Below are positions 1 to 58,478 of a stretch of 58,478 bases of DNA, in pieces. The position numbers and the translations under genes are program-made. Below the pieces are notes generated by a model, which ran no database searches, was not told the origin of the DNA, and saw only the letters and a list, made by a program, of their open reading frames with translations. Every line of letters begins with the position of its first letter. Positions within the stretch are counted from its first letter, which is position 1. Source of the DNA: Chloroflexota bacterium (GTDB lineage: Bacteria > Chloroflexota > Anaerolineae > Anaerolineales > Villigracilaceae); the NCBI GenBank assembly GCA_005778035.1, contig SXKT01000017.1, positions 1 through 58,478 of the forward strand. The letters run 5' to 3'.

Positions 1-496
1 GATATCAGGGGGTGTTTTTTCTTTACTGTCTAGCAAAGCGGGTGCAGTTCAATTCGCGAGTTCTTTTAACTTGAGGGGATCAAATGCGGATTGTTTCAGG
101 TTGATCCTTGAAAGGGTCAAGTAACGTGGGGACAACTTCGAATGAGGCGGACATCCGCTGACTAATTTCTTTGTCATTACTTTTTTTTATCTCTACTATT
201 TTGGCTTTGATGATCCCGATCCCGCCTTCTTTCGAACTCAGCTCAAATCTGGTTTCAATTTTTTTCCTACCAGCCAGTGCGGATCGATTGCTAAACACCT
301 TGAAGCTTTATTGATCATTTGCAGTATCGCTTCAAGTTTCGCTCCATTGCACTAAACGACCTGAGAATATTCCTGGTTTAGTTCATTCAGAAATCAAAAT
401 TAGGAAAGTGATCGCGGTTGAAAAAAAGCCCAGAGATCGCCTTAGGCAGTGGTTTTCGCCCTTTTATGAGCAAAAATTGGTCGATTTAAAATAAAA

Positions 497-518
497 CTCC
501 CAACCAATCGGTTGGGAG
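497..518 (-). terminator. Rho-independent terminator downstream of tRNA-Asp
   Basis: CTCCCAACC-aatc-GGTTGGGAG stem; on the minus strand it is followed by TTTTATTTT. Confidence 0.85.
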
Positions 519-531
519 CTTAGCCGCACAT

Positions 532-607
532 TGGCGGCCCCGACGGGGTTCGAACCCGCGATCTCGGCCTTGACAGGGCCGCATGTTAGCCGCTACACCA
601 CGGGACC
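532..607 (-). tRNA. tRNA-Asp (anticodon GTC), CCA encoded
   Basis: Reverse complement GGTCCCGTGGTGTAGCGG...GGCCCTGTCAAGGCC...GGGTTCGAACCCCGTCGGGGCCGCCA. The 7-bp acceptor pairs, the anticodon loop is CTGTCAA, and the T-loop is GGTTCGAACCC. Confidence 0.95.
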
Positions 608-673
608 ATTTGTAAAGCGACAAATAGTTTATCATACGCTTATTTACGTGTCAAGGCGAGATGTTTGCCAGTT

Positions 674-2326
674 TTACATTTCTTGTGCCTGATAGGTTCC
701 CCATTCTGCTCGCAGGATATTGCAGATCTCGCCCAAGGTTAAGTAATTATCTACACATTCCACAAACAGGGGCATCAGGTTATCTTCGCTTTTGGCAGCG
801 GTAGAAAGGTGAGTGCTCAGTTCAGCTACGCGGCTTGGGTTTCGGCGAATCCTCAGTTCGGCAAGGCGTTGGCGAGCCTGGTTTTCGATCGATGGGTCAA
901 TAGTTTGCTTCTCAAGTGTGATAGATTCGTTGGTTTGGAATTTGTTAACCCCGACGACCACACTTTCTGCTTTTTCAATTTCCAATTGGGCTTGGTAGGC
1001 GGCATTTTGGATCTCGGCTTGCATATAACCGCGTTCAATCGCCTTCATGGCTCCGCCCATCGCGTCTACCTTGTTGATGTAATCGGTAGCCTTTTTTTCC
1101 AATTCATCGGTTAGGTATTCGATCAGGTACGAACCGGCAAGTGGGTCGATGGTGTCGGCCACACCGCTTTCGTATGCAATGATCTGTTGCGTTCGCAGGG
1201 CGACGCGAACACTTCTTTCGGTGGGGAGCCAAAGAGCCTCATCCATCGAGTTGGTGTGCAGTGACTGTGTACCGCCCATCACGGCTGACAGCGCCTGGAT
1301 GGTGACACGGGCGACGTTATTTTCAGGTTGTTGGGCGGTAAGGGTGCTGCCAGCGGTTTGGGTGTGAAAGCGTAATTGCAGGCTGCTGGCTTTACTGGCC
1401 CCAAAGCGCTCTTTCATCAGCCGCGCCCACAGGCGACGGGCAGCCCTGAATTTGGCCACCTCTTCCAAAAAGTGGTTGTGGGCGTTGAAGAAAAAACTGA
1501 GTTGTGGAGCGAAGGTATCCACCGGCAGGCCGGCTTTGAGGGCAGCCTCTACATAGGCAATGGCATTGCTGATGGTAAAGGCGATCTCCTGAGCGGCAGT
1601 GCTGCCTGCCTCGCGGATATGGTAACCGCTGATGGAGATCGTGTTCCAGTTGGGGATATTGGCTGAGCAGTATGCAAAAATATCGGTGATCAGCCGCATG
1701 GAGGGTTGGGGGGGGAAGATGTATGTTCCCCTGGCGATATATTCTTTTAAGATATCGTTTTGAATGGTTCCCCGCAGTTTGGATGCGTCTATGCCGCGGC
1801 GGCGGGCAACAGCGATGTACATCGCCAACAAGATCCCCGCGGGGGCGTTGATGGTCATCGAGGTGGATACCTGATCCAGTGGGATGTCGCGGAGGAGGGT
1901 TTCCATATCTTCGATGGAAGAAATGGATACCCCAACTTTGCCAACTTCACCCAAAGACATCTCGTCATCTGCGTCGTAACCGATTTGGGTGGGAAGGTCG
2001 AATGCAACAGAAAGACCTGTTTGGCCAGCCTTAAGCAAATATTGGTACCGGCGATTACTCTCTTCGGCGGTAGAGAATCCCGAATATTGCCGCATGGTCC
2101 AAAACCGACCGCGGTACATGGTGGGTTGCACACCACGGGTAAATGGGTACTCGCCCGGAAAGCCAAGTGTCTCCATATAAACCGGATCATCGGATTGGGG
2201 GAATAAAAAGTGGGGGACCTCTACACCGGAGCTGGTAGTAAAACTGCCTTTGCGTTCAGGGAACTTGTCGACCGAGCGTTTGTGCACGGTCTCTTTCCAT
2301 TTGTAATATTGTTCCGATAATTTCAT
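674..2326 (-). CDS. Methylmalonyl-CoA mutase-like acyl-CoA mutase, large (catalytic) subunit without B12-binding domain
   Basis: MCM motifs [54 protein letters not shown] and [21 protein letters not shown]-track start trimmed to [12 protein letters not shown]. Confidence 0.9.
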
Positions 2327-2433
2327 CACTTTTTCCGTTCTGGATGTTGAATGACTGCTTATAGGTATTATAGAATTAAAAGTAGTGGGTTGCCGCCTTT
2401 TGATATGAAATTTATTGTAACTGCGAGGTTTTG

Positions 2434-2823
2434 ATGGCAAATAAAGGGTTACCGATCGTTTTGATCTTTGTCTTTGTAGTGGGTTTTTGTCTTTTTGGGT
2501 ACGGCCTGTTATTGGTGTTGGGGTCAACTTCATCCCAGGGCAATAGTGGGTGGATAACCTTTGGATTGGGATTTTTGGTTGCCGGCGGCGGTATTGCCGG
2601 TTGGTCAGTAACAGCTTATATGAAGCAACAAAAGGCTGCTACTATCGCCCAACCGGGCAATGGGGCACACATGCCAGGTGATGTTAAGATCAGCCAAATG
2701 AAATGCGCCAGTTGTGGGGGGGCGATCGATTCAAGCGCTGTGCGTATTGAGAACCATGTTCCGATGGTGTTTTGCCCATATTGTGGGGCAAGTTACCAAG
2801 TAAGCGAGGAGCCCAAATGGTAA
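2434..2823 (+). CDS. Small membrane protein with C-terminal zinc-ribbon-like motif
   Basis: Two hydrophobic segments, then CASCGGAI...FCPYCGASY (CxxC...CxxC). Stop overlaps the start of the next gene. Confidence 0.75.
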
Positions 2824-4484
2824 ATAAAAATATATTTCGCATAGCTACAGTATTTTTGGTTTTACTTGGTTTGGCATTGGTTACCTATGGCGCCAGTGCC
2901 CAAACGTATGCATTCCAACTTACTGATGAGCTGGTGAATTACACGATCAATGATGATGGCACGGTATCCGTGGAATATTACTTCACCTTCCAGAATGAGC
3001 CGTGGGCAAGCCCGATCGATTTTGTAGATGTGGGCATGCCGAAGAGCAGCTTTGAAACTGAAAATATTCGTGCTGATGTCAATGGGGTTCCTGTTTCAAT
3101 TAGCAGCGATTACCAGGGTGAAGGTGGCAGTGGATTTGCTGTGGAATTAGGCGCGCAAGCTATCACCGATGTGGGAACGGTACATGTGGTGGTACCAACC
3201 ATCAACCGGATGATTTATCCTGACGATGAAAAAAGTGACTATGCCAGTAGTGTTTTTGGTACTACGTATTTCGGCCAAGAATACGTGAGCGGATCAACCA
3301 ACCTGACCGTAATATTCCATTTTCCGGTGGGGGTTTTACCATCAGAATCGATTTATCACTTGCCTGGCGAGAATTGGCCGGGACCAGCAGTGCCAGCAAT
3401 GGTGGATACGGAGAAGGGTGTTACGTATACTTGGCACACCAGCGAAGCCAACGGCCATACCCAATACCAGTTTGGTGTTTCGTTTCCGTCCAAGTATGTG
3501 CCCGAAAGTGCAATTGTTCGCACCGCCTGGTTGGAAGAATTGATAACCTGGGTAATGGCAGTTTTCCCATTTTTGATCATGTGTGCTGTGGCAATTTATG
3601 CTTTTATCATCGCGCCTATGAGGGCAATATCTAACGCCCGCAAGCGCAAGCTGGAGTATATCAAACCGACCATTTCTGCAGAAGGGCAAGGGATTCGGCG
3701 TGGACTTACCGCGGTAGAAGCCGCAATATTGATGGCAGTCCCACTGGATAAGGTGTTGGCGATGATCTTATATGGTGTGACGAAAAAAGGCGCGGTGCAA
3801 GTATTACGTGAGGATCCGCTTCAGGTACGGAAATCTGATCCACTACCAGAGGGTTTGTTGGAATATGAAACCGAGTTTATCAATTCGATCGTAGCCGATA
3901 TGGGAGCCCGCAAAGCCGCGATGCAAACGGTATTTGTAAACCTGGTAAAAAACGTAACGGAAAAAATGAAGGGCTTTGGTAAAAATGAAACCGAGGCCTA
4001 TTACAAGGCCATCATCGACAAAGCGTGGACCCAAGTTGTGGATGCCAACACACCGGATATGAATCCGGTACTCAATGAGGAATCCTTCGAGTGGACAATG
4101 GCTGATCGCGATTTTGAGGGCCGCTCGCGTAAAGTATTCGACCGGCCGATATTCATCCCTCGTTGGTATGGTAACTATTCTCCCAGTATGTCTCCCAGTT
4201 GGGGTAGCGGCAGTAGCGGAAGTGGGGGTGCCAGCCCCACCAGCGGAAAAGTGCAGCTACCGGGAGCCGACTTTGCCGCCAGTATGGTAACAGGGGTAGA
4301 GACATTCTCAGGCCAACTAATTGGCAATATCAACGATTTTACCGGCCGGATAACGAATGTTACCAACCCTGTGCCGGTTCCCGTGGCCAGTAGCAGCCAT
4401 CGCAGAAGTGGTGGGGGTGGCGGCTGCGCTTGTGCTTGCGCATGCGCTGGCTGTGCATGCGCATGTGCTGGTGGTGGCCGATGA
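2817..4484 (+). CDS. DUF2207-like membrane protein with Cys-Ala alternating C-terminal tail (candidate modified substrate)
   Basis: N-terminal signal/TM segment, extracytoplasmic beta-rich region, second TM (ITWVMAVFPFLIMCAVAIYAFIIAP), cytoplasmic region, and tail SGGGGGCACACACAGCACACAGGGR*. Start taken as ATGGTAAATAAAAAT. Confidence 0.8.
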   Translation: MVNKNIFRIATVFLVLLGLALVTYGASAQTYAFQLTDELVNYTINDDGTVSVEYYFTFQNEPWASPIDFVDVGMPKSSFETENIRADVNGVPVSISSDYQGEGGSGFAVELGAQAITDVGTVHVVVPTINRMIYPDDEKSDYASSVFGTTYFGQEYVSGSTNLTVIFHFPVGVLPSESIYHLPGENWPGPAVPAMVDTEKGVTYTWHTSEANGHTQYQFGVSFPSKYVPESAIVRTAWLEELITWVMAVFPFLIMCAVAIYAFIIAPMRAISNARKRKLEYIKPTISAEGQGIRRGLTAVEAAILMAVPLDKVLAMILYGVTKKGAVQVLREDPLQVRKSDPLPEGLLEYETEFINSIVADMGARKAAMQTVFVNLVKNVTEKMKGFGKNETEAYYKAIIDKAWTQVVDANTPDMNPVLNEESFEWTMADRDFEGRSRKVFDRPIFIPRWYGNYSPSMSPSWGSGSSGSGGASPTSGKVQLPGADFAASMVTGVETFSGQLIGNINDFTGRITNVTNPVPVPVASSSHRRSGGGGGCACACACAGCACACAGGGR

Positions 4485-5866
4485 TCGGAGATTTTCTCCG
4501 CAAGGTGGATAGCGTTTTACCGGCCTTTCCATGGCAGGTACCCAAGATGCATGCTGCTACAGCAATAGAGTACTTTAATATCCGCGAAGGTGGCGGTACT
4601 GTGCAGGTCCACTTGCGGACCGATGCCAATGGCTACGGAACATTGTTTATCAATGCGAACTATGTCTACCACCTCAACCCCACTGCTGCCCATATTGCCC
4701 GCGGGGTATTGCGTGGTGAACCTGTGGACCAAATAAAAAAACGTATTGGCACAATTTACAATGTTCGTTGGCAAGAGCTGGATGATGATTTTGCTTTTAC
4801 AAGCGATCAGATACAGGCGATCATCCACGACAGTACTGCTTGCCCAATCCACACTCTGGAGGTGGAGCATTTGCCGCCTTTCCAGGTGCGTCCAACCGCA
4901 CCTTACCGAATGGACTTGGCAGTGACCTATCGATGCAATAACGATTGCCCTCATTGTTATAATGCCCGCGAGCGAACCTTTAGCGAACTGGATACTGTTT
5001 CTACCAAGCGGATGATTGACAAGATTTGGCAATTGGGTATACCCCACATTGTTTTTACGGGCGGTGAACCAACATTACGCGCAGATTTGGCTGAATTAGT
5101 CGGTTATGCCAGCGGATTGGGATTGATTTGCGGGATGAACACCAATGCACGAAGGTTGATAGACAGAGAATATGTGTCCAACTTAGTAGATGCTGGCTTG
5201 GACCATCTTCAGGTTACAGTAGAAAGCTATGATCCTGAGGTCCATAACCGAATGGTGAATGCCAACGCATTTGACCAGACCATCAGAGGATTGCGAAACG
5301 CACTCGATACCCGCCTGTATGTGATGACCAATACAACCATGTTACGGGAAAACGTAGCGACTATTCCAGAAACGTTGGACTTTTTGGCATCAATTGGCGT
5401 GCCCACAATAGGATTAAACGCTCTAATTTATAGTGGCCACGGCAAAACAGTGGGTACCGGATTAAACGCCACTGAATTGAGCCCGATCTTGCAAATGGCT
5501 ACCCAAAAAACGGTCGCTGCCGGGCAGAGGCTGATATGGTACACCCCAACCCAGTATTGCGGCTTTGACCCGCAAGGGGTGAACTTGGGAGTAAAGGGTT
5601 GCACAGCCGCGCTTTACAATATGTGCCTGGAGCCCAACGGAGACGTATTGCCGTGCCAAAGTTATTACACCCCCGTAGGGAATATATTGACCGATGATTG
5701 GCAAACCATTTGGCAGCACCCTCTATGTGTATCACTTCGCGAGCGCCAAAATGTTCCCGCCAAATGCAATGGGTGCGGCTTATTTTCAGAATGTGGCGGT
5801 GGCTGTCCATTGGAAAACGAATCCGAAGAACGCGCCGCAATGAGTTTGAATGTGATCGCCCTGTAG
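4481..5866 (+). CDS. Radical SAM/SPASM domain protein with N-terminal PqqD/RRE-like domain
   Basis: CNNDCPHCYN (CxxxCxxC), FTGGEP, and SPASM-type cysteines CTAALYNMCLEPNGDVLPCQSYYTPVGNI...CNGCGLFSECGGGC. N-terminus LNPTAAHIARGVLRGEPVDQIKKRIGTIYNV resembles PqqD/RRE. ATGA overlap with the upstream gene. Confidence 0.9.
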   Translation: MIGDFLRKVDSVLPAFPWQVPKMHAATAIEYFNIREGGGTVQVHLRTDANGYGTLFINANYVYHLNPTAAHIARGVLRGEPVDQIKKRIGTIYNVRWQELDDDFAFTSDQIQAIIHDSTACPIHTLEVEHLPPFQVRPTAPYRMDLAVTYRCNNDCPHCYNARERTFSELDTVSTKRMIDKIWQLGIPHIVFTGGEPTLRADLAELVGYASGLGLICGMNTNARRLIDREYVSNLVDAGLDHLQVTVESYDPEVHNRMVNANAFDQTIRGLRNALDTRLYVMTNTTMLRENVATIPETLDFLASIGVPTIGLNALIYSGHGKTVGTGLNATELSPILQMATQKTVAAGQRLIWYTPTQYCGFDPQGVNLGVKGCTAALYNMCLEPNGDVLPCQSYYTPVGNILTDDWQTIWQHPLCVSLRERQNVPAKCNGCGLFSECGGGCPLENESEERAAMSLNVIAL

Positions 5867-5888
5867 GCGAAGGCAAGGAGAGCCCGAT

Positions 5889-6959
5889 ATGCAATGGTTG
5901 AAAACCCTAAAGAATAATTTGCGCAAGCCCGGTGGGATCCCGGCTGGTACTTTTACGGCTACCTGCTACACCCAGCAAAATGTGCCTTACAAGCTTATGC
6001 TGAGGGTAGATGAAAAAGGATTGGGCAGGTTGATCCTTAATGCCCGCACTGTATTGTTCTTAAACGAGACCAGCACCGAGTATATGTACCACTACCTGCT
6101 AAACCAATATGGAGATAAGGTCGTGGGTTTTATGCAGGCAAAATACAAAATCAGCCGGCAAGAGATTCTGAAAGATTACGAATCATTGGTCAATGAAATT
6201 GAGGCCCTGTTAGGCCAAGAGGATTTGAACCCGTTAAGCAGGTTTCAGGGTGTAACCTCTGCCGGCAATGGAGACGCCCCCCAAAAAGTAGACCTTTACC
6301 CAACATTGGCAATGCCAGGGGATCCTGTTTCAGAGCTACAAAACTTGCAATGGTGGCAGAATAAGATGCGCAGCTTGGTGGCGATCGGAGTTCCCCATTT
6401 TATGCTTGTAGGTGGTGAGCCATTGGTGTGGGATGGTACTGTGCCATTGATACAAACCAGCGAAGAGTTGGGTGTAGTGGCAGGTTTGGTTTGCCACCAA
6501 AGCGCTCTTTCTACCCAAAAATTGGATGAATTGATATCGGCTGGATTGGATCATCTATGTCTGTTGGTACCACCAAGCGAGTTGCCTAATTGGCAGCTTT
6601 TGGATGAAATTGCCAAGAAAGACCTATATTTTCAGTTGGTATGGATGGTATCAAATCAAAACCTTTCGCAAGTGAAACTATGCATGCCACAGTGCAGGCA
6701 GGTTGGCGCAAACAACATCTCTTTCGAGGTTATTGAAGCAATGGAACAAGCAGATTTCGATTCCCTTTTCGATGCTGTCGATGATTCCGGCTTGACATTT
6801 GTTCCATTTGCCGAAATGGTTTGCCGGGATGGCTGTGGCGATGACCTGCAACGCTATGCGGATGCGAGCGACATCGACCGTGTGGCGCATATTGTGTTAC
6901 CCAACGGAAACGCTCGAAGTCTGACGAGCGGCATTTGGAGAGATGTGATTGATCAATAG
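5889..6959 (+). CDS. Degenerate radical SAM-like paralogue with RRE-like N-terminus, no [4Fe-4S] motif
   Basis: GVPHFMLVGGEPLVWDG...SEELGVVAGLVCHQSALSTQKLDELISAGLDHL parallels GIPHIVFTGGEPTLRAD...LICGMNTNARRLIDREYVSNLVDAGLDHL in the preceding protein. The CxxxCxxC is absent. Confidence 0.75.
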   Translation: MQWLKTLKNNLRKPGGIPAGTFTATCYTQQNVPYKLMLRVDEKGLGRLILNARTVLFLNETSTEYMYHYLLNQYGDKVVGFMQAKYKISRQEILKDYESLVNEIEALLGQEDLNPLSRFQGVTSAGNGDAPQKVDLYPTLAMPGDPVSELQNLQWWQNKMRSLVAIGVPHFMLVGGEPLVWDGTVPLIQTSEELGVVAGLVCHQSALSTQKLDELISAGLDHLCLLVPPSELPNWQLLDEIAKKDLYFQLVWMVSNQNLSQVKLCMPQCRQVGANNISFEVIEAMEQADFDSLFDAVDDSGLTFVPFAEMVCRDGCGDDLQRYADASDIDRVAHIVLPNGNARSLTSGIWRDVIDQ

Positions 6960-6980
6960 TGTTCAGGCGAAATCGCTGAA

Positions 6981-7009
6981 AAAATAGGCGCCGAATAGGC
7001 GCCTATTTT
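6981..7009. terminator. Bidirectional intrinsic terminator between converging transcription units
   Basis: AAAATAGGCGCC-gaata-GGCGCCTATTTT. Confidence 0.85.
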
Positions 7010-7044
7010 CGAAATTACGGGCATTCGCAATGGGAAATATGGTG

Positions 7045-8277
7045 CTAAGGAGCCAGTTCGGCCAGATAAACCTGCAATGCGAGGTCATCTTCGCCAGCCA
7101 TACCAATAGCAAGGCTCTGGTTAGGTTGCTCGCCCAATGTCAGGAATTCTGCCAAATCGCTCGCCTTGCTGGACGTGAGGTAGTATGTTTGGATATCTCC
7201 ATTGCTAAATTGTAATTGGATGGGTGAACCAGTTGCAAGGGAGGCTAGGTTGATATGGGTTTTTGCCGGAAAGTAAACCAGGCGGGTTACTTCGCTGCCG
7301 CGCACCCATGCCGGGGCTTCCATACTGGCTAGCCCTGTATCATCAACTTCTGTTTGGGTTAATTCAATTGTTTGGCCATCTATAGAAAGGCTGAGGGGAA
7401 AAGGCTGGTTGAGTGGGGCATTGCCACTAATAGGCGCTGCGGGAGGCTCTGGGGTGGGCTTGAAAAGCAAATAGAGGATGACGCCCAGCAGGACCAGAAT
7501 GATCACTGCAAGCATGCTATACACCAGTTTTCCAGCAGTGTGTTTTGTGGGGTTATCGTCTGTCAATACTTCCAACAAGCTGGCTTTTTGTGATCGTTTG
7601 TCTGCGTCGCTGATATCAACCTGGAAATTTTTTTGGAGGTCAGCCAATCGATTTTCGACATTCTCCCACCGATCCTCTTCGCTGGTTTCGAAAATTTGGT
7701 TTGGCGATCCTGTGCTTGGTTCTTGCGTCAGTGGATGCGGCAGCTCAGTCTGTGGTTCACCAGGCAATTCATTGGTGGGTTGGGGCAAATCCTGGTCTGG
7801 TAAAGTTGATCTGAGTTGTTGTGTTCCCTGCTGGCCAGGCTCGGCATTGTAGGTTTGGCTGGCTGCGTTATTGGGAGGTTCTTGTGGCAGATCCTCTGAG
7901 ATGGCTTGGCGTAATTGTGCCAAACGGTCATCAATTTGGTTATCTTCACTGGGTTCGGCGGGGATATGATGAGCGCTGGCAGTTTGGCCGAGGCCATGCA
8001 AAAAATCATCCAGTCCATCAACGCTACCGCTGTTGGTGGGTTGATCTGCTTCGCGAGTTTGGCCGGAGTTTTTTTCGGGTTCGACACTCTCGTCGCCAAC
8101 TTCATGTTCGGAAAAAAGGCTGCGCAAGTCTTCTGCAGGTGATGTTTCGGGCTCTGGCGTGGTTTGATCAGCCTGAGTTGTTTTTTCTTCAGTTGGCGCT
8201 GTTTGATTCGGCTGGGTGGCCAGTTTTTTTAGAAAATCCTCAAATTCAGAATCTTTTGGATCAGGGTCTTGAATCAT
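7045..8277 (-). CDS. Hypothetical acidic/Pro-Gln-rich protein with one TM segment
   Basis: Start MIQDPDPKDSEFEDFLKKL; TM KLVYSMLAVIILVLLGVILYLLF. Confidence 0.7.
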   Translation of the reverse strand: MIQDPDPKDSEFEDFLKKLATQPNQTAPTEEKTTQADQTTPEPETSPAEDLRSLFSEHEVGDESVEPEKNSGQTREADQPTNSGSVDGLDDFLHGLGQTASAHHIPAEPSEDNQIDDRLAQLRQAISEDLPQEPPNNAASQTYNAEPGQQGTQQLRSTLPDQDLPQPTNELPGEPQTELPHPLTQEPSTGSPNQIFETSEEDRWENVENRLADLQKNFQVDISDADKRSQKASLLEVLTDDNPTKHTAGKLVYSMLAVIILVLLGVILYLLFKPTPEPPAAPISGNAPLNQPFPLSLSIDGQTIELTQTEVDDTGLASMEAPAWVRGSEVTRLVYFPAKTHINLASLATGSPIQLQFSNGDIQTYYLTSSKASDLAEFLTLGEQPNQSLAIGMAGEDDLALQVYLAELAP

Positions 8278-8290
8278 TGTCTGGTGCTTT

Positions 8291-10000
8291 CTATGGCTGT
8301 GGTGTTGGCTTGGATGGCGCGGCAAAGACGAAAGTAAGCGGGATGGTGCCACTGGCAGGGACGGTAATTGTGGCGGAACGGAACAAGCTGGGCAGACGCA
8401 CGGTAGCTGTAATTCCTATGGGCAGGCCGGTTAAGTCGAAGCTGGCTTTGCCATTGAGAGTATTAGTCCGGAAAGACTCCCCAGTGGAAAGTTTTAACTC
8501 GATGGTTACGTTGTTGATGAACTCATCCGGTTCTGGTGTTCCATTGTTATTGGTATCCATGTACACCAAAACCTCTACACGACCGCTTGAGGTGATAGGC
8601 GCAGAGGGTTTTACCGCGGCAGGTTTTGGTTGGTAGAATTTCAGGCTTTGTACGTCCACAAGGCTGTTATCAAACAAGTAAAGGGCGGCAAAGAATTTAT
8701 CTACGTAAGGTCGGGCAGTAACGCATTCCATATTGCTGGCTACATTTTCCCAAGTCAAGTCTTTCTTTTCTTCATTTGTGGTTGTTATTGCCGCCAAAAC
8801 ACAACCATATCCGCTATGGTAGGTTGCCAAGGTCAATTTCCAAGCATCTTCATATGAGATGTTGGCTTTTTTAGAACCTAAGAATTTATTGGTTTGAACA
8901 CAATTTGCGTAAAGTACCTTACCGATGAGGCCAACGCTGTTGCCAGCCAAGTCTCGGCTGATGCCAAAATCGCAAGTAGGGCAATCGGCATCCAGACGTT
9001 TCGCTATCACACCTCGAAGTAGTTGTTGGTTCAAAGGCGGTTGGCTTGCATAAGGCAACGAACAATCGTATAAGGTATCGGCACACGAAAGGCGGTAAAA
9101 CTCAGCATCTGTTCGCAATAACACATCGATACCTAACTGGTTAATTTGGGCCAATCCAAGTTCATCTAAAAATTGACGCTGGGTGATCGGCCAAAATTGT
9201 GATTCAACCTCGATGAGGGTCTTCAGCAATACTGGTGGAATACCATTTTCGCGGCCGGCTAACCAAATGGAAAGGTCATATTGGTTTTGCCATTGCTGGA
9301 GCTCAGGGCGTAACAATTCCAGGGCGCAAGCGTTTGGTCCGTTGCCCAACCACCCCCCGTTTGGACAAGCGCTGGTGTCAACGATCTGATTACGCATGAG
9401 GTTAGCTGACAAGTTGAACAAGTCTTTGCGAGTGTTTAACTCGGCTGGGTCTTGGGGAAAAGTTGCCCAATAAGGCAGGTTGGAAGGGTCAATCTGCCAA
9501 ACGGCATTGCATCTATCCTGGAAGAAGGTGAAGTTTCCTTGGGTTAGCACCCTGACCCGATAGCCATCACTAACTTGGCGTACTTCAATTTCGGCGGTCA
9601 GCTCTTTGCTACGTTTTCCAGCGGGCGTTTGGGCGTAAAATACAACGCGGCCAGATCGGGAGATCTCAAGAGCGCATGGAGATTCATCGCATTGAAATTC
9701 ATCCACATCGTATCTTCCCCTCAAAATCAGCGGGATGGGTTCGTCGCTGGATGATGCAAAACCAGTGAGAATAATATAAGGGGATTTGACAACAAGGTCT
9801 GGCGCGCGTACGGTCACCAAAAGTTCCGGCGGCAATAAACTTTCTGATGGTGGAGCAAGCAACAAGGACGGGTTGGAAGAGGATGGCGAGATACCATTTG
9901 GATTGGCAGCAGCGTTCGCAGAATTGGCCATTAATGCCAAAAGCGTGCCGACGAGTGTAGCCCGTAACAGATAACGCTGAACATTGCCAAACCAGGCCAT
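8291..10000 (-). CDS. Secreted protein with lytic-transglycosylase-like region and SdrD-B-like C-terminal domain
   Basis: Signal peptide; DLSIWLAGRENGIPPVLLKTLIEVESQFWPITQR...ELGLAQIN; MDTNNNGTPEPDEFINNVTIEL. Confidence 0.6.
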   Translation of the reverse strand: MAWFGNVQRYLLRATLVGTLLALMANSANAAANPNGISPSSSNPSLLLAPPSESLLPPELLVTVRAPDLVVKSPYIILTGFASSSDEPIPLILRGRYDVDEFQCDESPCALEISRSGRVVFYAQTPAGKRSKELTAEIEVRQVSDGYRVRVLTQGNFTFFQDRCNAVWQIDPSNLPYWATFPQDPAELNTRKDLFNLSANLMRNQIVDTSACPNGGWLGNGPNACALELLRPELQQWQNQYDLSIWLAGRENGIPPVLLKTLIEVESQFWPITQRQFLDELGLAQINQLGIDVLLRTDAEFYRLSCADTLYDCSLPYASQPPLNQQLLRGVIAKRLDADCPTCDFGISRDLAGNSVGLIGKVLYANCVQTNKFLGSKKANISYEDAWKLTLATYHSGYGCVLAAITTTNEEKKDLTWENVASNMECVTARPYVDKFFAALYLFDNSLVDVQSLKFYQPKPAAVKPSAPITSSGRVEVLVYMDTNNNGTPEPDEFINNVTIELKLSTGESFRTNTLNGKASFDLTGLPIGITATVRLPSLFRSATITVPASGTIPLTFVFAAPSKPTPQP

Positions 10001-11235
10001 TACCGCGGGCCTCCATTTCGGAGCGTGGTTCTTGCCAGGTAAGCTTGCAAGGGTTTGGTAGGGTTTGCGCCAGCATCTTGGCGGGCGCTTTCGATAGATA
10101 CTGCGTAAGCGAGTTCTTCCAATTTTTGGCTGATTTGGGTTGTTGGCTTGCTGATCGCAAAAGGCGTACCGATATTGATCGCCCGAAGTGGCTCCACTGG
10201 GTCGTATGGGATCTCGGCAGAAACACGCACGCCCAAAGCTCGCTCAATGCTTTCAACATCAATACTGGGTGTAAAGGTAATGTTGTTTAAAATGATGCGA
10301 ACGCGATCCTCGGGGATACCAAGTTGCTTATATGTCTTCAATGCGCTTACCGCCACCCGCAATGATGCCATTTCCGGGGTTAAAACCAAAAGAATCACAT
10401 GGGCATCCAGCAATTGGTAAATCACCGGATCAGAAAAGTCGTGAGGCGTATCAACAACAATATATTGGAATCGGGTATTAAGCGTTGTGTGCACGCTTGC
10501 CCAAAACCCATCGGTCAAGAAATCCATTGATATGGGGTAACGCGGGGCAGGGATGATGCTTACTCCACTGGAATGTTGCTCGATCACTTCCAGTATGATG
10601 GCTGAATCTTGTCCGTTGAGGTATTGGGTCTTTAGGTCACCAAAATGGCGCTTGGAATTGATGTTGAAAAGCATGGAGACTTGACCATTGAAAAAAGCCG
10701 TATCCATCACAAGGGTTGGTTTTTGCCAAAATTTATTTAGGATCACAGCTGTATTCGCGGCCAAGGAGGAGACACCGACACCACCACGCAAGCTATGGAA
10801 AACGATCTTTTGCCCAACATAAACCGGTGTATCGGCTGCCGGGGAGGTTTCCATTCTTTCTTGGGTAGATCGGGTGCGTTGAAGCAAGGTGCTAACCCGG
10901 TCAACCAAATCGGCGCCATTGTAAGGTCTGATAATGTAATCATCAGCACCGAGTTCAAAGGCTTTAACCTTAAGCTCGATCGATGGATCGTTGGTTTGGA
11001 AAAAAGCTGGAATAGCTTTGAATTCATCGTTCTGACGAATTTGTCTTAAGAGGTCCAAACCTGAGCTATCGGTGAGGGCGGTATCGAGCAGCACAATATC
11101 AGGTGCGTATTCGCGCAAACTTTGCCAAGCTTCTTCAGCTGAGATAGCCAATTTTAATTGATGCCCCAGTGGGATAAATAGGTTGGAAAGTTCAATGAAA
11201 TCTTGAGAATTGCTATCTACAACCAGTAGTTTCAT
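10000..11235 (-). CDS. Response-regulator receiver domain fused to CpaE/MinD-like ATPase
   Basis: Receiver: MKLLVVDSNSQDFIEL...DIVLLDTALTDSSGLDLL...GADDYIIRPY. ATPase: VFHSLRGGVGVSSLAANTAVIL. Confidence 0.85.
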   Translation of the reverse strand: MKLLVVDSNSQDFIELSNLFIPLGHQLKLAISAEEAWQSLREYAPDIVLLDTALTDSSGLDLLRQIRQNDEFKAIPAFFQTNDPSIELKVKAFELGADDYIIRPYNGADLVDRVSTLLQRTRSTQERMETSPAADTPVYVGQKIVFHSLRGGVGVSSLAANTAVILNKFWQKPTLVMDTAFFNGQVSMLFNINSKRHFGDLKTQYLNGQDSAIILEVIEQHSSGVSIIPAPRYPISMDFLTDGFWASVHTTLNTRFQYIVVDTPHDFSDPVIYQLLDAHVILLVLTPEMASLRVAVSALKTYKQLGIPEDRVRIILNNITFTPSIDVESIERALGVRVSAEIPYDPVEPLRAINIGTPFAISKPTTQISQKLEELAYAVSIESARQDAGANPTKPLQAYLARTTLRNGGPR

Positions 11236-11411
11236 GCTCGAAACTCGCCTCCTTTCGAAGATATTTCAACTACTAATTTTATCATCAATAACCATAACAT
11301 CATTAATGACATTGTCATTGATATTATATTTAATTTTAACATCAATCCTGGCTGGCAATACAAAAATCGAATAGATGGGATTGCGGTTGGTAACCGGTTT
11401 ATAATTACCCT

Positions 11412-11810
11412 ATGCAGCAAGAACTCAACCCAAAAGCCGTTCTTAGCGCGGCAGCAATTTTATTGATAACTGGCACTGCTGGGGTTTCGGTTTTGGTGTT
11501 GTTTGTTTACCCAACCGTAGGGCCGCGTTGGTTTTTCTATTTTTTTATTTTGTTAGCCTTTGTCGGTTTAGCGATGCCGCCTTTTTTTGCGTTTAATCGA
11601 CTGCTAAAGGTCCATCCTGATTTGGAACGTCCCCGGTTGCAACGTGAGTCTTTAGGTGCGGGCGTATATGGGGCTTTTTTAGTCTGGTTATCGATTGGCC
11701 GATTGCTGACATTACCGCTAGCTTTGTTGATTGCCGCCATTTTGGTTACGGTAGAATATTTGTTGCGTCTGCGAGAGAACGATTTGGCAAAACCGAATGA
11801 ACCTGCGTGA
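11412..11810 (+). CDS. Hypothetical membrane protein (4 TM-like segments)
   Basis: Hydrophobic ORF overlapping the start of selA by 14 nt. Confidence 0.65.
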   Translation: MQQELNPKAVLSAAAILLITGTAGVSVLVLFVYPTVGPRWFFYFFILLAFVGLAMPPFFAFNRLLKVHPDLERPRLQRESLGAGVYGAFLVWLSIGRLLTLPLALLIAAILVTVEYLLRLRENDLAKPNEPA

Positions 11811-13149
11811 TTTGCCATCCATTGATCTTTGCTTGCGGGCCGCGGATGATATGGTATTGCAGTACGGTCGACCGTTAACCTATCGCGCATTTGTTTGGGT
11901 TCTTGATGAAGCCCGGCAAATGGCGAAAACCGGTGAAGGTATTCCCACTTTAGAAGAAGTAATTGTTCGAGCAAATCGATGGCTAAGGCTTTGGACGGAT
12001 CCGCGATTACTTAAAGTCATCAATGCTACCGGAGTGGTGCTGCACACTAACTTGGGCAGGGCACCACTTTCAAAGGCGGCTATTGCTGCCATGGCTCAGG
12101 CAGGTGGAAATTACACCAATCTTGAATTTGATTTGGCTACCGGTAAACGTGGAAAGCGCGACGATCACATTGGCCACCTATTACACACCCTTACCGGCGC
12201 AGAAGAAAGCCTGGTGGTAAACAATTGTGCCAGCGCTGTATTGCTAACCTTATCGGCATTGGCCAAAGGCAAGCAGGTGCTCATTCCACGTTCTCAGTTG
12301 GTTGAAATAGGCGGCGGTTTTCGGGTACCGGACGTAATGAAACAAAGTGGCGCCAAGTTGGTAGAAATTGGAACGACCAACAAGGTCAACCTAAATGACC
12401 AGCTCGAAAAATATGATGAGGCTCGCAACCCTGCTGATGTGATCAGTTTTGTGGCTCACCGCTCCAATTTTCAGATCATTGGTTTTACCGAGGAGCCAAC
12501 TGTTGCCCAAATGTCAGTGGTTGCTCATCAATTTGGTTCTATTTTGATCTATGATCTTGGATCGGGTGCGATGTTGGATACCGCCAAATATGGAATGCAA
12601 CACGAGCCTACAGTGGTGGAAGCCCTAACCGATGGGGCAGATTTGGTTTTGTTTAGCGGAGACAAATTATTGGGCGGACCGCAAGCGGGGATTGTGGTGG
12701 GCAAACGCGTATTGTTAGACAAGCTAAAGAAACACCCATTGGCGCGGGCCGTACGGGCAGATAAGACCACCTTGGCAGGTTTGGCAGCCACACTGACCCA
12801 TTACCTGAAGGACGAGGCAGAACGGGAGATACCCATTTGGCGAAGTATCAGCGCAACCCCCGACTGGATAAAGGCACGCTGCGAAAAAATCTGTGCATGG
12901 GCCGGAGTGGGGGAGGTGATCCCAACACTCGCAACAGTGGGTGGCGGCTCCCTTCCCGGAGAAACATTACCCAGTTGGGCGCTTGCAATTCGTAGCGAAG
13001 GTTTACAAGCGAGCCTGGCGTTGCTTCGAAAACGCGAAGTACCCATTGTTGCCCGCGTTGAGAACAACCTATTAATGATCGACCCCCGGTGCGTTGAAGA
13101 GAGCGATGATGAGATGATCGCCCAAGCGTTACGGGAAATTTATATATAA
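11797..13149 (+). CDS. selA: L-seryl-tRNA(Sec) selenium transferase (SelA-like)
   Basis: LLKVINATGVVLHTNLGRAPLS, TGAEESLVVNNCASAV, SGDKLLGGPQAGIVVG (PLP Lys motif). Confidence 0.9.
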   Translation: MNLRDLPSIDLCLRAADDMVLQYGRPLTYRAFVWVLDEARQMAKTGEGIPTLEEVIVRANRWLRLWTDPRLLKVINATGVVLHTNLGRAPLSKAAIAAMAQAGGNYTNLEFDLATGKRGKRDDHIGHLLHTLTGAEESLVVNNCASAVLLTLSALAKGKQVLIPRSQLVEIGGGFRVPDVMKQSGAKLVEIGTTNKVNLNDQLEKYDEARNPADVISFVAHRSNFQIIGFTEEPTVAQMSVVAHQFGSILIYDLGSGAMLDTAKYGMQHEPTVVEALTDGADLVLFSGDKLLGGPQAGIVVGKRVLLDKLKKHPLARAVRADKTTLAGLAATLTHYLKDEAEREIPIWRSISATPDWIKARCEKICAWAGVGEVIPTLATVGGGSLPGETLPSWALAIRSEGLQASLALLRKREVPIVARVENNLLMIDPRCVEESDDEMIAQALREIYI

Positions 13150-13159
13150 GAGGAAACCC

Positions 13160-14410
13160 ATGAAAAAAGACCTGGACCAAATGATGAAGGAAAAAGGATT
13201 ATCAGCCTTTATGATTTACGGCCATGCCGAAAATAATCCTCCGATGACCTACATGACCGGTGGTGGACATGTAACTCATGCTACCTTGATCAAAAAAGTT
13301 GGCGAGGAACCAGTACTGTTCTGCGGAGTTATGGAGCGGGATGAGGCTGCAAAAAGCGGATTAAAAGTGAGATTGTATGATGAGTATCCGTGGCAGGACT
13401 ACAAAGAAAAAGCGGGCGACGATGCCTCTTTACTTTCGGCGTTACGGTTACAACACATCTTCGCTGATATGGGCATCAACGGCAAGGTGGGTGTTTATGG
13501 CACATACGAGTTCAGCATATTATTTGGCTTGGTAAACCATATGACCCGACTGATGCCGCAGGTAGAGTTTGTAGGCGAAGCACGGGAGAATTCGTTATTT
13601 AGTTATGTGATGGAAACCAAAGAATCGCATGAGGTTGAGCGCATCCGCAGGATGGGGCACATAACTACTGAAGTGGTTGGTAAAACAGCCGAATACCTGA
13701 CGAATTGCCAGGTGAACGAAGCTGAACAATTGTTGGATGAAAGTGGTAACCTGCTAAGGCTTGGTGCAGTAAAAGAAAAGATAAGCTTGTGGTTGGCAGA
13801 GAGAAATGCTGTTCCCAGCGAAGGGTTCATTTTTGCCCAAGGCCGAGATGCAGCGGTGCCCCACAGCCAGGGCAATCCTGATGATGTAATGCAATTAGGC
13901 AAGACCATTGTTTTTGATATTTATCCGCAAGAACCTGGTGGTGGTTATTTTTACGACTTTACGCGAACCTGGAGCCTTGGATATGCTACCAACGAGGCAT
14001 TAAAAATGTATGGTGATGTTCAAACCTGTTACAACCGCATCACTTCGGAAATGAAGGCAGGGATGCCGTTCAAGCAATCCAACGAATTAACTTGTGAAAT
14101 TTTTGAATCCCTCGGTCATGCTACCCAACGCACCGAAAAGAATCCACAATCGGGATATATTCATAGCGTAGGTCACGGCGTGGGCATCAACATCCACGAG
14201 CGACCATGGAGCGGCTTATTGGCTACAGATGACAATCTACTGCGCCCCGGTGTTGTGGTGACAATGGAACCAGGTTTATACTACCCAGAAAAGGGAATGG
14301 GCTTTAGGATCGAGGACACATATGCTGTTTTGGCAGATGGCACCATCGAACGCCTGGCTGAGTATCCGTATGAGCTGGTTCAAAAAATGAAGCACTGGAC
14401 GAAAAAATAA
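13160..14410 (+). CDS. M24-family metallopeptidase / Xaa-Pro aminopeptidase-like
   Basis: Creatinase-like N-terminus; IHSVGHGVGINIHERP and VVTMEPGLYYPEKGMGFRIEDTYAV. Confidence 0.85.
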   Translation: MKKDLDQMMKEKGLSAFMIYGHAENNPPMTYMTGGGHVTHATLIKKVGEEPVLFCGVMERDEAAKSGLKVRLYDEYPWQDYKEKAGDDASLLSALRLQHIFADMGINGKVGVYGTYEFSILFGLVNHMTRLMPQVEFVGEARENSLFSYVMETKESHEVERIRRMGHITTEVVGKTAEYLTNCQVNEAEQLLDESGNLLRLGAVKEKISLWLAERNAVPSEGFIFAQGRDAAVPHSQGNPDDVMQLGKTIVFDIYPQEPGGGYFYDFTRTWSLGYATNEALKMYGDVQTCYNRITSEMKAGMPFKQSNELTCEIFESLGHATQRTEKNPQSGYIHSVGHGVGINIHERPWSGLLATDDNLLRPGVVVTMEPGLYYPEKGMGFRIEDTYAVLADGTIERLAEYPYELVQKMKHWTKK

Positions 14411-14433
14411 TAACCGCCAAACTGTGACAATAA

Positions 14434-14461
14434 AACCGCCAGGCAGAAATGCCTGGCGGTT
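14434..14461 (-). terminator. Intrinsic terminator for the minus-strand NYN gene
   Basis: AACCGCCAGGCA-gaaa-TGCCTGGCGGTT, 12-bp perfect stem; TTTTATTG follows on the minus strand. Confidence 0.8.
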
Positions 14462-14483
14462 GAACTATCACATTGGGAAGATA

Positions 14484-15278
14484 TTAATCTTTCATCCGCA
14501 CGTAAATTGCGCCATCGGGTTGCCGGTCGGCCATTTCGAAGTAATCTTTCAGGTTTCCGATCAGGCGAGAAAGTTGCCGTTGGCCGTAAGTTCGCGGATC
14601 AAACCCTGGGTCAAGTTGATATAAGGTTGTCCCCAAATCTGAAAGCCGAGCCCACCCATCTTCTTGTACATTCATGCCGAAAGCTTTTTCTAACAAAGGG
14701 ATAGGCTCAGGGTCTTCCTTCTCGGTTTCTGCTTCCAATTCCGCTTTCTTTTTGCTATTTTTACCATCGGTGGCAGCAGGTTTGGTACGGCGAGGTTTAC
14801 GTTTGGGGGGTGTATTGGCTTCGCCGACAAGGTTTTCTGTGTAAACAAAAAGGTCGCAAGCATTGACGAATGGTTTTGGGGTTTTCTTTTCACCAATTCC
14901 CATAACATATACACCACTCTCGCGGATACGGGTGGCTAATCGGGTGTAATCACTATCGCTACTAACCAAGCAAAAACCATCTACCACCTTGCTGTGTAAT
15001 ATGTCCATCGCGTCAATAATCATGGCGCTATCTGTGGCATTTTTGCCAATTGTGTATCTGAATTGTTGAATAGGTTGGACGGCGTAAAAATTTAGAACAT
15101 CCTTCCAGCTATTCATATTTGGGGTGGTCCAATCGCCATAAATGCGTCGAACGGTGACCATACCATATTTGGCTGCTTCTACCAACATTTGGGGCAACAA
15201 GCTGCTTTGGGCGTTATCACCATCGATCAGGATGGCCAGTTTACGTCGGGATAAGTGAGAAAATTGTTCTTCTGCCAT
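14484..15278 (-). CDS. NYN-domain protein with C-terminal OST-HTH/LOTUS-like domain
   Basis: LAILIDGDNAQSSLL...ATDSAMIIDAMDILHSKVVDGFCLVSSDSDYTRLATRIRESG; C-terminal EDGWARLSDLGTTLYQLDPGFDPRTYGQRQLSRLI. Confidence 0.85.
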   Translation of the reverse strand: MAEEQFSHLSRRKLAILIDGDNAQSSLLPQMLVEAAKYGMVTVRRIYGDWTTPNMNSWKDVLNFYAVQPIQQFRYTIGKNATDSAMIIDAMDILHSKVVDGFCLVSSDSDYTRLATRIRESGVYVMGIGEKKTPKPFVNACDLFVYTENLVGEANTPPKRKPRRTKPAATDGKNSKKKAELEAETEKEDPEPIPLLEKAFGMNVQEDGWARLSDLGTTLYQLDPGFDPRTYGQRQLSRLIGNLKDYFEMADRQPDGAIYVRMKD

Positions 15279-15374
15279 ATTTTCATTATACAGGCAAATT
15301 TGAAAGGATTGATCTTGCCATTTTCTTTAAGAAAACTTTACCGAGCTGGAGGTTTTTTCCATTATATTTAGAAT

Positions 15375-16043
15375 ATGTCCGTAAAAATTCTTCTTGTCGA
15401 TGATGAGCCTTCCATCTTAACGCTTGTTAAAGCCTACTTGGAGCCTGAAGGTTACCAGGTCATTACTGCTTCGGATGGTCCAAGTGGGGCGCAAGCCATA
15501 TTGCGTGAAAAACCCAACCTGGTAGTTTTGGATGTAATGTTGCCAGGTATGGATGGTATAGAAGTGCTAAGCAAGATCCGGCGGGAGACGGATGTGTATG
15601 TGATCCTGCTTACAGCCCGTACTGAAGAAACAGACAAAATTGTTGGATTGTCGATCGGTGCGGATGATTATGTAACCAAACCGTTTAGCCCACGCGAATT
15701 GGTTGCGCGCATTAAAGCTGGCTTGCGCAGGCAAGGTGCCAACGCAACTGTGGGTTCCGAGCGCCTTCAATTTGGTGATCTGGTTATTGATGCTGTGTCT
15801 CATACCGTCAGCGTAGCGGGTGAAATGGTGGAGCTGACTGCCATTGAGTTTAATCTGTTGCTGGCATTAGCCCAAAGCTCAGGCAGAGTGTATAGCCGAG
15901 AACAACTGCTGGAAAAAGTTTGGGGTGGTTCATATTACGGAGAAATTCGAGTCGTGGATGTCCATTTGGGGCACATTCGGCAAAAAATTGGTGGTGCTTA
16001 CATCACCACTGTGCGGGGAGTTGGATTTCGATTCGAACCATGA
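15375..16043 (+). CDS. OmpR/PhoB-family response regulator
   Basis: Receiver VKILLVDDEPSILTLV...LDVMLPGMDGIEVL; winged helix SREQLLEKVWG...VRGVGFRFEP. Confidence 0.95.
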   Translation: MSVKILLVDDEPSILTLVKAYLEPEGYQVITASDGPSGAQAILREKPNLVVLDVMLPGMDGIEVLSKIRRETDVYVILLTARTEETDKIVGLSIGADDYVTKPFSPRELVARIKAGLRRQGANATVGSERLQFGDLVIDAVSHTVSVAGEMVELTAIEFNLLLALAQSSGRVYSREQLLEKVWGGSYYGEIRVVDVHLGHIRQKIGGAYITTVRGVGFRFEP

Positions 16044-17185
16044 AAACGATCAGGGATCATTTGTTTGCTAAGTTATTGCTCTCTTACGTGGCGGTGATCG
16101 CGATGGGGGCTATCGTATTGGTGGCTGCGGCCTTATTAATGACGCCGAGAGTATACCAACGCCATATGGACATAGGGGGTGCATTGATCCAAACAACCCC
16201 TGGGCAGCCCAACATCATGAGAAACATGATGACCGAGCGAAATCGCAGCGTAAGCAACTTTCGTGCCGGGTTGTTAGACGCAATAGGCTGGTCTTTGTTG
16301 GTCTCTGGTGTTGCGGCTTTTGGAATTAGTATTTTCTTTAGCCGGCAAATTTTACGGCCTTTGGATAAATTAAACGAAATAACCCGACAAATTGCTAATG
16401 GAGATTATGGCCACCGTTTGCAAGTTGAAGGGGGCGACGAGTTCGCGCGTCTTGCTGCCAATGTGAACGCAATGAGTGATAAGTTACAAAACGTGGAAGA
16501 GACTCGTATACGTATGATCGGTGATATTAGCCATGAATTACGCACACCTCTGACAATTTTAGGTGGTTATGTTGAGGGAATGGCTGACGGAGTGGTTGCG
16601 CCCAGCCGAGACAATTTGGACCTGATGGGCAGAGAAACTGCCCGTTTAACTCGATTGGTGGGTGAATTGCAAGAACTCAGCCGAGTTGAAAGTGGTGATT
16701 CAACTTTCCACAAAAGCCCGATAGGTTTGGTATCTTTGGTAATGGAGGTATGCCGCCAATTGCAACCACTGTTTGTTGACAAACAAGTAGTGCTCGATGC
16801 TCAGCCATTAGCAACCCAATCGGAATTGGTAGTATCGGCTAATACAGACAAGTTGACCCAGATTTTTACTAATCTATTGGCAAATGCATTGCAGTATTCG
16901 CCAGCAGGAAGCAGAGTGTTGTTGCGAGTAATTGAGCAGGATAAGATGGCGATCGTAGATATTATCGACCAGGGTGTTGGTTTACAGCAGGACGATGTGT
17001 CAAAAGTATTTGAGCGCTTTTACCGGGTTGATCGCTCTCGAGCGAGGAATGGGAGCGGAAGTGGAATTGGTCTTTCAATTGCCCGGGCCTTGGCGCGTCA
17101 ACACGGTGGCGAGATCAGCGCAAGTAGCGCTGGGTTAGGAAAGGGAAGCACCTTCCGGGTTTCTTTGCCGATTGGTAGCGAATAA
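16040..17185 (+). CDS. Sensor histidine kinase
   Basis: HAMP region, H-box ISHELRTPLTILGGYVEG, N-box IFTNLLANALQYSP, GSGIGLSIARALARQHGG. Start overlaps the RR stop (ATGA). Confidence 0.93.
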   Translation: MKTIRDHLFAKLLLSYVAVIAMGAIVLVAAALLMTPRVYQRHMDIGGALIQTTPGQPNIMRNMMTERNRSVSNFRAGLLDAIGWSLLVSGVAAFGISIFFSRQILRPLDKLNEITRQIANGDYGHRLQVEGGDEFARLAANVNAMSDKLQNVEETRIRMIGDISHELRTPLTILGGYVEGMADGVVAPSRDNLDLMGRETARLTRLVGELQELSRVESGDSTFHKSPIGLVSLVMEVCRQLQPLFVDKQVVLDAQPLATQSELVVSANTDKLTQIFTNLLANALQYSPAGSRVLLRVIEQDKMAIVDIIDQGVGLQQDDVSKVFERFYRVDRSRARNGSGSGIGLSIARALARQHGGEISASSAGLGKGSTFRVSLPIGSE

Positions 17186-17254
17186 AACTTGCAATCCACT
17201 TAAAAGTCCGCCAGGTATATTGAAACCCAACGTACGCAATGATATAAAGAAAAT

Positions 17255-17356
17255 GCACTACGATAAAGAGTCAAACCAATGAAAATTGGCGACGCAAAAC
17301 CAAGGACCTAAAATGTTGGCACCAACATAATGGTAGCCGGGTTACCGATAATGGCG
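17255..17356 (+). ncRNA. c-di-GMP-I (GEMM-I) riboswitch aptamer
   Basis: AGTCAAACCAAT-GAAA-ATTGGCGACGCAAAACCAAGGACCTAAAATGTTGGCACCAACATAATGGTAGCCGGGTTACCGATAATGG. It has the GAAA-tetraloop hairpin, GACGCAAA core, CCTAA/TAATGG receptor-like segments and a GTAGCCGGGTTACCGA 3' core, and aligns closely with the V. cholerae Vc2 aptamer pattern. Confidence 0.88.
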
Positions 17357-17430
17357 CTTCAGGTGAAAATCTGAAATGCAGGGAGTTGATCCTAAAACCG
17401 ATTGCATGCCTGGTTATGGAAAAATTTCCA

Positions 17431-17525
17431 CCGAAACGTAAAACCACTGCGAAGTGGCGACGCAAAGTTATGGATCTTTTCCCAGCTTCGTTCTGGAAAA
17501 GACCGCCAAACTACCGAATAGTGTG
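17431..17525 (+). ncRNA. Second, divergent GEMM-I-like aptamer
   Basis: AAAACCACT-GCGA-AGTGGCGACGCAAAGTTATGGATCTTTTCC...GGAAAAGACCGCCAAACTACCGAA: GNRA hairpin, GACGCAAAG core, AGTT/AACT pairing and terminal CTACCGAA. Confidence 0.65.
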
Positions 17526-17530
17526 ATTTT

Positions 17531-17576
17531 CCAGCCGACGGACCTCGATTGAGGGGTATTCCGCCGGCTGGTTTTT
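17531..17576 (+). terminator. Intrinsic terminator directly 3' of the tandem riboswitch-like region
   Basis: CCAGCCGaCGG ... CCGcCGGCTGG followed by TTTTTT. Confidence 0.8.
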
Positions 17577-17587
17577 TCATTCTAAAA

Positions 17588-17616
17588 ATACGGCCCCAAA
17601 TAATTTGGGGCCGTAT
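17588..17616 (-). terminator. Intrinsic terminator for the minus-strand XDH-family operon
   Basis: ATACGGCCCCAAA-taa-TTTGGGGCCGTAT, 13-bp stem; TTTTTAG on the minus strand. Confidence 0.85.
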
Positions 17617-17634
17617 CGGTTGATCGGTTCGGAA

Positions 17635-19839
17635 CTAAATTTTGCCGAGGTGCTTCAGAACTACTTCGGGTGTCAACGGAAATTGATTGATCCAAACTCC
17701 TGTTGCATCATGCACTGCGCTAATAACCGCTGGCGCATAGGGCAAATAAGGTAGTTCACCCAAACCACGTGCGCCAAACGGGCCGCGGTCATCGGGAACT
17801 TCTATCACCACGGAGGTGAGCTTTTTGGGAATATCGCGCACGGTGGGGATCAGGTAAGTACTCAATTTGTCGGTCAGTACGTAACCATCCTTGGTGATGA
17901 AATTCTCCATCATAACGTACCCTTGGGCCTGGACAGCTCCGCCTTCAATTTGTCCTTCTACCAAATTTGGGTTGATCGCTTTGCCAACATCGTTGGCGCT
18001 GATCATTTCCAAAACTGTCACTTCACCGGTCTCGGTATCTACTTCCACTTTACATGCCTGCGCAACGTAAGCGTATGCAAAATTGGGCTCGCACTTGCCT
18101 GTCTCTTTGTCAAAGGGTGTGGTTGGCGGGGCAAAATATGTGTACTCGGCAGTGGCGGGGCGGTCTTCCTTATCCCATGCCTGGCGAGCAAGCTCGGCAG
18201 CACCTTTGATGGCGTTGCCAGACATAAAAGTAAGCCGGCTTGCGGACGCAGAACCAGCGTTACCCATGCCCTGGGTATCCATGACAATCATTTCGACGTT
18301 TTTGAATGGAACACCGCTTATTTCGGCTACCATTTGCGCCAAAATTGTGTGATTTCCCTGGCCAACCTCTGCAGAGGCAATCCAAACGCGAGCTTTTTCC
18401 GGGTTGCCGTTTCCGCTGATCTCTACTTTTGCCCAGCAGTTATCTTTATACCCAAAACTAAAACCAACATTTTTAAAACCACAGGCCATTCCATATCCTG
18501 TCTTCACGGGGTTGTTGTGCGCGTGGGTGGCAGAAGGTTTTCGAGAATAGACACCATCAACCCGCTGCCAATCTGCCCGATTCACAGCTTCTTCTATCAC
18601 TCTGTCGATGGAGATTGGGCCGACTGGTGGTGATTGCACATTGAGGGTTTGGCCTGGCTTTAGTGTATTTCGTAACCGAAAATCCACCTCATCCAAACCC
18701 AATTTTTCGGCCAATTTGCTCATTTGCATTTCAGCCATAAAGGCTGCTTGTGGAGCGCCGAAACCGCGGAAGGCTGCGCCTGGAACATTGTTGGTATACA
18801 CGCCGATCACATCTGAGTAGAAATGGGGGATGTAATAAGGCCCGCTTTGCGTTATGGTTGCATTTCCCAAAACCTTGTTGCTTGTGTACATATAAGCGCC
18901 GCCATCGGCGATGATGGTGGTTTTGGCTGCAAGCACTTTGCCATCTTTATTGGCACCCCATTTGGCTTTGATCACCATTTGATGTCTTTTTCCGTGCCCG
19001 AACATTGATTCAGGTCGGGTCCATACGATTTTGACGGGTCGGTTTAGCTTGGTGGCAGCCAACGCCAAAACGATCTGAACGCTCATGTCTTCACGCCCAC
19101 CGAATGCTCCACCAATGACGGGGTAAATGACGCGCACTTTTTCGAGCGGCAGGTCTAAGCTATGGGCTATCTGTTTTTGGTCGGTGTGTGTCCATTGGCC
19201 AGCGGCTTTTACTGTCACAATACCGTCATCCATGTAAGCCAAGCCGGCTTCTGGTTGAAGGTAAACATGCTCTTGCACCGGAACATGGTATGTATCTTCC
19301 ACGATCACATCACACTGGTTAAATCCTTCATCTACATTTCCCTTGCGGATCTTATCCCATACGCAGATGTTGGTATTGGCGATGTGTGGGTGAAGCAGGG
19401 TAGCACCGTCCTTCATGGCTTCCTCTGGGTCGGTCACCACGGGCAGATCTTGGTACTCAACCCGGATCAGCGAGCGGGCATGTTCAGCGATCTTTTCGGT
19501 TTCAGCTACAACCAAGGCAACTTGATCGCCAACGAATCGGACGATGTCGCCGCCTTCCTTGGTGCTGCCCGGCCCACACAATACTGGCTGGTCGTTCCAC
19601 TGCAATCCATATTCATTCAAGGGTACATCTTTTGCGGTAAAAATTGCCACGACACCGGCTACATCTTCGGCTCTGGAAGTATCAATCGAGAGCACTCGAG
19701 CGTGTGGCCTGCCGGCAAAAAGGATCTTCATATGCAACATGCCTGGCATCACCAGGTCACCAGAATAAAGCGCGCTGCCGGTAACTTTTTCGCGCCCATC
19801 GATACGTTTTACGGAACTTCCAACTATTTCACTTGCCAT
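17635..19839 (-). CDS. Xanthine dehydrogenase/aldehyde oxidase family, molybdopterin-binding subunit
   Basis: IGGAFGGREDMSVQ, GAAFRGFGAPQAAFMAEMQ, VGQGNHTILAQMVAE, GARGLGELPYLPYAPAVISAVHDATG. Confidence 0.93.
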   Translation of the reverse strand: MASEIVGSSVKRIDGREKVTGSALYSGDLVMPGMLHMKILFAGRPHARVLSIDTSRAEDVAGVVAIFTAKDVPLNEYGLQWNDQPVLCGPGSTKEGGDIVRFVGDQVALVVAETEKIAEHARSLIRVEYQDLPVVTDPEEAMKDGATLLHPHIANTNICVWDKIRKGNVDEGFNQCDVIVEDTYHVPVQEHVYLQPEAGLAYMDDGIVTVKAAGQWTHTDQKQIAHSLDLPLEKVRVIYPVIGGAFGGREDMSVQIVLALAATKLNRPVKIVWTRPESMFGHGKRHQMVIKAKWGANKDGKVLAAKTTIIADGGAYMYTSNKVLGNATITQSGPYYIPHFYSDVIGVYTNNVPGAAFRGFGAPQAAFMAEMQMSKLAEKLGLDEVDFRLRNTLKPGQTLNVQSPPVGPISIDRVIEEAVNRADWQRVDGVYSRKPSATHAHNNPVKTGYGMACGFKNVGFSFGYKDNCWAKVEISGNGNPEKARVWIASAEVGQGNHTILAQMVAEISGVPFKNVEMIVMDTQGMGNAGSASASRLTFMSGNAIKGAAELARQAWDKEDRPATAEYTYFAPPTTPFDKETGKCEPNFAYAYVAQACKVEVDTETGEVTVLEMISANDVGKAINPNLVEGQIEGGAVQAQGYVMMENFITKDGYVLTDKLSTYLIPTVRDIPKKLTSVVIEVPDDRGPFGARGLGELPYLPYAPAVISAVHDATGVWINQFPLTPEVVLKHLGKI

Positions 19840-19858
19840 CAGGAAACCTCTTTGAAGG

Positions 19859-20260
19859 TTATTTATTTTTGGTTACGGTAAAGGGCACATCTACCTTGCT
19901 GTACATCGATGGCCCAAAGGCTTTATACAAGTAAGCATTGAGCATGGAGAACAACCCTGCGAACAGGATCCACCCGAGCATGAAGAAGATCAGAATCACG
20001 CGCAAGTATTGGATGGTGGAAAGGAATTCAAACAAACTACCAACCACATTGAGGTGGTAAAACGGCTGGGGAAAGCGAACAGGTGCAGCCATTTCAATCA
20101 CTATTTGCCAATTGTTCTGAATGCCGATATCCAACATCACCAACGCTGCCGAAAACGCTATCACAGGGACCAGCGCGTTGATCAAAAAGGAGATCAACGA
20201 TAAGGAACGCACGCTTGTTTCTTCCCGTTTCTTTTGCATTTCAGTTGGATTCTCTGCCAT
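19859..20260 (-). CDS. Hypothetical membrane protein inserted in the XDH-family cluster
   Basis: MAENPTEMQKKREET... with three hydrophobic segments. Confidence 0.65.
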   Translation of the reverse strand: MAENPTEMQKKREETSVRSLSLISFLINALVPVIAFSAALVMLDIGIQNNWQIVIEMAAPVRFPQPFYHLNVVGSLFEFLSTIQYLRVILIFFMLGWILFAGLFSMLNAYLYKAFGPSMYSKVDVPFTVTKNK

Positions 20261-20276
20261 ATCACCTCGGTTCAGA

Positions 20277-21683
20277 TCAATGTTGGTTAACCAACTCAAT
20301 TGCCTCGATGATCTTATAATAGCCAGTACAACGGCACAAATTGCCGGCGATTGCTTCCTCGATCTGGTCTTTGGTGGGTTGGTCAACTTCTTCCAATAAC
20401 TTCACCGCGCTCATAATAAATCCGGGGGTGCAGTAACCGCATTGTACAGCGCCTTTTTCCACAAATGCTTCTTGCACCGGATGCATGGTCTCGCCAACGG
20501 CAAGCCCTTCAATGGTTGTAATAACAGCGTTGTGGGCACGCGGGGCGGGTACTAGGCAACTCATTACGGCTTTTCCGTCCAAAAAGACGGTACAAGCGCC
20601 ACATTCACCTTCAGCACAGCCTTCCTTGGTGCCAATTAATTCGGCATCTTCACGCAACATTCGCAAAAGGCTTTTGTCATTCGCCCCATTGATGAGGAAA
20701 TTCTTGCCATTAATGGTGGTACTGATTGGTTCAGAAGAATTGTGAGTAGAGCGGGTGGAAACTACCGGGCTTGAATTGGGTTTTCCGACCAAGGTAACCG
20801 GTTTTTGGGGCATCATTTCTCCACCCAAATCATCTCTCAGTACGCGCAGTACTCGTTTGCTATGCACAAAAACCATCTCGCGCCGGTAATCAGCACTGCC
20901 ACGCAGGTCACTAATAGGCTTAGCGGCATCGCGCACCAGGCTGGCCGTTTTCTCAATCACCTCATCAGAAAGGGTTTTCCCGATCAGATATTGTTCGGCG
21001 GCAGGGGCATGGATGATGGTTGGGGCGACAGAGCCCAGTGTTATGGATGACGAACGGACGATATCGCCATCTATTCCCAATATCATGGTAATGTTGACCA
21101 CAGAGATCGCCTGGGTTTTGCGCAGGGCGACTTTGGCAAACGCGCCACGTTGGTTTGGTTTTAGGCCAGCAAAGCTGATCTCAACCAACATTTCATCCGC
21201 TTGCATCACTGTTTTACGAACGCCGGTGTAAAAATCAGCCAGCTTTACTTGTCGTTCACCACCAACAGAGACCAGCCGCACGGTCGCGTCGAGAGCCATG
21301 AGCGGGCTGATAGTGTCGTTGGCGGGAGAAGCGGTGATGACATTTCCAGCAAGAGTTGCCCGGTTGCGGATCTGAGGAGCGCCGACTTCCCAACAGGCAC
21401 GTGCCAATGGCAAGGCCAGTTGGTGCATTTGCGGTGAAGCAGCCACCTGATTATGGGTGACCATTGCTCCTATCCGTACAGTCCCATCGGGGTCTATGTT
21501 TATCTCATCCAAACCTGCGATACGGGTAACATCGATGAGGGTTTCGAGATCTTTTCGGCCCCCATTTTCCATTTCCAACATTAGGTCGGTGCCCCCGGCA
21601 ACAATGCGGGCTTTTGGCCCTTTGGCGGCAAGGACCTCAACGGCTTGTTCAACCGTTGAAGCGGTTACGTACTCTTTCCACAT
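20277..21683 (-). CDS. FAD-binding domain fused to C-terminal 2Fe-2S ferredoxin domain (XDH/CO-dehydrogenase family)
   Basis: FAD part: ARIVAGGTDLMLEM, NRATLAGNVITASPANDTISPLMALDA. 2Fe-2S part: GCAEGECGACTVFLDG, CGYCTPGFIMS, GNLCRCTGYYKI. Confidence 0.93.
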   Translation of the reverse strand: MWKEYVTASTVEQAVEVLAAKGPKARIVAGGTDLMLEMENGGRKDLETLIDVTRIAGLDEINIDPDGTVRIGAMVTHNQVAASPQMHQLALPLARACWEVGAPQIRNRATLAGNVITASPANDTISPLMALDATVRLVSVGGERQVKLADFYTGVRKTVMQADEMLVEISFAGLKPNQRGAFAKVALRKTQAISVVNITMILGIDGDIVRSSSITLGSVAPTIIHAPAAEQYLIGKTLSDEVIEKTASLVRDAAKPISDLRGSADYRREMVFVHSKRVLRVLRDDLGGEMMPQKPVTLVGKPNSSPVVSTRSTHNSSEPISTTINGKNFLINGANDKSLLRMLREDAELIGTKEGCAEGECGACTVFLDGKAVMSCLVPAPRAHNAVITTIEGLAVGETMHPVQEAFVEKGAVQCGYCTPGFIMSAVKLLEEVDQPTKDQIEEAIAGNLCRCTGYYKIIEAIELVNQH

Positions 21684-21708
21684 GCGTATATTCCTCTTGG
21701 TCTAAAGG

Positions 21709-22239
21709 TTAGGCAGCGGCCTCTGGTTTTGCTAAAAGGTCGTTCCGTTTATCAAAGGTTTCATTCAGTTCACGGGCAAGCATGGTCAAGTTTCGAATAA
21801 ATGCTGGCAAGCCCTCACTGTTGGTAAGGTTGTTGGACAGGGTGTCCATTTCGGTACTCAGGTGTTCCCCTATTTGCACAAACGCCAAGTCAAAGTGGTA
21901 CATGGTTTCAATGTCTTGTGCGTCTACTTTTACACTATCAAAAAAACCACTATACCCATATGTGGCGTTTCGGATGCGATCGGTGAATCGACGGATCTGG
22001 ATCGCGGCTTTTTCGGTATCATCCAGATACTCAATTCCCCCGTTGGAAATGAGATCCGTTTGGATAGCCGAAAGTTTTTTGTACAAACTTTCATATTGGG
22101 AGGCGATCGCCTCGCGGGCCAATTTATCAGCAGAGCGACGGCTTGCGCGCTCCATATAGCCACTAAAACCGGGAATCTTGCCGATCAGCTTGCTGACAGG
22201 GTCTTGGTCGTTCATGATCTGGGTCAAAATATCGGACAT
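21709..22239 (-). CDS. Hypothetical protein, possibly coiled-coil
   Basis: 176-aa ORF directly upstream of and co-oriented with the XDH-family genes. Confidence 0.65.
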   Translation of the reverse strand: MSDILTQIMNDQDPVSKLIGKIPGFSGYMERASRRSADKLAREAIASQYESLYKKLSAIQTDLISNGGIEYLDDTEKAAIQIRRFTDRIRNATYGYSGFFDSVKVDAQDIETMYHFDLAFVQIGEHLSTEMDTLSNNLTNSEGLPAFIRNLTMLARELNETFDKRNDLLAKPEAAA

Positions 22240-22281
22240 AACGCCTCCTGTGAAAATTTGTCTAACAACATTGGCAAGTAA

Positions 22282-23310
<1,029 letters not shown>

Positions 23311-23333
23311 CGGTTTATCTGTTATCCAAAAAA

Positions 23334-23364
23334 ACTCCCCTCCATAGGTTGAGGGGAGTTTTTT
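23334..23364 (+). terminator. Intrinsic terminator after fba
   Basis: ACTCCCCTC-cataggtt-GAGGGGAGT followed by TTTTT. Confidence 0.85.
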
Positions 23365-23392
23365 CTGGGAGTCTGGCAGGAAATAACGCGCC

Positions 23393-23878
23393 TTATAGTT
23401 TGTACCCTATCATACGTAAAAATCCTTTGCGCCAATTCTTACCATCCTCATCCTCAACTCCAAAAGGAGAAAAGCCATCAATCACACCCATTATGCCACG
23501 GCCTTGTTCGGTTTGTGCCAAAACGACCTGGGTAGGGTTGGCGGTGGCACAAAATACTCGGGCAACCTCGGGGACGTTTTTGATGGCGTTAAGTACATTG
23601 ATCGGGTAATAGCCATCTCCGAGGAAGAGGATAAAGCTGTGGCCGGCGCCAATGGCTAACGCGTTTTTTTCAGCAAGGGCAATGAGTTCGGGGTCAGTAC
23701 CGCTGGTGCGAACCAGGCACTTGCCGCTGGCTTCGCAAAAGGCCAAACCGAATTTGATGCCCGGAACGGCAGAAACCATTACCTCGTGGATATCCTCAAC
23801 GGTTTTTATGAAATGCGATTGTCCGAGGATGAAATTGGTATCTTCTGGTTTTTCGATCTTGTACAAGCTCAGTTCCAT
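23393..23878 (-). CDS. Adenosine-specific kinase family protein
   Basis: GIKFGLAFCEASGKCLVRTSGTD, GHSFILFLGDGYYPINVLNAIKNVPEVARVFCATANP. Confidence 0.85.
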   Translation of the reverse strand: MELSLYKIEKPEDTNFILGQSHFIKTVEDIHEVMVSAVPGIKFGLAFCEASGKCLVRTSGTDPELIALAEKNALAIGAGHSFILFLGDGYYPINVLNAIKNVPEVARVFCATANPTQVVLAQTEQGRGIMGVIDGFSPFGVEDEDGKNWRKGFLRMIGYKL

Positions 23879-23880
23879 GA

Positions 23881-24459
23881 TCAGGCTCCTTGTTGCTTGG
23901 GGGTGGTTTCTTTTTTGTTGTAAAACACCAGCAATGTACTGCCGTATTTTCTTTCTTCCACTTTTTCAAAATTCTTAAGTTCCAATTCGGCGTACTCCAC
24001 AGGGTGGATCTGTACGATCAGCTCACCGTCATCACTGAGCCAACGGGGATGGGCATCCACCAACTCCACCCCTTTGATCCACATTTGTTTGTATTGCGGT
24101 GGAGCAATGTAAATGTAATCGAACTGATAAGTGGGTTCAGCTGCCAAAAGCGAAAAGGCATCTCCGCGCAAAACTTGAGCCTGGCCAGCGCAACCCAGAG
24201 TGGCCAAGTTTTCCTTGATGGTTTCCACGGGAAGGCGGTTTAGGTCGCAAAAACGAACAAACTTGGCACCTCTGCTTATTGCCTCAATACCGATGGCGCC
24301 TGTTCCACCAAAGACATCCCACCAACTGGAATCGACCACGTTGTTGGCAAGAATATTAAACAAGGCTTCTTTGACGCGATCCGTCACAGGGCGGGTAGTA
24401 TCACCGGGAACAGACTTTAGCAGGCGGCCTCGGAATTTGCCTGCGATCACGCGCAACAT
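23881..24459 (-). CDS. rsmD: 16S rRNA (guanine966-N2)-methyltransferase
   Basis: MLRVIAGKFRGRLLKSVPGDTTRPVTDRVKEALFNIL; WWDVFGGTGAIGIEAISRGA; FDYIYIAPPQY. Confidence 0.88.
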   Translation of the reverse strand: MLRVIAGKFRGRLLKSVPGDTTRPVTDRVKEALFNILANNVVDSSWWDVFGGTGAIGIEAISRGAKFVRFCDLNRLPVETIKENLATLGCAGQAQVLRGDAFSLLAAEPTYQFDYIYIAPPQYKQMWIKGVELVDAHPRWLSDDGELIVQIHPVEYAELELKNFEKVEERKYGSTLLVFYNKKETTPKQQGA

Positions 24460-24496
24460 AAGGTTGTAAGTGCTAAAGGCGATTTGGATTGCTTGG

Positions 24497-25111
24497 TCAC
24501 AGGTACTGCCTGCCTTCATCATCAAATGCACGCACATCCATTTGTGGAGTGCTGGCGTTGGGATAATTGGACCGGAACAGGACGAACATCATTCTATCAG
24601 CGATGCCATATTCATCAATGTATCGTCGGCGCAGGGTGGCTTCCAACTCAAAGCCCAGTTTTTGAGGAATACGGGCGCTGGCATTGTTCATGCTGGAACA
24701 GTGAATTTCCACCCGATCCATCTCATAGTGGTCAAAGGCAACGCGGGTGAGTGCTGCGGTTGCCTCGGTAGCAATGCCCTTGCCACAGGCATCGGCTGCA
24801 AGCCAATAGCCAATCTCCAGCCCATGTTCGCCGGCGCGTTTATGTAATCCTGTGCCGCCAAGCAATGTTCCGGCTTTACGGTCAGTGATGGCAAAAACAA
24901 AATCCTTGGCTTGCTCAAAGTCATGTATCCAGCGGGTGATCAATTCCAGGTGTGCCTCAGGCGTAACATGGTCTACTCGGGCCCACGGCATAAATTGGCG
25001 TAGATGACCCAGGTTGGCATTGATGGTTGAATTGAGCGCGGATACATCGTTGAGATGGTAGCAACGCAATACCAACCGAGGTGAAGTTATTGAATAAATT
25101 ACCGGGTTCAT
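24497..25111 (-). CDS. GNAT family N-acetyltransferase (RimJ/RimL-like)
   Basis: SPRLVLRCYHLND...GGTGLHKRAGEHGLEIGYWLAADACGKGIATEATAALTRVAFDHYEMDRVEIHCSSMNNASARIPQKLGF. Confidence 0.88.
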   Translation of the reverse strand: MNPVIYSITSPRLVLRCYHLNDVSALNSTINANLGHLRQFMPWARVDHVTPEAHLELITRWIHDFEQAKDFVFAITDRKAGTLLGGTGLHKRAGEHGLEIGYWLAADACGKGIATEATAALTRVAFDHYEMDRVEIHCSSMNNASARIPQKLGFELEATLRRRYIDEYGIADRMMFVLFRSNYPNASTPQMDVRAFDDEGRQYL

Positions 25112-25117
25112 AGGCAA

Positions 25118-26650
25118 TTATTTTACCTGTTTTATTGTGCAAAGGTCCAAGCCAGGCAAGCCAAATGCCTGTATCACAGTTTCGTTGCGATAAACACTGC
25201 GTTCATCCAAATTTGCACGGACATGGGTCAGTAAGAAACTGCCTCGCTCCAAACTGCCAACACCGCCAGCATGAACCAGGGGTATGGGTAGTGAATATGC
25301 TTTTGCCAATGGAAGTTCCCGTTGTACAGCCAAAGGTTGGCCAGGGTATGTTTCCGCAAACCATCGCAAAGCCGGTTGGTAACATGTTAGCCAGTAATCG
25401 TTTTCGTAACGGCGCAGCGTAGCGGCCTGACCACCAGCAAATTGATTGTAATAATTGTATTCGTAGGGGTGGGTGCTATAAATGCCTGCCAACCCAGGGA
25501 GCAAGGCCAATGCCACCAACGCGGTAAAAGGCCTTGGGCCAAAGCGTCGCATAACGCACGCAGCGGCATATGCTGGAAGCATAAATACAATTGGCAATAT
25601 GAATAAAAAATGTCGAAAGCCATCATACACAGATGGGCGGCGCGCTAAAATGTACGCCAATAATAGGATAAAGATCGCGCCAACCGGGGTGGCATGCCGC
25701 CAAAGCTTACCACCATTGCGCACATCTACAAATAAAGCACCAACGCCCAGTGCGGCCAATGGCCATGTCGGCTCGCTCAACATTAATAGGAACATACGAG
25801 GAATGTATGAAATGGGCATGGCATTGGCCCTAAAGACCACGCCTTCATAGAGCACAGCCAATTCCGTTGGGTTGTTACTCATATGGCGTAACACTTCAAT
25901 AAAATTGGTTACGGGGTCATTCCACAAAAATGGCCAGGCCGCTACCATTACCGCTGCAGCCAATCCCCCGGCCGCAAAAAAAGAGGATAATTGGCGCCAT
26001 TGGCGACGCAAAACCAAATCGAATAACATCACAATACCAATCAGTGGTCCAATAACTCTAATGGCGCTGGTAAGCCCTAATAGCACACCAAATGCAACCC
26101 ACCATACAAAAGCTCGCTGGGGGGGATTGTTCTGGGCTGCATCAAGGGCGCGGGTACCAGCAAGGTAACTGGCCAGGCAGGCTGCCATAAATGGAATATC
26201 TTTTGGGTTAATGAAGGCATGACCCCATAACGTGGGTTGCCAAACCATCAATGCCGCTCCAAACACTGCTGGCCACTTTCCTGTACTTGGAAGGAGTAAG
26301 TAATACAAGCACAAGACCGCGACCTGAAAGCATAAAAAATTCAGCCAATGCCACGATTGATATAAGCCGAGACCTGCCGTTTGCAAGGCTTTGGTTATGG
26401 GCTCGGCTGCCAGCAAGTAGGCAGGACCGTAGAATTGATGGTCAGAAGAGCTGGCGCCGAATGCATTTGCCGGAACACTGGCGTTTGCCAGATTTTGGAG
26501 GGAGTAAGCGCTGCCGATGTGAGCAGCGTAATCATAAAACAATGGTTCATCCCAGCTAATGCCATAATTTGGCAGCAAGAACCAGCCGGCTACCAAATTG
26601 ACGGCAAGCAAGGCGAAAATGGGCCAATCGCAGATTTTTACTTTTCGCAT
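25118..26650 (-). CDS. Glycosyltransferase family 39-like polytopic membrane protein
   Basis: Multi-TM; N-terminal GISWDEPLFYDYAA and HAFINPKDIPFMAACLASY. Confidence 0.7.
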   Translation of the reverse strand: MRKVKICDWPIFALLAVNLVAGWFLLPNYGISWDEPLFYDYAAHIGSAYSLQNLANASVPANAFGASSSDHQFYGPAYLLAAEPITKALQTAGLGLYQSWHWLNFLCFQVAVLCLYYLLLPSTGKWPAVFGAALMVWQPTLWGHAFINPKDIPFMAACLASYLAGTRALDAAQNNPPQRAFVWWVAFGVLLGLTSAIRVIGPLIGIVMLFDLVLRRQWRQLSSFFAAGGLAAAVMVAAWPFLWNDPVTNFIEVLRHMSNNPTELAVLYEGVVFRANAMPISYIPRMFLLMLSEPTWPLAALGVGALFVDVRNGGKLWRHATPVGAIFILLLAYILARRPSVYDGFRHFLFILPIVFMLPAYAAACVMRRFGPRPFTALVALALLPGLAGIYSTHPYEYNYYNQFAGGQAATLRRYENDYWLTCYQPALRWFAETYPGQPLAVQRELPLAKAYSLPIPLVHAGGVGSLERGSFLLTHVRANLDERSVYRNETVIQAFGLPGLDLCTIKQVK

Positions 26651-26652
26651 AG

Positions 26653-27801
26653 TTATAAGGCGGATAAAGCACCAGCGAGTTCATCCTCTTCGGATTGCTG
26701 GTTGGCAAAGTAGTTTTGTATGAACGGGCTACGACGAAGACGCAAGCAAATGTTGGCGGTATCGCGCAAGTCTTGTGCGGTGACCTCCAAACGTTCATCA
26801 CATGCGGCCAAAGCCTTGGCAGATTCGAACCAGCTGATCTCTGCGCGAAGGGACTCGACACCCAGTTGGGATATGGTAGAGATGGCTTGTTGCGCCAGAG
26901 AGTTTGGCAAACTTACCCGCCTTACCCGATCTCGAGCGATCACGATCTCGGTCTGAGCAATTTCCACGGTATGCTGCCAGCGGGAAGTGAACTCTCGAGG
27001 GTTAAGGTAATAAGATGCTGCATCCGTATATGCTTGCAAACGGTCCTGCGGATTCTGTAATCCTCGCACAAATACGCGCATGCCAAATCGGTCTAATATT
27101 TGAGGACGTAAGGCACCTTCCTCCGGGTTCATCGAACCGATAAGGATAAATCTGGAATTAAAAGTGGCACTGGTATGGTGCCTGCGAACCTGATAAAAAC
27201 CTTGTGCGGCTGCATCCAGGATGGAGTCGATCAGGTCCTGAGGCAGCAGGTTTACTTCGTCGATGTATAAGATGTTGCGATCAGCTTGATGCAACAAGCC
27301 GCTTCGCAGCGTGTAGGGTTGCCCTCCGGTCTCCATTTCGCGGCCACCAAGAACATCTGCCAGCTGGGCATTAAGAGGCAGTTCTACCAGACTAACCCGC
27401 GCCAGTGCGGTGAGCGGTTCCCCTTGGCCATATTTTTTTGTGCACGCAGGGCAAACCGCATCCATACCACCTTGTTCAACTTCTTGTTCGGTACAACCGT
27501 AATAACACAAACTGCGAGGTTCTTGTGGTAACAAAGTTTGAAGTGCACGAACTGCTGTAGTTTTTCCCGTACCGCGTGAACCAATCAGTAAAACACCCCC
27601 AATACCCGGATTCACCAAATTCAGTAACAACGCTAATTTCATTTCGCGTTGGCCAACCAGTGCAAAAAATGGGTAAGGGAAATGTTCGGCGATTGCGCTG
27701 GGTTGGCGCAAGTCACTAATATTTGAGGCAGAGCGGCCGCTGGCAATATTGAGGAGTTCTTTTAGGGTAAAGCGGATTTGCGGGTCGGATAATTCATCCA
27801 T
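26653..27801 (-). CDS. Magnesium chelatase ChlI/BchI-like AAA+ ATPase
   Basis: LLIGSRGTGKTTAVRAL, CYYGC...CPAC insertion, NILYIDEVNLLPQDLIDSILDAAAQG, IGSMNPEEGALRPQILDRFG. Confidence 0.9.
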   Translation of the reverse strand: MDELSDPQIRFTLKELLNIASGRSASNISDLRQPSAIAEHFPYPFFALVGQREMKLALLLNLVNPGIGGVLLIGSRGTGKTTAVRALQTLLPQEPRSLCYYGCTEQEVEQGGMDAVCPACTKKYGQGEPLTALARVSLVELPLNAQLADVLGGREMETGGQPYTLRSGLLHQADRNILYIDEVNLLPQDLIDSILDAAAQGFYQVRRHHTSATFNSRFILIGSMNPEEGALRPQILDRFGMRVFVRGLQNPQDRLQAYTDAASYYLNPREFTSRWQHTVEIAQTEIVIARDRVRRVSLPNSLAQQAISTISQLGVESLRAEISWFESAKALAACDERLEVTAQDLRDTANICLRLRRSPFIQNYFANQQSEEDELAGALSAL

Positions 27802-27807
27802 ACAGTT

Positions 27808-28269
27808 CTACCTGGTACGGATACTGTGCCGCTTTTTTGCTTCTTCATGCAGAGCGATTTCCTCTTTTGTTTCAGCCACGATTGGCGGAACCGGGACAGG
27901 CCGTCCATCATCGCCCAAGGCTACATAAACCAATGTGGCTCGGTTGGTATGCGTTTTCTCACCAGATACAGGGTTTTCAGCAGTCACCAACACTTCAGCT
28001 TCCATACTTGTGTTGCCGGTAAATGTAACCCGCGCTGTTAGGGTTACAAGGTCGCCAATCTTGATCGGTTGGCGAAAGGTCATCCCATCCACGGCGATAG
28101 TTACAACGCGCCGTTGGGCGTGGCGCATGCAGGCCAAAGCACCGCACTCATCGACCAACTTCATTACCCAACCACCGTGTACATTCCCCAGGTTGTTGGC
28201 GTGCTCTGGTTGCATCAATTGGGCAAGGCTAATTTGTGAGGCGCTAATGGTTTTTGGCCGTTGGGGCAT
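27808..28269 (-). CDS. Acyl-CoA thioesterase (hotdog fold)
   Basis: LMQPEHANNLGNVHGGWVMKLVDECGALACMRHAQRRVVTIAVDGMTFRQPIKIGDLVTL. Confidence 0.9.
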   Translation of the reverse strand: MPQRPKTISASQISLAQLMQPEHANNLGNVHGGWVMKLVDECGALACMRHAQRRVVTIAVDGMTFRQPIKIGDLVTLTARVTFTGNTSMEAEVLVTAENPVSGEKTHTNRATLVYVALGDDGRPVPVPPIVAETKEEIALHEEAKKRHSIRTR

Positions 28270-28284
28270 ACGTGGGAACGGCTC

Positions 28285-28740
28285 CTAACCGTTTACATCA
28301 TTATACGTCCAAAAACGGTTCACAAAGAAGTTCCACATCATGACTGTGCCCACTGCAAGTGTAAGGGTTAGGTTGTGGCTTATTGGTTGGTGGTATTGGT
28401 TTGTCTGAGGGATTCCAATAAAGAAACCATCGATGATCGGTTCAATATACTTTAAGATGGGCACCCGAATGAGCAAGCCGGCAGCATTGACGACTACAAA
28501 CTGGGCCAGTTGGCCCAAATAATGTTTACTTCGGCTTTCAGGATATGTCCAGAACCGGTTCCATAAAAAATTACTCAACACCGCGCACAGAAACGAAATG
28601 GTGCCGGCAGTAAGAAAAGAAATATCATAGTGCACCAGCAGGTTCATCACCCCAAAATCAATCACAGCGCCAATGGCACCTACGACGGCAAATTTATAAA
28701 AACGGGTGCGTTCTTGCGGGTTTTTTACAAAATCGATCAT
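28285..28740 (-). CDS. GtrA-like membrane protein
   Basis: [49 protein letters not shown]. Confidence 0.88.
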
Positions 28741-29693
28741 GCAAGGCCGAGTTTTTGATTGAAATACGGTATGGTCTTGCGGATGCCTTCCTCGAGGAAT
28801 ACTTTAGGCTCCCAGCCCAGGATTTCTCGCGCGCGGGTAATGTCGGGCTGGCGGCGTTGCGGGTCGCGGGCAGATCGGGCGTCTACGAACTTGATGCCTG
28901 CCTGATTTCCGGTAACACGGTTGATCTCTTTGGCAAATTCTAAAAGTGTCATCTCGACAGGGTTTCCGATATTAACCGGCATGTGTTCGTTGGAGTACAG
29001 TAATCGAACAATACCGTCCACCAAGTCATCTACATAGCAGAAGGAACGGGTTTGGTCACCGTTGCCATAAACGGTAAGGGGTTGGCTTAGCAAGGCTTGC
29101 TTAAGCAGGTTTGGCAAGGCTCTGCCGTCCTCCAAATCCATACGGGGGCCAAAGGTGTTGAAAATGCGTACGATGGCAGTATCTACATTATGTTGGCGGT
29201 GGTAAGCCAGCGTGAGTGCTTCAGCAAAACGCTTGGCTTCATCATAAACTGCTCGCGGGCCAGTGATATCGACATTGCCTGCGTAAGTTTCTTTTTGGGG
29301 GTGTTCAAATGGGTCACCATAGATCTCGCTGGTAGAGGCAAGCAGGAAGCGGGCACCGTGGTGCTTGGCAACGCCGAGGGTGTTATGGGTGCCCAAGGCG
29401 CCGGCTTTCATGGTTTGGATGGGTAAATTAAAATATGCGAATGGAGATGCCGGGTTGGGGCTGGCCGGTGAAGCAAAGTGCATGACTGCGTCCAATTTTC
29501 CGGGAACATAAATGTAATTGGATACATCATGCTTGTAAAATGTGAATTGTTGATTACCGAACAGGTGCGCAATATTTTCCTCGGACCCGGTAATGAAATT
29601 ATCCAAGCCAACAACTTCGTGGCCTTCCAAAATTAGACGATCACACAGGTTAGAACCTAAAAAACCTGCCGCCCCAGAGATCAAAATCCTCAT
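28737..29693 (-). CDS. NAD-dependent epimerase/UDP-glucuronate decarboxylase-like SDR
   Basis: [70 protein letters not shown]. Confidence 0.92.
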
Positions 29694-29711
29694 CGCTTGC
29701 TCCTGCCTACA

Positions 29712-30278
29712 TTATTGGTTGGGTAGCAAGGTCACTACCATTACGCCATTCTCAATGGTGATGCTTTGCAGTTTGGTTTGGTCAATGCCATTGCCGATGG
29801 CATTGGCGAACATTTGTTGGGCAATGATAGCCACGGCAGAACGCACACCTTCAGGCGCTTCCATGGGTCCAATTTTTACGGTTTCAATAGAAATGACTGG
29901 CAAGCCTTCTGATGATACCGAGGGGAGTACAATGATTTCTGTGTTTAGTTCCAATCCTGCCTGATTAGTGGTACCACCTATCAGGATGCGACCGTCGCGG
30001 AGAGTGACAACTGGTTTGCTCAGCATTGCCGATGGGTCGGTCTCCATTTGCTTGCTTAGCAGACCGCCCAGCATTTCTTCACTTACTGTAATTATGGTAG
30101 CGCCGGTATTAGGGTCGGTGGAGACCATATCGCCTAATTCAGTTGCTTGGCCTGAAGTTGCCGGATTTGCAACAACCGGCGTGGGTGTGGAATCACTTTG
30201 TCCAAACGTTGGGATGCGGCATGCAGTGGAAATGCCAAAAAACAAGATTGCTGTTAGAATTACTTTTTTAGTGAACAT
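29712..30278 (-). CDS. Hypothetical secreted protein/possible lipoprotein
   Basis: MFTKKVILTAILFFGISTACRIPT lipobox-like N-terminus. Confidence 0.65.
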   Translation of the reverse strand: MFTKKVILTAILFFGISTACRIPTFGQSDSTPTPVVANPATSGQATELGDMVSTDPNTGATIITVSEEMLGGLLSKQMETDPSAMLSKPVVTLRDGRILIGGTTNQAGLELNTEIIVLPSVSSEGLPVISIETVKIGPMEAPEGVRSAVAIIAQQMFANAIGNGIDQTKLQSITIENGVMVVTLLPNQ

Positions 30279-30310
30279 AGTTACCTCTGTTTTAACGCTG
30301 GAATTATAGC

Positions 30311-30889
30311 ATGACCGAGCCAAAATTAACCGAACAAGCCTCGCCCGTCACCGAAATCGAAACAGCCATCCTGCTTGAAGGCTTGCTGTTTGTTGCCAAT
30401 GATCCTGTTTCTCCGCAGCATTTAGCCACCGTACTTGGTTTGCAACTCAAGGAAGTAGAAACCCAGTTGGTGGAAATGGAAAAATCCTACCAGACACGCG
30501 GAATCCGCCTCCAAAAACATAATGGTAGGTATCAATTAACTTCAGCACCTGAAGTAACAGAGTACATTGAGAGTTTTTTGGGTCTGGATGCCACCAGCCG
30601 CTTGAGCCGTGCCGCCCTGGAAGCGTTGGCAATTATCGCCTACAAACAACCGGTCACACGCCCAGGTGTTGATTCCATTCGTGGGGTTAATAGTGATGGC
30701 GTGATGAAGAGCCTGTTATCAAAAGGATTACTACAAGAAGTCGGTCGTTCAGAAGGACCAGGCCGGCCGATCTTGTATGGTACTTCGCCTGAATTTTTGC
30801 AACATTTTGGTTTGAACAGCCTGGCAGAGCTGCCCCCATTGGACCTTGCCCCTGATGAGGACCACGACGTTAGCTTGCTAAAGGGATAA
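30311..30889 (+). CDS. scpB: Segregation and condensation protein B
   Basis: LEGLLFVANDPVSPQHLATVLGL...LSRAALEALAIIAYKQPVTRPGVDSIRGVNSDGVMKSLLSKGLLQEVGRSEGPGRPILYGTSPEFLQHFGL. Confidence 0.93.
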   Translation: MTEPKLTEQASPVTEIETAILLEGLLFVANDPVSPQHLATVLGLQLKEVETQLVEMEKSYQTRGIRLQKHNGRYQLTSAPEVTEYIESFLGLDATSRLSRAALEALAIIAYKQPVTRPGVDSIRGVNSDGVMKSLLSKGLLQEVGRSEGPGRPILYGTSPEFLQHFGLNSLAELPPLDLAPDEDHDVSLLKG

Positions 30890-30947
30890 CCCCAACCAAA
30901 GCTTGTAACCCTTTTGCCCCATTTGTGTTCTTACATTTAGCGTAGAT

Positions 30948-30979
30948 AACAGCGCAGCGAGAGCTTTGCGCTGTTCTTT
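30948..30979 (+). terminator. Intrinsic terminator after scpB
   Basis: AACAGCGCA ... TGCGCTGTT followed by CTTTT. Confidence 0.65.
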
Positions 30980-31017
30980 TGTGAATCATTGCTATAAGGC
31001 CCCTTTTAGGAGTAGAG

Positions 31018-32259
31018 ATGCGAAAAAGAGTAGTAGTAACCGGGTTCGGATGTGTAAGTCCGCTGGGTAATAATTTTGAGGATTCATGGAAAGCCCTTAT
31101 TTCTGGAACCAGCGGTGCCGCGACCATTATCCAATTTGACCCAACCGAAAATAAAACCCAGTTTGCATGTGAAGTTAAAAACTTTGATCCGGCTGCCACT
31201 TTGGGAGCACGAGAGAGCCGGCGAATGGACCGATTTTGCCAATTTGCGGTTGCGTCTGCGGATGAAGCTTTACGGCATAGTGGCTTGCAGGTAAGTGAAG
31301 AAAACCGAGACCGAATTGGTGTTTTGGTGGGTACCGGCATCGGTGGAATCGGCACCATCCTTGAACAATATGATGTGTTAAAAAACAAAGGTGCCGACAG
31401 GGTAAGCCCGTTTTTGGTGCCAATGATGATCGCTGATAATGCGCCTGGCGCAATCGCCATCAAATATGGCGTTCGTGGACCCAACCTGGCGGTTTCTACT
31501 GCCTGCGCAACTGGTTCCAACGCAATCGGAGAAGCCGCCTCGGTAATTAGGCGTGGCGATGCGGATGTAATGATCGCCGGCGCTGCTGAATCATCAGTGA
31601 ACTCTTTGGCGATTGCCGGCCTGAATTCCATGACAGCACTTTCTACCCGCAATAATGACCCTTCTCGTGCATCCCGGCCATTTGACGCAACCCGCGATGG
31701 TTTTGTAATGGGAGAAGGTGGAGCCATCTTGATCTTGGAGAGCCTTGAACATGCCAACGCTCGTGGCGCTACCATCTATTGCGAAATATCTGGCTATGGC
31801 ACTACGGATGACGCTTATCACATTAGCGCCCCAGCCGAAAACGGTTCTGGGGCTGCCCTGTGTATGAGCCTGGCATTATTAGACGCCGGCCTTGCTTCGT
31901 CCCAGATCGACTACATAAACGCCCACGGTACCAGCACTGCCCTAAACGACAAAAGCGAAACCGCCGCCATAAAAACTGTGTTTGGTGATCATGCTTACAA
32001 GGTTGCTATCTCCTCCACGAAAAGCATGACCGGCCACCTGATGGGTGCCTCTGGTTCGCTGGAAGCAGCTTTTTGTTGCCAGATCTTTCAGGATGGCATC
32101 TTGCCACCGACGATCAATTATCAGAACCCAGACCCCAATTGTGATCTGGATTACATTCCGAATGTTGCCCGCAAGGCCAACCCTCTCCACATAATGTCCA
32201 ATTCGTTTGGTTTTGGCGGTCATAACGCCACAATCATCCTCAGCAAGTACGCAGGATAA
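31018..32259 (+). CDS. fabF: 3-oxoacyl-ACP synthase II
   Basis: RKRVVVTGFGCVSPLGNNFEDSWKALISGTSG; STACATGSNAIGEA; INAHGTSTALNDKSE; SSTKSMTGHLMGASGSLEA. Confidence 0.95.
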   Translation: MRKRVVVTGFGCVSPLGNNFEDSWKALISGTSGAATIIQFDPTENKTQFACEVKNFDPAATLGARESRRMDRFCQFAVASADEALRHSGLQVSEENRDRIGVLVGTGIGGIGTILEQYDVLKNKGADRVSPFLVPMMIADNAPGAIAIKYGVRGPNLAVSTACATGSNAIGEAASVIRRGDADVMIAGAAESSVNSLAIAGLNSMTALSTRNNDPSRASRPFDATRDGFVMGEGGAILILESLEHANARGATIYCEISGYGTTDDAYHISAPAENGSGAALCMSLALLDAGLASSQIDYINAHGTSTALNDKSETAAIKTVFGDHAYKVAISSTKSMTGHLMGASGSLEAAFCCQIFQDGILPPTINYQNPDPNCDLDYIPNVARKANPLHIMSNSFGFGGHNATIILSKYAG

Positions 32260-32305
32260 GTACCTCTCCCTCGCGCACTCGCGCAGGGAACCAAGGAGTC
32301 AACAA

Positions 32306-33418
32306 ATGCCAAACGCACATATTACCGGTTGGGGTATGGCCGTCCCTCAAAAGGTGCTTACGAACGACGACCTAAGCAAGATGGTGGATACCAGCGATCA
32401 GTGGATCCGAGAAATGACAGGCATTCGCGAGCGGCACATTGCGGCGGAAAACGAATCTTCAGCGAGCCTGGGAGCAGCAGCCAGTTTTAAAGCCTTAAAA
32501 ATGGCAGGTCTTACCCCCGACGATGTAGACCTGATCATTTGCTCCACATCCTCGCCAGAGCATATCTTCCCAGCAACTGCTTGTCTTATCCAAGACCAAT
32601 TAGGGGCGAGCAACGCTGGCGCTTACGACCTGTCCGCTGCCTGCTCCGGATTTATTTATGCCTTGCAATCTGGTGCCCAAGCGATCAAGGCTGGTGATGC
32701 AAACACAGTATTGGTGATCGGTGCTGAAACACTTTCCAGATTTGTGAACTGGCAAGACCGTAACACTTGCATTCTGTTCGGGGATGGCGCGGGTGCCTTT
32801 GTGCTTCAAGCCAGCGATAAGGCCGGTGGCATCCAAAAAGGGGTTATCCATAGCGATGGTTCGGGCGGAGATTACCTCACCATTCCATCTGGTGGCAGCA
32901 AACACCCCACCACAGAGGCTACCCTGCATGCCGGACAACATTTTATCCATATGAACGGAAAAGAGGTTTTCCGTTTTGCCACCCGTGTGATCGTCTCTTC
33001 TACCAATGAGGTGCTTAAAAAGAGTGGTTGGAAAGCTGAAGATCTGAGAATGATCATTCCACATCAGGCAAATCGGCGCATCATTGATGCCGCTGCCCGT
33101 GGTTTGGAATTGCCAATTGAATCCTTTTTTATGAACCTGGACCGGTACGGGAATACCTCTACCGCTTCCATACCTATCGCAGCGGTGGAGGCAGCCAAGG
33201 AAAAACGTTTGCGTGCCGGGGATAAAGTGGTGTTGGTAGGTTTTGGCGCTGGCCTCACCTGGGCTGCCATGACGATTGAATGGACCGGACCCTTACTTAA
33301 GCCATTTGAAAAACATTACATCAACGCTGATTGGTATAAACCGTGGGCATTCCTCAGACGAATCCTTAAACGCATCATTCGTTGGTTAGATACCTTCTTA
33401 TTTGACCGGTCAGAATAG
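32306..33418 (+). CDS. fabH: 3-oxoacyl-ACP synthase III with C-terminal extension
   Basis: AHITGWGMAVPQKVLTNDDLSKMVDTSDQWIREMTGIRERHI; DLSAACSGFIYAL; PHQANRRIIDAAA; YGNTSTASIPIA; then an extra basic/aromatic tail. Confidence 0.93.
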   Translation: MPNAHITGWGMAVPQKVLTNDDLSKMVDTSDQWIREMTGIRERHIAAENESSASLGAAASFKALKMAGLTPDDVDLIICSTSSPEHIFPATACLIQDQLGASNAGAYDLSAACSGFIYALQSGAQAIKAGDANTVLVIGAETLSRFVNWQDRNTCILFGDGAGAFVLQASDKAGGIQKGVIHSDGSGGDYLTIPSGGSKHPTTEATLHAGQHFIHMNGKEVFRFATRVIVSSTNEVLKKSGWKAEDLRMIIPHQANRRIIDAAARGLELPIESFFMNLDRYGNTSTASIPIAAVEAAKEKRLRAGDKVVLVGFGAGLTWAAMTIEWTGPLLKPFEKHYINADWYKPWAFLRRILKRIIRWLDTFLFDRSE

Positions 33419-33501
33419 GATGCCGCAAGCCTCCCAGGTTTTTCCTCGCGAGAAGAATCTGATAAAATAGTAGAAACAAATGAAAGTATTGAGGTGAACC
33501 G

Positions 33502-33678
33502 ATGAGATTTGGCGCAACTGAACTGATCATCATCCTTGTGATTGTGATCGTAATTTTTGGACCCGGCCGTTTTGGCAAAGTGCTGGGAGAATTGGGCAGC
33601 GGCCTGAAGGCCTTTAAACAAAACATTAAAGAAGAGCCAAAGGTGGACGACGCACCTGAGGCTGAAAAGAAAAACTGA
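33502..33678 (+). CDS. tatA: Sec-independent translocase TatA/TatE-like protein (58 aa, absent from the supplied ORF track)
   Basis: MRFGATELIIILVIVIVIFGPGRFGKVLGELGSGLKAFKQNIKEEPKVDDAPEAEKKN*: TM, FGPGRF hinge, amphipathic helix, acidic tail. Confidence 0.9.
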   Translation: MRFGATELIIILVIVIVIFGPGRFGKVLGELGSGLKAFKQNIKEEPKVDDAPEAEKKN

Positions 33679-33680
33679 TC

Positions 33681-33712
33681 AAAAAGAGCCAGCGATTCCG
33701 TTGGCTCTTTTT
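33681..33712 (+). terminator. Intrinsic terminator after tatA
   Basis: AAAAAGAGCCA-gcgattccgt-TGGCTCTTTTT. Confidence 0.85.
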
Positions 33713-33737
33713 ACATTAAGGTTCTTATCCACATTTC

Positions 33738-34535
33738 ATGTACATCGAAGATCCCAATCCTACCGGGCACCAAGCGGTGCTCATGTTACACGGCCTTGGC
33801 GCAAGTTCGTTGATGTGGCGTTACCAGCTGGAATTTTTGTCCAGGCTTGGGTATCGACCGTTGGCTCCAGACTTGCCCGGATTCGGCCGTTCTTTCGGAG
33901 TAGGTGCAGATTTATCAGGAAGGCGTACCATCGAAGCGTTGAAACAAGCACTCAATCAATTGGGTGTTTCTCAGGTGGATGTGGTGGGGCTTTCGATGGG
34001 TGGTGTGTTGGCACAAAAATTGGCCGTTCAACAACCACAGTTGGTGCGAAGGCTAATGTTGGCAAGCACCTTCGCCAGATTGGTCCCTGCCAACTTTCAG
34101 CAGAGATGGTATTTCCTTAGGCGGTTCTTCACTGTCTTTTTTCTCAGTCCATCGGCGCAGGCTGGCTTGGTCGCCAATACTGTCTTTCCGAAACCAGAAT
34201 TTCAGCAGATTCGACAAATGTATGTTTCTCAGGTAGAAAAAGCCAACCCGGTGAGCTACCGTGCGGCATTGTTGATGCTGGCCACCCATCGGCTGGGTAA
34301 CGGACTGCACGATTTCGGGAAACCTGCCTGGGTAATTGCTGGCGCGGAAGATACAACGGTCGTTATCGAACAGCAAAGAGACCTTGCCAGTCACATCCAC
34401 GGTGCAAGAATGGTGGTGGTGCCCAATGCCGGCCATGGGTTGTCAGTGGAGTGTCCAGATGTTTTTAACCAACATTTGCTTTCATGGCTGGAAACATCGC
34501 TTCTCGAAAGTGAGATGCCAGATTGTTTGAACTGA
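33738..34535 (+). CDS. Alpha/beta hydrolase
   Basis: VLMLHGLGASSLMW, VDVVGLSMGGVLAQKLAV, C-terminal AGHGLSVECPD. Confidence 0.9.
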   Translation: MYIEDPNPTGHQAVLMLHGLGASSLMWRYQLEFLSRLGYRPLAPDLPGFGRSFGVGADLSGRRTIEALKQALNQLGVSQVDVVGLSMGGVLAQKLAVQQPQLVRRLMLASTFARLVPANFQQRWYFLRRFFTVFFLSPSAQAGLVANTVFPKPEFQQIRQMYVSQVEKANPVSYRAALLMLATHRLGNGLHDFGKPAWVIAGAEDTTVVIEQQRDLASHIHGARMVVVPNAGHGLSVECPDVFNQHLLSWLETSLLESEMPDCLN

Positions 34536-35326
34536 TCCGTGCCATGATTGGAATTGGCGCTTTGGGGTTAGCCGCATTGACTTGGTGGGTGGCAGGCTGG
34601 CCGGCCGGAGTGGTATGTTTGGCTGCAGGTTGGTGGGTCTACCAGCGCGGAATTTTATGGTTGGTCAGCCGGACAGACCCAATTGAGCCACCTAATCCTC
34701 AAGATTTTCGCATAGCGTGTGTAGGTGACAGTATAACCTACGGAACTTTTGTTGAAGATCGGCCACAAAAATGCTACCCTGCGGTTTTAAAACAATTGCT
34801 TGGGGATGGGTTTTCGGTGGGGAATTTTGGTGTACCAGGCGGTACCATGTCCTCCCGTGGGGATATTCCTTACATAAAGTATCAAGCATTTCCCCAACTT
34901 CCCAAATACCTGCCGCAAATTGTGGTTTTAATGCTTGGTACCAATGACAGCAAACCACAAAACTGGCGAGGAGTAGACCATTTCCAATCAGAAACCCGTA
35001 CGTTGGTGGATAAAATTCTATCCTTGCCCAGCAAGCCTTTCCTTTATTTGGCTACACCGGCAAGCGCATTTGTTCTACCAAAACATCATAAATTGATGTA
35101 TAACATGCAGCCCGAACCACTTGAGCAATCGCGCAATGCCATCCGCGAGCTGGCAACTGAACTGGGCTTGCCGCTCATCGACATAGGTGCCAGCACCGCG
35201 GGCTTTGCGCAAGGCTTTGACTTTGATGGCATCCATACGAACGGCTCTGGGGCAAAATGGATCGCAGAAGCTGTGCATATTGTCATCTCGCCCAAAGTGT
35301 CTGAATTGGTTGGACCGCGCCAATAA
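34523..35326 (+). CDS. SGNH/GDSL hydrolase with N-terminal TM
   Basis: IACVGDSITYGTFVEDRP, NFGVPGGTMSSRG, LMLGTNDSK, DGIHTNGSGAKWIAEA. Start codon uncertain. Confidence 0.85.
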   Translation: MFELIRAMIGIGALGLAALTWWVAGWPAGVVCLAAGWWVYQRGILWLVSRTDPIEPPNPQDFRIACVGDSITYGTFVEDRPQKCYPAVLKQLLGDGFSVGNFGVPGGTMSSRGDIPYIKYQAFPQLPKYLPQIVVLMLGTNDSKPQNWRGVDHFQSETRTLVDKILSLPSKPFLYLATPASAFVLPKHHKLMYNMQPEPLEQSRNAIRELATELGLPLIDIGASTAGFAQGFDFDGIHTNGSGAKWIAEAVHIVISPKVSELVGPRQ

Positions 35327-35425
35327 GTTACCACCCAATAAAAAAAACGCTAACAAATTTCTGATAACAGCCAAGGTCGATGCTGGTTAAAATTGGCTTG
35401 ATAAAATACTGCGAGGATTGCGATT

Positions 35426-37282
35426 ATGGAAAATACCCAAAGTTACACCTTTAAAGCTGAGACAAAGCAACTGCTCAACATATTGGTTCATTCGCTCTAT
35501 AAGGACAAAGAAGTCTTTTTGCGCGAATTGCTCTCCAACGCATCTGATGCGATCAACCGGCTCAAGTTTGAGATGCTGACCAATTCAGATATTTATGATG
35601 CTGACAAAGAATTAAAGATCAACATCAAGACAGATGCCGAGAAGAAAACGATCACAATCACCGACAGTGGTATCGGCATGAATCACGATGAGATCATTGA
35701 CCATTTGGGCACGATCGCCCAATCAGGCGCCCGCCGGTTCATTGAGAAAGCAAAAGAGCAAAATGGCGATCCTTCCCAAATGATAGGACAATTTGGGGTA
35801 GGTTTTTATAGCGTATTTATGGTTGCAAAATCAGTTAATGTGACTTCGCGTTCGTTCCGAAAACAAGATGCGCCGGTACGCTGGATCGCCACCGGAGATG
35901 AGACCTACGAAGTAGGGTCCGCTGAAAAATTAACCCGCGGCACCACTGTAGAGATCACCCTGAAGGAGGAGTACGCTGAGTTCGCGGAGGAGTTCCGTCT
36001 ACGCGAGATCATCCATAAGCATAGCGATTACATTAGCTTTCCCATATATTTGGGTGATGAAGAGAAGCCTGCCAACAAGCAAACCGCAATGTGGCGCGCC
36101 AACAAAAAAGAATTGACAAGCGAACAATATAACGACTTTTATCGCAGTTTCACTATGGATTTTGAAGAACCGGTCCATTACTTCCACAATGTTACCGATG
36201 CACCGGTGCAGTTATATTCCATGTTGTTTTTTCCGGCCAAAGCAGAGCGAAGCATGTTCTCTTTGCGCAAAGAAGATGGCTTGAAGTTATATAGCCGCAA
36301 CATATTGATTGACGAGTACAACAAGGATCTGCTGCCTGAATATTTGCGCTTTGTGCAAGGCGTGGTTGATTCAGAAGATTTGCCGCTCAATGTTTCCCGA
36401 GAGACCATTCAGTCCAGTGGATTGTTGCCGGGTTTACGCAAAGTGCTAACCAACCAGGTCTTTAAGGAATTTGAAACCCTTGCAAAAAATGACCCAGAGA
36501 AGTACATAACTTTTTGGAAAGAATTCGGTGTTTTCCTAAAACAGGGCATCGCCATGAATGCCGCTGAAACCGACAAGATCTTACCCTTATTGCGCATCCA
36601 TACATCCACCCAGGCAGATGGTTGGAGCAGCTTGGATGAATACATTGCCCGCCAACCAGCTACGGAAGGTGATGCCGAAAAGAACATCTACTACATTGTT
36701 GGTGATGACCCGCGTTCCATTATGTACAGCCCACACTTGGACCAATACAAAAGCCGCGAGATCGAAGTGTTATTACTTGCGGAACCGATCGATTCATTTA
36801 TGTTGATGGGTGTAAACAAGTACAAAGATTTCGACTTTAAAAATATTGCCAACCATGAACTTGATAAACCAGAAGAAGAAAAGGCAGAGAATAAATCAGC
36901 GGATACACCTATCCAACAAGGGCTTTTAGACTTATTTAAGATGGCGCTGGCGGATAAAGTAGCCGACGTTCGTGCAAGCACCCGACTTTCGAAATCTGTG
37001 GCTCGTTTGGTAGATATGGATGGGGGGATGAACCCCGAAATGCAGCGGGTTTACAAATACCTTGGCAAAGACTTTGAGCAACCCAAAAAAATCCTTGAGA
37101 TCAACACCAGCCATCCATTGGTTTCGGGCATTGAGAATGTGGCTGATGAAGACCTGAGGAAAAAGTTGATCGACCAAGTATTGGATAGTGCCATGCTGCT
37201 GGATGGTAGCATGCCTGACCCAGCCCAAATGGTCAACCGGATCCAAGAACTAATGTCTGAGTTGGTCAAAAAAGAAAGCTAA
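35426..37282 (+). CDS. htpG: Molecular chaperone HtpG (Hsp90)
   Basis: ETKQLLNILVHSLYKDKEVFLRELLSNASDAINRLKFE; TITDSGIGMNHDEIIDHLGTIAQSGA; QFGVGFYSVFMVA; GVVDSEDLPLNVSRETIQ. Confidence 0.97.
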   Translation: MENTQSYTFKAETKQLLNILVHSLYKDKEVFLRELLSNASDAINRLKFEMLTNSDIYDADKELKINIKTDAEKKTITITDSGIGMNHDEIIDHLGTIAQSGARRFIEKAKEQNGDPSQMIGQFGVGFYSVFMVAKSVNVTSRSFRKQDAPVRWIATGDETYEVGSAEKLTRGTTVEITLKEEYAEFAEEFRLREIIHKHSDYISFPIYLGDEEKPANKQTAMWRANKKELTSEQYNDFYRSFTMDFEEPVHYFHNVTDAPVQLYSMLFFPAKAERSMFSLRKEDGLKLYSRNILIDEYNKDLLPEYLRFVQGVVDSEDLPLNVSRETIQSSGLLPGLRKVLTNQVFKEFETLAKNDPEKYITFWKEFGVFLKQGIAMNAAETDKILPLLRIHTSTQADGWSSLDEYIARQPATEGDAEKNIYYIVGDDPRSIMYSPHLDQYKSREIEVLLLAEPIDSFMLMGVNKYKDFDFKNIANHELDKPEEEKAENKSADTPIQQGLLDLFKMALADKVADVRASTRLSKSVARLVDMDGGMNPEMQRVYKYLGKDFEQPKKILEINTSHPLVSGIENVADEDLRKKLIDQVLDSAMLLDGSMPDPAQMVNRIQELMSELVKKES

Positions 37283-37353
37283 CCCAAGAAGATTTAATGT
37301 TGGCAACATAGGAATGACGTTGCTTCTCCTTGTACTTGTTGGTTCTGAAATCA

Positions 37354-37382
37354 AAAGCGGCACCTTATGGGTGCCGCTTTTG
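37354..37382. terminator. Bidirectional intrinsic terminator between htpG and yccF-like gene
   Basis: AAAAGCGGCACC-ttatg-GGTGCCGCTTTT. Confidence 0.85.
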
Positions 37383-37386
37383 ATGA

Positions 37387-37800
37387 TTACTGCCTGCGTA
37401 ACGTCATTAATCCGGGCGCCTGGTCGAACATCCACAGACCAAGCGGCAAGCCAATGATGGTGATGGAGACCAATAATGCCAATTCCATCCAGATAGCCGA
37501 TAACCACCAACCGACCAATAAAAAGTAAGCGGCGCGAATGAAGAAATTGTGTTGCGGTAGGTCTCCCACAGTAGCAACCCCGCTTCGCAAGTGAATTGCC
37601 TGGCGTGGTTCACGCAAGGCGACAACTTTGGGAAGCATGTCTATCATGGCGATGCCGATCGGCAATGTCACCACCAAGACCATCAGTAACCATGCCACCG
37701 CGATCCAGATCTGGGTGACCCAAGATCCAACCAAAATAAACCAAAGCAATTGAATCAAGCAACCAGGGTTTTTGCTCAAGGTAACTTTACTCTGTTCCAT
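37387..37800 (-). CDS. YccF-like inner membrane protein
   Basis: Duplicated W-rich TM units, VGWWLSAIWMELALLVSITIIGLPLGLWMFDQAPGLMTL. Confidence 0.7.
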   Translation of the reverse strand: MEQSKVTLSKNPGCLIQLLWFILVGSWVTQIWIAVAWLLMVLVVTLPIGIAMIDMLPKVVALREPRQAIHLRSGVATVGDLPQHNFFIRAAYFLLVGWWLSAIWMELALLVSITIIGLPLGLWMFDQAPGLMTLRRQ

Positions 37801-37814
37801 TTTTTCTCCTTAAT

Positions 37815-38459
37815 CTAAAGACTCACTTCCGTGCTCCGAAAAAAAATTTGGCTGCGTTCAATGTCCGTATCTTCGAAGGCAATACCAAGTTCAGCCAACA
37901 CCTCCTCTGGGCGGCCGGTAGCGCCTTCACGGGCAGATAAACGCAGGCGCAATACTTTCCCATCCTCCAGCTTTGCTTGCTCTATCAAAGGACGAAGATC
38001 ATATTGTTTCCCCCGCCTTTCCCGAGGGATGCTGGTTTTTATAAGTAAATGCTCAAGGCGCAATTGAAGGTCCGCCAGTGCATCGGAGTTGGGGCAAATC
38101 TCCGAAATATCGACTTCGAACTCGGAGGCGGCAGTTTCCACCTGCAAGGGAGGTCGGGCAGGATCGATCACCTCAATGGAGTGGATATGGATGCCTGAAG
38201 GGACAGCAGCCTGTAATTGTGCCTGGGCTTGGTGAGGATCCATATCTGCTACTGTGAACAAGTCAACCAACTCAGCACGCGAGGAAAAACCGAGTGGAAG
38301 GGCGGATGCCAACTGGATCTTGGGCATGGGATGAAAACCTTGGCTATAGGCCAGGGTGATGTTGGCACGGCGGGTGGAACGTTCCCATATCTTGTGCAGG
38401 TCCAGGTGGCCTATATAGCGCAGTGCCCCTTGTTTTTCAAATAATACGCGTAATCTCAT
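37815..38459 (-). CDS. TIGR03936-type radical-SAM-associated protein (DUF2344)
   Basis: MRLRVLFEKQGALRYIGHLDLHKIWERSTRRANITLAYSQGFHPMPKIQLASALPLGFSSRAELVDL. ORF-track start trimmed. Confidence 0.88.
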   Translation of the reverse strand: MRLRVLFEKQGALRYIGHLDLHKIWERSTRRANITLAYSQGFHPMPKIQLASALPLGFSSRAELVDLFTVADMDPHQAQAQLQAAVPSGIHIHSIEVIDPARPPLQVETAASEFEVDISEICPNSDALADLQLRLEHLLIKTSIPRERRGKQYDLRPLIEQAKLEDGKVLRLRLSAREGATGRPEEVLAELGIAFEDTDIERSQIFFRSTEVSL

Positions 38460-38854
38460 GCTGGAAATTTTCCTTTTGGCCGGTAGGTGCGGGCGATCAA
38501 CCAGGGAGTGATCATTACCAGCAGTAAACCAGGTACGGCTGAAACTGCTGGAAACAAGTTGGACTTGTAAGCCAAAACCCATAACCACGATAGAAGGGTG
38601 GCACCGGTAACCCCGGCAACCAAAGCCGTAGCGCCAGCACGCGAAAAGCGAACAATACGCAATAACCAGCCAATGAGCGCGGCGATGATGGTGCTGGTGG
38701 CAAAAAAGGGGAGAGATCCCCCGATATACTTTTCGTATAGCCTAACTGCCAAAAAGCTTGACATAAACAAGACCATGCCAGCAGGAATACCAGCAAATAT
38801 GTCACCGAATCGGATGCCTTTAAAATCGGCAATGAGTGAATTTGTCAGGTTCAC
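38456..38854 (-). CDS. Hypothetical membrane protein between a TIGR03960-like and a TIGR03936-like gene
   Basis: 132 aa, several hydrophobic segments, 4-nt overlaps with both neighbours. Confidence 0.65.
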   Translation of the reverse strand: MNLTNSLIADFKGIRFGDIFAGIPAGMVLFMSSFLAVRLYEKYIGGSLPFFATSTIIAALIGWLLRIVRFSRAGATALVAGVTGATLLSWLWVLAYKSNLFPAVSAVPGLLLVMITPWLIARTYRPKGKFPA

Positions 38855-40764
38855 ACAACCGCCAGGGTCTCAGTTTTTGGTTTAACGTGTGGGCACTTCC
38901 AAAAATCACCCGGGTTTTGGCGCCGCTCTTCAATAAATGTCGGCAAAATTCCGCATGCATAGCACTGCTTGCGGCAATCTTCTCGGATCTGTTGTTTTAA
39001 CGACATGGCATAATCTTGGAACAGGAATTTTTTACTGACAGCCGTGGAAATATGTTCCCAAGGGAATACCTCATCCACATTTCGGGTTCTGTGCGTATAA
39101 AAAGATGGGTCGATGCCCTCCTCTTCGAAGGCTTGTAACCAATGGCTGAATTTTCGTTCTTCTTGCCATGCATCAAATTTTACGCCTTTCTTCCACGCCG
39201 TGTGGATGACACGGCTGATGTTTCGATCGCCGCGCGAGAGCCAGGCTTCGATCATGGTATCTTCCGCTACAGTCCAGCTCAGTTTAATATTTCGATCCTT
39301 GAGAACTCGGCGAAGCAAGTCTTGTTTTTGACGGATCTGATCCATATCATCGCATTGAACCCATTGAAATGGGGTATGTGGTTTTGGTACGAAGGTGCTA
39401 ACACCAGCGTTTACGCGGGCGCGTCCGCCAATGATCTTGCGTCCCTCCGACAATACTCGTTTACACAAATCCGCAATCGCTTGCACATCTTCCAGGGTTT
39501 CTGATGGATGTCCGATCATGAAATACAGTTTCACTGTGGTCCAACCACGGCTGTAAATTTCTCGAACGGTTTCCAACAATTGCTCATCGCTGATGTATTT
39601 ATTGATGGTGCGTCGCATTCTTTCGCTGGCAGCCTCGGGAGCCAGTGTAAAGCCTGTTCCACGGCGGTCACGTAATTGGTCCATCAGGTCTACTGAGACC
39701 GTCTCAATGCGCAAGGATGGAAGTGAAATACCCAGGTGCTTGTCAGCAAATCGCTCGCTGACCGCCTTAACCAGCTCAGTAATGTTGGAGTAATCGGAGG
39801 ATGATAACGATAGCAACGCTACCTCTTCAAATCCGGTACTATCGATTGCGGCGGCAACGGCTTCAACAACTTCCTGGACCGAGCGTTCCCTTACCGGGCG
39901 GTTAATGATGCCGGCATGGCAAAAACGGCAGCCACGGGTACAACCGCGCATGATCTCTACCGATATTCTATTATGGACAGCCTCGATGTTGGGTACGATA
40001 AATTTGGTGGGAGGAGGGGGCAACACCGGCACCATACGTTTGGTAACGATGGCGCTGGCAAAGGGTTGGTTGGGTGTGATGGCTCGAATAGTGTTATCGC
40101 TATGGTAATCAACATCGTAATAAAGCGGCACATAAACGCCTTTTAGGCTGGCCAGATCGCGTAAAATTGCGCCTCGGTCGCGGCTGCCATCGGAGAGTTT
40201 ATGGCGCAATACAACATCCGCGATCTCGCTGATTACTTCCTCTCCCTCACCAATTACAAACGCGTCAATAAAAGCATGCATTGGTTCGGGGTTGAGCGTG
40301 CTGTGTCCGCCAGCAATAATGATGGGATGGTTATCACTTCGTTCCACGCTCATTACGGGAATGCCGGCAAGATCGATCACGTTAAGGGTGTTGGTGTAAA
40401 GTGTTTCGTATGGGATGGAAAATCCAATCAGGTCAAATTGGGAAAGCGGGTGGTGGCTTTCCATGGAATATAACGGAACTGAATGCTGGCGCATCAGGTC
40501 CTCCATGTCGCGCCAAACCGCATAGCTTCGTTCGGCCAGGCAATCGGCACGGGCATTAAGGATGTCGTAAAGGATCTTGAGGCCGACATTCGAAATCCCG
40601 ATGTCGTAAATATCCGGAAAGACCAAAGACGCCTTCAATGGCGTTGCAGCCCAGTTTTTGACAACGCTATTAAATTCTCCGCCAACATAGCGGCCAGGTT
40701 TGGTTACCTTGGGCAGGATCTTATGTAACTTTTGGTCTATTTGTTCTGGGGTAGTTAGATGCAC
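38851..40764 (-). CDS. TIGR03960-type radical SAM protein with B12-binding-like N-terminus
   Basis: Rossmann-like N-terminus VFPDIYDIGISNVGLKILYDILN; EIMRGCTRGCRFCHAG (CxxxCxxC); KLYFMIGHPSETLEDV. Confidence 0.9.
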   Translation of the reverse strand: MHLTTPEQIDQKLHKILPKVTKPGRYVGGEFNSVVKNWAATPLKASLVFPDIYDIGISNVGLKILYDILNARADCLAERSYAVWRDMEDLMRQHSVPLYSMESHHPLSQFDLIGFSIPYETLYTNTLNVIDLAGIPVMSVERSDNHPIIIAGGHSTLNPEPMHAFIDAFVIGEGEEVISEIADVVLRHKLSDGSRDRGAILRDLASLKGVYVPLYYDVDYHSDNTIRAITPNQPFASAIVTKRMVPVLPPPPTKFIVPNIEAVHNRISVEIMRGCTRGCRFCHAGIINRPVRERSVQEVVEAVAAAIDSTGFEEVALLSLSSSDYSNITELVKAVSERFADKHLGISLPSLRIETVSVDLMDQLRDRRGTGFTLAPEAASERMRRTINKYISDEQLLETVREIYSRGWTTVKLYFMIGHPSETLEDVQAIADLCKRVLSEGRKIIGGRARVNAGVSTFVPKPHTPFQWVQCDDMDQIRQKQDLLRRVLKDRNIKLSWTVAEDTMIEAWLSRGDRNISRVIHTAWKKGVKFDAWQEERKFSHWLQAFEEEGIDPSFYTHRTRNVDEVFPWEHISTAVSKKFLFQDYAMSLKQQIREDCRKQCYACGILPTFIEERRQNPGDFWKCPHVKPKTETLAVV

Positions 40765-41395
40765 TTTTTATTTCCCGTCAACTTTTTTTGAGACAAATTA
40801 TATCTGATTAATAGATAGGTATCGCTTTGTTGTTCCAGCAGCATATGGTAGTGTTCAAAGATCACAATGATGAACATTGTGAAAAACAAATTCAGGAACC
40901 TGGCCATGATCCTTCCATCAGGACATTCTCAATCAATAGCATTGCTGCCCATTGTGTAGGCTTTCCATTGCTCAAACTGTACAGGCAATGTCTATTTTGC
41001 TATTCAGGATGAAATCTTGAATGGATACGATCAGGTGGTTTATTTTGCGTTGCGACGAGGCCAATGGCAGAATGATCAGGTGTACGCCTGAGGGATGATG
41101 CTCCACTTGGTAGAAAGATGATGTTGAAAAATGGCGCGCAGAAAATCGCTGCCCCAATGGGAGGTATTGTTCATATACCTTGTAGGGGGACTATCCAAAA
41201 TCGGATACGGAGGCCGGCATTGCCTTGATCATACGTGTCGAGATTGCGATATGGCACAAACCATTGTTGAATACGTTAGCCATACCAGCCCATTTTGGAG
41301 AATTTCGCGATCCTAACCTTCTAAAAAATCTGAACCAAATTAACAGCAGTATGCAGCCGAACTGGCCGATTGGTTGTTTTGGGATGCATTTATTT

Positions 41396-42055
41396 TTATG
41401 ATTTCTGAGTTGATAATAACCGAAATATTTCTGGGTTGGTTTCAATCTCTATCATGTCGATGGGGGATTTTCCTTCGATGGTTTTCAGGTTCGTATCAGC
41501 TCCTGCTTGCAATAATAGTTTTACCATTTCGACGTCGCCATTTTGGCAAGCGCTATGCAAAGGGCTAAAGCCACCATTTTGTTGCGTGTTCACTTTTGCT
41601 CCATTTCGCAATAAGAGCTCGGCAAGAAGACCATGGCCACCAGCGGCAGCGGAACCCAATGGGGTCACTTTCAGCCCATTTGAACTGTGGTTATCCACTT
41701 CAGCACCTTTTGATAACAAATAATGTGCAATTTCAATGTGGCCAAAAAATGCAGCAAAACCAAGTCCGCTGAATCCATCGATGGAGTGGCTATTTAGTAA
41801 TTCGGTATTTGAAGATAAAGCATCCTGAACCGCGGGCAGATCTGCCAACGCGCAAGCCTCAAAAAATCCGAGTCTGGGCAGGTAGGCACGCAATTTGGCT
41901 GTAACAAGCGGTTTACCCCAATAAATTGATACCATCAGTGCTGATACACCATTCTCATCGGTACTCGCGGCCAACGCGGGGTCCTGATGGCACAAGTCAT
42001 CAACGCCGTCTGCGTCCCCGAGTTTCACTAAATCCATCAGAGTGGACGTTGCCAT
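41396..42055 (-). CDS. Ankyrin-repeat protein
   Basis: DGFSGLGFAAFFGHIEIAHYLLSKGAEVD, VTPLGSAAAGGHGLLAELLLRNGAKVN, FSPLHSACQNGDVEMVKLLLQAGADTN. Confidence 0.9.
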   Translation of the reverse strand: MATSTLMDLVKLGDADGVDDLCHQDPALAASTDENGVSALMVSIYWGKPLVTAKLRAYLPRLGFFEACALADLPAVQDALSSNTELLNSHSIDGFSGLGFAAFFGHIEIAHYLLSKGAEVDNHSSNGLKVTPLGSAAAGGHGLLAELLLRNGAKVNTQQNGGFSPLHSACQNGDVEMVKLLLQAGADTNLKTIEGKSPIDMIEIETNPEIFRLLSTQKS

Positions 42056-42057
42056 GG

Positions 42058-43710
42058 TTACAACCCTGCCTCAGTGAAAGCATGACCTACAATCTGTTGC
42101 GCCTCGGTGATGATGTTTTCCAAATGTTGGTCGCCAAAAAAACTCTCTGCATAGATTTTGTAGATCTCCTCGGTGCCACTCGGGCGGGCTGCAAACCAAC
42201 CATTTTCGGTGACTATTTTTAAACCACCGATAGGCGCATTATTGCTGGGGGCTGAAGTGAGACATTGGAGAATGGGCTCACCAGCAAGGCTACTTGCCTT
42301 GATCCTGGAAGAGTTGAGACTGCTGAGGACTTTTTTTTGTGCGTGGGTAGCGATGGCATCAATGCGTTTGTATTTGGGGCATCCAAATTTGGATTCCAGT
42401 TTTTGGTAATGTTCACCGGGATCTTTGCCAGTAACCGCGGTGATTTCGGCCGCCAGTAAATTAAGGAGAATGCCATCTTTGTCGGTGGTCCAAACATCAC
42501 CATCCATACGCAAAAAGCTGGCTCCAGCGCTCTCTTCGCCACCAAAGCCGAAATCACCACTTAAAAGCCCATCTACAAACCACTTAAAACCCACAGGCAC
42601 TTCGGCCAGCTCCCTACCTATTGATTTGGCGACCCGATCGATCATCGAACTACTCACCAGCGTTTTACCGATCTTTAAAGTTGGCTTCCAGTTGGTACGG
42701 GTTTTGAATAGATATTCAATGGCGACAGCGAGATAGTGGTTGGGGTTCATCAAGCCTGTGCTGGGGGTAACAATGCCATGGCGGTCGGTATCGGGGTCAT
42801 TCCCACAGGCAATGTCAAAATCATTCCTAAGGCTGATCAGCCCGGCCATTGCGTATGGTGAACTACAATCCATTCTGACCTTGCCATCATGGTCGAGGCA
42901 CATAAATGCAAAAGTTGGGTCAATCCGGTCGTTCACCACTGTGATGTTCAAATGGAATTCTTCGGCAATGTGTGCCCAGTAACCGGCGGCAGCCCCACCG
43001 AGGGGATCCACACCAATTCGTACTCCGGCACGGCTGATGGCCTCCATATCGATGACGTGAACAAGATCGGTGATGTAAGCCTTCGAAAAATCGGTTTGGT
43101 GAAAATTATCAGCTTTTTGCGCCTTTGGGTAAGGCATCCGCTGGACATCTTGGAGGCCATTCGCAAGGATCTGATTTGCGCGTTTCTGGATGCCGTTGGT
43201 GATCTCTGGACCTGCTGGGCCACCGTTCGGTGGGTTGTATTTAAAACCACCATCAAATGGCGGGTTATGGCTGGGTGTGATCACAACACCATCTGCAAAC
43301 CCCTGAGTGCGGCCTTTGTTATAGGCCAAAATGGCATGGCTGATCACAGGGGTGGGCGTGTACTCTTGCCCGCATGAGATATGCACTTCAACCCCATTCG
43401 CCACAAACACCTCTATAGCAGTGATTTCAGCTGGCTCGCTCAATGCATGGGTATCTTTCCCAATAAACAATGGGCCGCTTATTCCTTGTGCCGAACGGTA
43501 ATCCACGAGCGCCTGGCAAACTGCCAAAATATGGTCTTCATTGAAGGTGGAGCGGAAAGAGTTGCCGCGGTGTCCGCTGGTACCGAAAGCTACCTGCTGA
43601 AATGGGTCTGAGGGATCTGGGTGATGGATATAATAAGATGAGATCAACCTTGGGATGTTGGTAAGGTCCGTTTGTTGAACAGGCTTGCCTGCGCGGGGGT
43701 GGAGTGGCAT
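42058..43710 (-). CDS. pgm: Phosphoglucomutase (alpha-D-glucose phosphate-specific)
   Basis: [76 protein letters not shown]. Confidence 0.95.
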
Positions 43711-43822
43711 TTTGACCTCTCAGATTTTTATGGTTTAATCAGTTATATTCTGAACCACCAACATTATATAAGGAAATACGCCTGGGCAACCTGCCCAAAT
43801 TTTGCACTCGGAGCCTCTCTGG

Positions 43823-44806
43823 ATGAAACCTCTTACCACAATTGAACGGTTTGTGCTAAGCCAACAACCTCATTACGCCAAAGGTGACCTGACAACCCTG
43901 TTTTATGATATTGCGCTGAGTGCCAAGTTGATTGCTACACAAGCCAAACGAGCCGCTTTTTTAGGTGAACAAGGCTACCATGACAGCACCAACGTTCAAG
44001 GTGAACAACAACGTAAACTGGATGTGTTCGCCGACGAAGTATTCGTCAAGGTAAATGATCACACTGGCCGATTATGCGCCATGATCTCGGAAGAACAGGA
44101 AGGGATCATCCAGATTCCACCAAAATATGGGCGAGGACATTATTTTATGGTCTACGACCCGTTGGATGGGTCATCCAACATTGACACCAATGTGACCATA
44201 GGAACCATCTTCGGAATTTACCGCCAGGATGACCCAAAGCCAGTTGTGACTGAGGCGGATTGTCTGCGCCCCGGAAATCAGCTTGTGGCAGCGGGGTACA
44301 TCATTTATGGTACCAGCACGATATTTGTTTACAGTACTGGAAAAGGGGTTCACGGATTTACACTTGATCCTGAAGTAGGCGAATTCTTTTTGACCCACGA
44401 AAACATGCGCTTCCCGGAAGTACCTGCCTATTACAGCCTGAATTACGGAGCATACCGAAATTGGCAACCCAATGTTCAAAAATATGCCGATTGGCTGAAC
44501 ACAACAGATGACATAAGGCTAAGCCAGCGGTATATTGGAAGTTTCGTTGGGGATTTTCATCGCAATTTGTTGTATGGTGGTGTTTATGGGTATCCTGCCG
44601 AAACCAAATACCCCGATGGCAAAATTCGGGTACTTTATGAGGCAGCCCCAATGGCTTATCTGGCGGAGCAGGCAGGCGGCTACGCTTCCAATGGGCACGG
44701 CTCCATCCTGGATATTTGCCCCCACAAATTGCATCAACGGACGCCCTTGTTTATAGGTAACCGCACCTTGGTCGAGAAGGCAGAACAATTCATCGACGGA
44801 AAGTAA
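43823..44806 (+). CDS. fbp: Fructose-1,6-bisphosphatase class I
   Basis: [68 protein letters not shown]. Confidence 0.95.
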
Positions 44807-44821
44807 TTGGTTACGATCCTC

Positions 44822-44851
44822 AAAGGGCAGGCAAAGAAAAGCCTGCCCTTT
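44822..44851. terminator. Intrinsic terminator between fbp and bactofilin-like gene
   Basis: AAAGGGCAGGC-aaagaaaa-GCCTGCCCTTT. Confidence 0.8.
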
Positions 44852-44860
44852 GCTTTTAAA

Positions 44861-46264
44861 TTATGCTTCTGATGCTATGACAGTGGCCCTACCTTTTTGA
44901 GAATACCAATTATTAGCAAGGGTCCATAGCGCGCCCATTCCCAGCCAGGTTGCGAGAACACTAAGCAACCAACCAGCGAACGGAATAGATGCAGGCAATC
45001 CATACAAGATTACGCCAACGATGATCGCAAGCAAGTTACTTTGGTTGGCTTGTGGGAACAGAGTTCGTAATAACCAGTTGCCCACCAACCAAGCCAATAT
45101 CAGTTTTGAGCAATAACTAACCAAAAAAACGAAAATGCTCAGGGCAAACCCCAATGCGGATGTACCCAAGCCAAAAGCTGTAAAGCCCAAACCTCCAAGC
45201 GTTAGCAATGCGATTATCAAACTGGCAAAGATGATCGCAATGAAGGCAAAAAAGAACGCAATGTAACCGCCAAATACCACAGTGAAACCGACTCCCGCCA
45301 TGACAAGTGGTTTTTGGCGAATTTGTTGGGCTGCTGCTTCTAATAGCTGGGGCACTTTCCAAGCTGCGAGTGCACCCAACAGCAACAGGGAAGCCAATTT
45401 TTGGGCTGTCAACCATAGCCAGCTTACAATTTTTGCGCCAAGGTTGGCTGCATTACGCTGGGCTGGCTTGCCGATAGAAGGTGATTCTTCAGTTGGAGTA
45501 GGTGTGCTGTAAACAATTCCACCAGCCGGCTTTGCCAAAATCTGATCAGTATATGGCTGATTGGCAGTATATTGCAAACTTCCATCTATCGTGGCGCCAC
45601 TATCGACACGTAATCCGGGTGCGATGGCAGCGGGTACTCCGGGCTGGTTTATTTGAGGGGCAGTGGCTTCTTCTCCTTCACCCAGGTACAGGCGTGCGTC
45701 TCGACCGATGGCGCCGCCAATCTCTACCGCGCCACCCGCAATAACAGCGTCCCTGGCGATGGAACCATTCAAGATAGCCTGGTAGATAGCGGAATAGGCA
45801 TCCCGGCTGATTTTGCTTCCAGTATTTGCTTGCAGCGAATAACCGGCATAATAAAGGTTGCTGGCAATGGTGGTTGATGGCAGAAGCTCAAGCGAAGCGC
45901 TGGCGCCAAAAACAGAACCACCGATCTGGCTGCCCAATTTCGCAGTGGCAGAGAGGAATATTACGTTTCCACCGATTTTTGCGTCCTCGCCTAACAAGAC
46001 CTGGTTGGCGGCGATTATCGCGTCTCCACTAACCGATCCATTGATAATGACCATCTCGCCACTGGCGAATAGATTGCCGATGACATCGCCATCCACCTGA
46101 ACGGTACCGGCACTCATAAATACATCGTCCTGAATGGAGGTGCCTGCAGGTAAACTGCCCCCTTGGATGATCTCGGCCGCAAATGCCGGGGTTGCCAGGC
46201 TGCCTAACAACAGAATTGTAAGCATGAGTGCGGGTAAAGCTTTTGATACTAAATTCCTAAACAT
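44861..46264 (-). CDS. Polymer-forming cytoskeletal (bactofilin-like) domain membrane protein
   Basis: Repeated beta-helix-like GTVQVDGDVIGNLFASGEMVIINGSVSGDAIIAANQVLLGEDAKIGGNVIF, followed by multiple C-terminal TM segments. Confidence 0.8.
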   Translation of the reverse strand: MFRNLVSKALPALMLTILLLGSLATPAFAAEIIQGGSLPAGTSIQDDVFMSAGTVQVDGDVIGNLFASGEMVIINGSVSGDAIIAANQVLLGEDAKIGGNVIFLSATAKLGSQIGGSVFGASASLELLPSTTIASNLYYAGYSLQANTGSKISRDAYSAIYQAILNGSIARDAVIAGGAVEIGGAIGRDARLYLGEGEEATAPQINQPGVPAAIAPGLRVDSGATIDGSLQYTANQPYTDQILAKPAGGIVYSTPTPTEESPSIGKPAQRNAANLGAKIVSWLWLTAQKLASLLLLGALAAWKVPQLLEAAAQQIRQKPLVMAGVGFTVVFGGYIAFFFAFIAIIFASLIIALLTLGGLGFTAFGLGTSALGFALSIFVFLVSYCSKLILAWLVGNWLLRTLFPQANQSNLLAIIVGVILYGLPASIPFAGWLLSVLATWLGMGALWTLANNWYSQKGRATVIASEA

Positions 46265-46325
46265 ACTGTTCTCCTTAGTCCATTGCTATAATGGACATTC
46301 ACATTATAAGTATTTTGGAGAAGGA

Positions 46326-46748
46326 ATGGTTAACATGGATCTTTTAACAAGGGTACGATTGTATTTGGTTTCAGTGGCCGTTTTTGTGGTAATTGATGGT
46401 ATTTGGCTCGCCTTTATTGCCCAACCATTTTATAGTGCCAACCTGGGAATTTTTATGGCTGAACAACCCAATTGGCTGGCAGCTGGTTTGTTCTATTTGC
46501 TCTATTTGGTGGGCATACAGGTTTTTGTTTTGGAACCTGGCTTCCGTGGAGTTGGCTTATCAAAAATTGCCATTTTGGGAGGACTGTTTGGCTTGATGTG
46601 TTATGCCACGTATGACCTTACCAACCTTGCTACTATCGAGGGCTGGCCGGTTATTGTCACGGTGGTTGATTTGGTTTGGGGTACGGTGCTCACCGCAACA
46701 GTTTCAGTTACCACTGCGGTCATCTCAAAAAAATTGGGCTGGCACTAA
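46326..46748 (+). CDS. DUF2177 family membrane protein
   Basis: VIDGIWLAFIAQPFYSANLGIFM, GLMCYATYDLTNLATIEGWP, VDLVWGTVLTATVS. Confidence 0.85.
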   Translation: MVNMDLLTRVRLYLVSVAVFVVIDGIWLAFIAQPFYSANLGIFMAEQPNWLAAGLFYLLYLVGIQVFVLEPGFRGVGLSKIAILGGLFGLMCYATYDLTNLATIEGWPVIVTVVDLVWGTVLTATVSVTTAVISKKLGWH

Positions 46749-46764
46749 AATCGTTCTCGCTGGT

Positions 46765-47184
46765 TTATTCGCCGATGATCTTGATCAAAACGCGTTTTGA
46801 TCGGTTGCCATCCCATTCCCCATAAAATAATTGTTCCCACGGGCCAAGATCCAGCCGGCCATTGGTGATCGCTACCACCACTTCACGGCCCATGACTTGT
46901 CGTTTAAGGTGGGCATCAGCGTTATCCTCGCCGGTACGGTTGTGGTGGTACATGCCGAGCGGTTCGTGGGGGGCAAGGTGCTCCAGCCAAACTTCATAGT
47001 CGTGGTGAAGACCACTCTCATCATCATTGATAAATACAGATGCGGTAATGTGCATGGCATTTACCAAGCACAGGCCTTCGGAGATGCCACTATCCCGAAG
47101 GCTTGCCTCGACTTGGGGAGTAATGTTGACAAACCCTCGCCGACTTGGCACATTAAACCACAATTCTTTGCGATAACTCCTCAT
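46765..47184 (-). CDS. YjbQ/UPF0047 family protein
   Basis: [78 protein letters not shown]. Confidence 0.92.
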
Positions 47185-47922
47185 GTTGTTCTCCGATGAT
47201 GGTCTTGAATAACAAATTCTACATTATTTTGCGCGCAGCCTTTAGAAAACCATAAGGAAATAGAATTTGAAGAAGCCATCGCCGAGAAATCGGATAACTG
47301 GCTTTAGAAAATGGGAATGAAGCTTCTTTTTCTCCATTGGGTTATTTTGCAAACCATTGGTTATCGTTGTGACTGAGGATATTACTCAGCTCCAAGATTT
47401 GTTTGGTCATTAGATTCAAAGTTCGGAAAAAAGACAATCGGGCGAATAACCTGGTTTCCCGCGAGAACGCGCTTCAAATGTAGGGTATCCCTCTTTGGTA
47501 GTGGTAATACCCAAAGGATCAGAGCGTTTTCGGGTTGACCCGATTTGGGCATCCAATAACAAACTATAAATTACAAACTTCCATTTTTTATGACCACCTG
47601 TTGCCAACGCGGCGGTACACTTTTTCGGAGGCAGGTTAAATGTTCAAAAAATTATTGGCGGGGTGGCTGGATTTATTACAGAAACCGTCCCAGATCAGCT
47701 GAGCCAAAAAGGAATTATTTGTTGCGGTTTTGGTTCCCCCAAATGTTAATGGTTGGTGACAAGCGAAGCGAGGCCGGTTTTGGTAGGTGGAAAATTGCGA
47801 TATTTCTCTTTCATGTTGGATCTTCATTGAGATTGTGCAGTCATCGTGTACACTTCCGGAAGCAATGATGACGGCGGGTTTGGGGGTAAAATTAATGTAG
47901 TTTTGTTTGTATTTGGAGGTTT

Positions 47923-49152
47923 ATGCAACTATATATTAAATTGGCCTGGCGCAATATTTTACGCCAAAAAAGGCGTACCTTCATTGTGGTTTTGGCCATG
48001 ATGTTAGGCATTGGCCTGATGATGTTTTATGATGGCTTAATGGCTGGTTTTAATCAGGCTATTTATGGCAATGCCATAAAGGTTTTAGGTGGCAACGTAC
48101 AAGTTCATGCAGCCGGCTATCGTGGGGAGGTGGAGGAACAACCTTTGCTTGGCTTGGCTGACGACAAACTTGTGGTACAACAAGCGCTTGCTTTGCCGCA
48201 GGTGGTTGCCGCTGGCAGGCGAATTCGTACTGTTGGCCTTGCATCCAGCCCTGAAGGAGCCTTCCCAGTTTCCATCATTGGTTTTGAACCGCAGGCTGAA
48301 ATGGCTGTTAACCTTACATTGAAGTATTTGGTAGATGGAAGATTGCCTACCGCTGATGACGGAGACCAATTATTTATTGGCAAGGGCTTGGCGGATGAGA
48401 TGGGGGTTACGGTTGGCGAACGGATTACGTTGGCTGGTCAAAGCAGAAACCAACAATTGCGTAATCGAACATTTACTATCATTGGAATATTCGATCTTGG
48501 CATGCCTGACCTTGAAAAACAAACTGTGTATATGTCGCTTGCCGAAGCTCAAGATCTATATAGTATTCCCAACAGTTCCACCGAGATTGCCATTTATTTG
48601 CAACGTATTGGGCAGGAAAACGCGGTTATTACCGCGTTGAACAAAAGCATAACTGGATATGAAATAGAAAGTTATGAGACCAATTTTCCTGAATTGAGGA
48701 ATGCGGTTGGAAATAAAAATGGGATCATGACCATCTTTAGTTTCGTTCTACTTCTTATCGCCGGAATTGGGGTTATGAACCTTCTTTTAATGGCTGTGTA
48801 CGAACGCACACGCGAGATCGGAGTATTGGCTGCGTTGGGATTAAAACCTGGTCAGATATCACGCCTGTTTTTGGTTGAGGGAGTCATGATCGGCTTGATC
48901 GGATTGGCGAGCGGAGTGGCATTTGGCTTGGTGCTAAATGGCATATTAATGCAAATTGGTATTGATTACAGCAGTTATAGTGATATGGCCAGTTATATGG
49001 CCCTCATTACAGGCAAGGTGTACCCTACCTGGGGTACCGAACAATTGGCATTGCGGACTGTTTCGGTCGTCGTGATCTGCGTTCTTTCAGCATATTTTCC
49101 GGCCTACGAGGCATCGCGTAATGAGCCTGCCGAAAGCTTGCACTTTGTTTGA
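47923..49152 (+). CDS. ABC transporter permease (MacB/FtsX-like)
   Basis: MQLYIKLAWRNILRQKRRTFIVVLAMMLGIGLM; YERTREIGVLAALGLKPGQI. Confidence 0.92.
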   Translation: MQLYIKLAWRNILRQKRRTFIVVLAMMLGIGLMMFYDGLMAGFNQAIYGNAIKVLGGNVQVHAAGYRGEVEEQPLLGLADDKLVVQQALALPQVVAAGRRIRTVGLASSPEGAFPVSIIGFEPQAEMAVNLTLKYLVDGRLPTADDGDQLFIGKGLADEMGVTVGERITLAGQSRNQQLRNRTFTIIGIFDLGMPDLEKQTVYMSLAEAQDLYSIPNSSTEIAIYLQRIGQENAVITALNKSITGYEIESYETNFPELRNAVGNKNGIMTIFSFVLLLIAGIGVMNLLLMAVYERTREIGVLAALGLKPGQISRLFLVEGVMIGLIGLASGVAFGLVLNGILMQIGIDYSSYSDMASYMALITGKVYPTWGTEQLALRTVSVVVICVLSAYFPAYEASRNEPAESLHFV

Positions 49153-49160
49153 GGCTTGAT

Positions 49161-50378
49161 ATGAATACGATGATTAAACTTGCTTTACGAAATATTGGCA
49201 GAAACAAACGGCGTTCACTTTTTTCGGCGCTGGCCTTGTCCTTGGGTGTGGGGTTGCTTTTGTTAATGACTGGTTTCCTAAATGGTGAAATGGATAGCAC
49301 TATCGATACCACCATTCGTTTGCAGAGTGGACATTTGCAAATCCGTGCCGAAAATTACAACGAAAATCGGACAAGCCTGAAATGGCAAGACCTGATTGAG
49401 AACCCGATTGAGATGGCTGCCAAGATCGCGACTATGGCGCCTGTGGCAGACGCATCTCCACGCTTATATTTGAGCGGAATGGTATCAGGTAGTGACAAAA
49501 GCGCTGGCATAAGGGTGTATGGATTGCTCCCCGACTCCCCCAGCAGCCTTCCATACGTTGCTGGAATTGTGCAAGGTAGCCCTGTTTCGGTTGACGACAA
49601 AGACAGCCTGGAAATGGGAATCGCACTGGCAGAGAAACTGGGCGTTCAGGTTGGCGAAACAGTTGAACTCTCAGTGAATACCAGCAATGGCAATGTAGAA
49701 GTGCAGAATTTCAAGGTAAAAGGAATTTTTGATTCTGGCGTTGTGGGGTTCGACAAAAGTACCATTGTGTTACCTTTGGCCAAAGCGCAATCCATCGGCC
49801 AAGCTGAGAACCATGCCTCACTGATTCTGGTTACCCTGGACAACCGCGAAGACGCGAGCTTGGTGAAGGCATCCTTGAGTGCTCCGGGATATCAAGTGAA
49901 GGATTGGCAAGAAATGAATGAATTTATGATGACGATGGAAGGCATGGCCAACCAATATTTCGGCATCATCTTTTTCATTGTATTGGCCATCACCGCCACT
50001 GTCATCACCAATACCCAACTTATGGCAGTTTTTGAGCGTACCCGTGAGATCGGTATCCTGCTTTCGATGGGAATGAAAAGTGCCAGAATATTATGGTTGT
50101 TCTTATTGGAGAGCGCCATTATGGCAGTGGCTGGTGTGGTTTTGGGCATTGGTTTGGGGATTCTGGCCAATGTATTATTTGGATTGGTAGGTTTTCGATT
50201 TGGTGACATTGGCTTGACGAATGTATTGTTGCCGAATGTGATCTACCCTCATCTCAAATTTGAAAACATCATAAACATCAGCATGTATGCGATGGTAATT
50301 ACATTGTTGGCAGGTATTTATCCCGCCAGCCTGGCGGCTCGAATGCAGCCAGTAGAAGCGCTGCATAGCAGCATATAA
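49161..50378 (+). CDS. ABC transporter permease (MacB/FtsX-like)
   Basis: MNTMIKLALRNIGRNKRRSLFSALALSLG; FERTREIGILLSMGMK. Start trimmed. Confidence 0.92.
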   Translation: MNTMIKLALRNIGRNKRRSLFSALALSLGVGLLLLMTGFLNGEMDSTIDTTIRLQSGHLQIRAENYNENRTSLKWQDLIENPIEMAAKIATMAPVADASPRLYLSGMVSGSDKSAGIRVYGLLPDSPSSLPYVAGIVQGSPVSVDDKDSLEMGIALAEKLGVQVGETVELSVNTSNGNVEVQNFKVKGIFDSGVVGFDKSTIVLPLAKAQSIGQAENHASLILVTLDNREDASLVKASLSAPGYQVKDWQEMNEFMMTMEGMANQYFGIIFFIVLAITATVITNTQLMAVFERTREIGILLSMGMKSARILWLFLLESAIMAVAGVVLGIGLGILANVLFGLVGFRFGDIGLTNVLLPNVIYPHLKFENIINISMYAMVITLLAGIYPASLAARMQPVEALHSSI

Positions 50379-50396
50379 AAAAGGAGTGTTAATTTT

Positions 50397-51080
50397 ATGT
50401 TAGTTGCCAGCCTTTCAGGCGTTAGCCGATCCTTTCTAAATGGTAAGATTGAGACAGTTGCGTTGCGCGGGATCGATCTCGATATTTCCAAGGGTGAATT
50501 CACTGCTTTGGTAGGACCGAGTGGTAGCGGTAAGACAACCTTGTTACAATTGATCGGTTGTTTGGATTTGCCAAGTGGAGGCAAGATCCATATAAATGGC
50601 CAGGATGTTAGCGGAATGAACCGAAATGAGCGCGCCGATGTACGCCGAAAAACCATTGGTTATGTGTTTCAGTTCTTTGCCTTGATCCCGACGTTAAGCG
50701 CTTATGAAAATATAGAAATGCCTCTATTACTAAATGGCGTGGCCGCAACCGAAAGGCATGACCGCGTGATGAAGTTATTAGATTCGGTAGGCTTAAGCCA
50801 CCGGGAAAAAAATAGACCCGACCAAATGAGCGGTGGGGAACAACAGAGGGTAGCAATTGCTCGTGCTTTGGCAACCAACCCCAGCATGATCTTGGCAGAT
50901 GAGCCTACTGCCAACCTGGATAGCAAGAACGGCGAGGCTATTATGGAGTTGATGGCTAACCTGAATAAGGAGACCGGTGTGACATTTGTTTTTGCCACAC
51001 ACGATCAGCGTGTTATCAAATATTCAAAAAGGGTCATCACCCTGCAAGACGGATTGATCGTCTCAGATAATATCCAGTGA
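50397..51080 (+). CDS. ABC transporter ATP-binding protein (MacB/LolD-like)
   Basis: [52 protein letters not shown]. Confidence 0.95.
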
Positions 51081-51097
51081 CCCATAATCGGAGGAAG

Positions 51098-52270
51098 ATG
51101 AAAACTATAAAGTTAGCCGCGTTCGCTCTATTGTTGGCGATGATTGTTAGCGCCTGTGGCAAGGCAGAGACACCTACACCTCTGCCTACAGTTGTTTTGG
51201 ACCCTGCAGAATCTGCCACAGGTGCAGATTTTAATGAAGGTTCGGTTGTAGCCAGCGGATATGTGGTAGCAGAAAGCAAAGCCAACCTGGGGTTTGTTGT
51301 TAATGGCCGTATGGCCAAAGTAAATGCTACCGAGGGCGACCAGGTCAAGGCTGGCCAGGTTTTGGCTGAGTTAGATACAAATGCCATCGTGTTGGAATTG
51401 CAGAAGGCAGAAAGCCAACTTGCGGATCTAACATCACCGGCAGCCTTGGCTCGTGCTGGCCAACAACTTGCTGCCGCGCAACAAGCATTGGAAGACACAA
51501 CCGACGATGTGGAAGCCTTGGAGTACCCAAGGGCAACCGATACCCGTATTGACAACACAGAAGCAGCCATAGACCTGGCTGAAAAACGACTTGCCCTTGC
51601 CCGCGATCGATGGCATCAGGTTGCCCGCTTGGAAGAAGGTGATGAACGTCGAGCCAATGCGTTGCTTGAGATCACGAATGCCCAGATTGCGCTGGATGAC
51701 CTGATCGCCAAACTTAATTGGTATACCGGAAAACCTGACGAGATCGATGCAGCCAAGATCACTGCGGATTATGATGCCGCTGTTGCCGCTGTGCAGGAAG
51801 GTGAGTGGTTGATCGCCGAACTTAAAGGAGAGGCGGTCCCCGCTGAAGCAACTGGCGCTGGCTTGACCCAATTACGCAACGCTCGCGTGCTTGTTGCCAC
51901 ACTTAAAGACCAAATTGCCAAGCATCAAATCATTTCTCCCATTGATGGCACCATCGCAAAGGCCGATGCCCACATTGGGGAGATCGTAAATCCTGGCCAA
52001 ATTCTTTTCATCGTTAGCAATGAACAAAACCTGATCGTTGAAACTACTGACCTAAGCGAAAAGGATGTGACATTGGTAAGTGTTGGCCAACTGGTGCGGA
52101 TCTATATCAAAGCCTTGAGATCGACTGTGGATGGAAATGTGATCAGCATATCTCCGGTAGCCGACATGCTGGGTGGAGATGTTGTTTATCGCACCCGCAT
52201 CCAATTCGATGAATTACCTGAGGGGGTACTCTCTGGTATGTCGGTGGATGTAGAGTATATTACGGAATAA
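51098..52270 (+). CDS. HlyD/MacA-like periplasmic adaptor lipoprotein
   Basis: MKTIKLAAFALLLAMIVSACGKAE; VNATEGDQVKAGQVLAELDTNAI; ISPIDGTIAKADAHIGEIVNPGQ. Confidence 0.92.
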   Translation: MKTIKLAAFALLLAMIVSACGKAETPTPLPTVVLDPAESATGADFNEGSVVASGYVVAESKANLGFVVNGRMAKVNATEGDQVKAGQVLAELDTNAIVLELQKAESQLADLTSPAALARAGQQLAAAQQALEDTTDDVEALEYPRATDTRIDNTEAAIDLAEKRLALARDRWHQVARLEEGDERRANALLEITNAQIALDDLIAKLNWYTGKPDEIDAAKITADYDAAVAAVQEGEWLIAELKGEAVPAEATGAGLTQLRNARVLVATLKDQIAKHQIISPIDGTIAKADAHIGEIVNPGQILFIVSNEQNLIVETTDLSEKDVTLVSVGQLVRIYIKALRSTVDGNVISISPVADMLGGDVVYRTRIQFDELPEGVLSGMSVDVEYITE

Positions 52271-52287
52271 CGCTTAACCCGCCCAAT

Positions 52288-52321
52288 AAAAAAGCCGAAC
52301 AATACGCGTTCGGCTTTTTTT
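52288..52321 (+). terminator. Intrinsic terminator after the efflux operon
   Basis: AAAAAAGCCGAA-caatacgcg-TTCGGCTTTTTTT. Confidence 0.9.
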
Positions 52322-52375
52322 ATAACTTTATGCCTCGCCAATAGTGTAGAATTTATTAAAAAACAATGAGGCCAT

Positions 52376-53509
52376 ATGGTAACAATAGAACAAGTAGATA
52401 CCAGCAATAAAGCCCAGGTGGAACGGTTTATAAGGTTGCCTTACCGCATTTACAAGGATAACCCTAACTGGGTACCACCTTTGGATGTAGATGCATATGC
52501 CCAGCTTAACCCATCCAAGCATCCTTTCTATGACCATAGTGATATTGAGTTCTTTTTGGCAATAAAGGATGGCCGTGACGTTGGCCGTATTGCAGCGATT
52601 GAAAACCGTCCTTACAATTCCTACCATAAGGCAAAAGAAGCGGAATTTTATTTTTTTGATACTGAGAACGACCCAGAGGTTGCCAAAGCCTTGTTTGATA
52701 CCGTAGAAAACTGGGCGCGAACCCGTGGGCTTAATAGCATTGTTGGCCCCAAAGGGATGGGGCCACTGGATGGATACGGTGTTCTGGTATTTGGGCATGA
52801 TCAACGCCAAACCATGAACATGCTCAATTTCAACTATGCCTATTATCAGGCGCTGGTAGAGGCACAAGGTTATGTAAAGGAAGTAGACTTTGTTAGTTGT
52901 TACTTGCCGGCAGACCAATTCCGTGTCCCTGAACGGGTTGCCCGGATCGCCGAACGCGCATTGCTACGAGGTGGCTTGAAGATTAAGCAATTCCGCAACA
53001 AAAAAGAGCTATTGCAATGGGCGCCGCGCATTGGCCAGGCTTATAACAGCGCATTCGTGAACAACTGGGAGTATTATCCACTAACCCAGCGTGAAATTGA
53101 TTTTGTGGTTGAAAACATCATGACAGTTGCTGACCATCGGATGATCAAGATCATCACCCACGGAGAAGAGGTTGTAGGTTTCCTGTTTGCTTTTTACGAC
53201 GTATCAGCAGCGATGCAACGGGCTAAAGGAAAATTATTTCCATTTGGCCTGTTGGACCTGTTATTGGATATGCGACGCACGAAAACCGTCTCCGTCAATG
53301 GGATCGGAATATTACCGCAGTACCAAGGCCATGGTGGGAATGCCATTCTTTATGCTGAAATGGGAAAGACACTGATAAGTTTTAACCAATTTAGGCATGT
53401 AGAAATGACCCAGGTAGCGGAGACCACTGAGCAAATGCGTGCGGACCTTAAGAACTTGAATGGAGTAGAGTACAAAAACCACCGCGTTTACCGTAAGAAA
53501 TTGGGTTAA
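52376..53509 (+). CDS. Large GNAT-like acyltransferase family protein
   Basis: FIRLPYRIYKDNPNWVPPLDVD...PFYDHSDIEFFLAIKDGRDVGRIAAIEN...GILPQYQGHGGNAILYAEM. Confidence 0.75.
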   Translation: MVTIEQVDTSNKAQVERFIRLPYRIYKDNPNWVPPLDVDAYAQLNPSKHPFYDHSDIEFFLAIKDGRDVGRIAAIENRPYNSYHKAKEAEFYFFDTENDPEVAKALFDTVENWARTRGLNSIVGPKGMGPLDGYGVLVFGHDQRQTMNMLNFNYAYYQALVEAQGYVKEVDFVSCYLPADQFRVPERVARIAERALLRGGLKIKQFRNKKELLQWAPRIGQAYNSAFVNNWEYYPLTQREIDFVVENIMTVADHRMIKIITHGEEVVGFLFAFYDVSAAMQRAKGKLFPFGLLDLLLDMRRTKTVSVNGIGILPQYQGHGGNAILYAEMGKTLISFNQFRHVEMTQVAETTEQMRADLKNLNGVEYKNHRVYRKKLG

Positions 53510-53515
53510 CGCAGA

Positions 53516-54718
53516 ATGCGAACCTTTGGAATTAATTTTTGCCTTGCGGTAGCTATGCTGGCATTAACCGCATGCGCAGCTCCGGCTAATACGGCAATGG
53601 CTACTGCTACAGCAACTGGGATGACCTTGTTCAGTACCCCAACATTGGCGCCTACTGCCACTGTGCCTGCTACCTCTACGCCGTTACCCCCCACACAGAC
53701 AGCAACTTTTGCACCCTTGAGTGTAAATACAAGCGCGCAGGTTAACCTGCGCGCTTGGCCGGATCCTACGGCCGATATATTGGATATTGTTTTGTTAGGA
53801 GCCCAATTAACCGGCATCGCCCGAAGCGATGATGGGGCCTGGTTGGCAGTACAACTCCCTGCTGATCGATCACAAACTGGTTGGGTCAGTACCGAATTTG
53901 TGAGCGTAAGCAAAGAGATGCTTCAGACTTTGCCTGTGTTGGTGGCGTTGGCACCTACGGCAATTGGCCAACAAGCCCCTCCACCAGCAGGACCGGTAAG
54001 CAGCAATGCTACCATTCGAAACCAGATCTTTGTTCGTAGTGGCCCAGGCCAGATCTATCAAGAATTGGGAAGCATAGCCGCTGGTACGGTTGTGAAACTA
54101 ACCGGACGAAATGAGACGAATGTGTGGGCGCTGATCGAATATCCTTCCAGCCCCACCGGATTTGGATGGGTTGCCACCAGCTACCTTGATGGAGCGGATT
54201 TTTCTTACCTGCCATATTATGATAACCAAGGAAATTTGATCCCTGGTCAAACCCAAAAATTGCCAACCACGATCCCGGCATCGGTGGGGCAACCATCCGC
54301 TACCGGAACACCAGCCACTACTTACCAACCCGCTCCTTCTGATGCAGATTCGCGCCAAAAGCCGGCAGCGACCGTGGTTTTTTCTCCAAGCCAGTCGCGA
54401 AGCTTTAGTTTTCAAAGCCAAGTATCCTCACCGAATGGTGACGCAGAAGATTGGATCAGTTTTACACCCTACTCACTTGGAAATGTAGGCACGTATGTTT
54501 ACCTCAAATTGGAATGTACAGGTAACGGTGGCATTACATCTTACCTGTATAAACAGGGAACTGAAATTCCAGCAGATTTGGGACTGCGGTGTGGAAACTA
54601 TGGATTTGCTCTAAAGGTGGTAGGTGGCGAACAGTATTTCCTTCGGCTTGCTGCAGATGGAAGCGCGGCGGATATCCGGTTAGTGGATTACATTCTTACA
54701 ATTGGCATAGAGCCATAA
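53516..54718 (+). CDS. SH3b-domain lipoprotein
   Basis: Lipobox MLALTACAAP; SH3b-type repeats VNLRAWPDPTADILDIVLLGAQL and IFVRSGPGQIYQELGSIAAGTVV. Confidence 0.8.
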   Translation: MRTFGINFCLAVAMLALTACAAPANTAMATATATGMTLFSTPTLAPTATVPATSTPLPPTQTATFAPLSVNTSAQVNLRAWPDPTADILDIVLLGAQLTGIARSDDGAWLAVQLPADRSQTGWVSTEFVSVSKEMLQTLPVLVALAPTAIGQQAPPPAGPVSSNATIRNQIFVRSGPGQIYQELGSIAAGTVVKLTGRNETNVWALIEYPSSPTGFGWVATSYLDGADFSYLPYYDNQGNLIPGQTQKLPTTIPASVGQPSATGTPATTYQPAPSDADSRQKPAATVVFSPSQSRSFSFQSQVSSPNGDAEDWISFTPYSLGNVGTYVYLKLECTGNGGITSYLYKQGTEIPADLGLRCGNYGFALKVVGGEQYFLRLAADGSAADIRLVDYILTIGIEP

Positions 54719-54764
54719 CTGGGTAAAATCCCCCTGAAAATTGTCAGACATTTTTGATATAATA

Positions 54765-54782
54765 TTGTGGAAATAATCACAA
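54765..54782. promoter_or_regulatory. Putative Rex (NADH/NAD+) operator upstream of rex
   Basis: TTGTGgaaataatCACAA, 5-nt inverted arms with 8-nt spacer, directly downstream of a TATAAT (54758-54763) and 18 nt before the rex start. Confidence 0.7.
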
Positions 54783-54800
54783 ACTCGCGCGGAGGTTTGG

Positions 54801-55430
54801 ATGGTAGACCGAGTAGTACCAGATGTTATCGTTAGCCGTTTGCCAGTCTATTTGCGGGCTCTGCAATTTATGCAAATGCAGGCTGTTACAACAACCTCGT
54901 CACAAGACCTTGGGTCAAAGGTAAATATTTCCGCCGCGCAAATTCGCAAGGATCTAAGCCAGTTTGGTGAGTTTGGAAAACAGGGAACCGGCTACAATGT
55001 GGAAGCGCTGATAGCCCACCTTGAGAAGATATTGCAAGTAGAAAAAGTGTGGGATGTTGCGGTGATAGGAATGGGTGATATGGGTCATGCGCTCACCCGT
55101 TATGGTGGTTTCCTTAACAGGGGGTTTCGGATCACCGATTGTTTCGATAATGACCCTGCCAAGATCGGAAGCCAGGCTGGCCAATACATTATTAAGGATG
55201 TAGCTGACATTGGCAAGGGAGATTGTTTGCGGGGCAAAATGGTGATGCTTTGCGTGCCGGCAGCGGCAGCTCAAAAGATCGCCAACAAATTGGTGGAGTG
55301 CGGCGTAAAGGCCATTTTAAACTACGCTCCCGTTCATCTTTCGGTACCTGCAGATGTAAGGGTACAATATATCGATCCGGTGATCGGTTTACAGCGTATG
55401 GCATATTATCTGCATGAAAAAAACGAGTAG
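54801..55430 (+). CDS. rex: Redox-sensing transcriptional repressor Rex
   Basis: VVPDVIVSRLPVYLRALQFM, VNISAAQIRKDLSQFGEFGKQGTGYNVEALIAHLEKIL, VAVIGMGDMGHAL. Confidence 0.95.
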   Translation: MVDRVVPDVIVSRLPVYLRALQFMQMQAVTTTSSQDLGSKVNISAAQIRKDLSQFGEFGKQGTGYNVEALIAHLEKILQVEKVWDVAVIGMGDMGHALTRYGGFLNRGFRITDCFDNDPAKIGSQAGQYIIKDVADIGKGDCLRGKMVMLCVPAAAAQKIANKLVECGVKAILNYAPVHLSVPADVRVQYIDPVIGLQRMAYYLHEKNE

Positions 55431-55467
55431 AGACCCACATCTTTAATCAATAAAATTTAATTGACCG

Positions 55468-55502
55468 CCCTCTGATGGATATATTCTCAGAGGGTTTTTT
55501 TT
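55468..55502 (+). terminator. Intrinsic terminator after rex
   Basis: CCCTCTGA-tggatatattc-TCAGAGGG followed by TTTTTTTT. Confidence 0.88.
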
Positions 55503-55529
55503 CCATGAATGGTATTTCTCAAGAATTGA

Positions 55530-56669
55530 TTAGAGCGCCAATGCGATTTCTTCAATAAACTCGAAGGCGCCCTGTCCATGGTAGCCTTTGGGCAATGGGG
55601 CGGGTATTGCAAAGCTGCTGCTAATCGATTGGGCGAAGCCGGTTTGGCTGCTTTTTACGATACCATGGAGTACATCCAATGCGTGGAAAGCCATTTCTTT
55701 GCTGGCGCGGTGGGGTCGGTTCATCCTCAAGGACCAAGCCATTTCAGCTACCCCGAGGCCGCGGCACTCGCCATTAAAAGCATGGCTTTGCTGCATGACC
55801 ATTGGTTGGTTGTTGCCCTTCAGAATCACTTTTACGTCTCCACCAAAGCTGTTTGGATCAGCCAGATATACAGCACCAAGGGTTCCAAACAAAATGACAC
55901 TTGGTTGTTCTGGCAGTATGAAGATGGAATTGGCATCGAAAAGGGCTGTTCCTACTGTGCCTTGGGCAAATTGCATGGTTGCTGCCATAAGGTTCTCGCA
56001 CCGAATTTCGAATGGTGTTCCCCAATGATCGAATGTACTGGCTATACGGTGGGGAACAAGTGTTTTAGTGATACCACTAACGCTGGTGATGGGACCGAGG
56101 ATGCTGAGCAGGGCAGTTATGTAATAAATTCCTACGTCGAAACCAATACCACCGCCGGGTTGGGTCGTAAAGTTACCAGGCTGGCCGAATATGGCCCCAT
56201 CGCGGCTAAGGGATGCGGTGCAGCTGGTAACTTGGCCGATCAGGCCGCTCTCAACAATTGAGCGGGCGGTTTGGGCTGCAGCACCCAAAAATGTATCGGG
56301 TGCTGCTCCAAGGTATAAGCCATTGTTGGTAGCAATGCTTGCCAATTCCGCTGCATGATCCAGTTCTACTGCCAGAACTTTTTCGGTATAAACATTTTTA
56401 CCCGCCAAAAGAAGTTGCTTGATGACCGGATAATGGGCGATTGGTGTTGTGAGGTTGACGACTATCTCGATATTTTTGTCCGCGAGAATCTGATCCATGG
56501 TTAGCGCGCGAATGCCGTATTTTTGTGCTTGGGTACGGGCACGTTCTTCGTTTATGTCGCAGCACCCTGCAACTTCAAGGATCTTAAATTTTTCCATCAT
56601 AGTAGTCAGATAAGCATCACTGATCATGCCACATCCAACCACAGCAATTTTTACTTTTTGCATCGTCAT
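55530..56669 (-). CDS. Gfo/Idh/MocA family oxidoreductase
   Basis: VKIAVVGCGMISDAYLTTMMEKF; IVVNLTTPIAHYPVIKQLLLAGKNVYTEKVLAVELDHAAELASIA. Confidence 0.9.
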   Translation of the reverse strand: MTMQKVKIAVVGCGMISDAYLTTMMEKFKILEVAGCCDINEERARTQAQKYGIRALTMDQILADKNIEIVVNLTTPIAHYPVIKQLLLAGKNVYTEKVLAVELDHAAELASIATNNGLYLGAAPDTFLGAAAQTARSIVESGLIGQVTSCTASLSRDGAIFGQPGNFTTQPGGGIGFDVGIYYITALLSILGPITSVSGITKTLVPHRIASTFDHWGTPFEIRCENLMAATMQFAQGTVGTALFDANSIFILPEQPSVILFGTLGAVYLADPNSFGGDVKVILKGNNQPMVMQQSHAFNGECRGLGVAEMAWSLRMNRPHRASKEMAFHALDVLHGIVKSSQTGFAQSISSSFAIPAPLPKGYHGQGAFEFIEEIALAL

Positions 56670-56691
56670 TCCAGTCTCCTTGGGGTTGGGT

Positions 56692-57204
56692 TTAATTCAA
56701 TTCATCCAATGGGTTGGCGCTGCCCTTTGCCAGTGCAGCCAAAATTGGGGTCATATCTGTTTGATTGTTGATGCTTAGCTCCAAGCCAAGTTGTTCGCGG
56801 CTATCTATATAACTATAGCTTCCCTGTGGGAAATAACCTATGTGGTATGGCAACCCAATGCCGATCTCCCGCAAGCGATCTTGGAACTGTTTTCGGTTGG
56901 TTGTTTGAACACAGAAGTGGAACACCCCTGGACCATTACGGTCCAAAAAATCCCTCCAAGGGCTGGGTGTGGGGCCGGGTTGCATCAGCTCGATCACCAG
57001 ATTACCAAGGTCGTATAACGCAACGAAAAGGTCGGAATAATACGCGGCTTGGCCGTTTGTGTAATGTACCAAAGTGGTATCAGGGGCGAAAATTTGGACA
57101 GGTTCAACCATGGGAATGCCCAATACTTTTGCCCAATGGGAGCTTGCTTCACGGGCGTTGGGTACAACCACGCAAACTTGGGTAATGAACTTGCCATCTG
57201 GCAT
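56692..57204 (-). CDS. VOC superfamily (glyoxalase-like) protein
   Basis: ITQVCVVVPNAREASSHWAKVLGIPMVEP; NLVIELMQPGPTPSPWRDFLDRNGPGVFHFCVQT. Confidence 0.85.
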   Translation of the reverse strand: MPDGKFITQVCVVVPNAREASSHWAKVLGIPMVEPVQIFAPDTTLVHYTNGQAAYYSDLFVALYDLGNLVIELMQPGPTPSPWRDFLDRNGPGVFHFCVQTTNRKQFQDRLREIGIGLPYHIGYFPQGSYSYIDSREQLGLELSINNQTDMTPILAALAKGSANPLDELN

Positions 57205-57356
57205 ATAAATTTCTCCTGTTGGGGTAAAGTGAGCGAAATACTTAATACGTAGTAGGTAAGTACGAGTGATATTTTACATTAATAATGTTGGATTTCAAGC
57301 TATTTACTTGGGATTCGGTTCGTTGTATTATGTTGAAATATTCAGAAAGGATAAAA

Positions 57357-57776
57357 ATGACCATTACATTTAACCCGTACCTCAACTTTAGGGGCAATGC
57401 ACGGCAAGCAATGGAGTTTTACCAGAAGGTGTTTGGGGGAGAATTAAATATTGGCACCTTCCGCGACTATGAAAGAACGGATGTTCCCGCTGAGGTACAA
57501 GATCAAGTCATGCATGCCAGGCTGACTGCCCCCAATGGCATCAACATTATGGCCAGTGACATACCGGCAAACGAGGATCTCACGATTGGGGATAATATTA
57601 CCCTGTCGCTGACGGGAGATGATGATGCCACATTGCGCGGCTGGTACGAGCAATTATCTAAAAGCGGGCATGCGACACAGCCATTGATTCAAGCCAGCTG
57701 GGGAGATACCTTTGGCATGTGCGTGGATGGTTTTGGCATCACGTGGTTGTTCGATATCGCAGGAGCTCAGGAGTAA
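57357..57776 (+). CDS. PhnB-like VOC family protein
   Basis: MTITFNPYLNFRGNARQAMEFYQKVFGGEL; VMHARLTAPNGINIMASD; WGDTFGMCVDGFGITWLFDIA. Confidence 0.92.
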   Translation: MTITFNPYLNFRGNARQAMEFYQKVFGGELNIGTFRDYERTDVPAEVQDQVMHARLTAPNGINIMASDIPANEDLTIGDNITLSLTGDDDATLRGWYEQLSKSGHATQPLIQASWGDTFGMCVDGFGITWLFDIAGAQE

Positions 57777-57820
57777 TCGCAGCTAAACCAGCGGAAAGGT
57801 GATATCCGATAAATAAATAA

Positions 57821-57860
57821 AAGCCGCGGCTGGAGTTTTCCAATGCCGCGGCTTGGTCTT
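57821..57860. terminator. Intrinsic terminator between converging PhnB-like and mreB genes
   Basis: AAGCCGCGGC ... GCCGCGGCTT then GGTCTTTTTAA. Confidence 0.8.
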
Positions 57861-57878
57861 TTTAATTTTTGAATGTGG

Positions 57879-58478
57879 TTAGATCTTGGGCAGATTGCGT
57901 CGCAAAAAATCGTACATGCCCAGTGCTCGGGCAGTGCCCTCCGCGACACTGGTGAGGGGATTATCTACCAAGTAGGCGGGAATCCCCAAAGAGCGTGTGA
58001 GCAGCTTGTCAAGTCCTCGCAGGAGCGATCCTCCACCGGTGAGGGCCATGCCACGGTCGATAATATCTGAGACCAATTCTGGTGGTGTTTTTTCGAGCAC
58101 TCGCCGGCAGATCTCGACGATTTGGTGCAATGGTTCTTGCAATGCTTCTACTACCTCGTAAGTGCTGATGGTTACCGGTTTGGGAAGACCGCTAACCTGA
58201 TCTTGTCCCTGGACTTCCATTACCTGGTCTACATCCTGAGGGATAGCGGCGCCGATCTTGATCTTGATCAATTCGGCGGTCACACCTGAGAGAATAATGC
58301 CATACTTTCGGCGAACATATGTAATGATCGCGTCATCGAGCGCAAGGCCGCCGCTGCGCATAGTTTCGGCAGTGACGATACCGTACATGGCCAGCACCGC
58401 GCATTGGGTACTGCCGCCACCCAAACAAATTACCATGTTACCGCTTGGGCTGTTAATGGGCAGGTCCACACCAAGCGC
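57879..58478 (-). CDS. mreB: Rod shape-determining protein MreB, C-terminal part (5' end outside window)
   Basis: MVICLGGGSTQCAVLAMYGIVTAETMRSGGLALDDAIITYVRRKYGIILSGVTAELIKIKIGAA; MALTGGGSLLRGLDKLLTRSLGIPAYLVDNPLTSVAEGTARAL. Confidence 0.95.
   Translation of the reverse strand, partial: ALGVDLPINSPSGNMVICLGGGSTQCAVLAMYGIVTAETMRSGGLALDDAIITYVRRKYGIILSGVTAELIKIKIGAAIPQDVDQVMEVQGQDQVSGLPKPVTISTYEVVEALQEPLHQIVEICRRVLEKTPPELVSDIIDRGMALTGGGSLLRGLDKLLTRSLGIPAYLVDNPLTSVAEGTARALGMYDFLRRNLPKI

Follow-up and report, generated by a model that had tools for sequence, protein, structure and literature searches.

A Cys-Ala-tailed membrane protein and its candidate RRE-radical SAM-SPASM maturase in Chloroflexota and other phyla

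A four-gene operon of a Chloroflexota bacterium encodes a membrane protein that ends in a Cys-Ala repeat, followed directly by a radical SAM enzyme with an RRE and a SPASM domain, and a strong link was found between tail and enzyme across the genomes surveyed. Sequence comparison indicates that the tail is very probably the substrate of this enzyme. The operon is likely to represent a RiPP-like maturation system whose target, instead of a secreted peptide, is the C-terminal tail that a membrane protein exposes to the cytosol.

Organization of the operon

The window, i.e., the whole stretch of DNA that was analysed (58,478 nucleotides), contains the following features of interest:

2434..2823, + strand: gene 1, small membrane Zn-ribbon protein (25 homologues aligned)
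2817..4484, + strand: gene 2, Cys-Ala-tailed membrane protein, the candidate substrate
4254..4376, + strand: leader-like segment, gene 2 residues 480-520 (LPGADFAASMV...FTGRITNVTNP), kept in type 1 tail proteins
4425..4481, + strand: Cys-Ala tail CACACACAGCACACAGGGR, extreme C-terminus of gene 2
4481..5866, + strand: gene 3, RRE-radical SAM-SPASM enzyme
4562..4831, + strand: PqqD-like RRE, gene 3 residues ~28-117 (from model secondary structure and PqqD matches)
4934..4957, + strand: radical SAM [4Fe-4S] motif CNNDCPHC, cysteines invariant in 64/64 homologues
5600..5806, + strand: SPASM auxiliary-cluster cysteines C374-C442, kept in 63-64/64 homologues except C382 (55/64)
5889..6959, + strand: gene 4, pseudo-radical-SAM protein
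6981..7009, + strand: terminator-like hairpin between convergent genes (12 pairs on folding)

The layout described in the earlier note was confirmed: four co-oriented genes, with a 7-nt overlap between genes 1 and 2, an ATGA overlap between genes 2 and 3, and a 22-nt gap between genes 3 and 4. The terminator it placed behind gene 4 was also recovered as a stable hairpin (-20.2 kcal/mol, z -4.1), which is missing from a consensus terminator scan because its T run sits within the stem. An assembly artefact is ruled out, since isolates (Leptolinea, Bellilinea, Levilinea, Ornatilinea, and Hungatella) and many MAGs show the same arrangement. The usual order in loci of the same order of bacteria is Zn-ribbon protein, tail protein, radical SAM enzyme, accessories if any, and pseudo-radical-SAM protein, the accessories (named by eye), which occur in some of the loci, being a PAS-like protein, a SAM methyltransferase, and a membrane protein without a name.

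On the other side of the operon, and divergent from it, lies a methylmalonyl-CoA-mutase-like gene (674-2533); 16 of the clustered Anaerolineae loci have a relative of this gene beside the operon. Further along the window, positions 11797-13149 encode a putative L-seryl-tRNA(Sec) selenium transferase (SelA), a hint of selenocysteine use.

A C-terminal Cys-Ala tail constrained at the protein level

Gene 2 does end, as had been read, in GGGGG-CACACACA-G-CACACA-GGGR-stop. Its C-terminal tryptic peptide, SGGGGGCACACACAGCACACAGGGR, has 25 residues; its monoisotopic mass is calculated as 1992.661 Da, rising to 2391.811 Da when all seven Cys are carbamidomethylated. The search for this tail, using a DNA pattern for CACACA[G/A]CACACA, covered 85,462 species genomes; at least 120 stretches matched, and 80 were examined. 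These loci span Chloroflexota, Planctomycetota, Aminicenantes, Acidobacteriota, Zixibacteria, Armatimonadota, and Asgard archaea, among others. The tail was in frame, C-terminal, and ended in ...GGGR-stop in 79 of them, Hungatella, with 27 more residues after the tail, being the lone exception.

In each core codon, the search pattern prescribes positions 1 and 2, and part of the conservation within the tail core is therefore a selection effect. Free third positions, C-terminal placement, and the GGGR-stop flank are evidence independent of the pattern. Indeed, the 13-codon core was found in 150 distinct DNA versions that vary freely at third positions, and the flank, although outside the pattern, is kept in 79/80 loci, which argues against a tail arising by chance. 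Constraint on the tail operates at the protein level, and its position is strictly C-terminal. The tail occurs in two forms, (CA)3-5 G (CA)3 GGGR and (CA)3 G (CA)4 GGGR, the latter accompanied by the gene order Zn-ribbon, radical SAM, degenerate radical SAM, and tail protein.

Co-occurrence of tail, tail protein, and enzyme

Gene 3 was searched in 101 same-order relatives, from which 40 long stretches were picked by gene 3 and not by the tail. All 36 gene-3 orthologues in these stretches carry CxxxCxxC, which none of the 34 gene-4-like proteins does, and the tail was present on gene 2 wherever the reading frame was complete. A survey of 398 Chloroflexota genomes (gene-3 orthologue threshold E<=1e-100) found the tail in 36, gene 3 in 36, and a full-length gene 2 in 36, and the three sets were identical (chance value 5e-52, phylogeny ignored). 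Within single genera (g9, g17, g3), there are lineages without tail, tail protein, and gene 3 alike.

The association extends across phyla. Motif-bearing gene 3 was found within the examined stretch at 61 of the 80 tail loci, and a genome-wide check of the other 19 (9 + 10) revealed a gene-3 homologue in all but one, L136, whose contig breaks inside the next gene. The Asgard genomes L095 and L138 carry gene 3 on a contig separate from that of the tail. Gene 3 without a tail protein and Cys-Ala tails without a radical SAM gene had been named beforehand as findings against the proposal if regular. The gene-3 orthologue never lacked a tail protein in the 398 Chloroflexota genomes, and tails without the enzyme are not regular, as 79 of 80 tail genomes carry a gene-3 homologue.

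The tail protein

The structure model of gene 2 (mean pLDDT 85.8) comprises, in this order, a signal peptide, a beta-sandwich (33-224), a TM helix (~238-272), a helical domain (285-454), and a disordered tail. The beta-sandwich is predicted to be extracellular and the helical domain cytosolic; the tail is also predicted to be cytosolic because positive charge lies after the TM helix, which is directly followed by RKRKLEYIK. Structure comparison revealed a resemblance of the beta-sandwich to M1 aminopeptidase N-domains and ribophorin I, at TM-scores low enough that the likeness is a fold hint only. A gene-2-like extracellular beta-sandwich was also seen at another locus (L228, 3442-6078), in one protein with a Ser/Thr kinase and a formylglycine-generating-enzyme-like domain, these domains being read by eye except for the gene-2 match.

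The segment 480-520, modelled as a short strand plus two helices, stands before the Gly/Ser linker and is proposed as a putative RRE docking site or leader. No cysteine outside the tail is conserved in the homologue alignment. With sizes of ~500-640 aa, or ~330 aa in two Hungatella-type forms, the tail proteins differ from sactipeptide and ranthipeptide precursors, which are small peptides with leader and core.

Profile searches assigned gene 2 to no Pfam or NCBIfam family. The DUF2207 label given to it in the earlier note is unsupported, with Pfam DUF2207 matching 0/65 homologues at 0.01. The accompanying suggestion of a TIGR04222-like protein survives as a remote relationship, but not as membership: the TIGR04222 profile gave weak matches in 6/65 homologues (best 3e-4) and none for the window gene, and a gene-2 relative from locus L227 reached 26.6 bits (4e-6), under the cut-off of 43 bits. 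Profile-profile comparison with TIGR04222-type sequences gave 98% with four and 95% with three; since these alignments are small, the remote link of the cytosolic domain to TIGR04222 is tentative. Among open-access papers, none was found on the tail motif, the tail protein, or its pairing with a radical SAM enzyme, and none naming DUF2207 along with radical SAM; compared with that literature, the system is apparently undescribed so far.

The enzyme and its accessory proteins

Gene 3 matches Pfam Radical_SAM (9.7e-28) and SPASM (1.2e-8), the latter being present in 64/64 homologues. The features first read by eye held up, namely the CxxxCxxC motif (CNNDCPHC; C152/C156/C159), the SPASM cysteines (CX12GX4C...CX2CX5CX3C), and the PqqD-like N-terminus, which is backed by the model and by recognition of PqqD in 45/64 homologues (best 4.7e-9), the window gene itself scoring just 0.05. 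Cluster motif, SPASM domain, and PqqD-like RRE together make up the architecture of RRE-radical SAM-SPASM RiPP maturases. The model of gene 3 (pLDDT 89.1, pTM 0.87) best matched the solved structures of SkfB (6efn), SuiB (5v1t), and CteB (5why), all RRE-bearing RiPP enzymes. Identity with PqqE, NirJ2, AhbC/D, the mycofactocin maturase, GeoRSP, or ScmE was rejected, the best score being 131.6 bits against an NCBIfam cut-off of 500. A plasmid search with gene 3 returned distant radical SAM proteins only.

Gene 1 is a membrane Zn-ribbon accessory, in agreement with its initial description as a zinc-ribbon protein. It has one or more N-terminal hydrophobic segments followed by a CxxC...CxxC zinc ribbon, and its relatives end in ..E.PKW; the cysteines and the C-terminal PKW are invariant in 25 homologues, and in 51 of the 80 tail loci gene 1 and the tail gene are neighbours.

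Gene 4 had been described as an inactive partner with the layout of gene 3. It aligns with gene 3 in the N-terminal half and retains the RRE-like N-terminus, but every cluster cysteine is lost. The motif CxxxCxxC is found in 0/34 Chloroflexota relatives and 0/33 relatives from tail loci (sets that partly overlap), and the window copy evolves fast (48% to a near relative). Of the 80 tail loci, 32 have a gene-4 relative, mainly in Chloroflexota, and no pseudo-enzyme was seen in the examined stretches of Aminicenantes, Zixibacteria, Acidobacteriota, or Hodarchaeota/Heimdallarchaeota loci. The family is a conserved cluster-less pseudo-radical-SAM accessory missing from most other phyla; the inactive partner stands, but not as a universal part of the system. 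Because gene 4 is restricted mainly to Chloroflexota, the core consists of the tail protein and gene 3, usually with gene 1.

Variant loci

Minimal two-gene forms were found in Hungatella (L221, 5539-8063; flanked by argH- and argG-like genes) and in another genome of that order (L234, 4396-6793). Both comprise an RRE-radical SAM enzyme and a membrane protein of ~330 aa in which GGGRAGCSxKDFY comes after the Cys-Ala repeat; in L234, the tail is of the type (CA)5, GGGRAGCSRKDFY..., without a central Gly. Outside the 36 Chloroflexota genomes, genome G453 (L227, 3367-6132) contains a partial gene-2 relative with an ACHSACHSACV-repeat tail, beside a Zn-ribbon-like protein and a gene-3 homologue (a radical SAM/SPASM protein that scores 312 bits against the gene-3 profile). 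This locus suggests that other tail types are served by enzymes related to gene 3; a search of 84 genomes from the order of G453, at the threshold applied, detected no second ACHS-type case.

In five loci of one lineage (L065, L066, L067, L088, and L097), gene 3 lies next to a copy of the cytosolic domain of gene 2 that has no tail, and this pair is divergent from a separate pair of tail protein and pseudo-enzyme. A second, tail-less paralogue of that domain also adjoins a second gene-1 paralogue in L229 (3794-4926), a stretch in which no radical SAM gene is present.

Proposed mechanism and alternative explanations

The RRE, radical SAM, and SPASM domains, the inactive partner, the Zn ribbon, and the cytosolic tail claimed for this operon at the outset are all backed by sequence or model. 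Gene 2 would be inserted in the membrane with the beta-sandwich outside and the helical domain and Cys-Ala tail inside. Gene 3 would recognise it, probably through the PqqD-type RRE and the segment before the Gly/Ser linker, and would modify the Cys/Ala repeat by SAM radical chemistry assisted by its SPASM clusters. Where present, gene 4 would act as a catalytically dead RRE-bearing partner that probably helps to hold or present the substrate. The mature tail may be a compact sulfur-rich knot at the inner face of the membrane, serving structure, metal binding, or redox chemistry. Evidence for tail modification comes from the identical sets of 36 genomes, the gene-3 homologue in 79 of 80 tail genomes, the conservation of the tail, the intact cluster cysteines in 64 homologues, and the minimal two-gene form. 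A shared target, and not contact between enzyme and substrate, could also account for the conservation of both.

By analogy with known systems, Cys-to-Ala thioether crosslinks (S-C-alpha or S-C-beta) are the most likely chemistry, with about an even chance of being the one involved. Precedents are the Cys-Ala sactionines Cys5-Ala12 of ruminococcin C1 and Cys9-Ala25 of Trn-beta (PMC8172795), and two of the nearest folds, SkfB and CteB, are those of thioether-forming enzymes. The common tails are compatible with a beta-hairpin whose register, set by the central Gly, brings every Cys to face an Ala. The (CA)5 tail and the ACHS repeat count against this idea as a general rule, and they also make a single fixed ring pattern unlikely.

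Thioether chemistry does not follow from the fold, since SuiB, also among the three closest, makes a carbon-carbon bond. Gene 3 might modify the tail by carbon-carbon or carbon-nitrogen crosslinks or dehydrogenation, or the tail might be the source of an excised small cofactor in the manner of PQQ or mycofactocin, a set of options that we regard as unlikely; the PqqE and mycofactocin maturase models do score 1e-32 and 1e-29 on gene 3. PQQ and mycofactocin derive from Glu/Tyr and Val/Tyr, respectively, whereas the only reactive side chains in the tail are those of Cys and Arg, and an unsystematic look revealed no protease as a conserved neighbour of all loci.

It is less probable still that the tail is an unmodified thiol or metal site and that the enzyme has another target, one required or supplied by the tail protein. 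Metal binding would fit the six to eight clustered cysteines beside a Zn-ribbon partner, and the haem-related NirJ2 and AhbC/D models score 1e-31 to 1e-38 on gene 3, far under cut-off. Nevertheless, gene 3 bears an RRE, a domain for peptide substrates, the exact 36/36/36 concordance takes in the tail itself, and no tetrapyrrole genes were seen by eye among the conserved neighbours. Hardly credible is the reading of the tail as a docking tag for genes 3 and 4, with modification taking place elsewhere in gene 2: although invariant residues also occur in the 480-520 segment and the cytosolic domain, no cysteine there is conserved, and Cys/Ala repeats next to Gly linkers resemble RiPP cores and not RRE-binding leaders.

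Comparison with known systems

The sactipeptide and ranthipeptide maturases SkfB, CteB, RumMC, and AlbA share with the system read here as tail modification the RRE, radical SAM, and SPASM/Twitch domains and a Cys-rich core. In contrast, the substrate candidate here spans ~500-640 aa, sits in the membrane, and carries the core at its extreme C-terminus, the repeat is a regular Cys-Ala one, a pseudo-enzyme partner exists, and the reaction is a presumed one. The haloarchaeal TIGR04347, by its name a pseudo-SAM/SPASM family, is likewise radical SAM-like without a working cluster, but genes 3 (118 bits) and 4 (21 bits) score far under its cut-off of 525. The gamma subunit of quinohemoprotein amine dehydrogenase is an exported protein with a different Cys pattern and, unlike gene 2, offers no tail of a membrane protein as substrate. 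Its enzyme QhpD is also a radical SAM enzyme that crosslinks a protein subunit and not a small peptide (PMC8172795).

For TIGR04222 proteins whose tails are rich in Cys, a role as MNIO substrates has been proposed (PMC12452194), and these systems share with the present one a membrane protein, a Gly/Ser/Cys low-complexity C-terminus, and an adjoining modifying enzyme. Here, however, the enzyme is an RRE-radical SAM-SPASM protein and not an MNIO, the tail is an ordered Cys-Ala repeat, and it is predicted to be cytosolic, whereas TIGR04222 tails are predicted to be periplasmic. No MNIO (DUF692) gene stands among the recurrent neighbours listed. In a separate Chloroflexota locus (L235, 1462-3229), the gene for a TIGR04222 protein with a tail of Gly and Cys precedes one that resembles an MNIO gene (by eye).

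Biological implications

Taken as a whole, the picture of a widespread pathway, in many bacterial phyla and Asgard archaea, in which the radical SAM enzyme converts the cytosolic Cys-Ala tail of a single-pass membrane protein into a prosthetic group, either with multiple thioethers or metal/redox-active, and in which a dead radical SAM paralogue helps in Chloroflexota, may prove right or wrong with similar probability. If it is true, RRE-guided radical chemistry would serve, in lineages that run from Anaerolineae to Asgard archaea, to equip a resident membrane protein with a fixed structure and not to produce secreted peptides. The near-invariant tail offers a well-defined substrate, contained in one tryptic peptide, as well as a signature for finding the system, and the conserved dead paralogue provides a clear case for asking what role pseudo-radical-SAM proteins play. 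The parallel with MNIO-linked TIGR04222 proteins suggests that different enzyme families have converged on Cys-rich tails of related membrane proteins.

Follow-up and report, generated by a model that had tools for sequence, protein, structure and literature searches.

In this study, we describe a locus at which a two-component system gene pair is followed, on the same strand, by a row of three overlapping c-di-GMP-I (GEMM-I) aptamer units, preceded by a promoter-like element, followed by an intrinsic terminator and facing a convergent gene. The window, that is, the whole stretch of 58,478 nucleotides analysed, contains the following features in this region.

15375-16043, plus strand: response regulator (Response_reg and Trans_reg_C domains), candidate regulator of the array RNA
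16040-17185, plus strand: histidine kinase (HAMP, HisKA, HATPase_c), directly upstream of the array
17188-17204, plus strand: direct repeat of CTTAAA type with an 11-nt period, CTTGCAATCCACTTAAA, putative OmpR/PhoB-type response-regulator box
17220-17248, plus strand: sigma-70-like promoter, TTGAAA (17220-17225), 17-nt spacer, TATAAA (17243-17248)
17250-17262, plus strand: 5' strand of the closing helix P0, from the minimum-energy fold and comparison; predicted RNA start about 17255
17259-17349, plus strand: unit 1, c-di-GMP-I aptamer, 62.5 bits, A20 (17269), C92 (17345)
17343-17435, plus strand: unit 2, decayed aptamer, 30.7 bits with the local model
17427-17518, plus strand: unit 3, c-di-GMP-I aptamer, 48.8 bits, C20 (17437), C92 (17514)
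17515-17530, plus strand: 3' strand of the closing helix P0, from the minimum-energy fold and comparison
17531-17577, plus strand: intrinsic terminator, stem 17531-17571 and clean T6 17572-17577, -25 kcal/mol, z -4.05
17587-17617 (about), minus strand: terminator hairpin of the convergent XDH-family operon, -23 kcal/mol, z -5.3
17635-19839, minus strand: molybdopterin-binding xanthine/aldehyde dehydrogenase subunit (XDH family), convergent neighbour, separate from the RNA

The original prediction had placed the array in the 3' region of the histidine kinase gene, which has to be corrected, as the array begins 73 nt past the stop codon at 17185 and lies outside that gene. Its description of what comes behind the array agrees with our findings: the terminator hairpin with its T run is there, the next gene is on the opposite strand with a terminator of its own, and no plus-strand gene follows closely, the next recognised one being a class-II fructose-bisphosphate aldolase gene at 22360.

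In a cmscan of the whole window, the two outer units matched RF01051 with E-values of 6.9e-10 (unit 1) and 1.5e-6 (unit 3), both scores exceeding the gathering score of 35 bits, so that the two GEMM-I aptamers originally predicted are upheld. The sole other Rfam match in the window was a tRNA at 535-607 on the minus strand, and over the array region no other known RNA in Rfam came close to its cut-off. The tandem array itself was correctly seen but undercounted, since a third, decayed unit had been missed. Units 1 and 3 are spaced 168 nt apart, twice the period of the compact arrays of relatives, and a local aptamer model, trained on 41 units from the window and related genomes, found, when this stretch was scored alone, a full-length third aptamer between the two strong ones; Rfam's own model did not list this middle unit at E<=10. 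Unit 2 retains its ends, the GAAA hairpin, the CCTAA...TATGG element and A47, and is without the GACGCAAAG strand and the P2/P3 pairs; it is a decayed, or 'ghost', aptamer. In another genome of the same genus (G005, locus L052), the middle unit is decayed too and has become a different hairpin, with the outer units kept. A coding role of the array was considered and rejected, the ORFs over it being short and no ORF of at least 100 aa recurring across arrays.

For comparison, 61 relatives, 25 genomes of the genus g9 and 20 further genomes were searched, and 38 compact arrays, defined by three units overlapping by a few nucleotides, were compared, one per genome (15 from the 61 relatives, 16 more from g9 and 7 from the further 20). 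As 17 of the 38 come from one genus, the counts given below are not independent, and as the arrays, except those of the window and G005, were chosen for three tightly spaced family matches, the conservation of the units is partly by construction. Left out of the 38 were the array of G024, whose third unit is cut by the contig end, two genomes with two matches in a different layout (G056 and G049) and two with two matches each (G115 and G089); the left-out loci L087, L089, L090, L119 and L120 were also kept outside the ordinary controls and formed a separate group in the pocket counts. The array is carried by 16 of the 37 members of the window's family among the 61 relatives, counting the window, G005 and G024, and the three-match compact form by 17 of the 25 g9 genomes; G006, of the window's genus and listed as 100% complete, has no family match. 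When a model of the junction between units 2 and 3 was run over 298 genomes of the class, only members of the window's family, 5 genomes, gave matches above 100 bits, and the best match outside that family was 67.6 bits, the level of ordinary units. The compact array therefore looks specific to this family within the 298-genome sample. The window's own assembly (1.63 Mb, 64% complete) has three RF01051-family matches, the third of which (contig C86) lies just upstream of a long peptidase-like ORF, as an ordinary riboswitch would.

The signals that surround the array recur with it. In each of the 37 arrays for which 70 nt of upstream sequence are available, unit 1 is preceded at a distance of 7-11 nt by a promoter-like element of the form TTGnnn-N16/17-nAnAAn, with a spacer of 17 nt in 35 of them and 16 nt in 2; the pattern was picked after the sequences were seen, and its margin over dinucleotide shuffles is large (0.8 of 37 expected, at most 3 of 37). 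Further upstream, the repeat at 17188-17204 is the single exact match both in the window, where 1.2 matches are expected with one mismatch allowed, and in the window's assembly. Ten arrays, namely those of G034 and G020 and the 8 of the window's genus, have CTTAAA at a distance of 58-70 nt upstream, in most cases as a direct repeat with an 11-nt period. Direct repeats with this period are used by OmpR/PhoB-type regulators, and the response regulator at 15375-16043 may bind the repeat and activate the array through it. In 26 other arrays TAGAAC is found at -52/-53, a count that excludes L118, where it is at -6.

The two ends of the array pair with each other, with different letters in different arrays: TTGCACTT/AAGTGCAA in G004, TTGCTC/GAGCAA in g9, AACGCTC/GAGCGTT in G111, and a weaker pairing of TGCACTA/TAGTGTG type in the window. 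The mean stem score of this closing helix was 5.99, against 5.00 +/- 0.19 when the 3' strands were exchanged among arrays, and none of 500 exchanges was as good; in a set of 22 arrays that included one array of the large genus g9, the values were 5.80 against 4.73, and once more none of 500 exchanges reached the observed score. At 4-19 nt past unit 3, 38 of 38 arrays have a hairpin of -14 to -26 kcal/mol, with a T run that is weak or interrupted in several relatives. The window RNA folds with -100.5 kcal/mol (z -3.4), and closing helix and terminator coexist in the minimum-energy fold.

Complementarity between aptamer and terminator is the antiterminator signature of a switching expression platform. 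We compared the 3' strand of the aptamer with the sequence downstream in arrays and in ordinary units of the same genomes, L050, L051, L088 and units with too little sequence behind them having been dropped in addition to the loci named above. None of the 38 arrays had complementarity with z below -2, against 20 of 64 ordinary units, and the mean z was +0.42 for arrays and -1.28 for ordinary units (Mann-Whitney p 1.3e-8); the value for the window was -0.9. Because the arrays are without this complementarity, the terminator behind them looks unconditional, as far as can be judged from sequence. Of the two marks of a cis-acting riboswitch, platform coupling and a same-strand downstream gene, the array in the window shows neither.

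The genes next to the array vary, and the RNA persists. Across the 38 arrays the next ORF is on the same strand in 27, on the opposite strand in 10 and absent from the available stretch in 1. Synteny gives a divided answer to the earlier suggestion that the element has no downstream gene: it holds in the window's genus, where the convergent XDH-family gene, with no same-strand target, lies behind 7 of 8 arrays, and it does not hold for the 27 of 38 arrays overall that have a same-strand neighbour. Orientation alone is weak evidence, as an opposite-strand next ORF is also found in 8 of 48 ordinary units. By sequence pattern, ruvB is the same-strand next gene in 16 of 38 arrays, all in genera other than the window's (confirmed by Pfam in G018, the one array checked), and many of these ruvB-linked arrays adjoin a transporter gene upstream, HlyD-like by Pfam in G018 and by eye in the others. 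Within genus g9 alone, unchanged arrays are followed by ruvB in some genomes and by a response regulator or a gene on the opposite strand in others. A histidine kinase gene lies directly upstream in 7 arrays, the window among them, and in G003 a response regulator is located downstream. A synteny search by protein in named genomes returned only two distant histidine kinases. Since the neighbours differ while the same array stays, the array does not track one target, but in the genera with ruvB behind the array it may still act on that gene in cis.

With regard to the ligand pocket, A47, which lies between the two ligand bases, is kept by each of the window's three units and by 113 of the 114 units of the 38 arrays. 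G20 and C92 are the contacts of c-di-GMP. Units 1 and 3 of the window keep C92, but their position 20 is A and C, respectively, and not the canonical G, so that c-di-GMP, the ligand assumed in the original prediction, is only a candidate for the window's array. Numbering follows Vc2 by our own mapping, and position 20 is what we take to be the contact position described for ligand choice. Over the 38 arrays, position 20 is A in 30 and G in 8 copies of unit 1, A in 31, G in 6 and C in 1 of unit 2, and G in 28, C in 7 and A in 3 of unit 3, the C20 of unit 3 being found in 6 arrays besides the window. Ordinary units have G in 54, A in 11 and C in 4 of 69, so that G20 is not universal among them either; against these, A20 is in excess in unit 1 (p 1.6e-10) and unit 2 (p 3.3e-11), p-values that ignore kinship, and no difference from ordinary units was seen in the A20 content of unit 3. 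Counted by genus, A is the sole or most frequent base at position 20 in 8 of the 12 genera for unit 1 (with two ties, g5 and g17) and in 9 of 12 for unit 2.

In the available part of the literature, a G at this type of contact goes with c-di-GMP and an A with c-AMP-GMP (PMC9481103), the contact position being equated with number 20 following PMC9049102, where an engineered G20A/C92U aptamer is reported, in the section available, to have switched its ligand from c-di-GMP to c-di-AMP. Unit 1 of the window has the A20 of c-AMP-GMP (GEMM-Ib) aptamers and may bind c-AMP-GMP. U92 is found in six copies of unit 1 (G001, G004, G005, G010, G020 and G033), all with A20, and none of the 67 ordinary units in which that position is occupied has it. 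The joint occurrence of U92 and A20 was set aside as evidence on its own, as 30 of 38 copies of unit 1 have A20 and six of six is not significant (about 0.2 by simple counting); moreover, the partner of U92 may be the 5' flank of unit 1 and not the ligand. A GGDEF enzyme is encoded in the window's genome. No Hypr (cGAMP-making) GGDEF was seen among the 27 domains read, from 27 of 30 loci taken out of more than 150 matches; all 27 domains keep the Asp that, by structure numbering, is replaced in the cGAMP-making type. With this coverage, cGAMP may still be made by other GGDEF enzymes. DAC (c-di-AMP) cyclases are encoded in 9 of 10 same-genus relatives, and none was found in the window's own 64% complete assembly.

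It is possible that the array RNA has mixed ligand specificity. An extended form of this idea, which we consider rather unlikely, is that the three fused aptamers are tuned to different cyclic dinucleotides and that the free RNA balances or integrates these messengers, in which case A20/C92 units would take c-AMP-GMP, the A20/U92 copies of unit 1 in six arrays c-di-AMP, and G20/C92 units c-di-GMP. If true, it would provide, to our knowledge, the first natural c-di-AMP aptamer on the c-di-GMP-I fold, no such report being among the papers listed in our searches. The A, A, G pattern of the pockets makes natural re-tuning of ligand choice testable with three aptamers, one transcript and three ligands.

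We conclude that the window contains, at 17255-17577 (predicted ends), what is probably a stand-alone non-coding RNA gene of about 320 nt whose product would bind cyclic dinucleotides. Of the four explanations originally offered, the free-standing RNA is the one favoured by the promoter in 37 of 37 arrays, the hairpin in 38 of 38, the closing helix and the lack of any platform sign. The array appears to give rise to a transcript of its own, and ligand binding is expected from family membership. RNA polymerase would start at TTGAAA-N17-TATAAA directly behind the histidine kinase gene, the neighbouring OmpR-type regulator may activate the array through the CTTAAA repeat, and transcription would end at the terminator at 17531-17577, apparently unconditionally. 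The RNA would then fold into fused c-di-GMP-I-type aptamers under one end-to-end helix, with a middle unit that is intact in the arrays of most relatives and decayed in the window, and by bulk binding of cyclic dinucleotides it could act as a regulated buffer or sink. Granted such an RNA, buffering is the most likely job, at somewhat below an even chance, because the array is without an expression platform and a consistent target, and it is given preference because the RNA has no other conserved part. This role would need high expression, and very high expression is also a mark of orphan riboswitch RNAs of the merRNA kind.

The main rival of buffering is a trans-acting role, in which a seed for pairing with messenger RNAs would be exposed or hidden by ligand bound in at least one unit. 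The array's own promoter and terminator, the adjacent two-component system and the putative regulator box are as compatible with such a ligand-controlled small RNA as with a buffer. We regard it as a serious but unlikely alternative, given that the aptamers, the closing helix and the terminator make up almost the whole RNA, and that no conserved unpaired stretch was seen by eye outside the aptamers in the alignments. The stop codon of the histidine kinase gene only 73 nt before unit 1 and the kinase directly upstream in 7 arrays could instead point to a 3'UTR sensor of the response regulator-histidine kinase messenger, acting by ligand-dependent protection or processing of the 3' end; indeed, the sole terminator-like site ahead of the array in a consensus scan is weak and inside the kinase gene, and without an earlier end, the operon messenger would extend into the array. 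The persistence of the array without this gene pair directly upstream (G007, G003 and the arrays behind HlyD-type genes), together with its own promoter, makes this reading quite unlikely.

An ordinary cis-acting riboswitch that conditionally terminates the next same-strand gene, which would have been lost in the window's lineage, would account for ruvB behind 16 arrays of other genera and would match the ordinary GEMM-I units of the same genomes, which precede genes. However, it is hard to reconcile with the absence of aptamer-terminator complementarity from all arrays, with the change of next gene behind an unchanged array within g9, and with the joint formation of terminator and closing helix in the window's fold, so that we consider it improbable. 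Equally improbable is that the array is a once functional element now decaying in the window's lineage: the pocket of unit 2 is lost in the window and in G005, and the window has C20 in unit 3 and A20 in unit 1, but the promoter and the putative regulator box upstream, the closing helix, the two outer aptamers and the terminator all remain intact, and the C20 is shared with 6 other arrays. The earlier idea of a relic whose target gene was lost is likewise not favoured, as the same convergent gene, with no same-strand target, lies behind 7 of 8 same-genus arrays and as promoter, helix and the outer aptamers have been kept, and for a control of antisense readthrough into the XDH operon no evidence was found.

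The nearest described RNA to the array is merRNA of Bdellovibrio bacteriovorus, which is, in the available part of its description, 445 nt long with one c-di-GMP riboswitch and no conserved downstream reading frame, proposed as a c-di-GMP reservoir or sponge, and for which no conservation outside Bdellovibrio was found (PMC3627812). By this description, the proposed array RNA would resemble merRNA in being a non-coding RNA built on the c-di-GMP riboswitch with no fixed downstream frame. Unlike merRNA as described there, the array is about 320 nt, with three fused units, a compact repeat and a position-20 pattern, and its promoter, closing helix and terminator are conserved in many genera of one other family. 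Three c-di-GMP-I aptamers in a row are also found in Bc3-5 of Bacillus thuringiensis, where each unit has a terminator platform and the three control the cspABCDE mRNA (PMC4759541); the units of the array, in contrast to that account, overlap by a few nucleotides, share a single terminator and are without a platform signature or a controlled gene. Tandem c-di-GMP-I doublets and triplets are classed, in the part of the review available, under multiple expression platforms with pseudo-cooperative action (PMC9481103), and the known triple systems are, in the parts of the sources at hand, repeated complete switches ahead of genes (PMC4759541; PMC9481103; PMC12452182), unlike the compact, fused array with its one end-to-end helix. 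The c-AMP-GMP (GEMM-Ib) riboswitches of Geobacter are, like the array units, natural pocket variants of the same class, but they are described, in the available text, in transcripts of genes that they regulate, whereas the array fuses A20 units with a G20 unit in one target-less RNA (PMC8835794). In the open-licence literature, we found neither a description of a compact, fused, stand-alone c-di-GMP-I array nor a report of an orphan riboswitch RNA of the merRNA kind outside Bdellovibrio. Riboswitch aptamers are nearly always read as parts of messenger leaders. If the stand-alone reading is true, a conserved RNA gene made up mostly of aptamer, which has its own promoter and terminator and whose upstream boxes differ between gene neighbourhoods, would show that RNAs that bind second messengers are a recurrent device and not an oddity of Bdellovibrio.

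Several minor observations were made alongside. The hairpin of unit 2 is often CCGCC-AAAA-GACGG and not GNRA-capped (in many arrays, e.g. L096-L104), and drift at positions 45, 48 and 49 is nearly confined to unit 2. A second tandem layout occurs in the same family (L075, L077, L078, L081 and L082), in which aptamer and terminator are repeated two to three times with a period of about 160-180 nt, apparently as ordinary serial riboswitches. At L054 (G005:C9), a weak c-di-GMP-I unit with C20 has a DAC-domain cyclase gene about 2.6 kb downstream on the same strand. At L071 (G010:C584), two c-di-GMP-I units lie 1.8 kb apart, the second of which is followed by its own same-strand gene.
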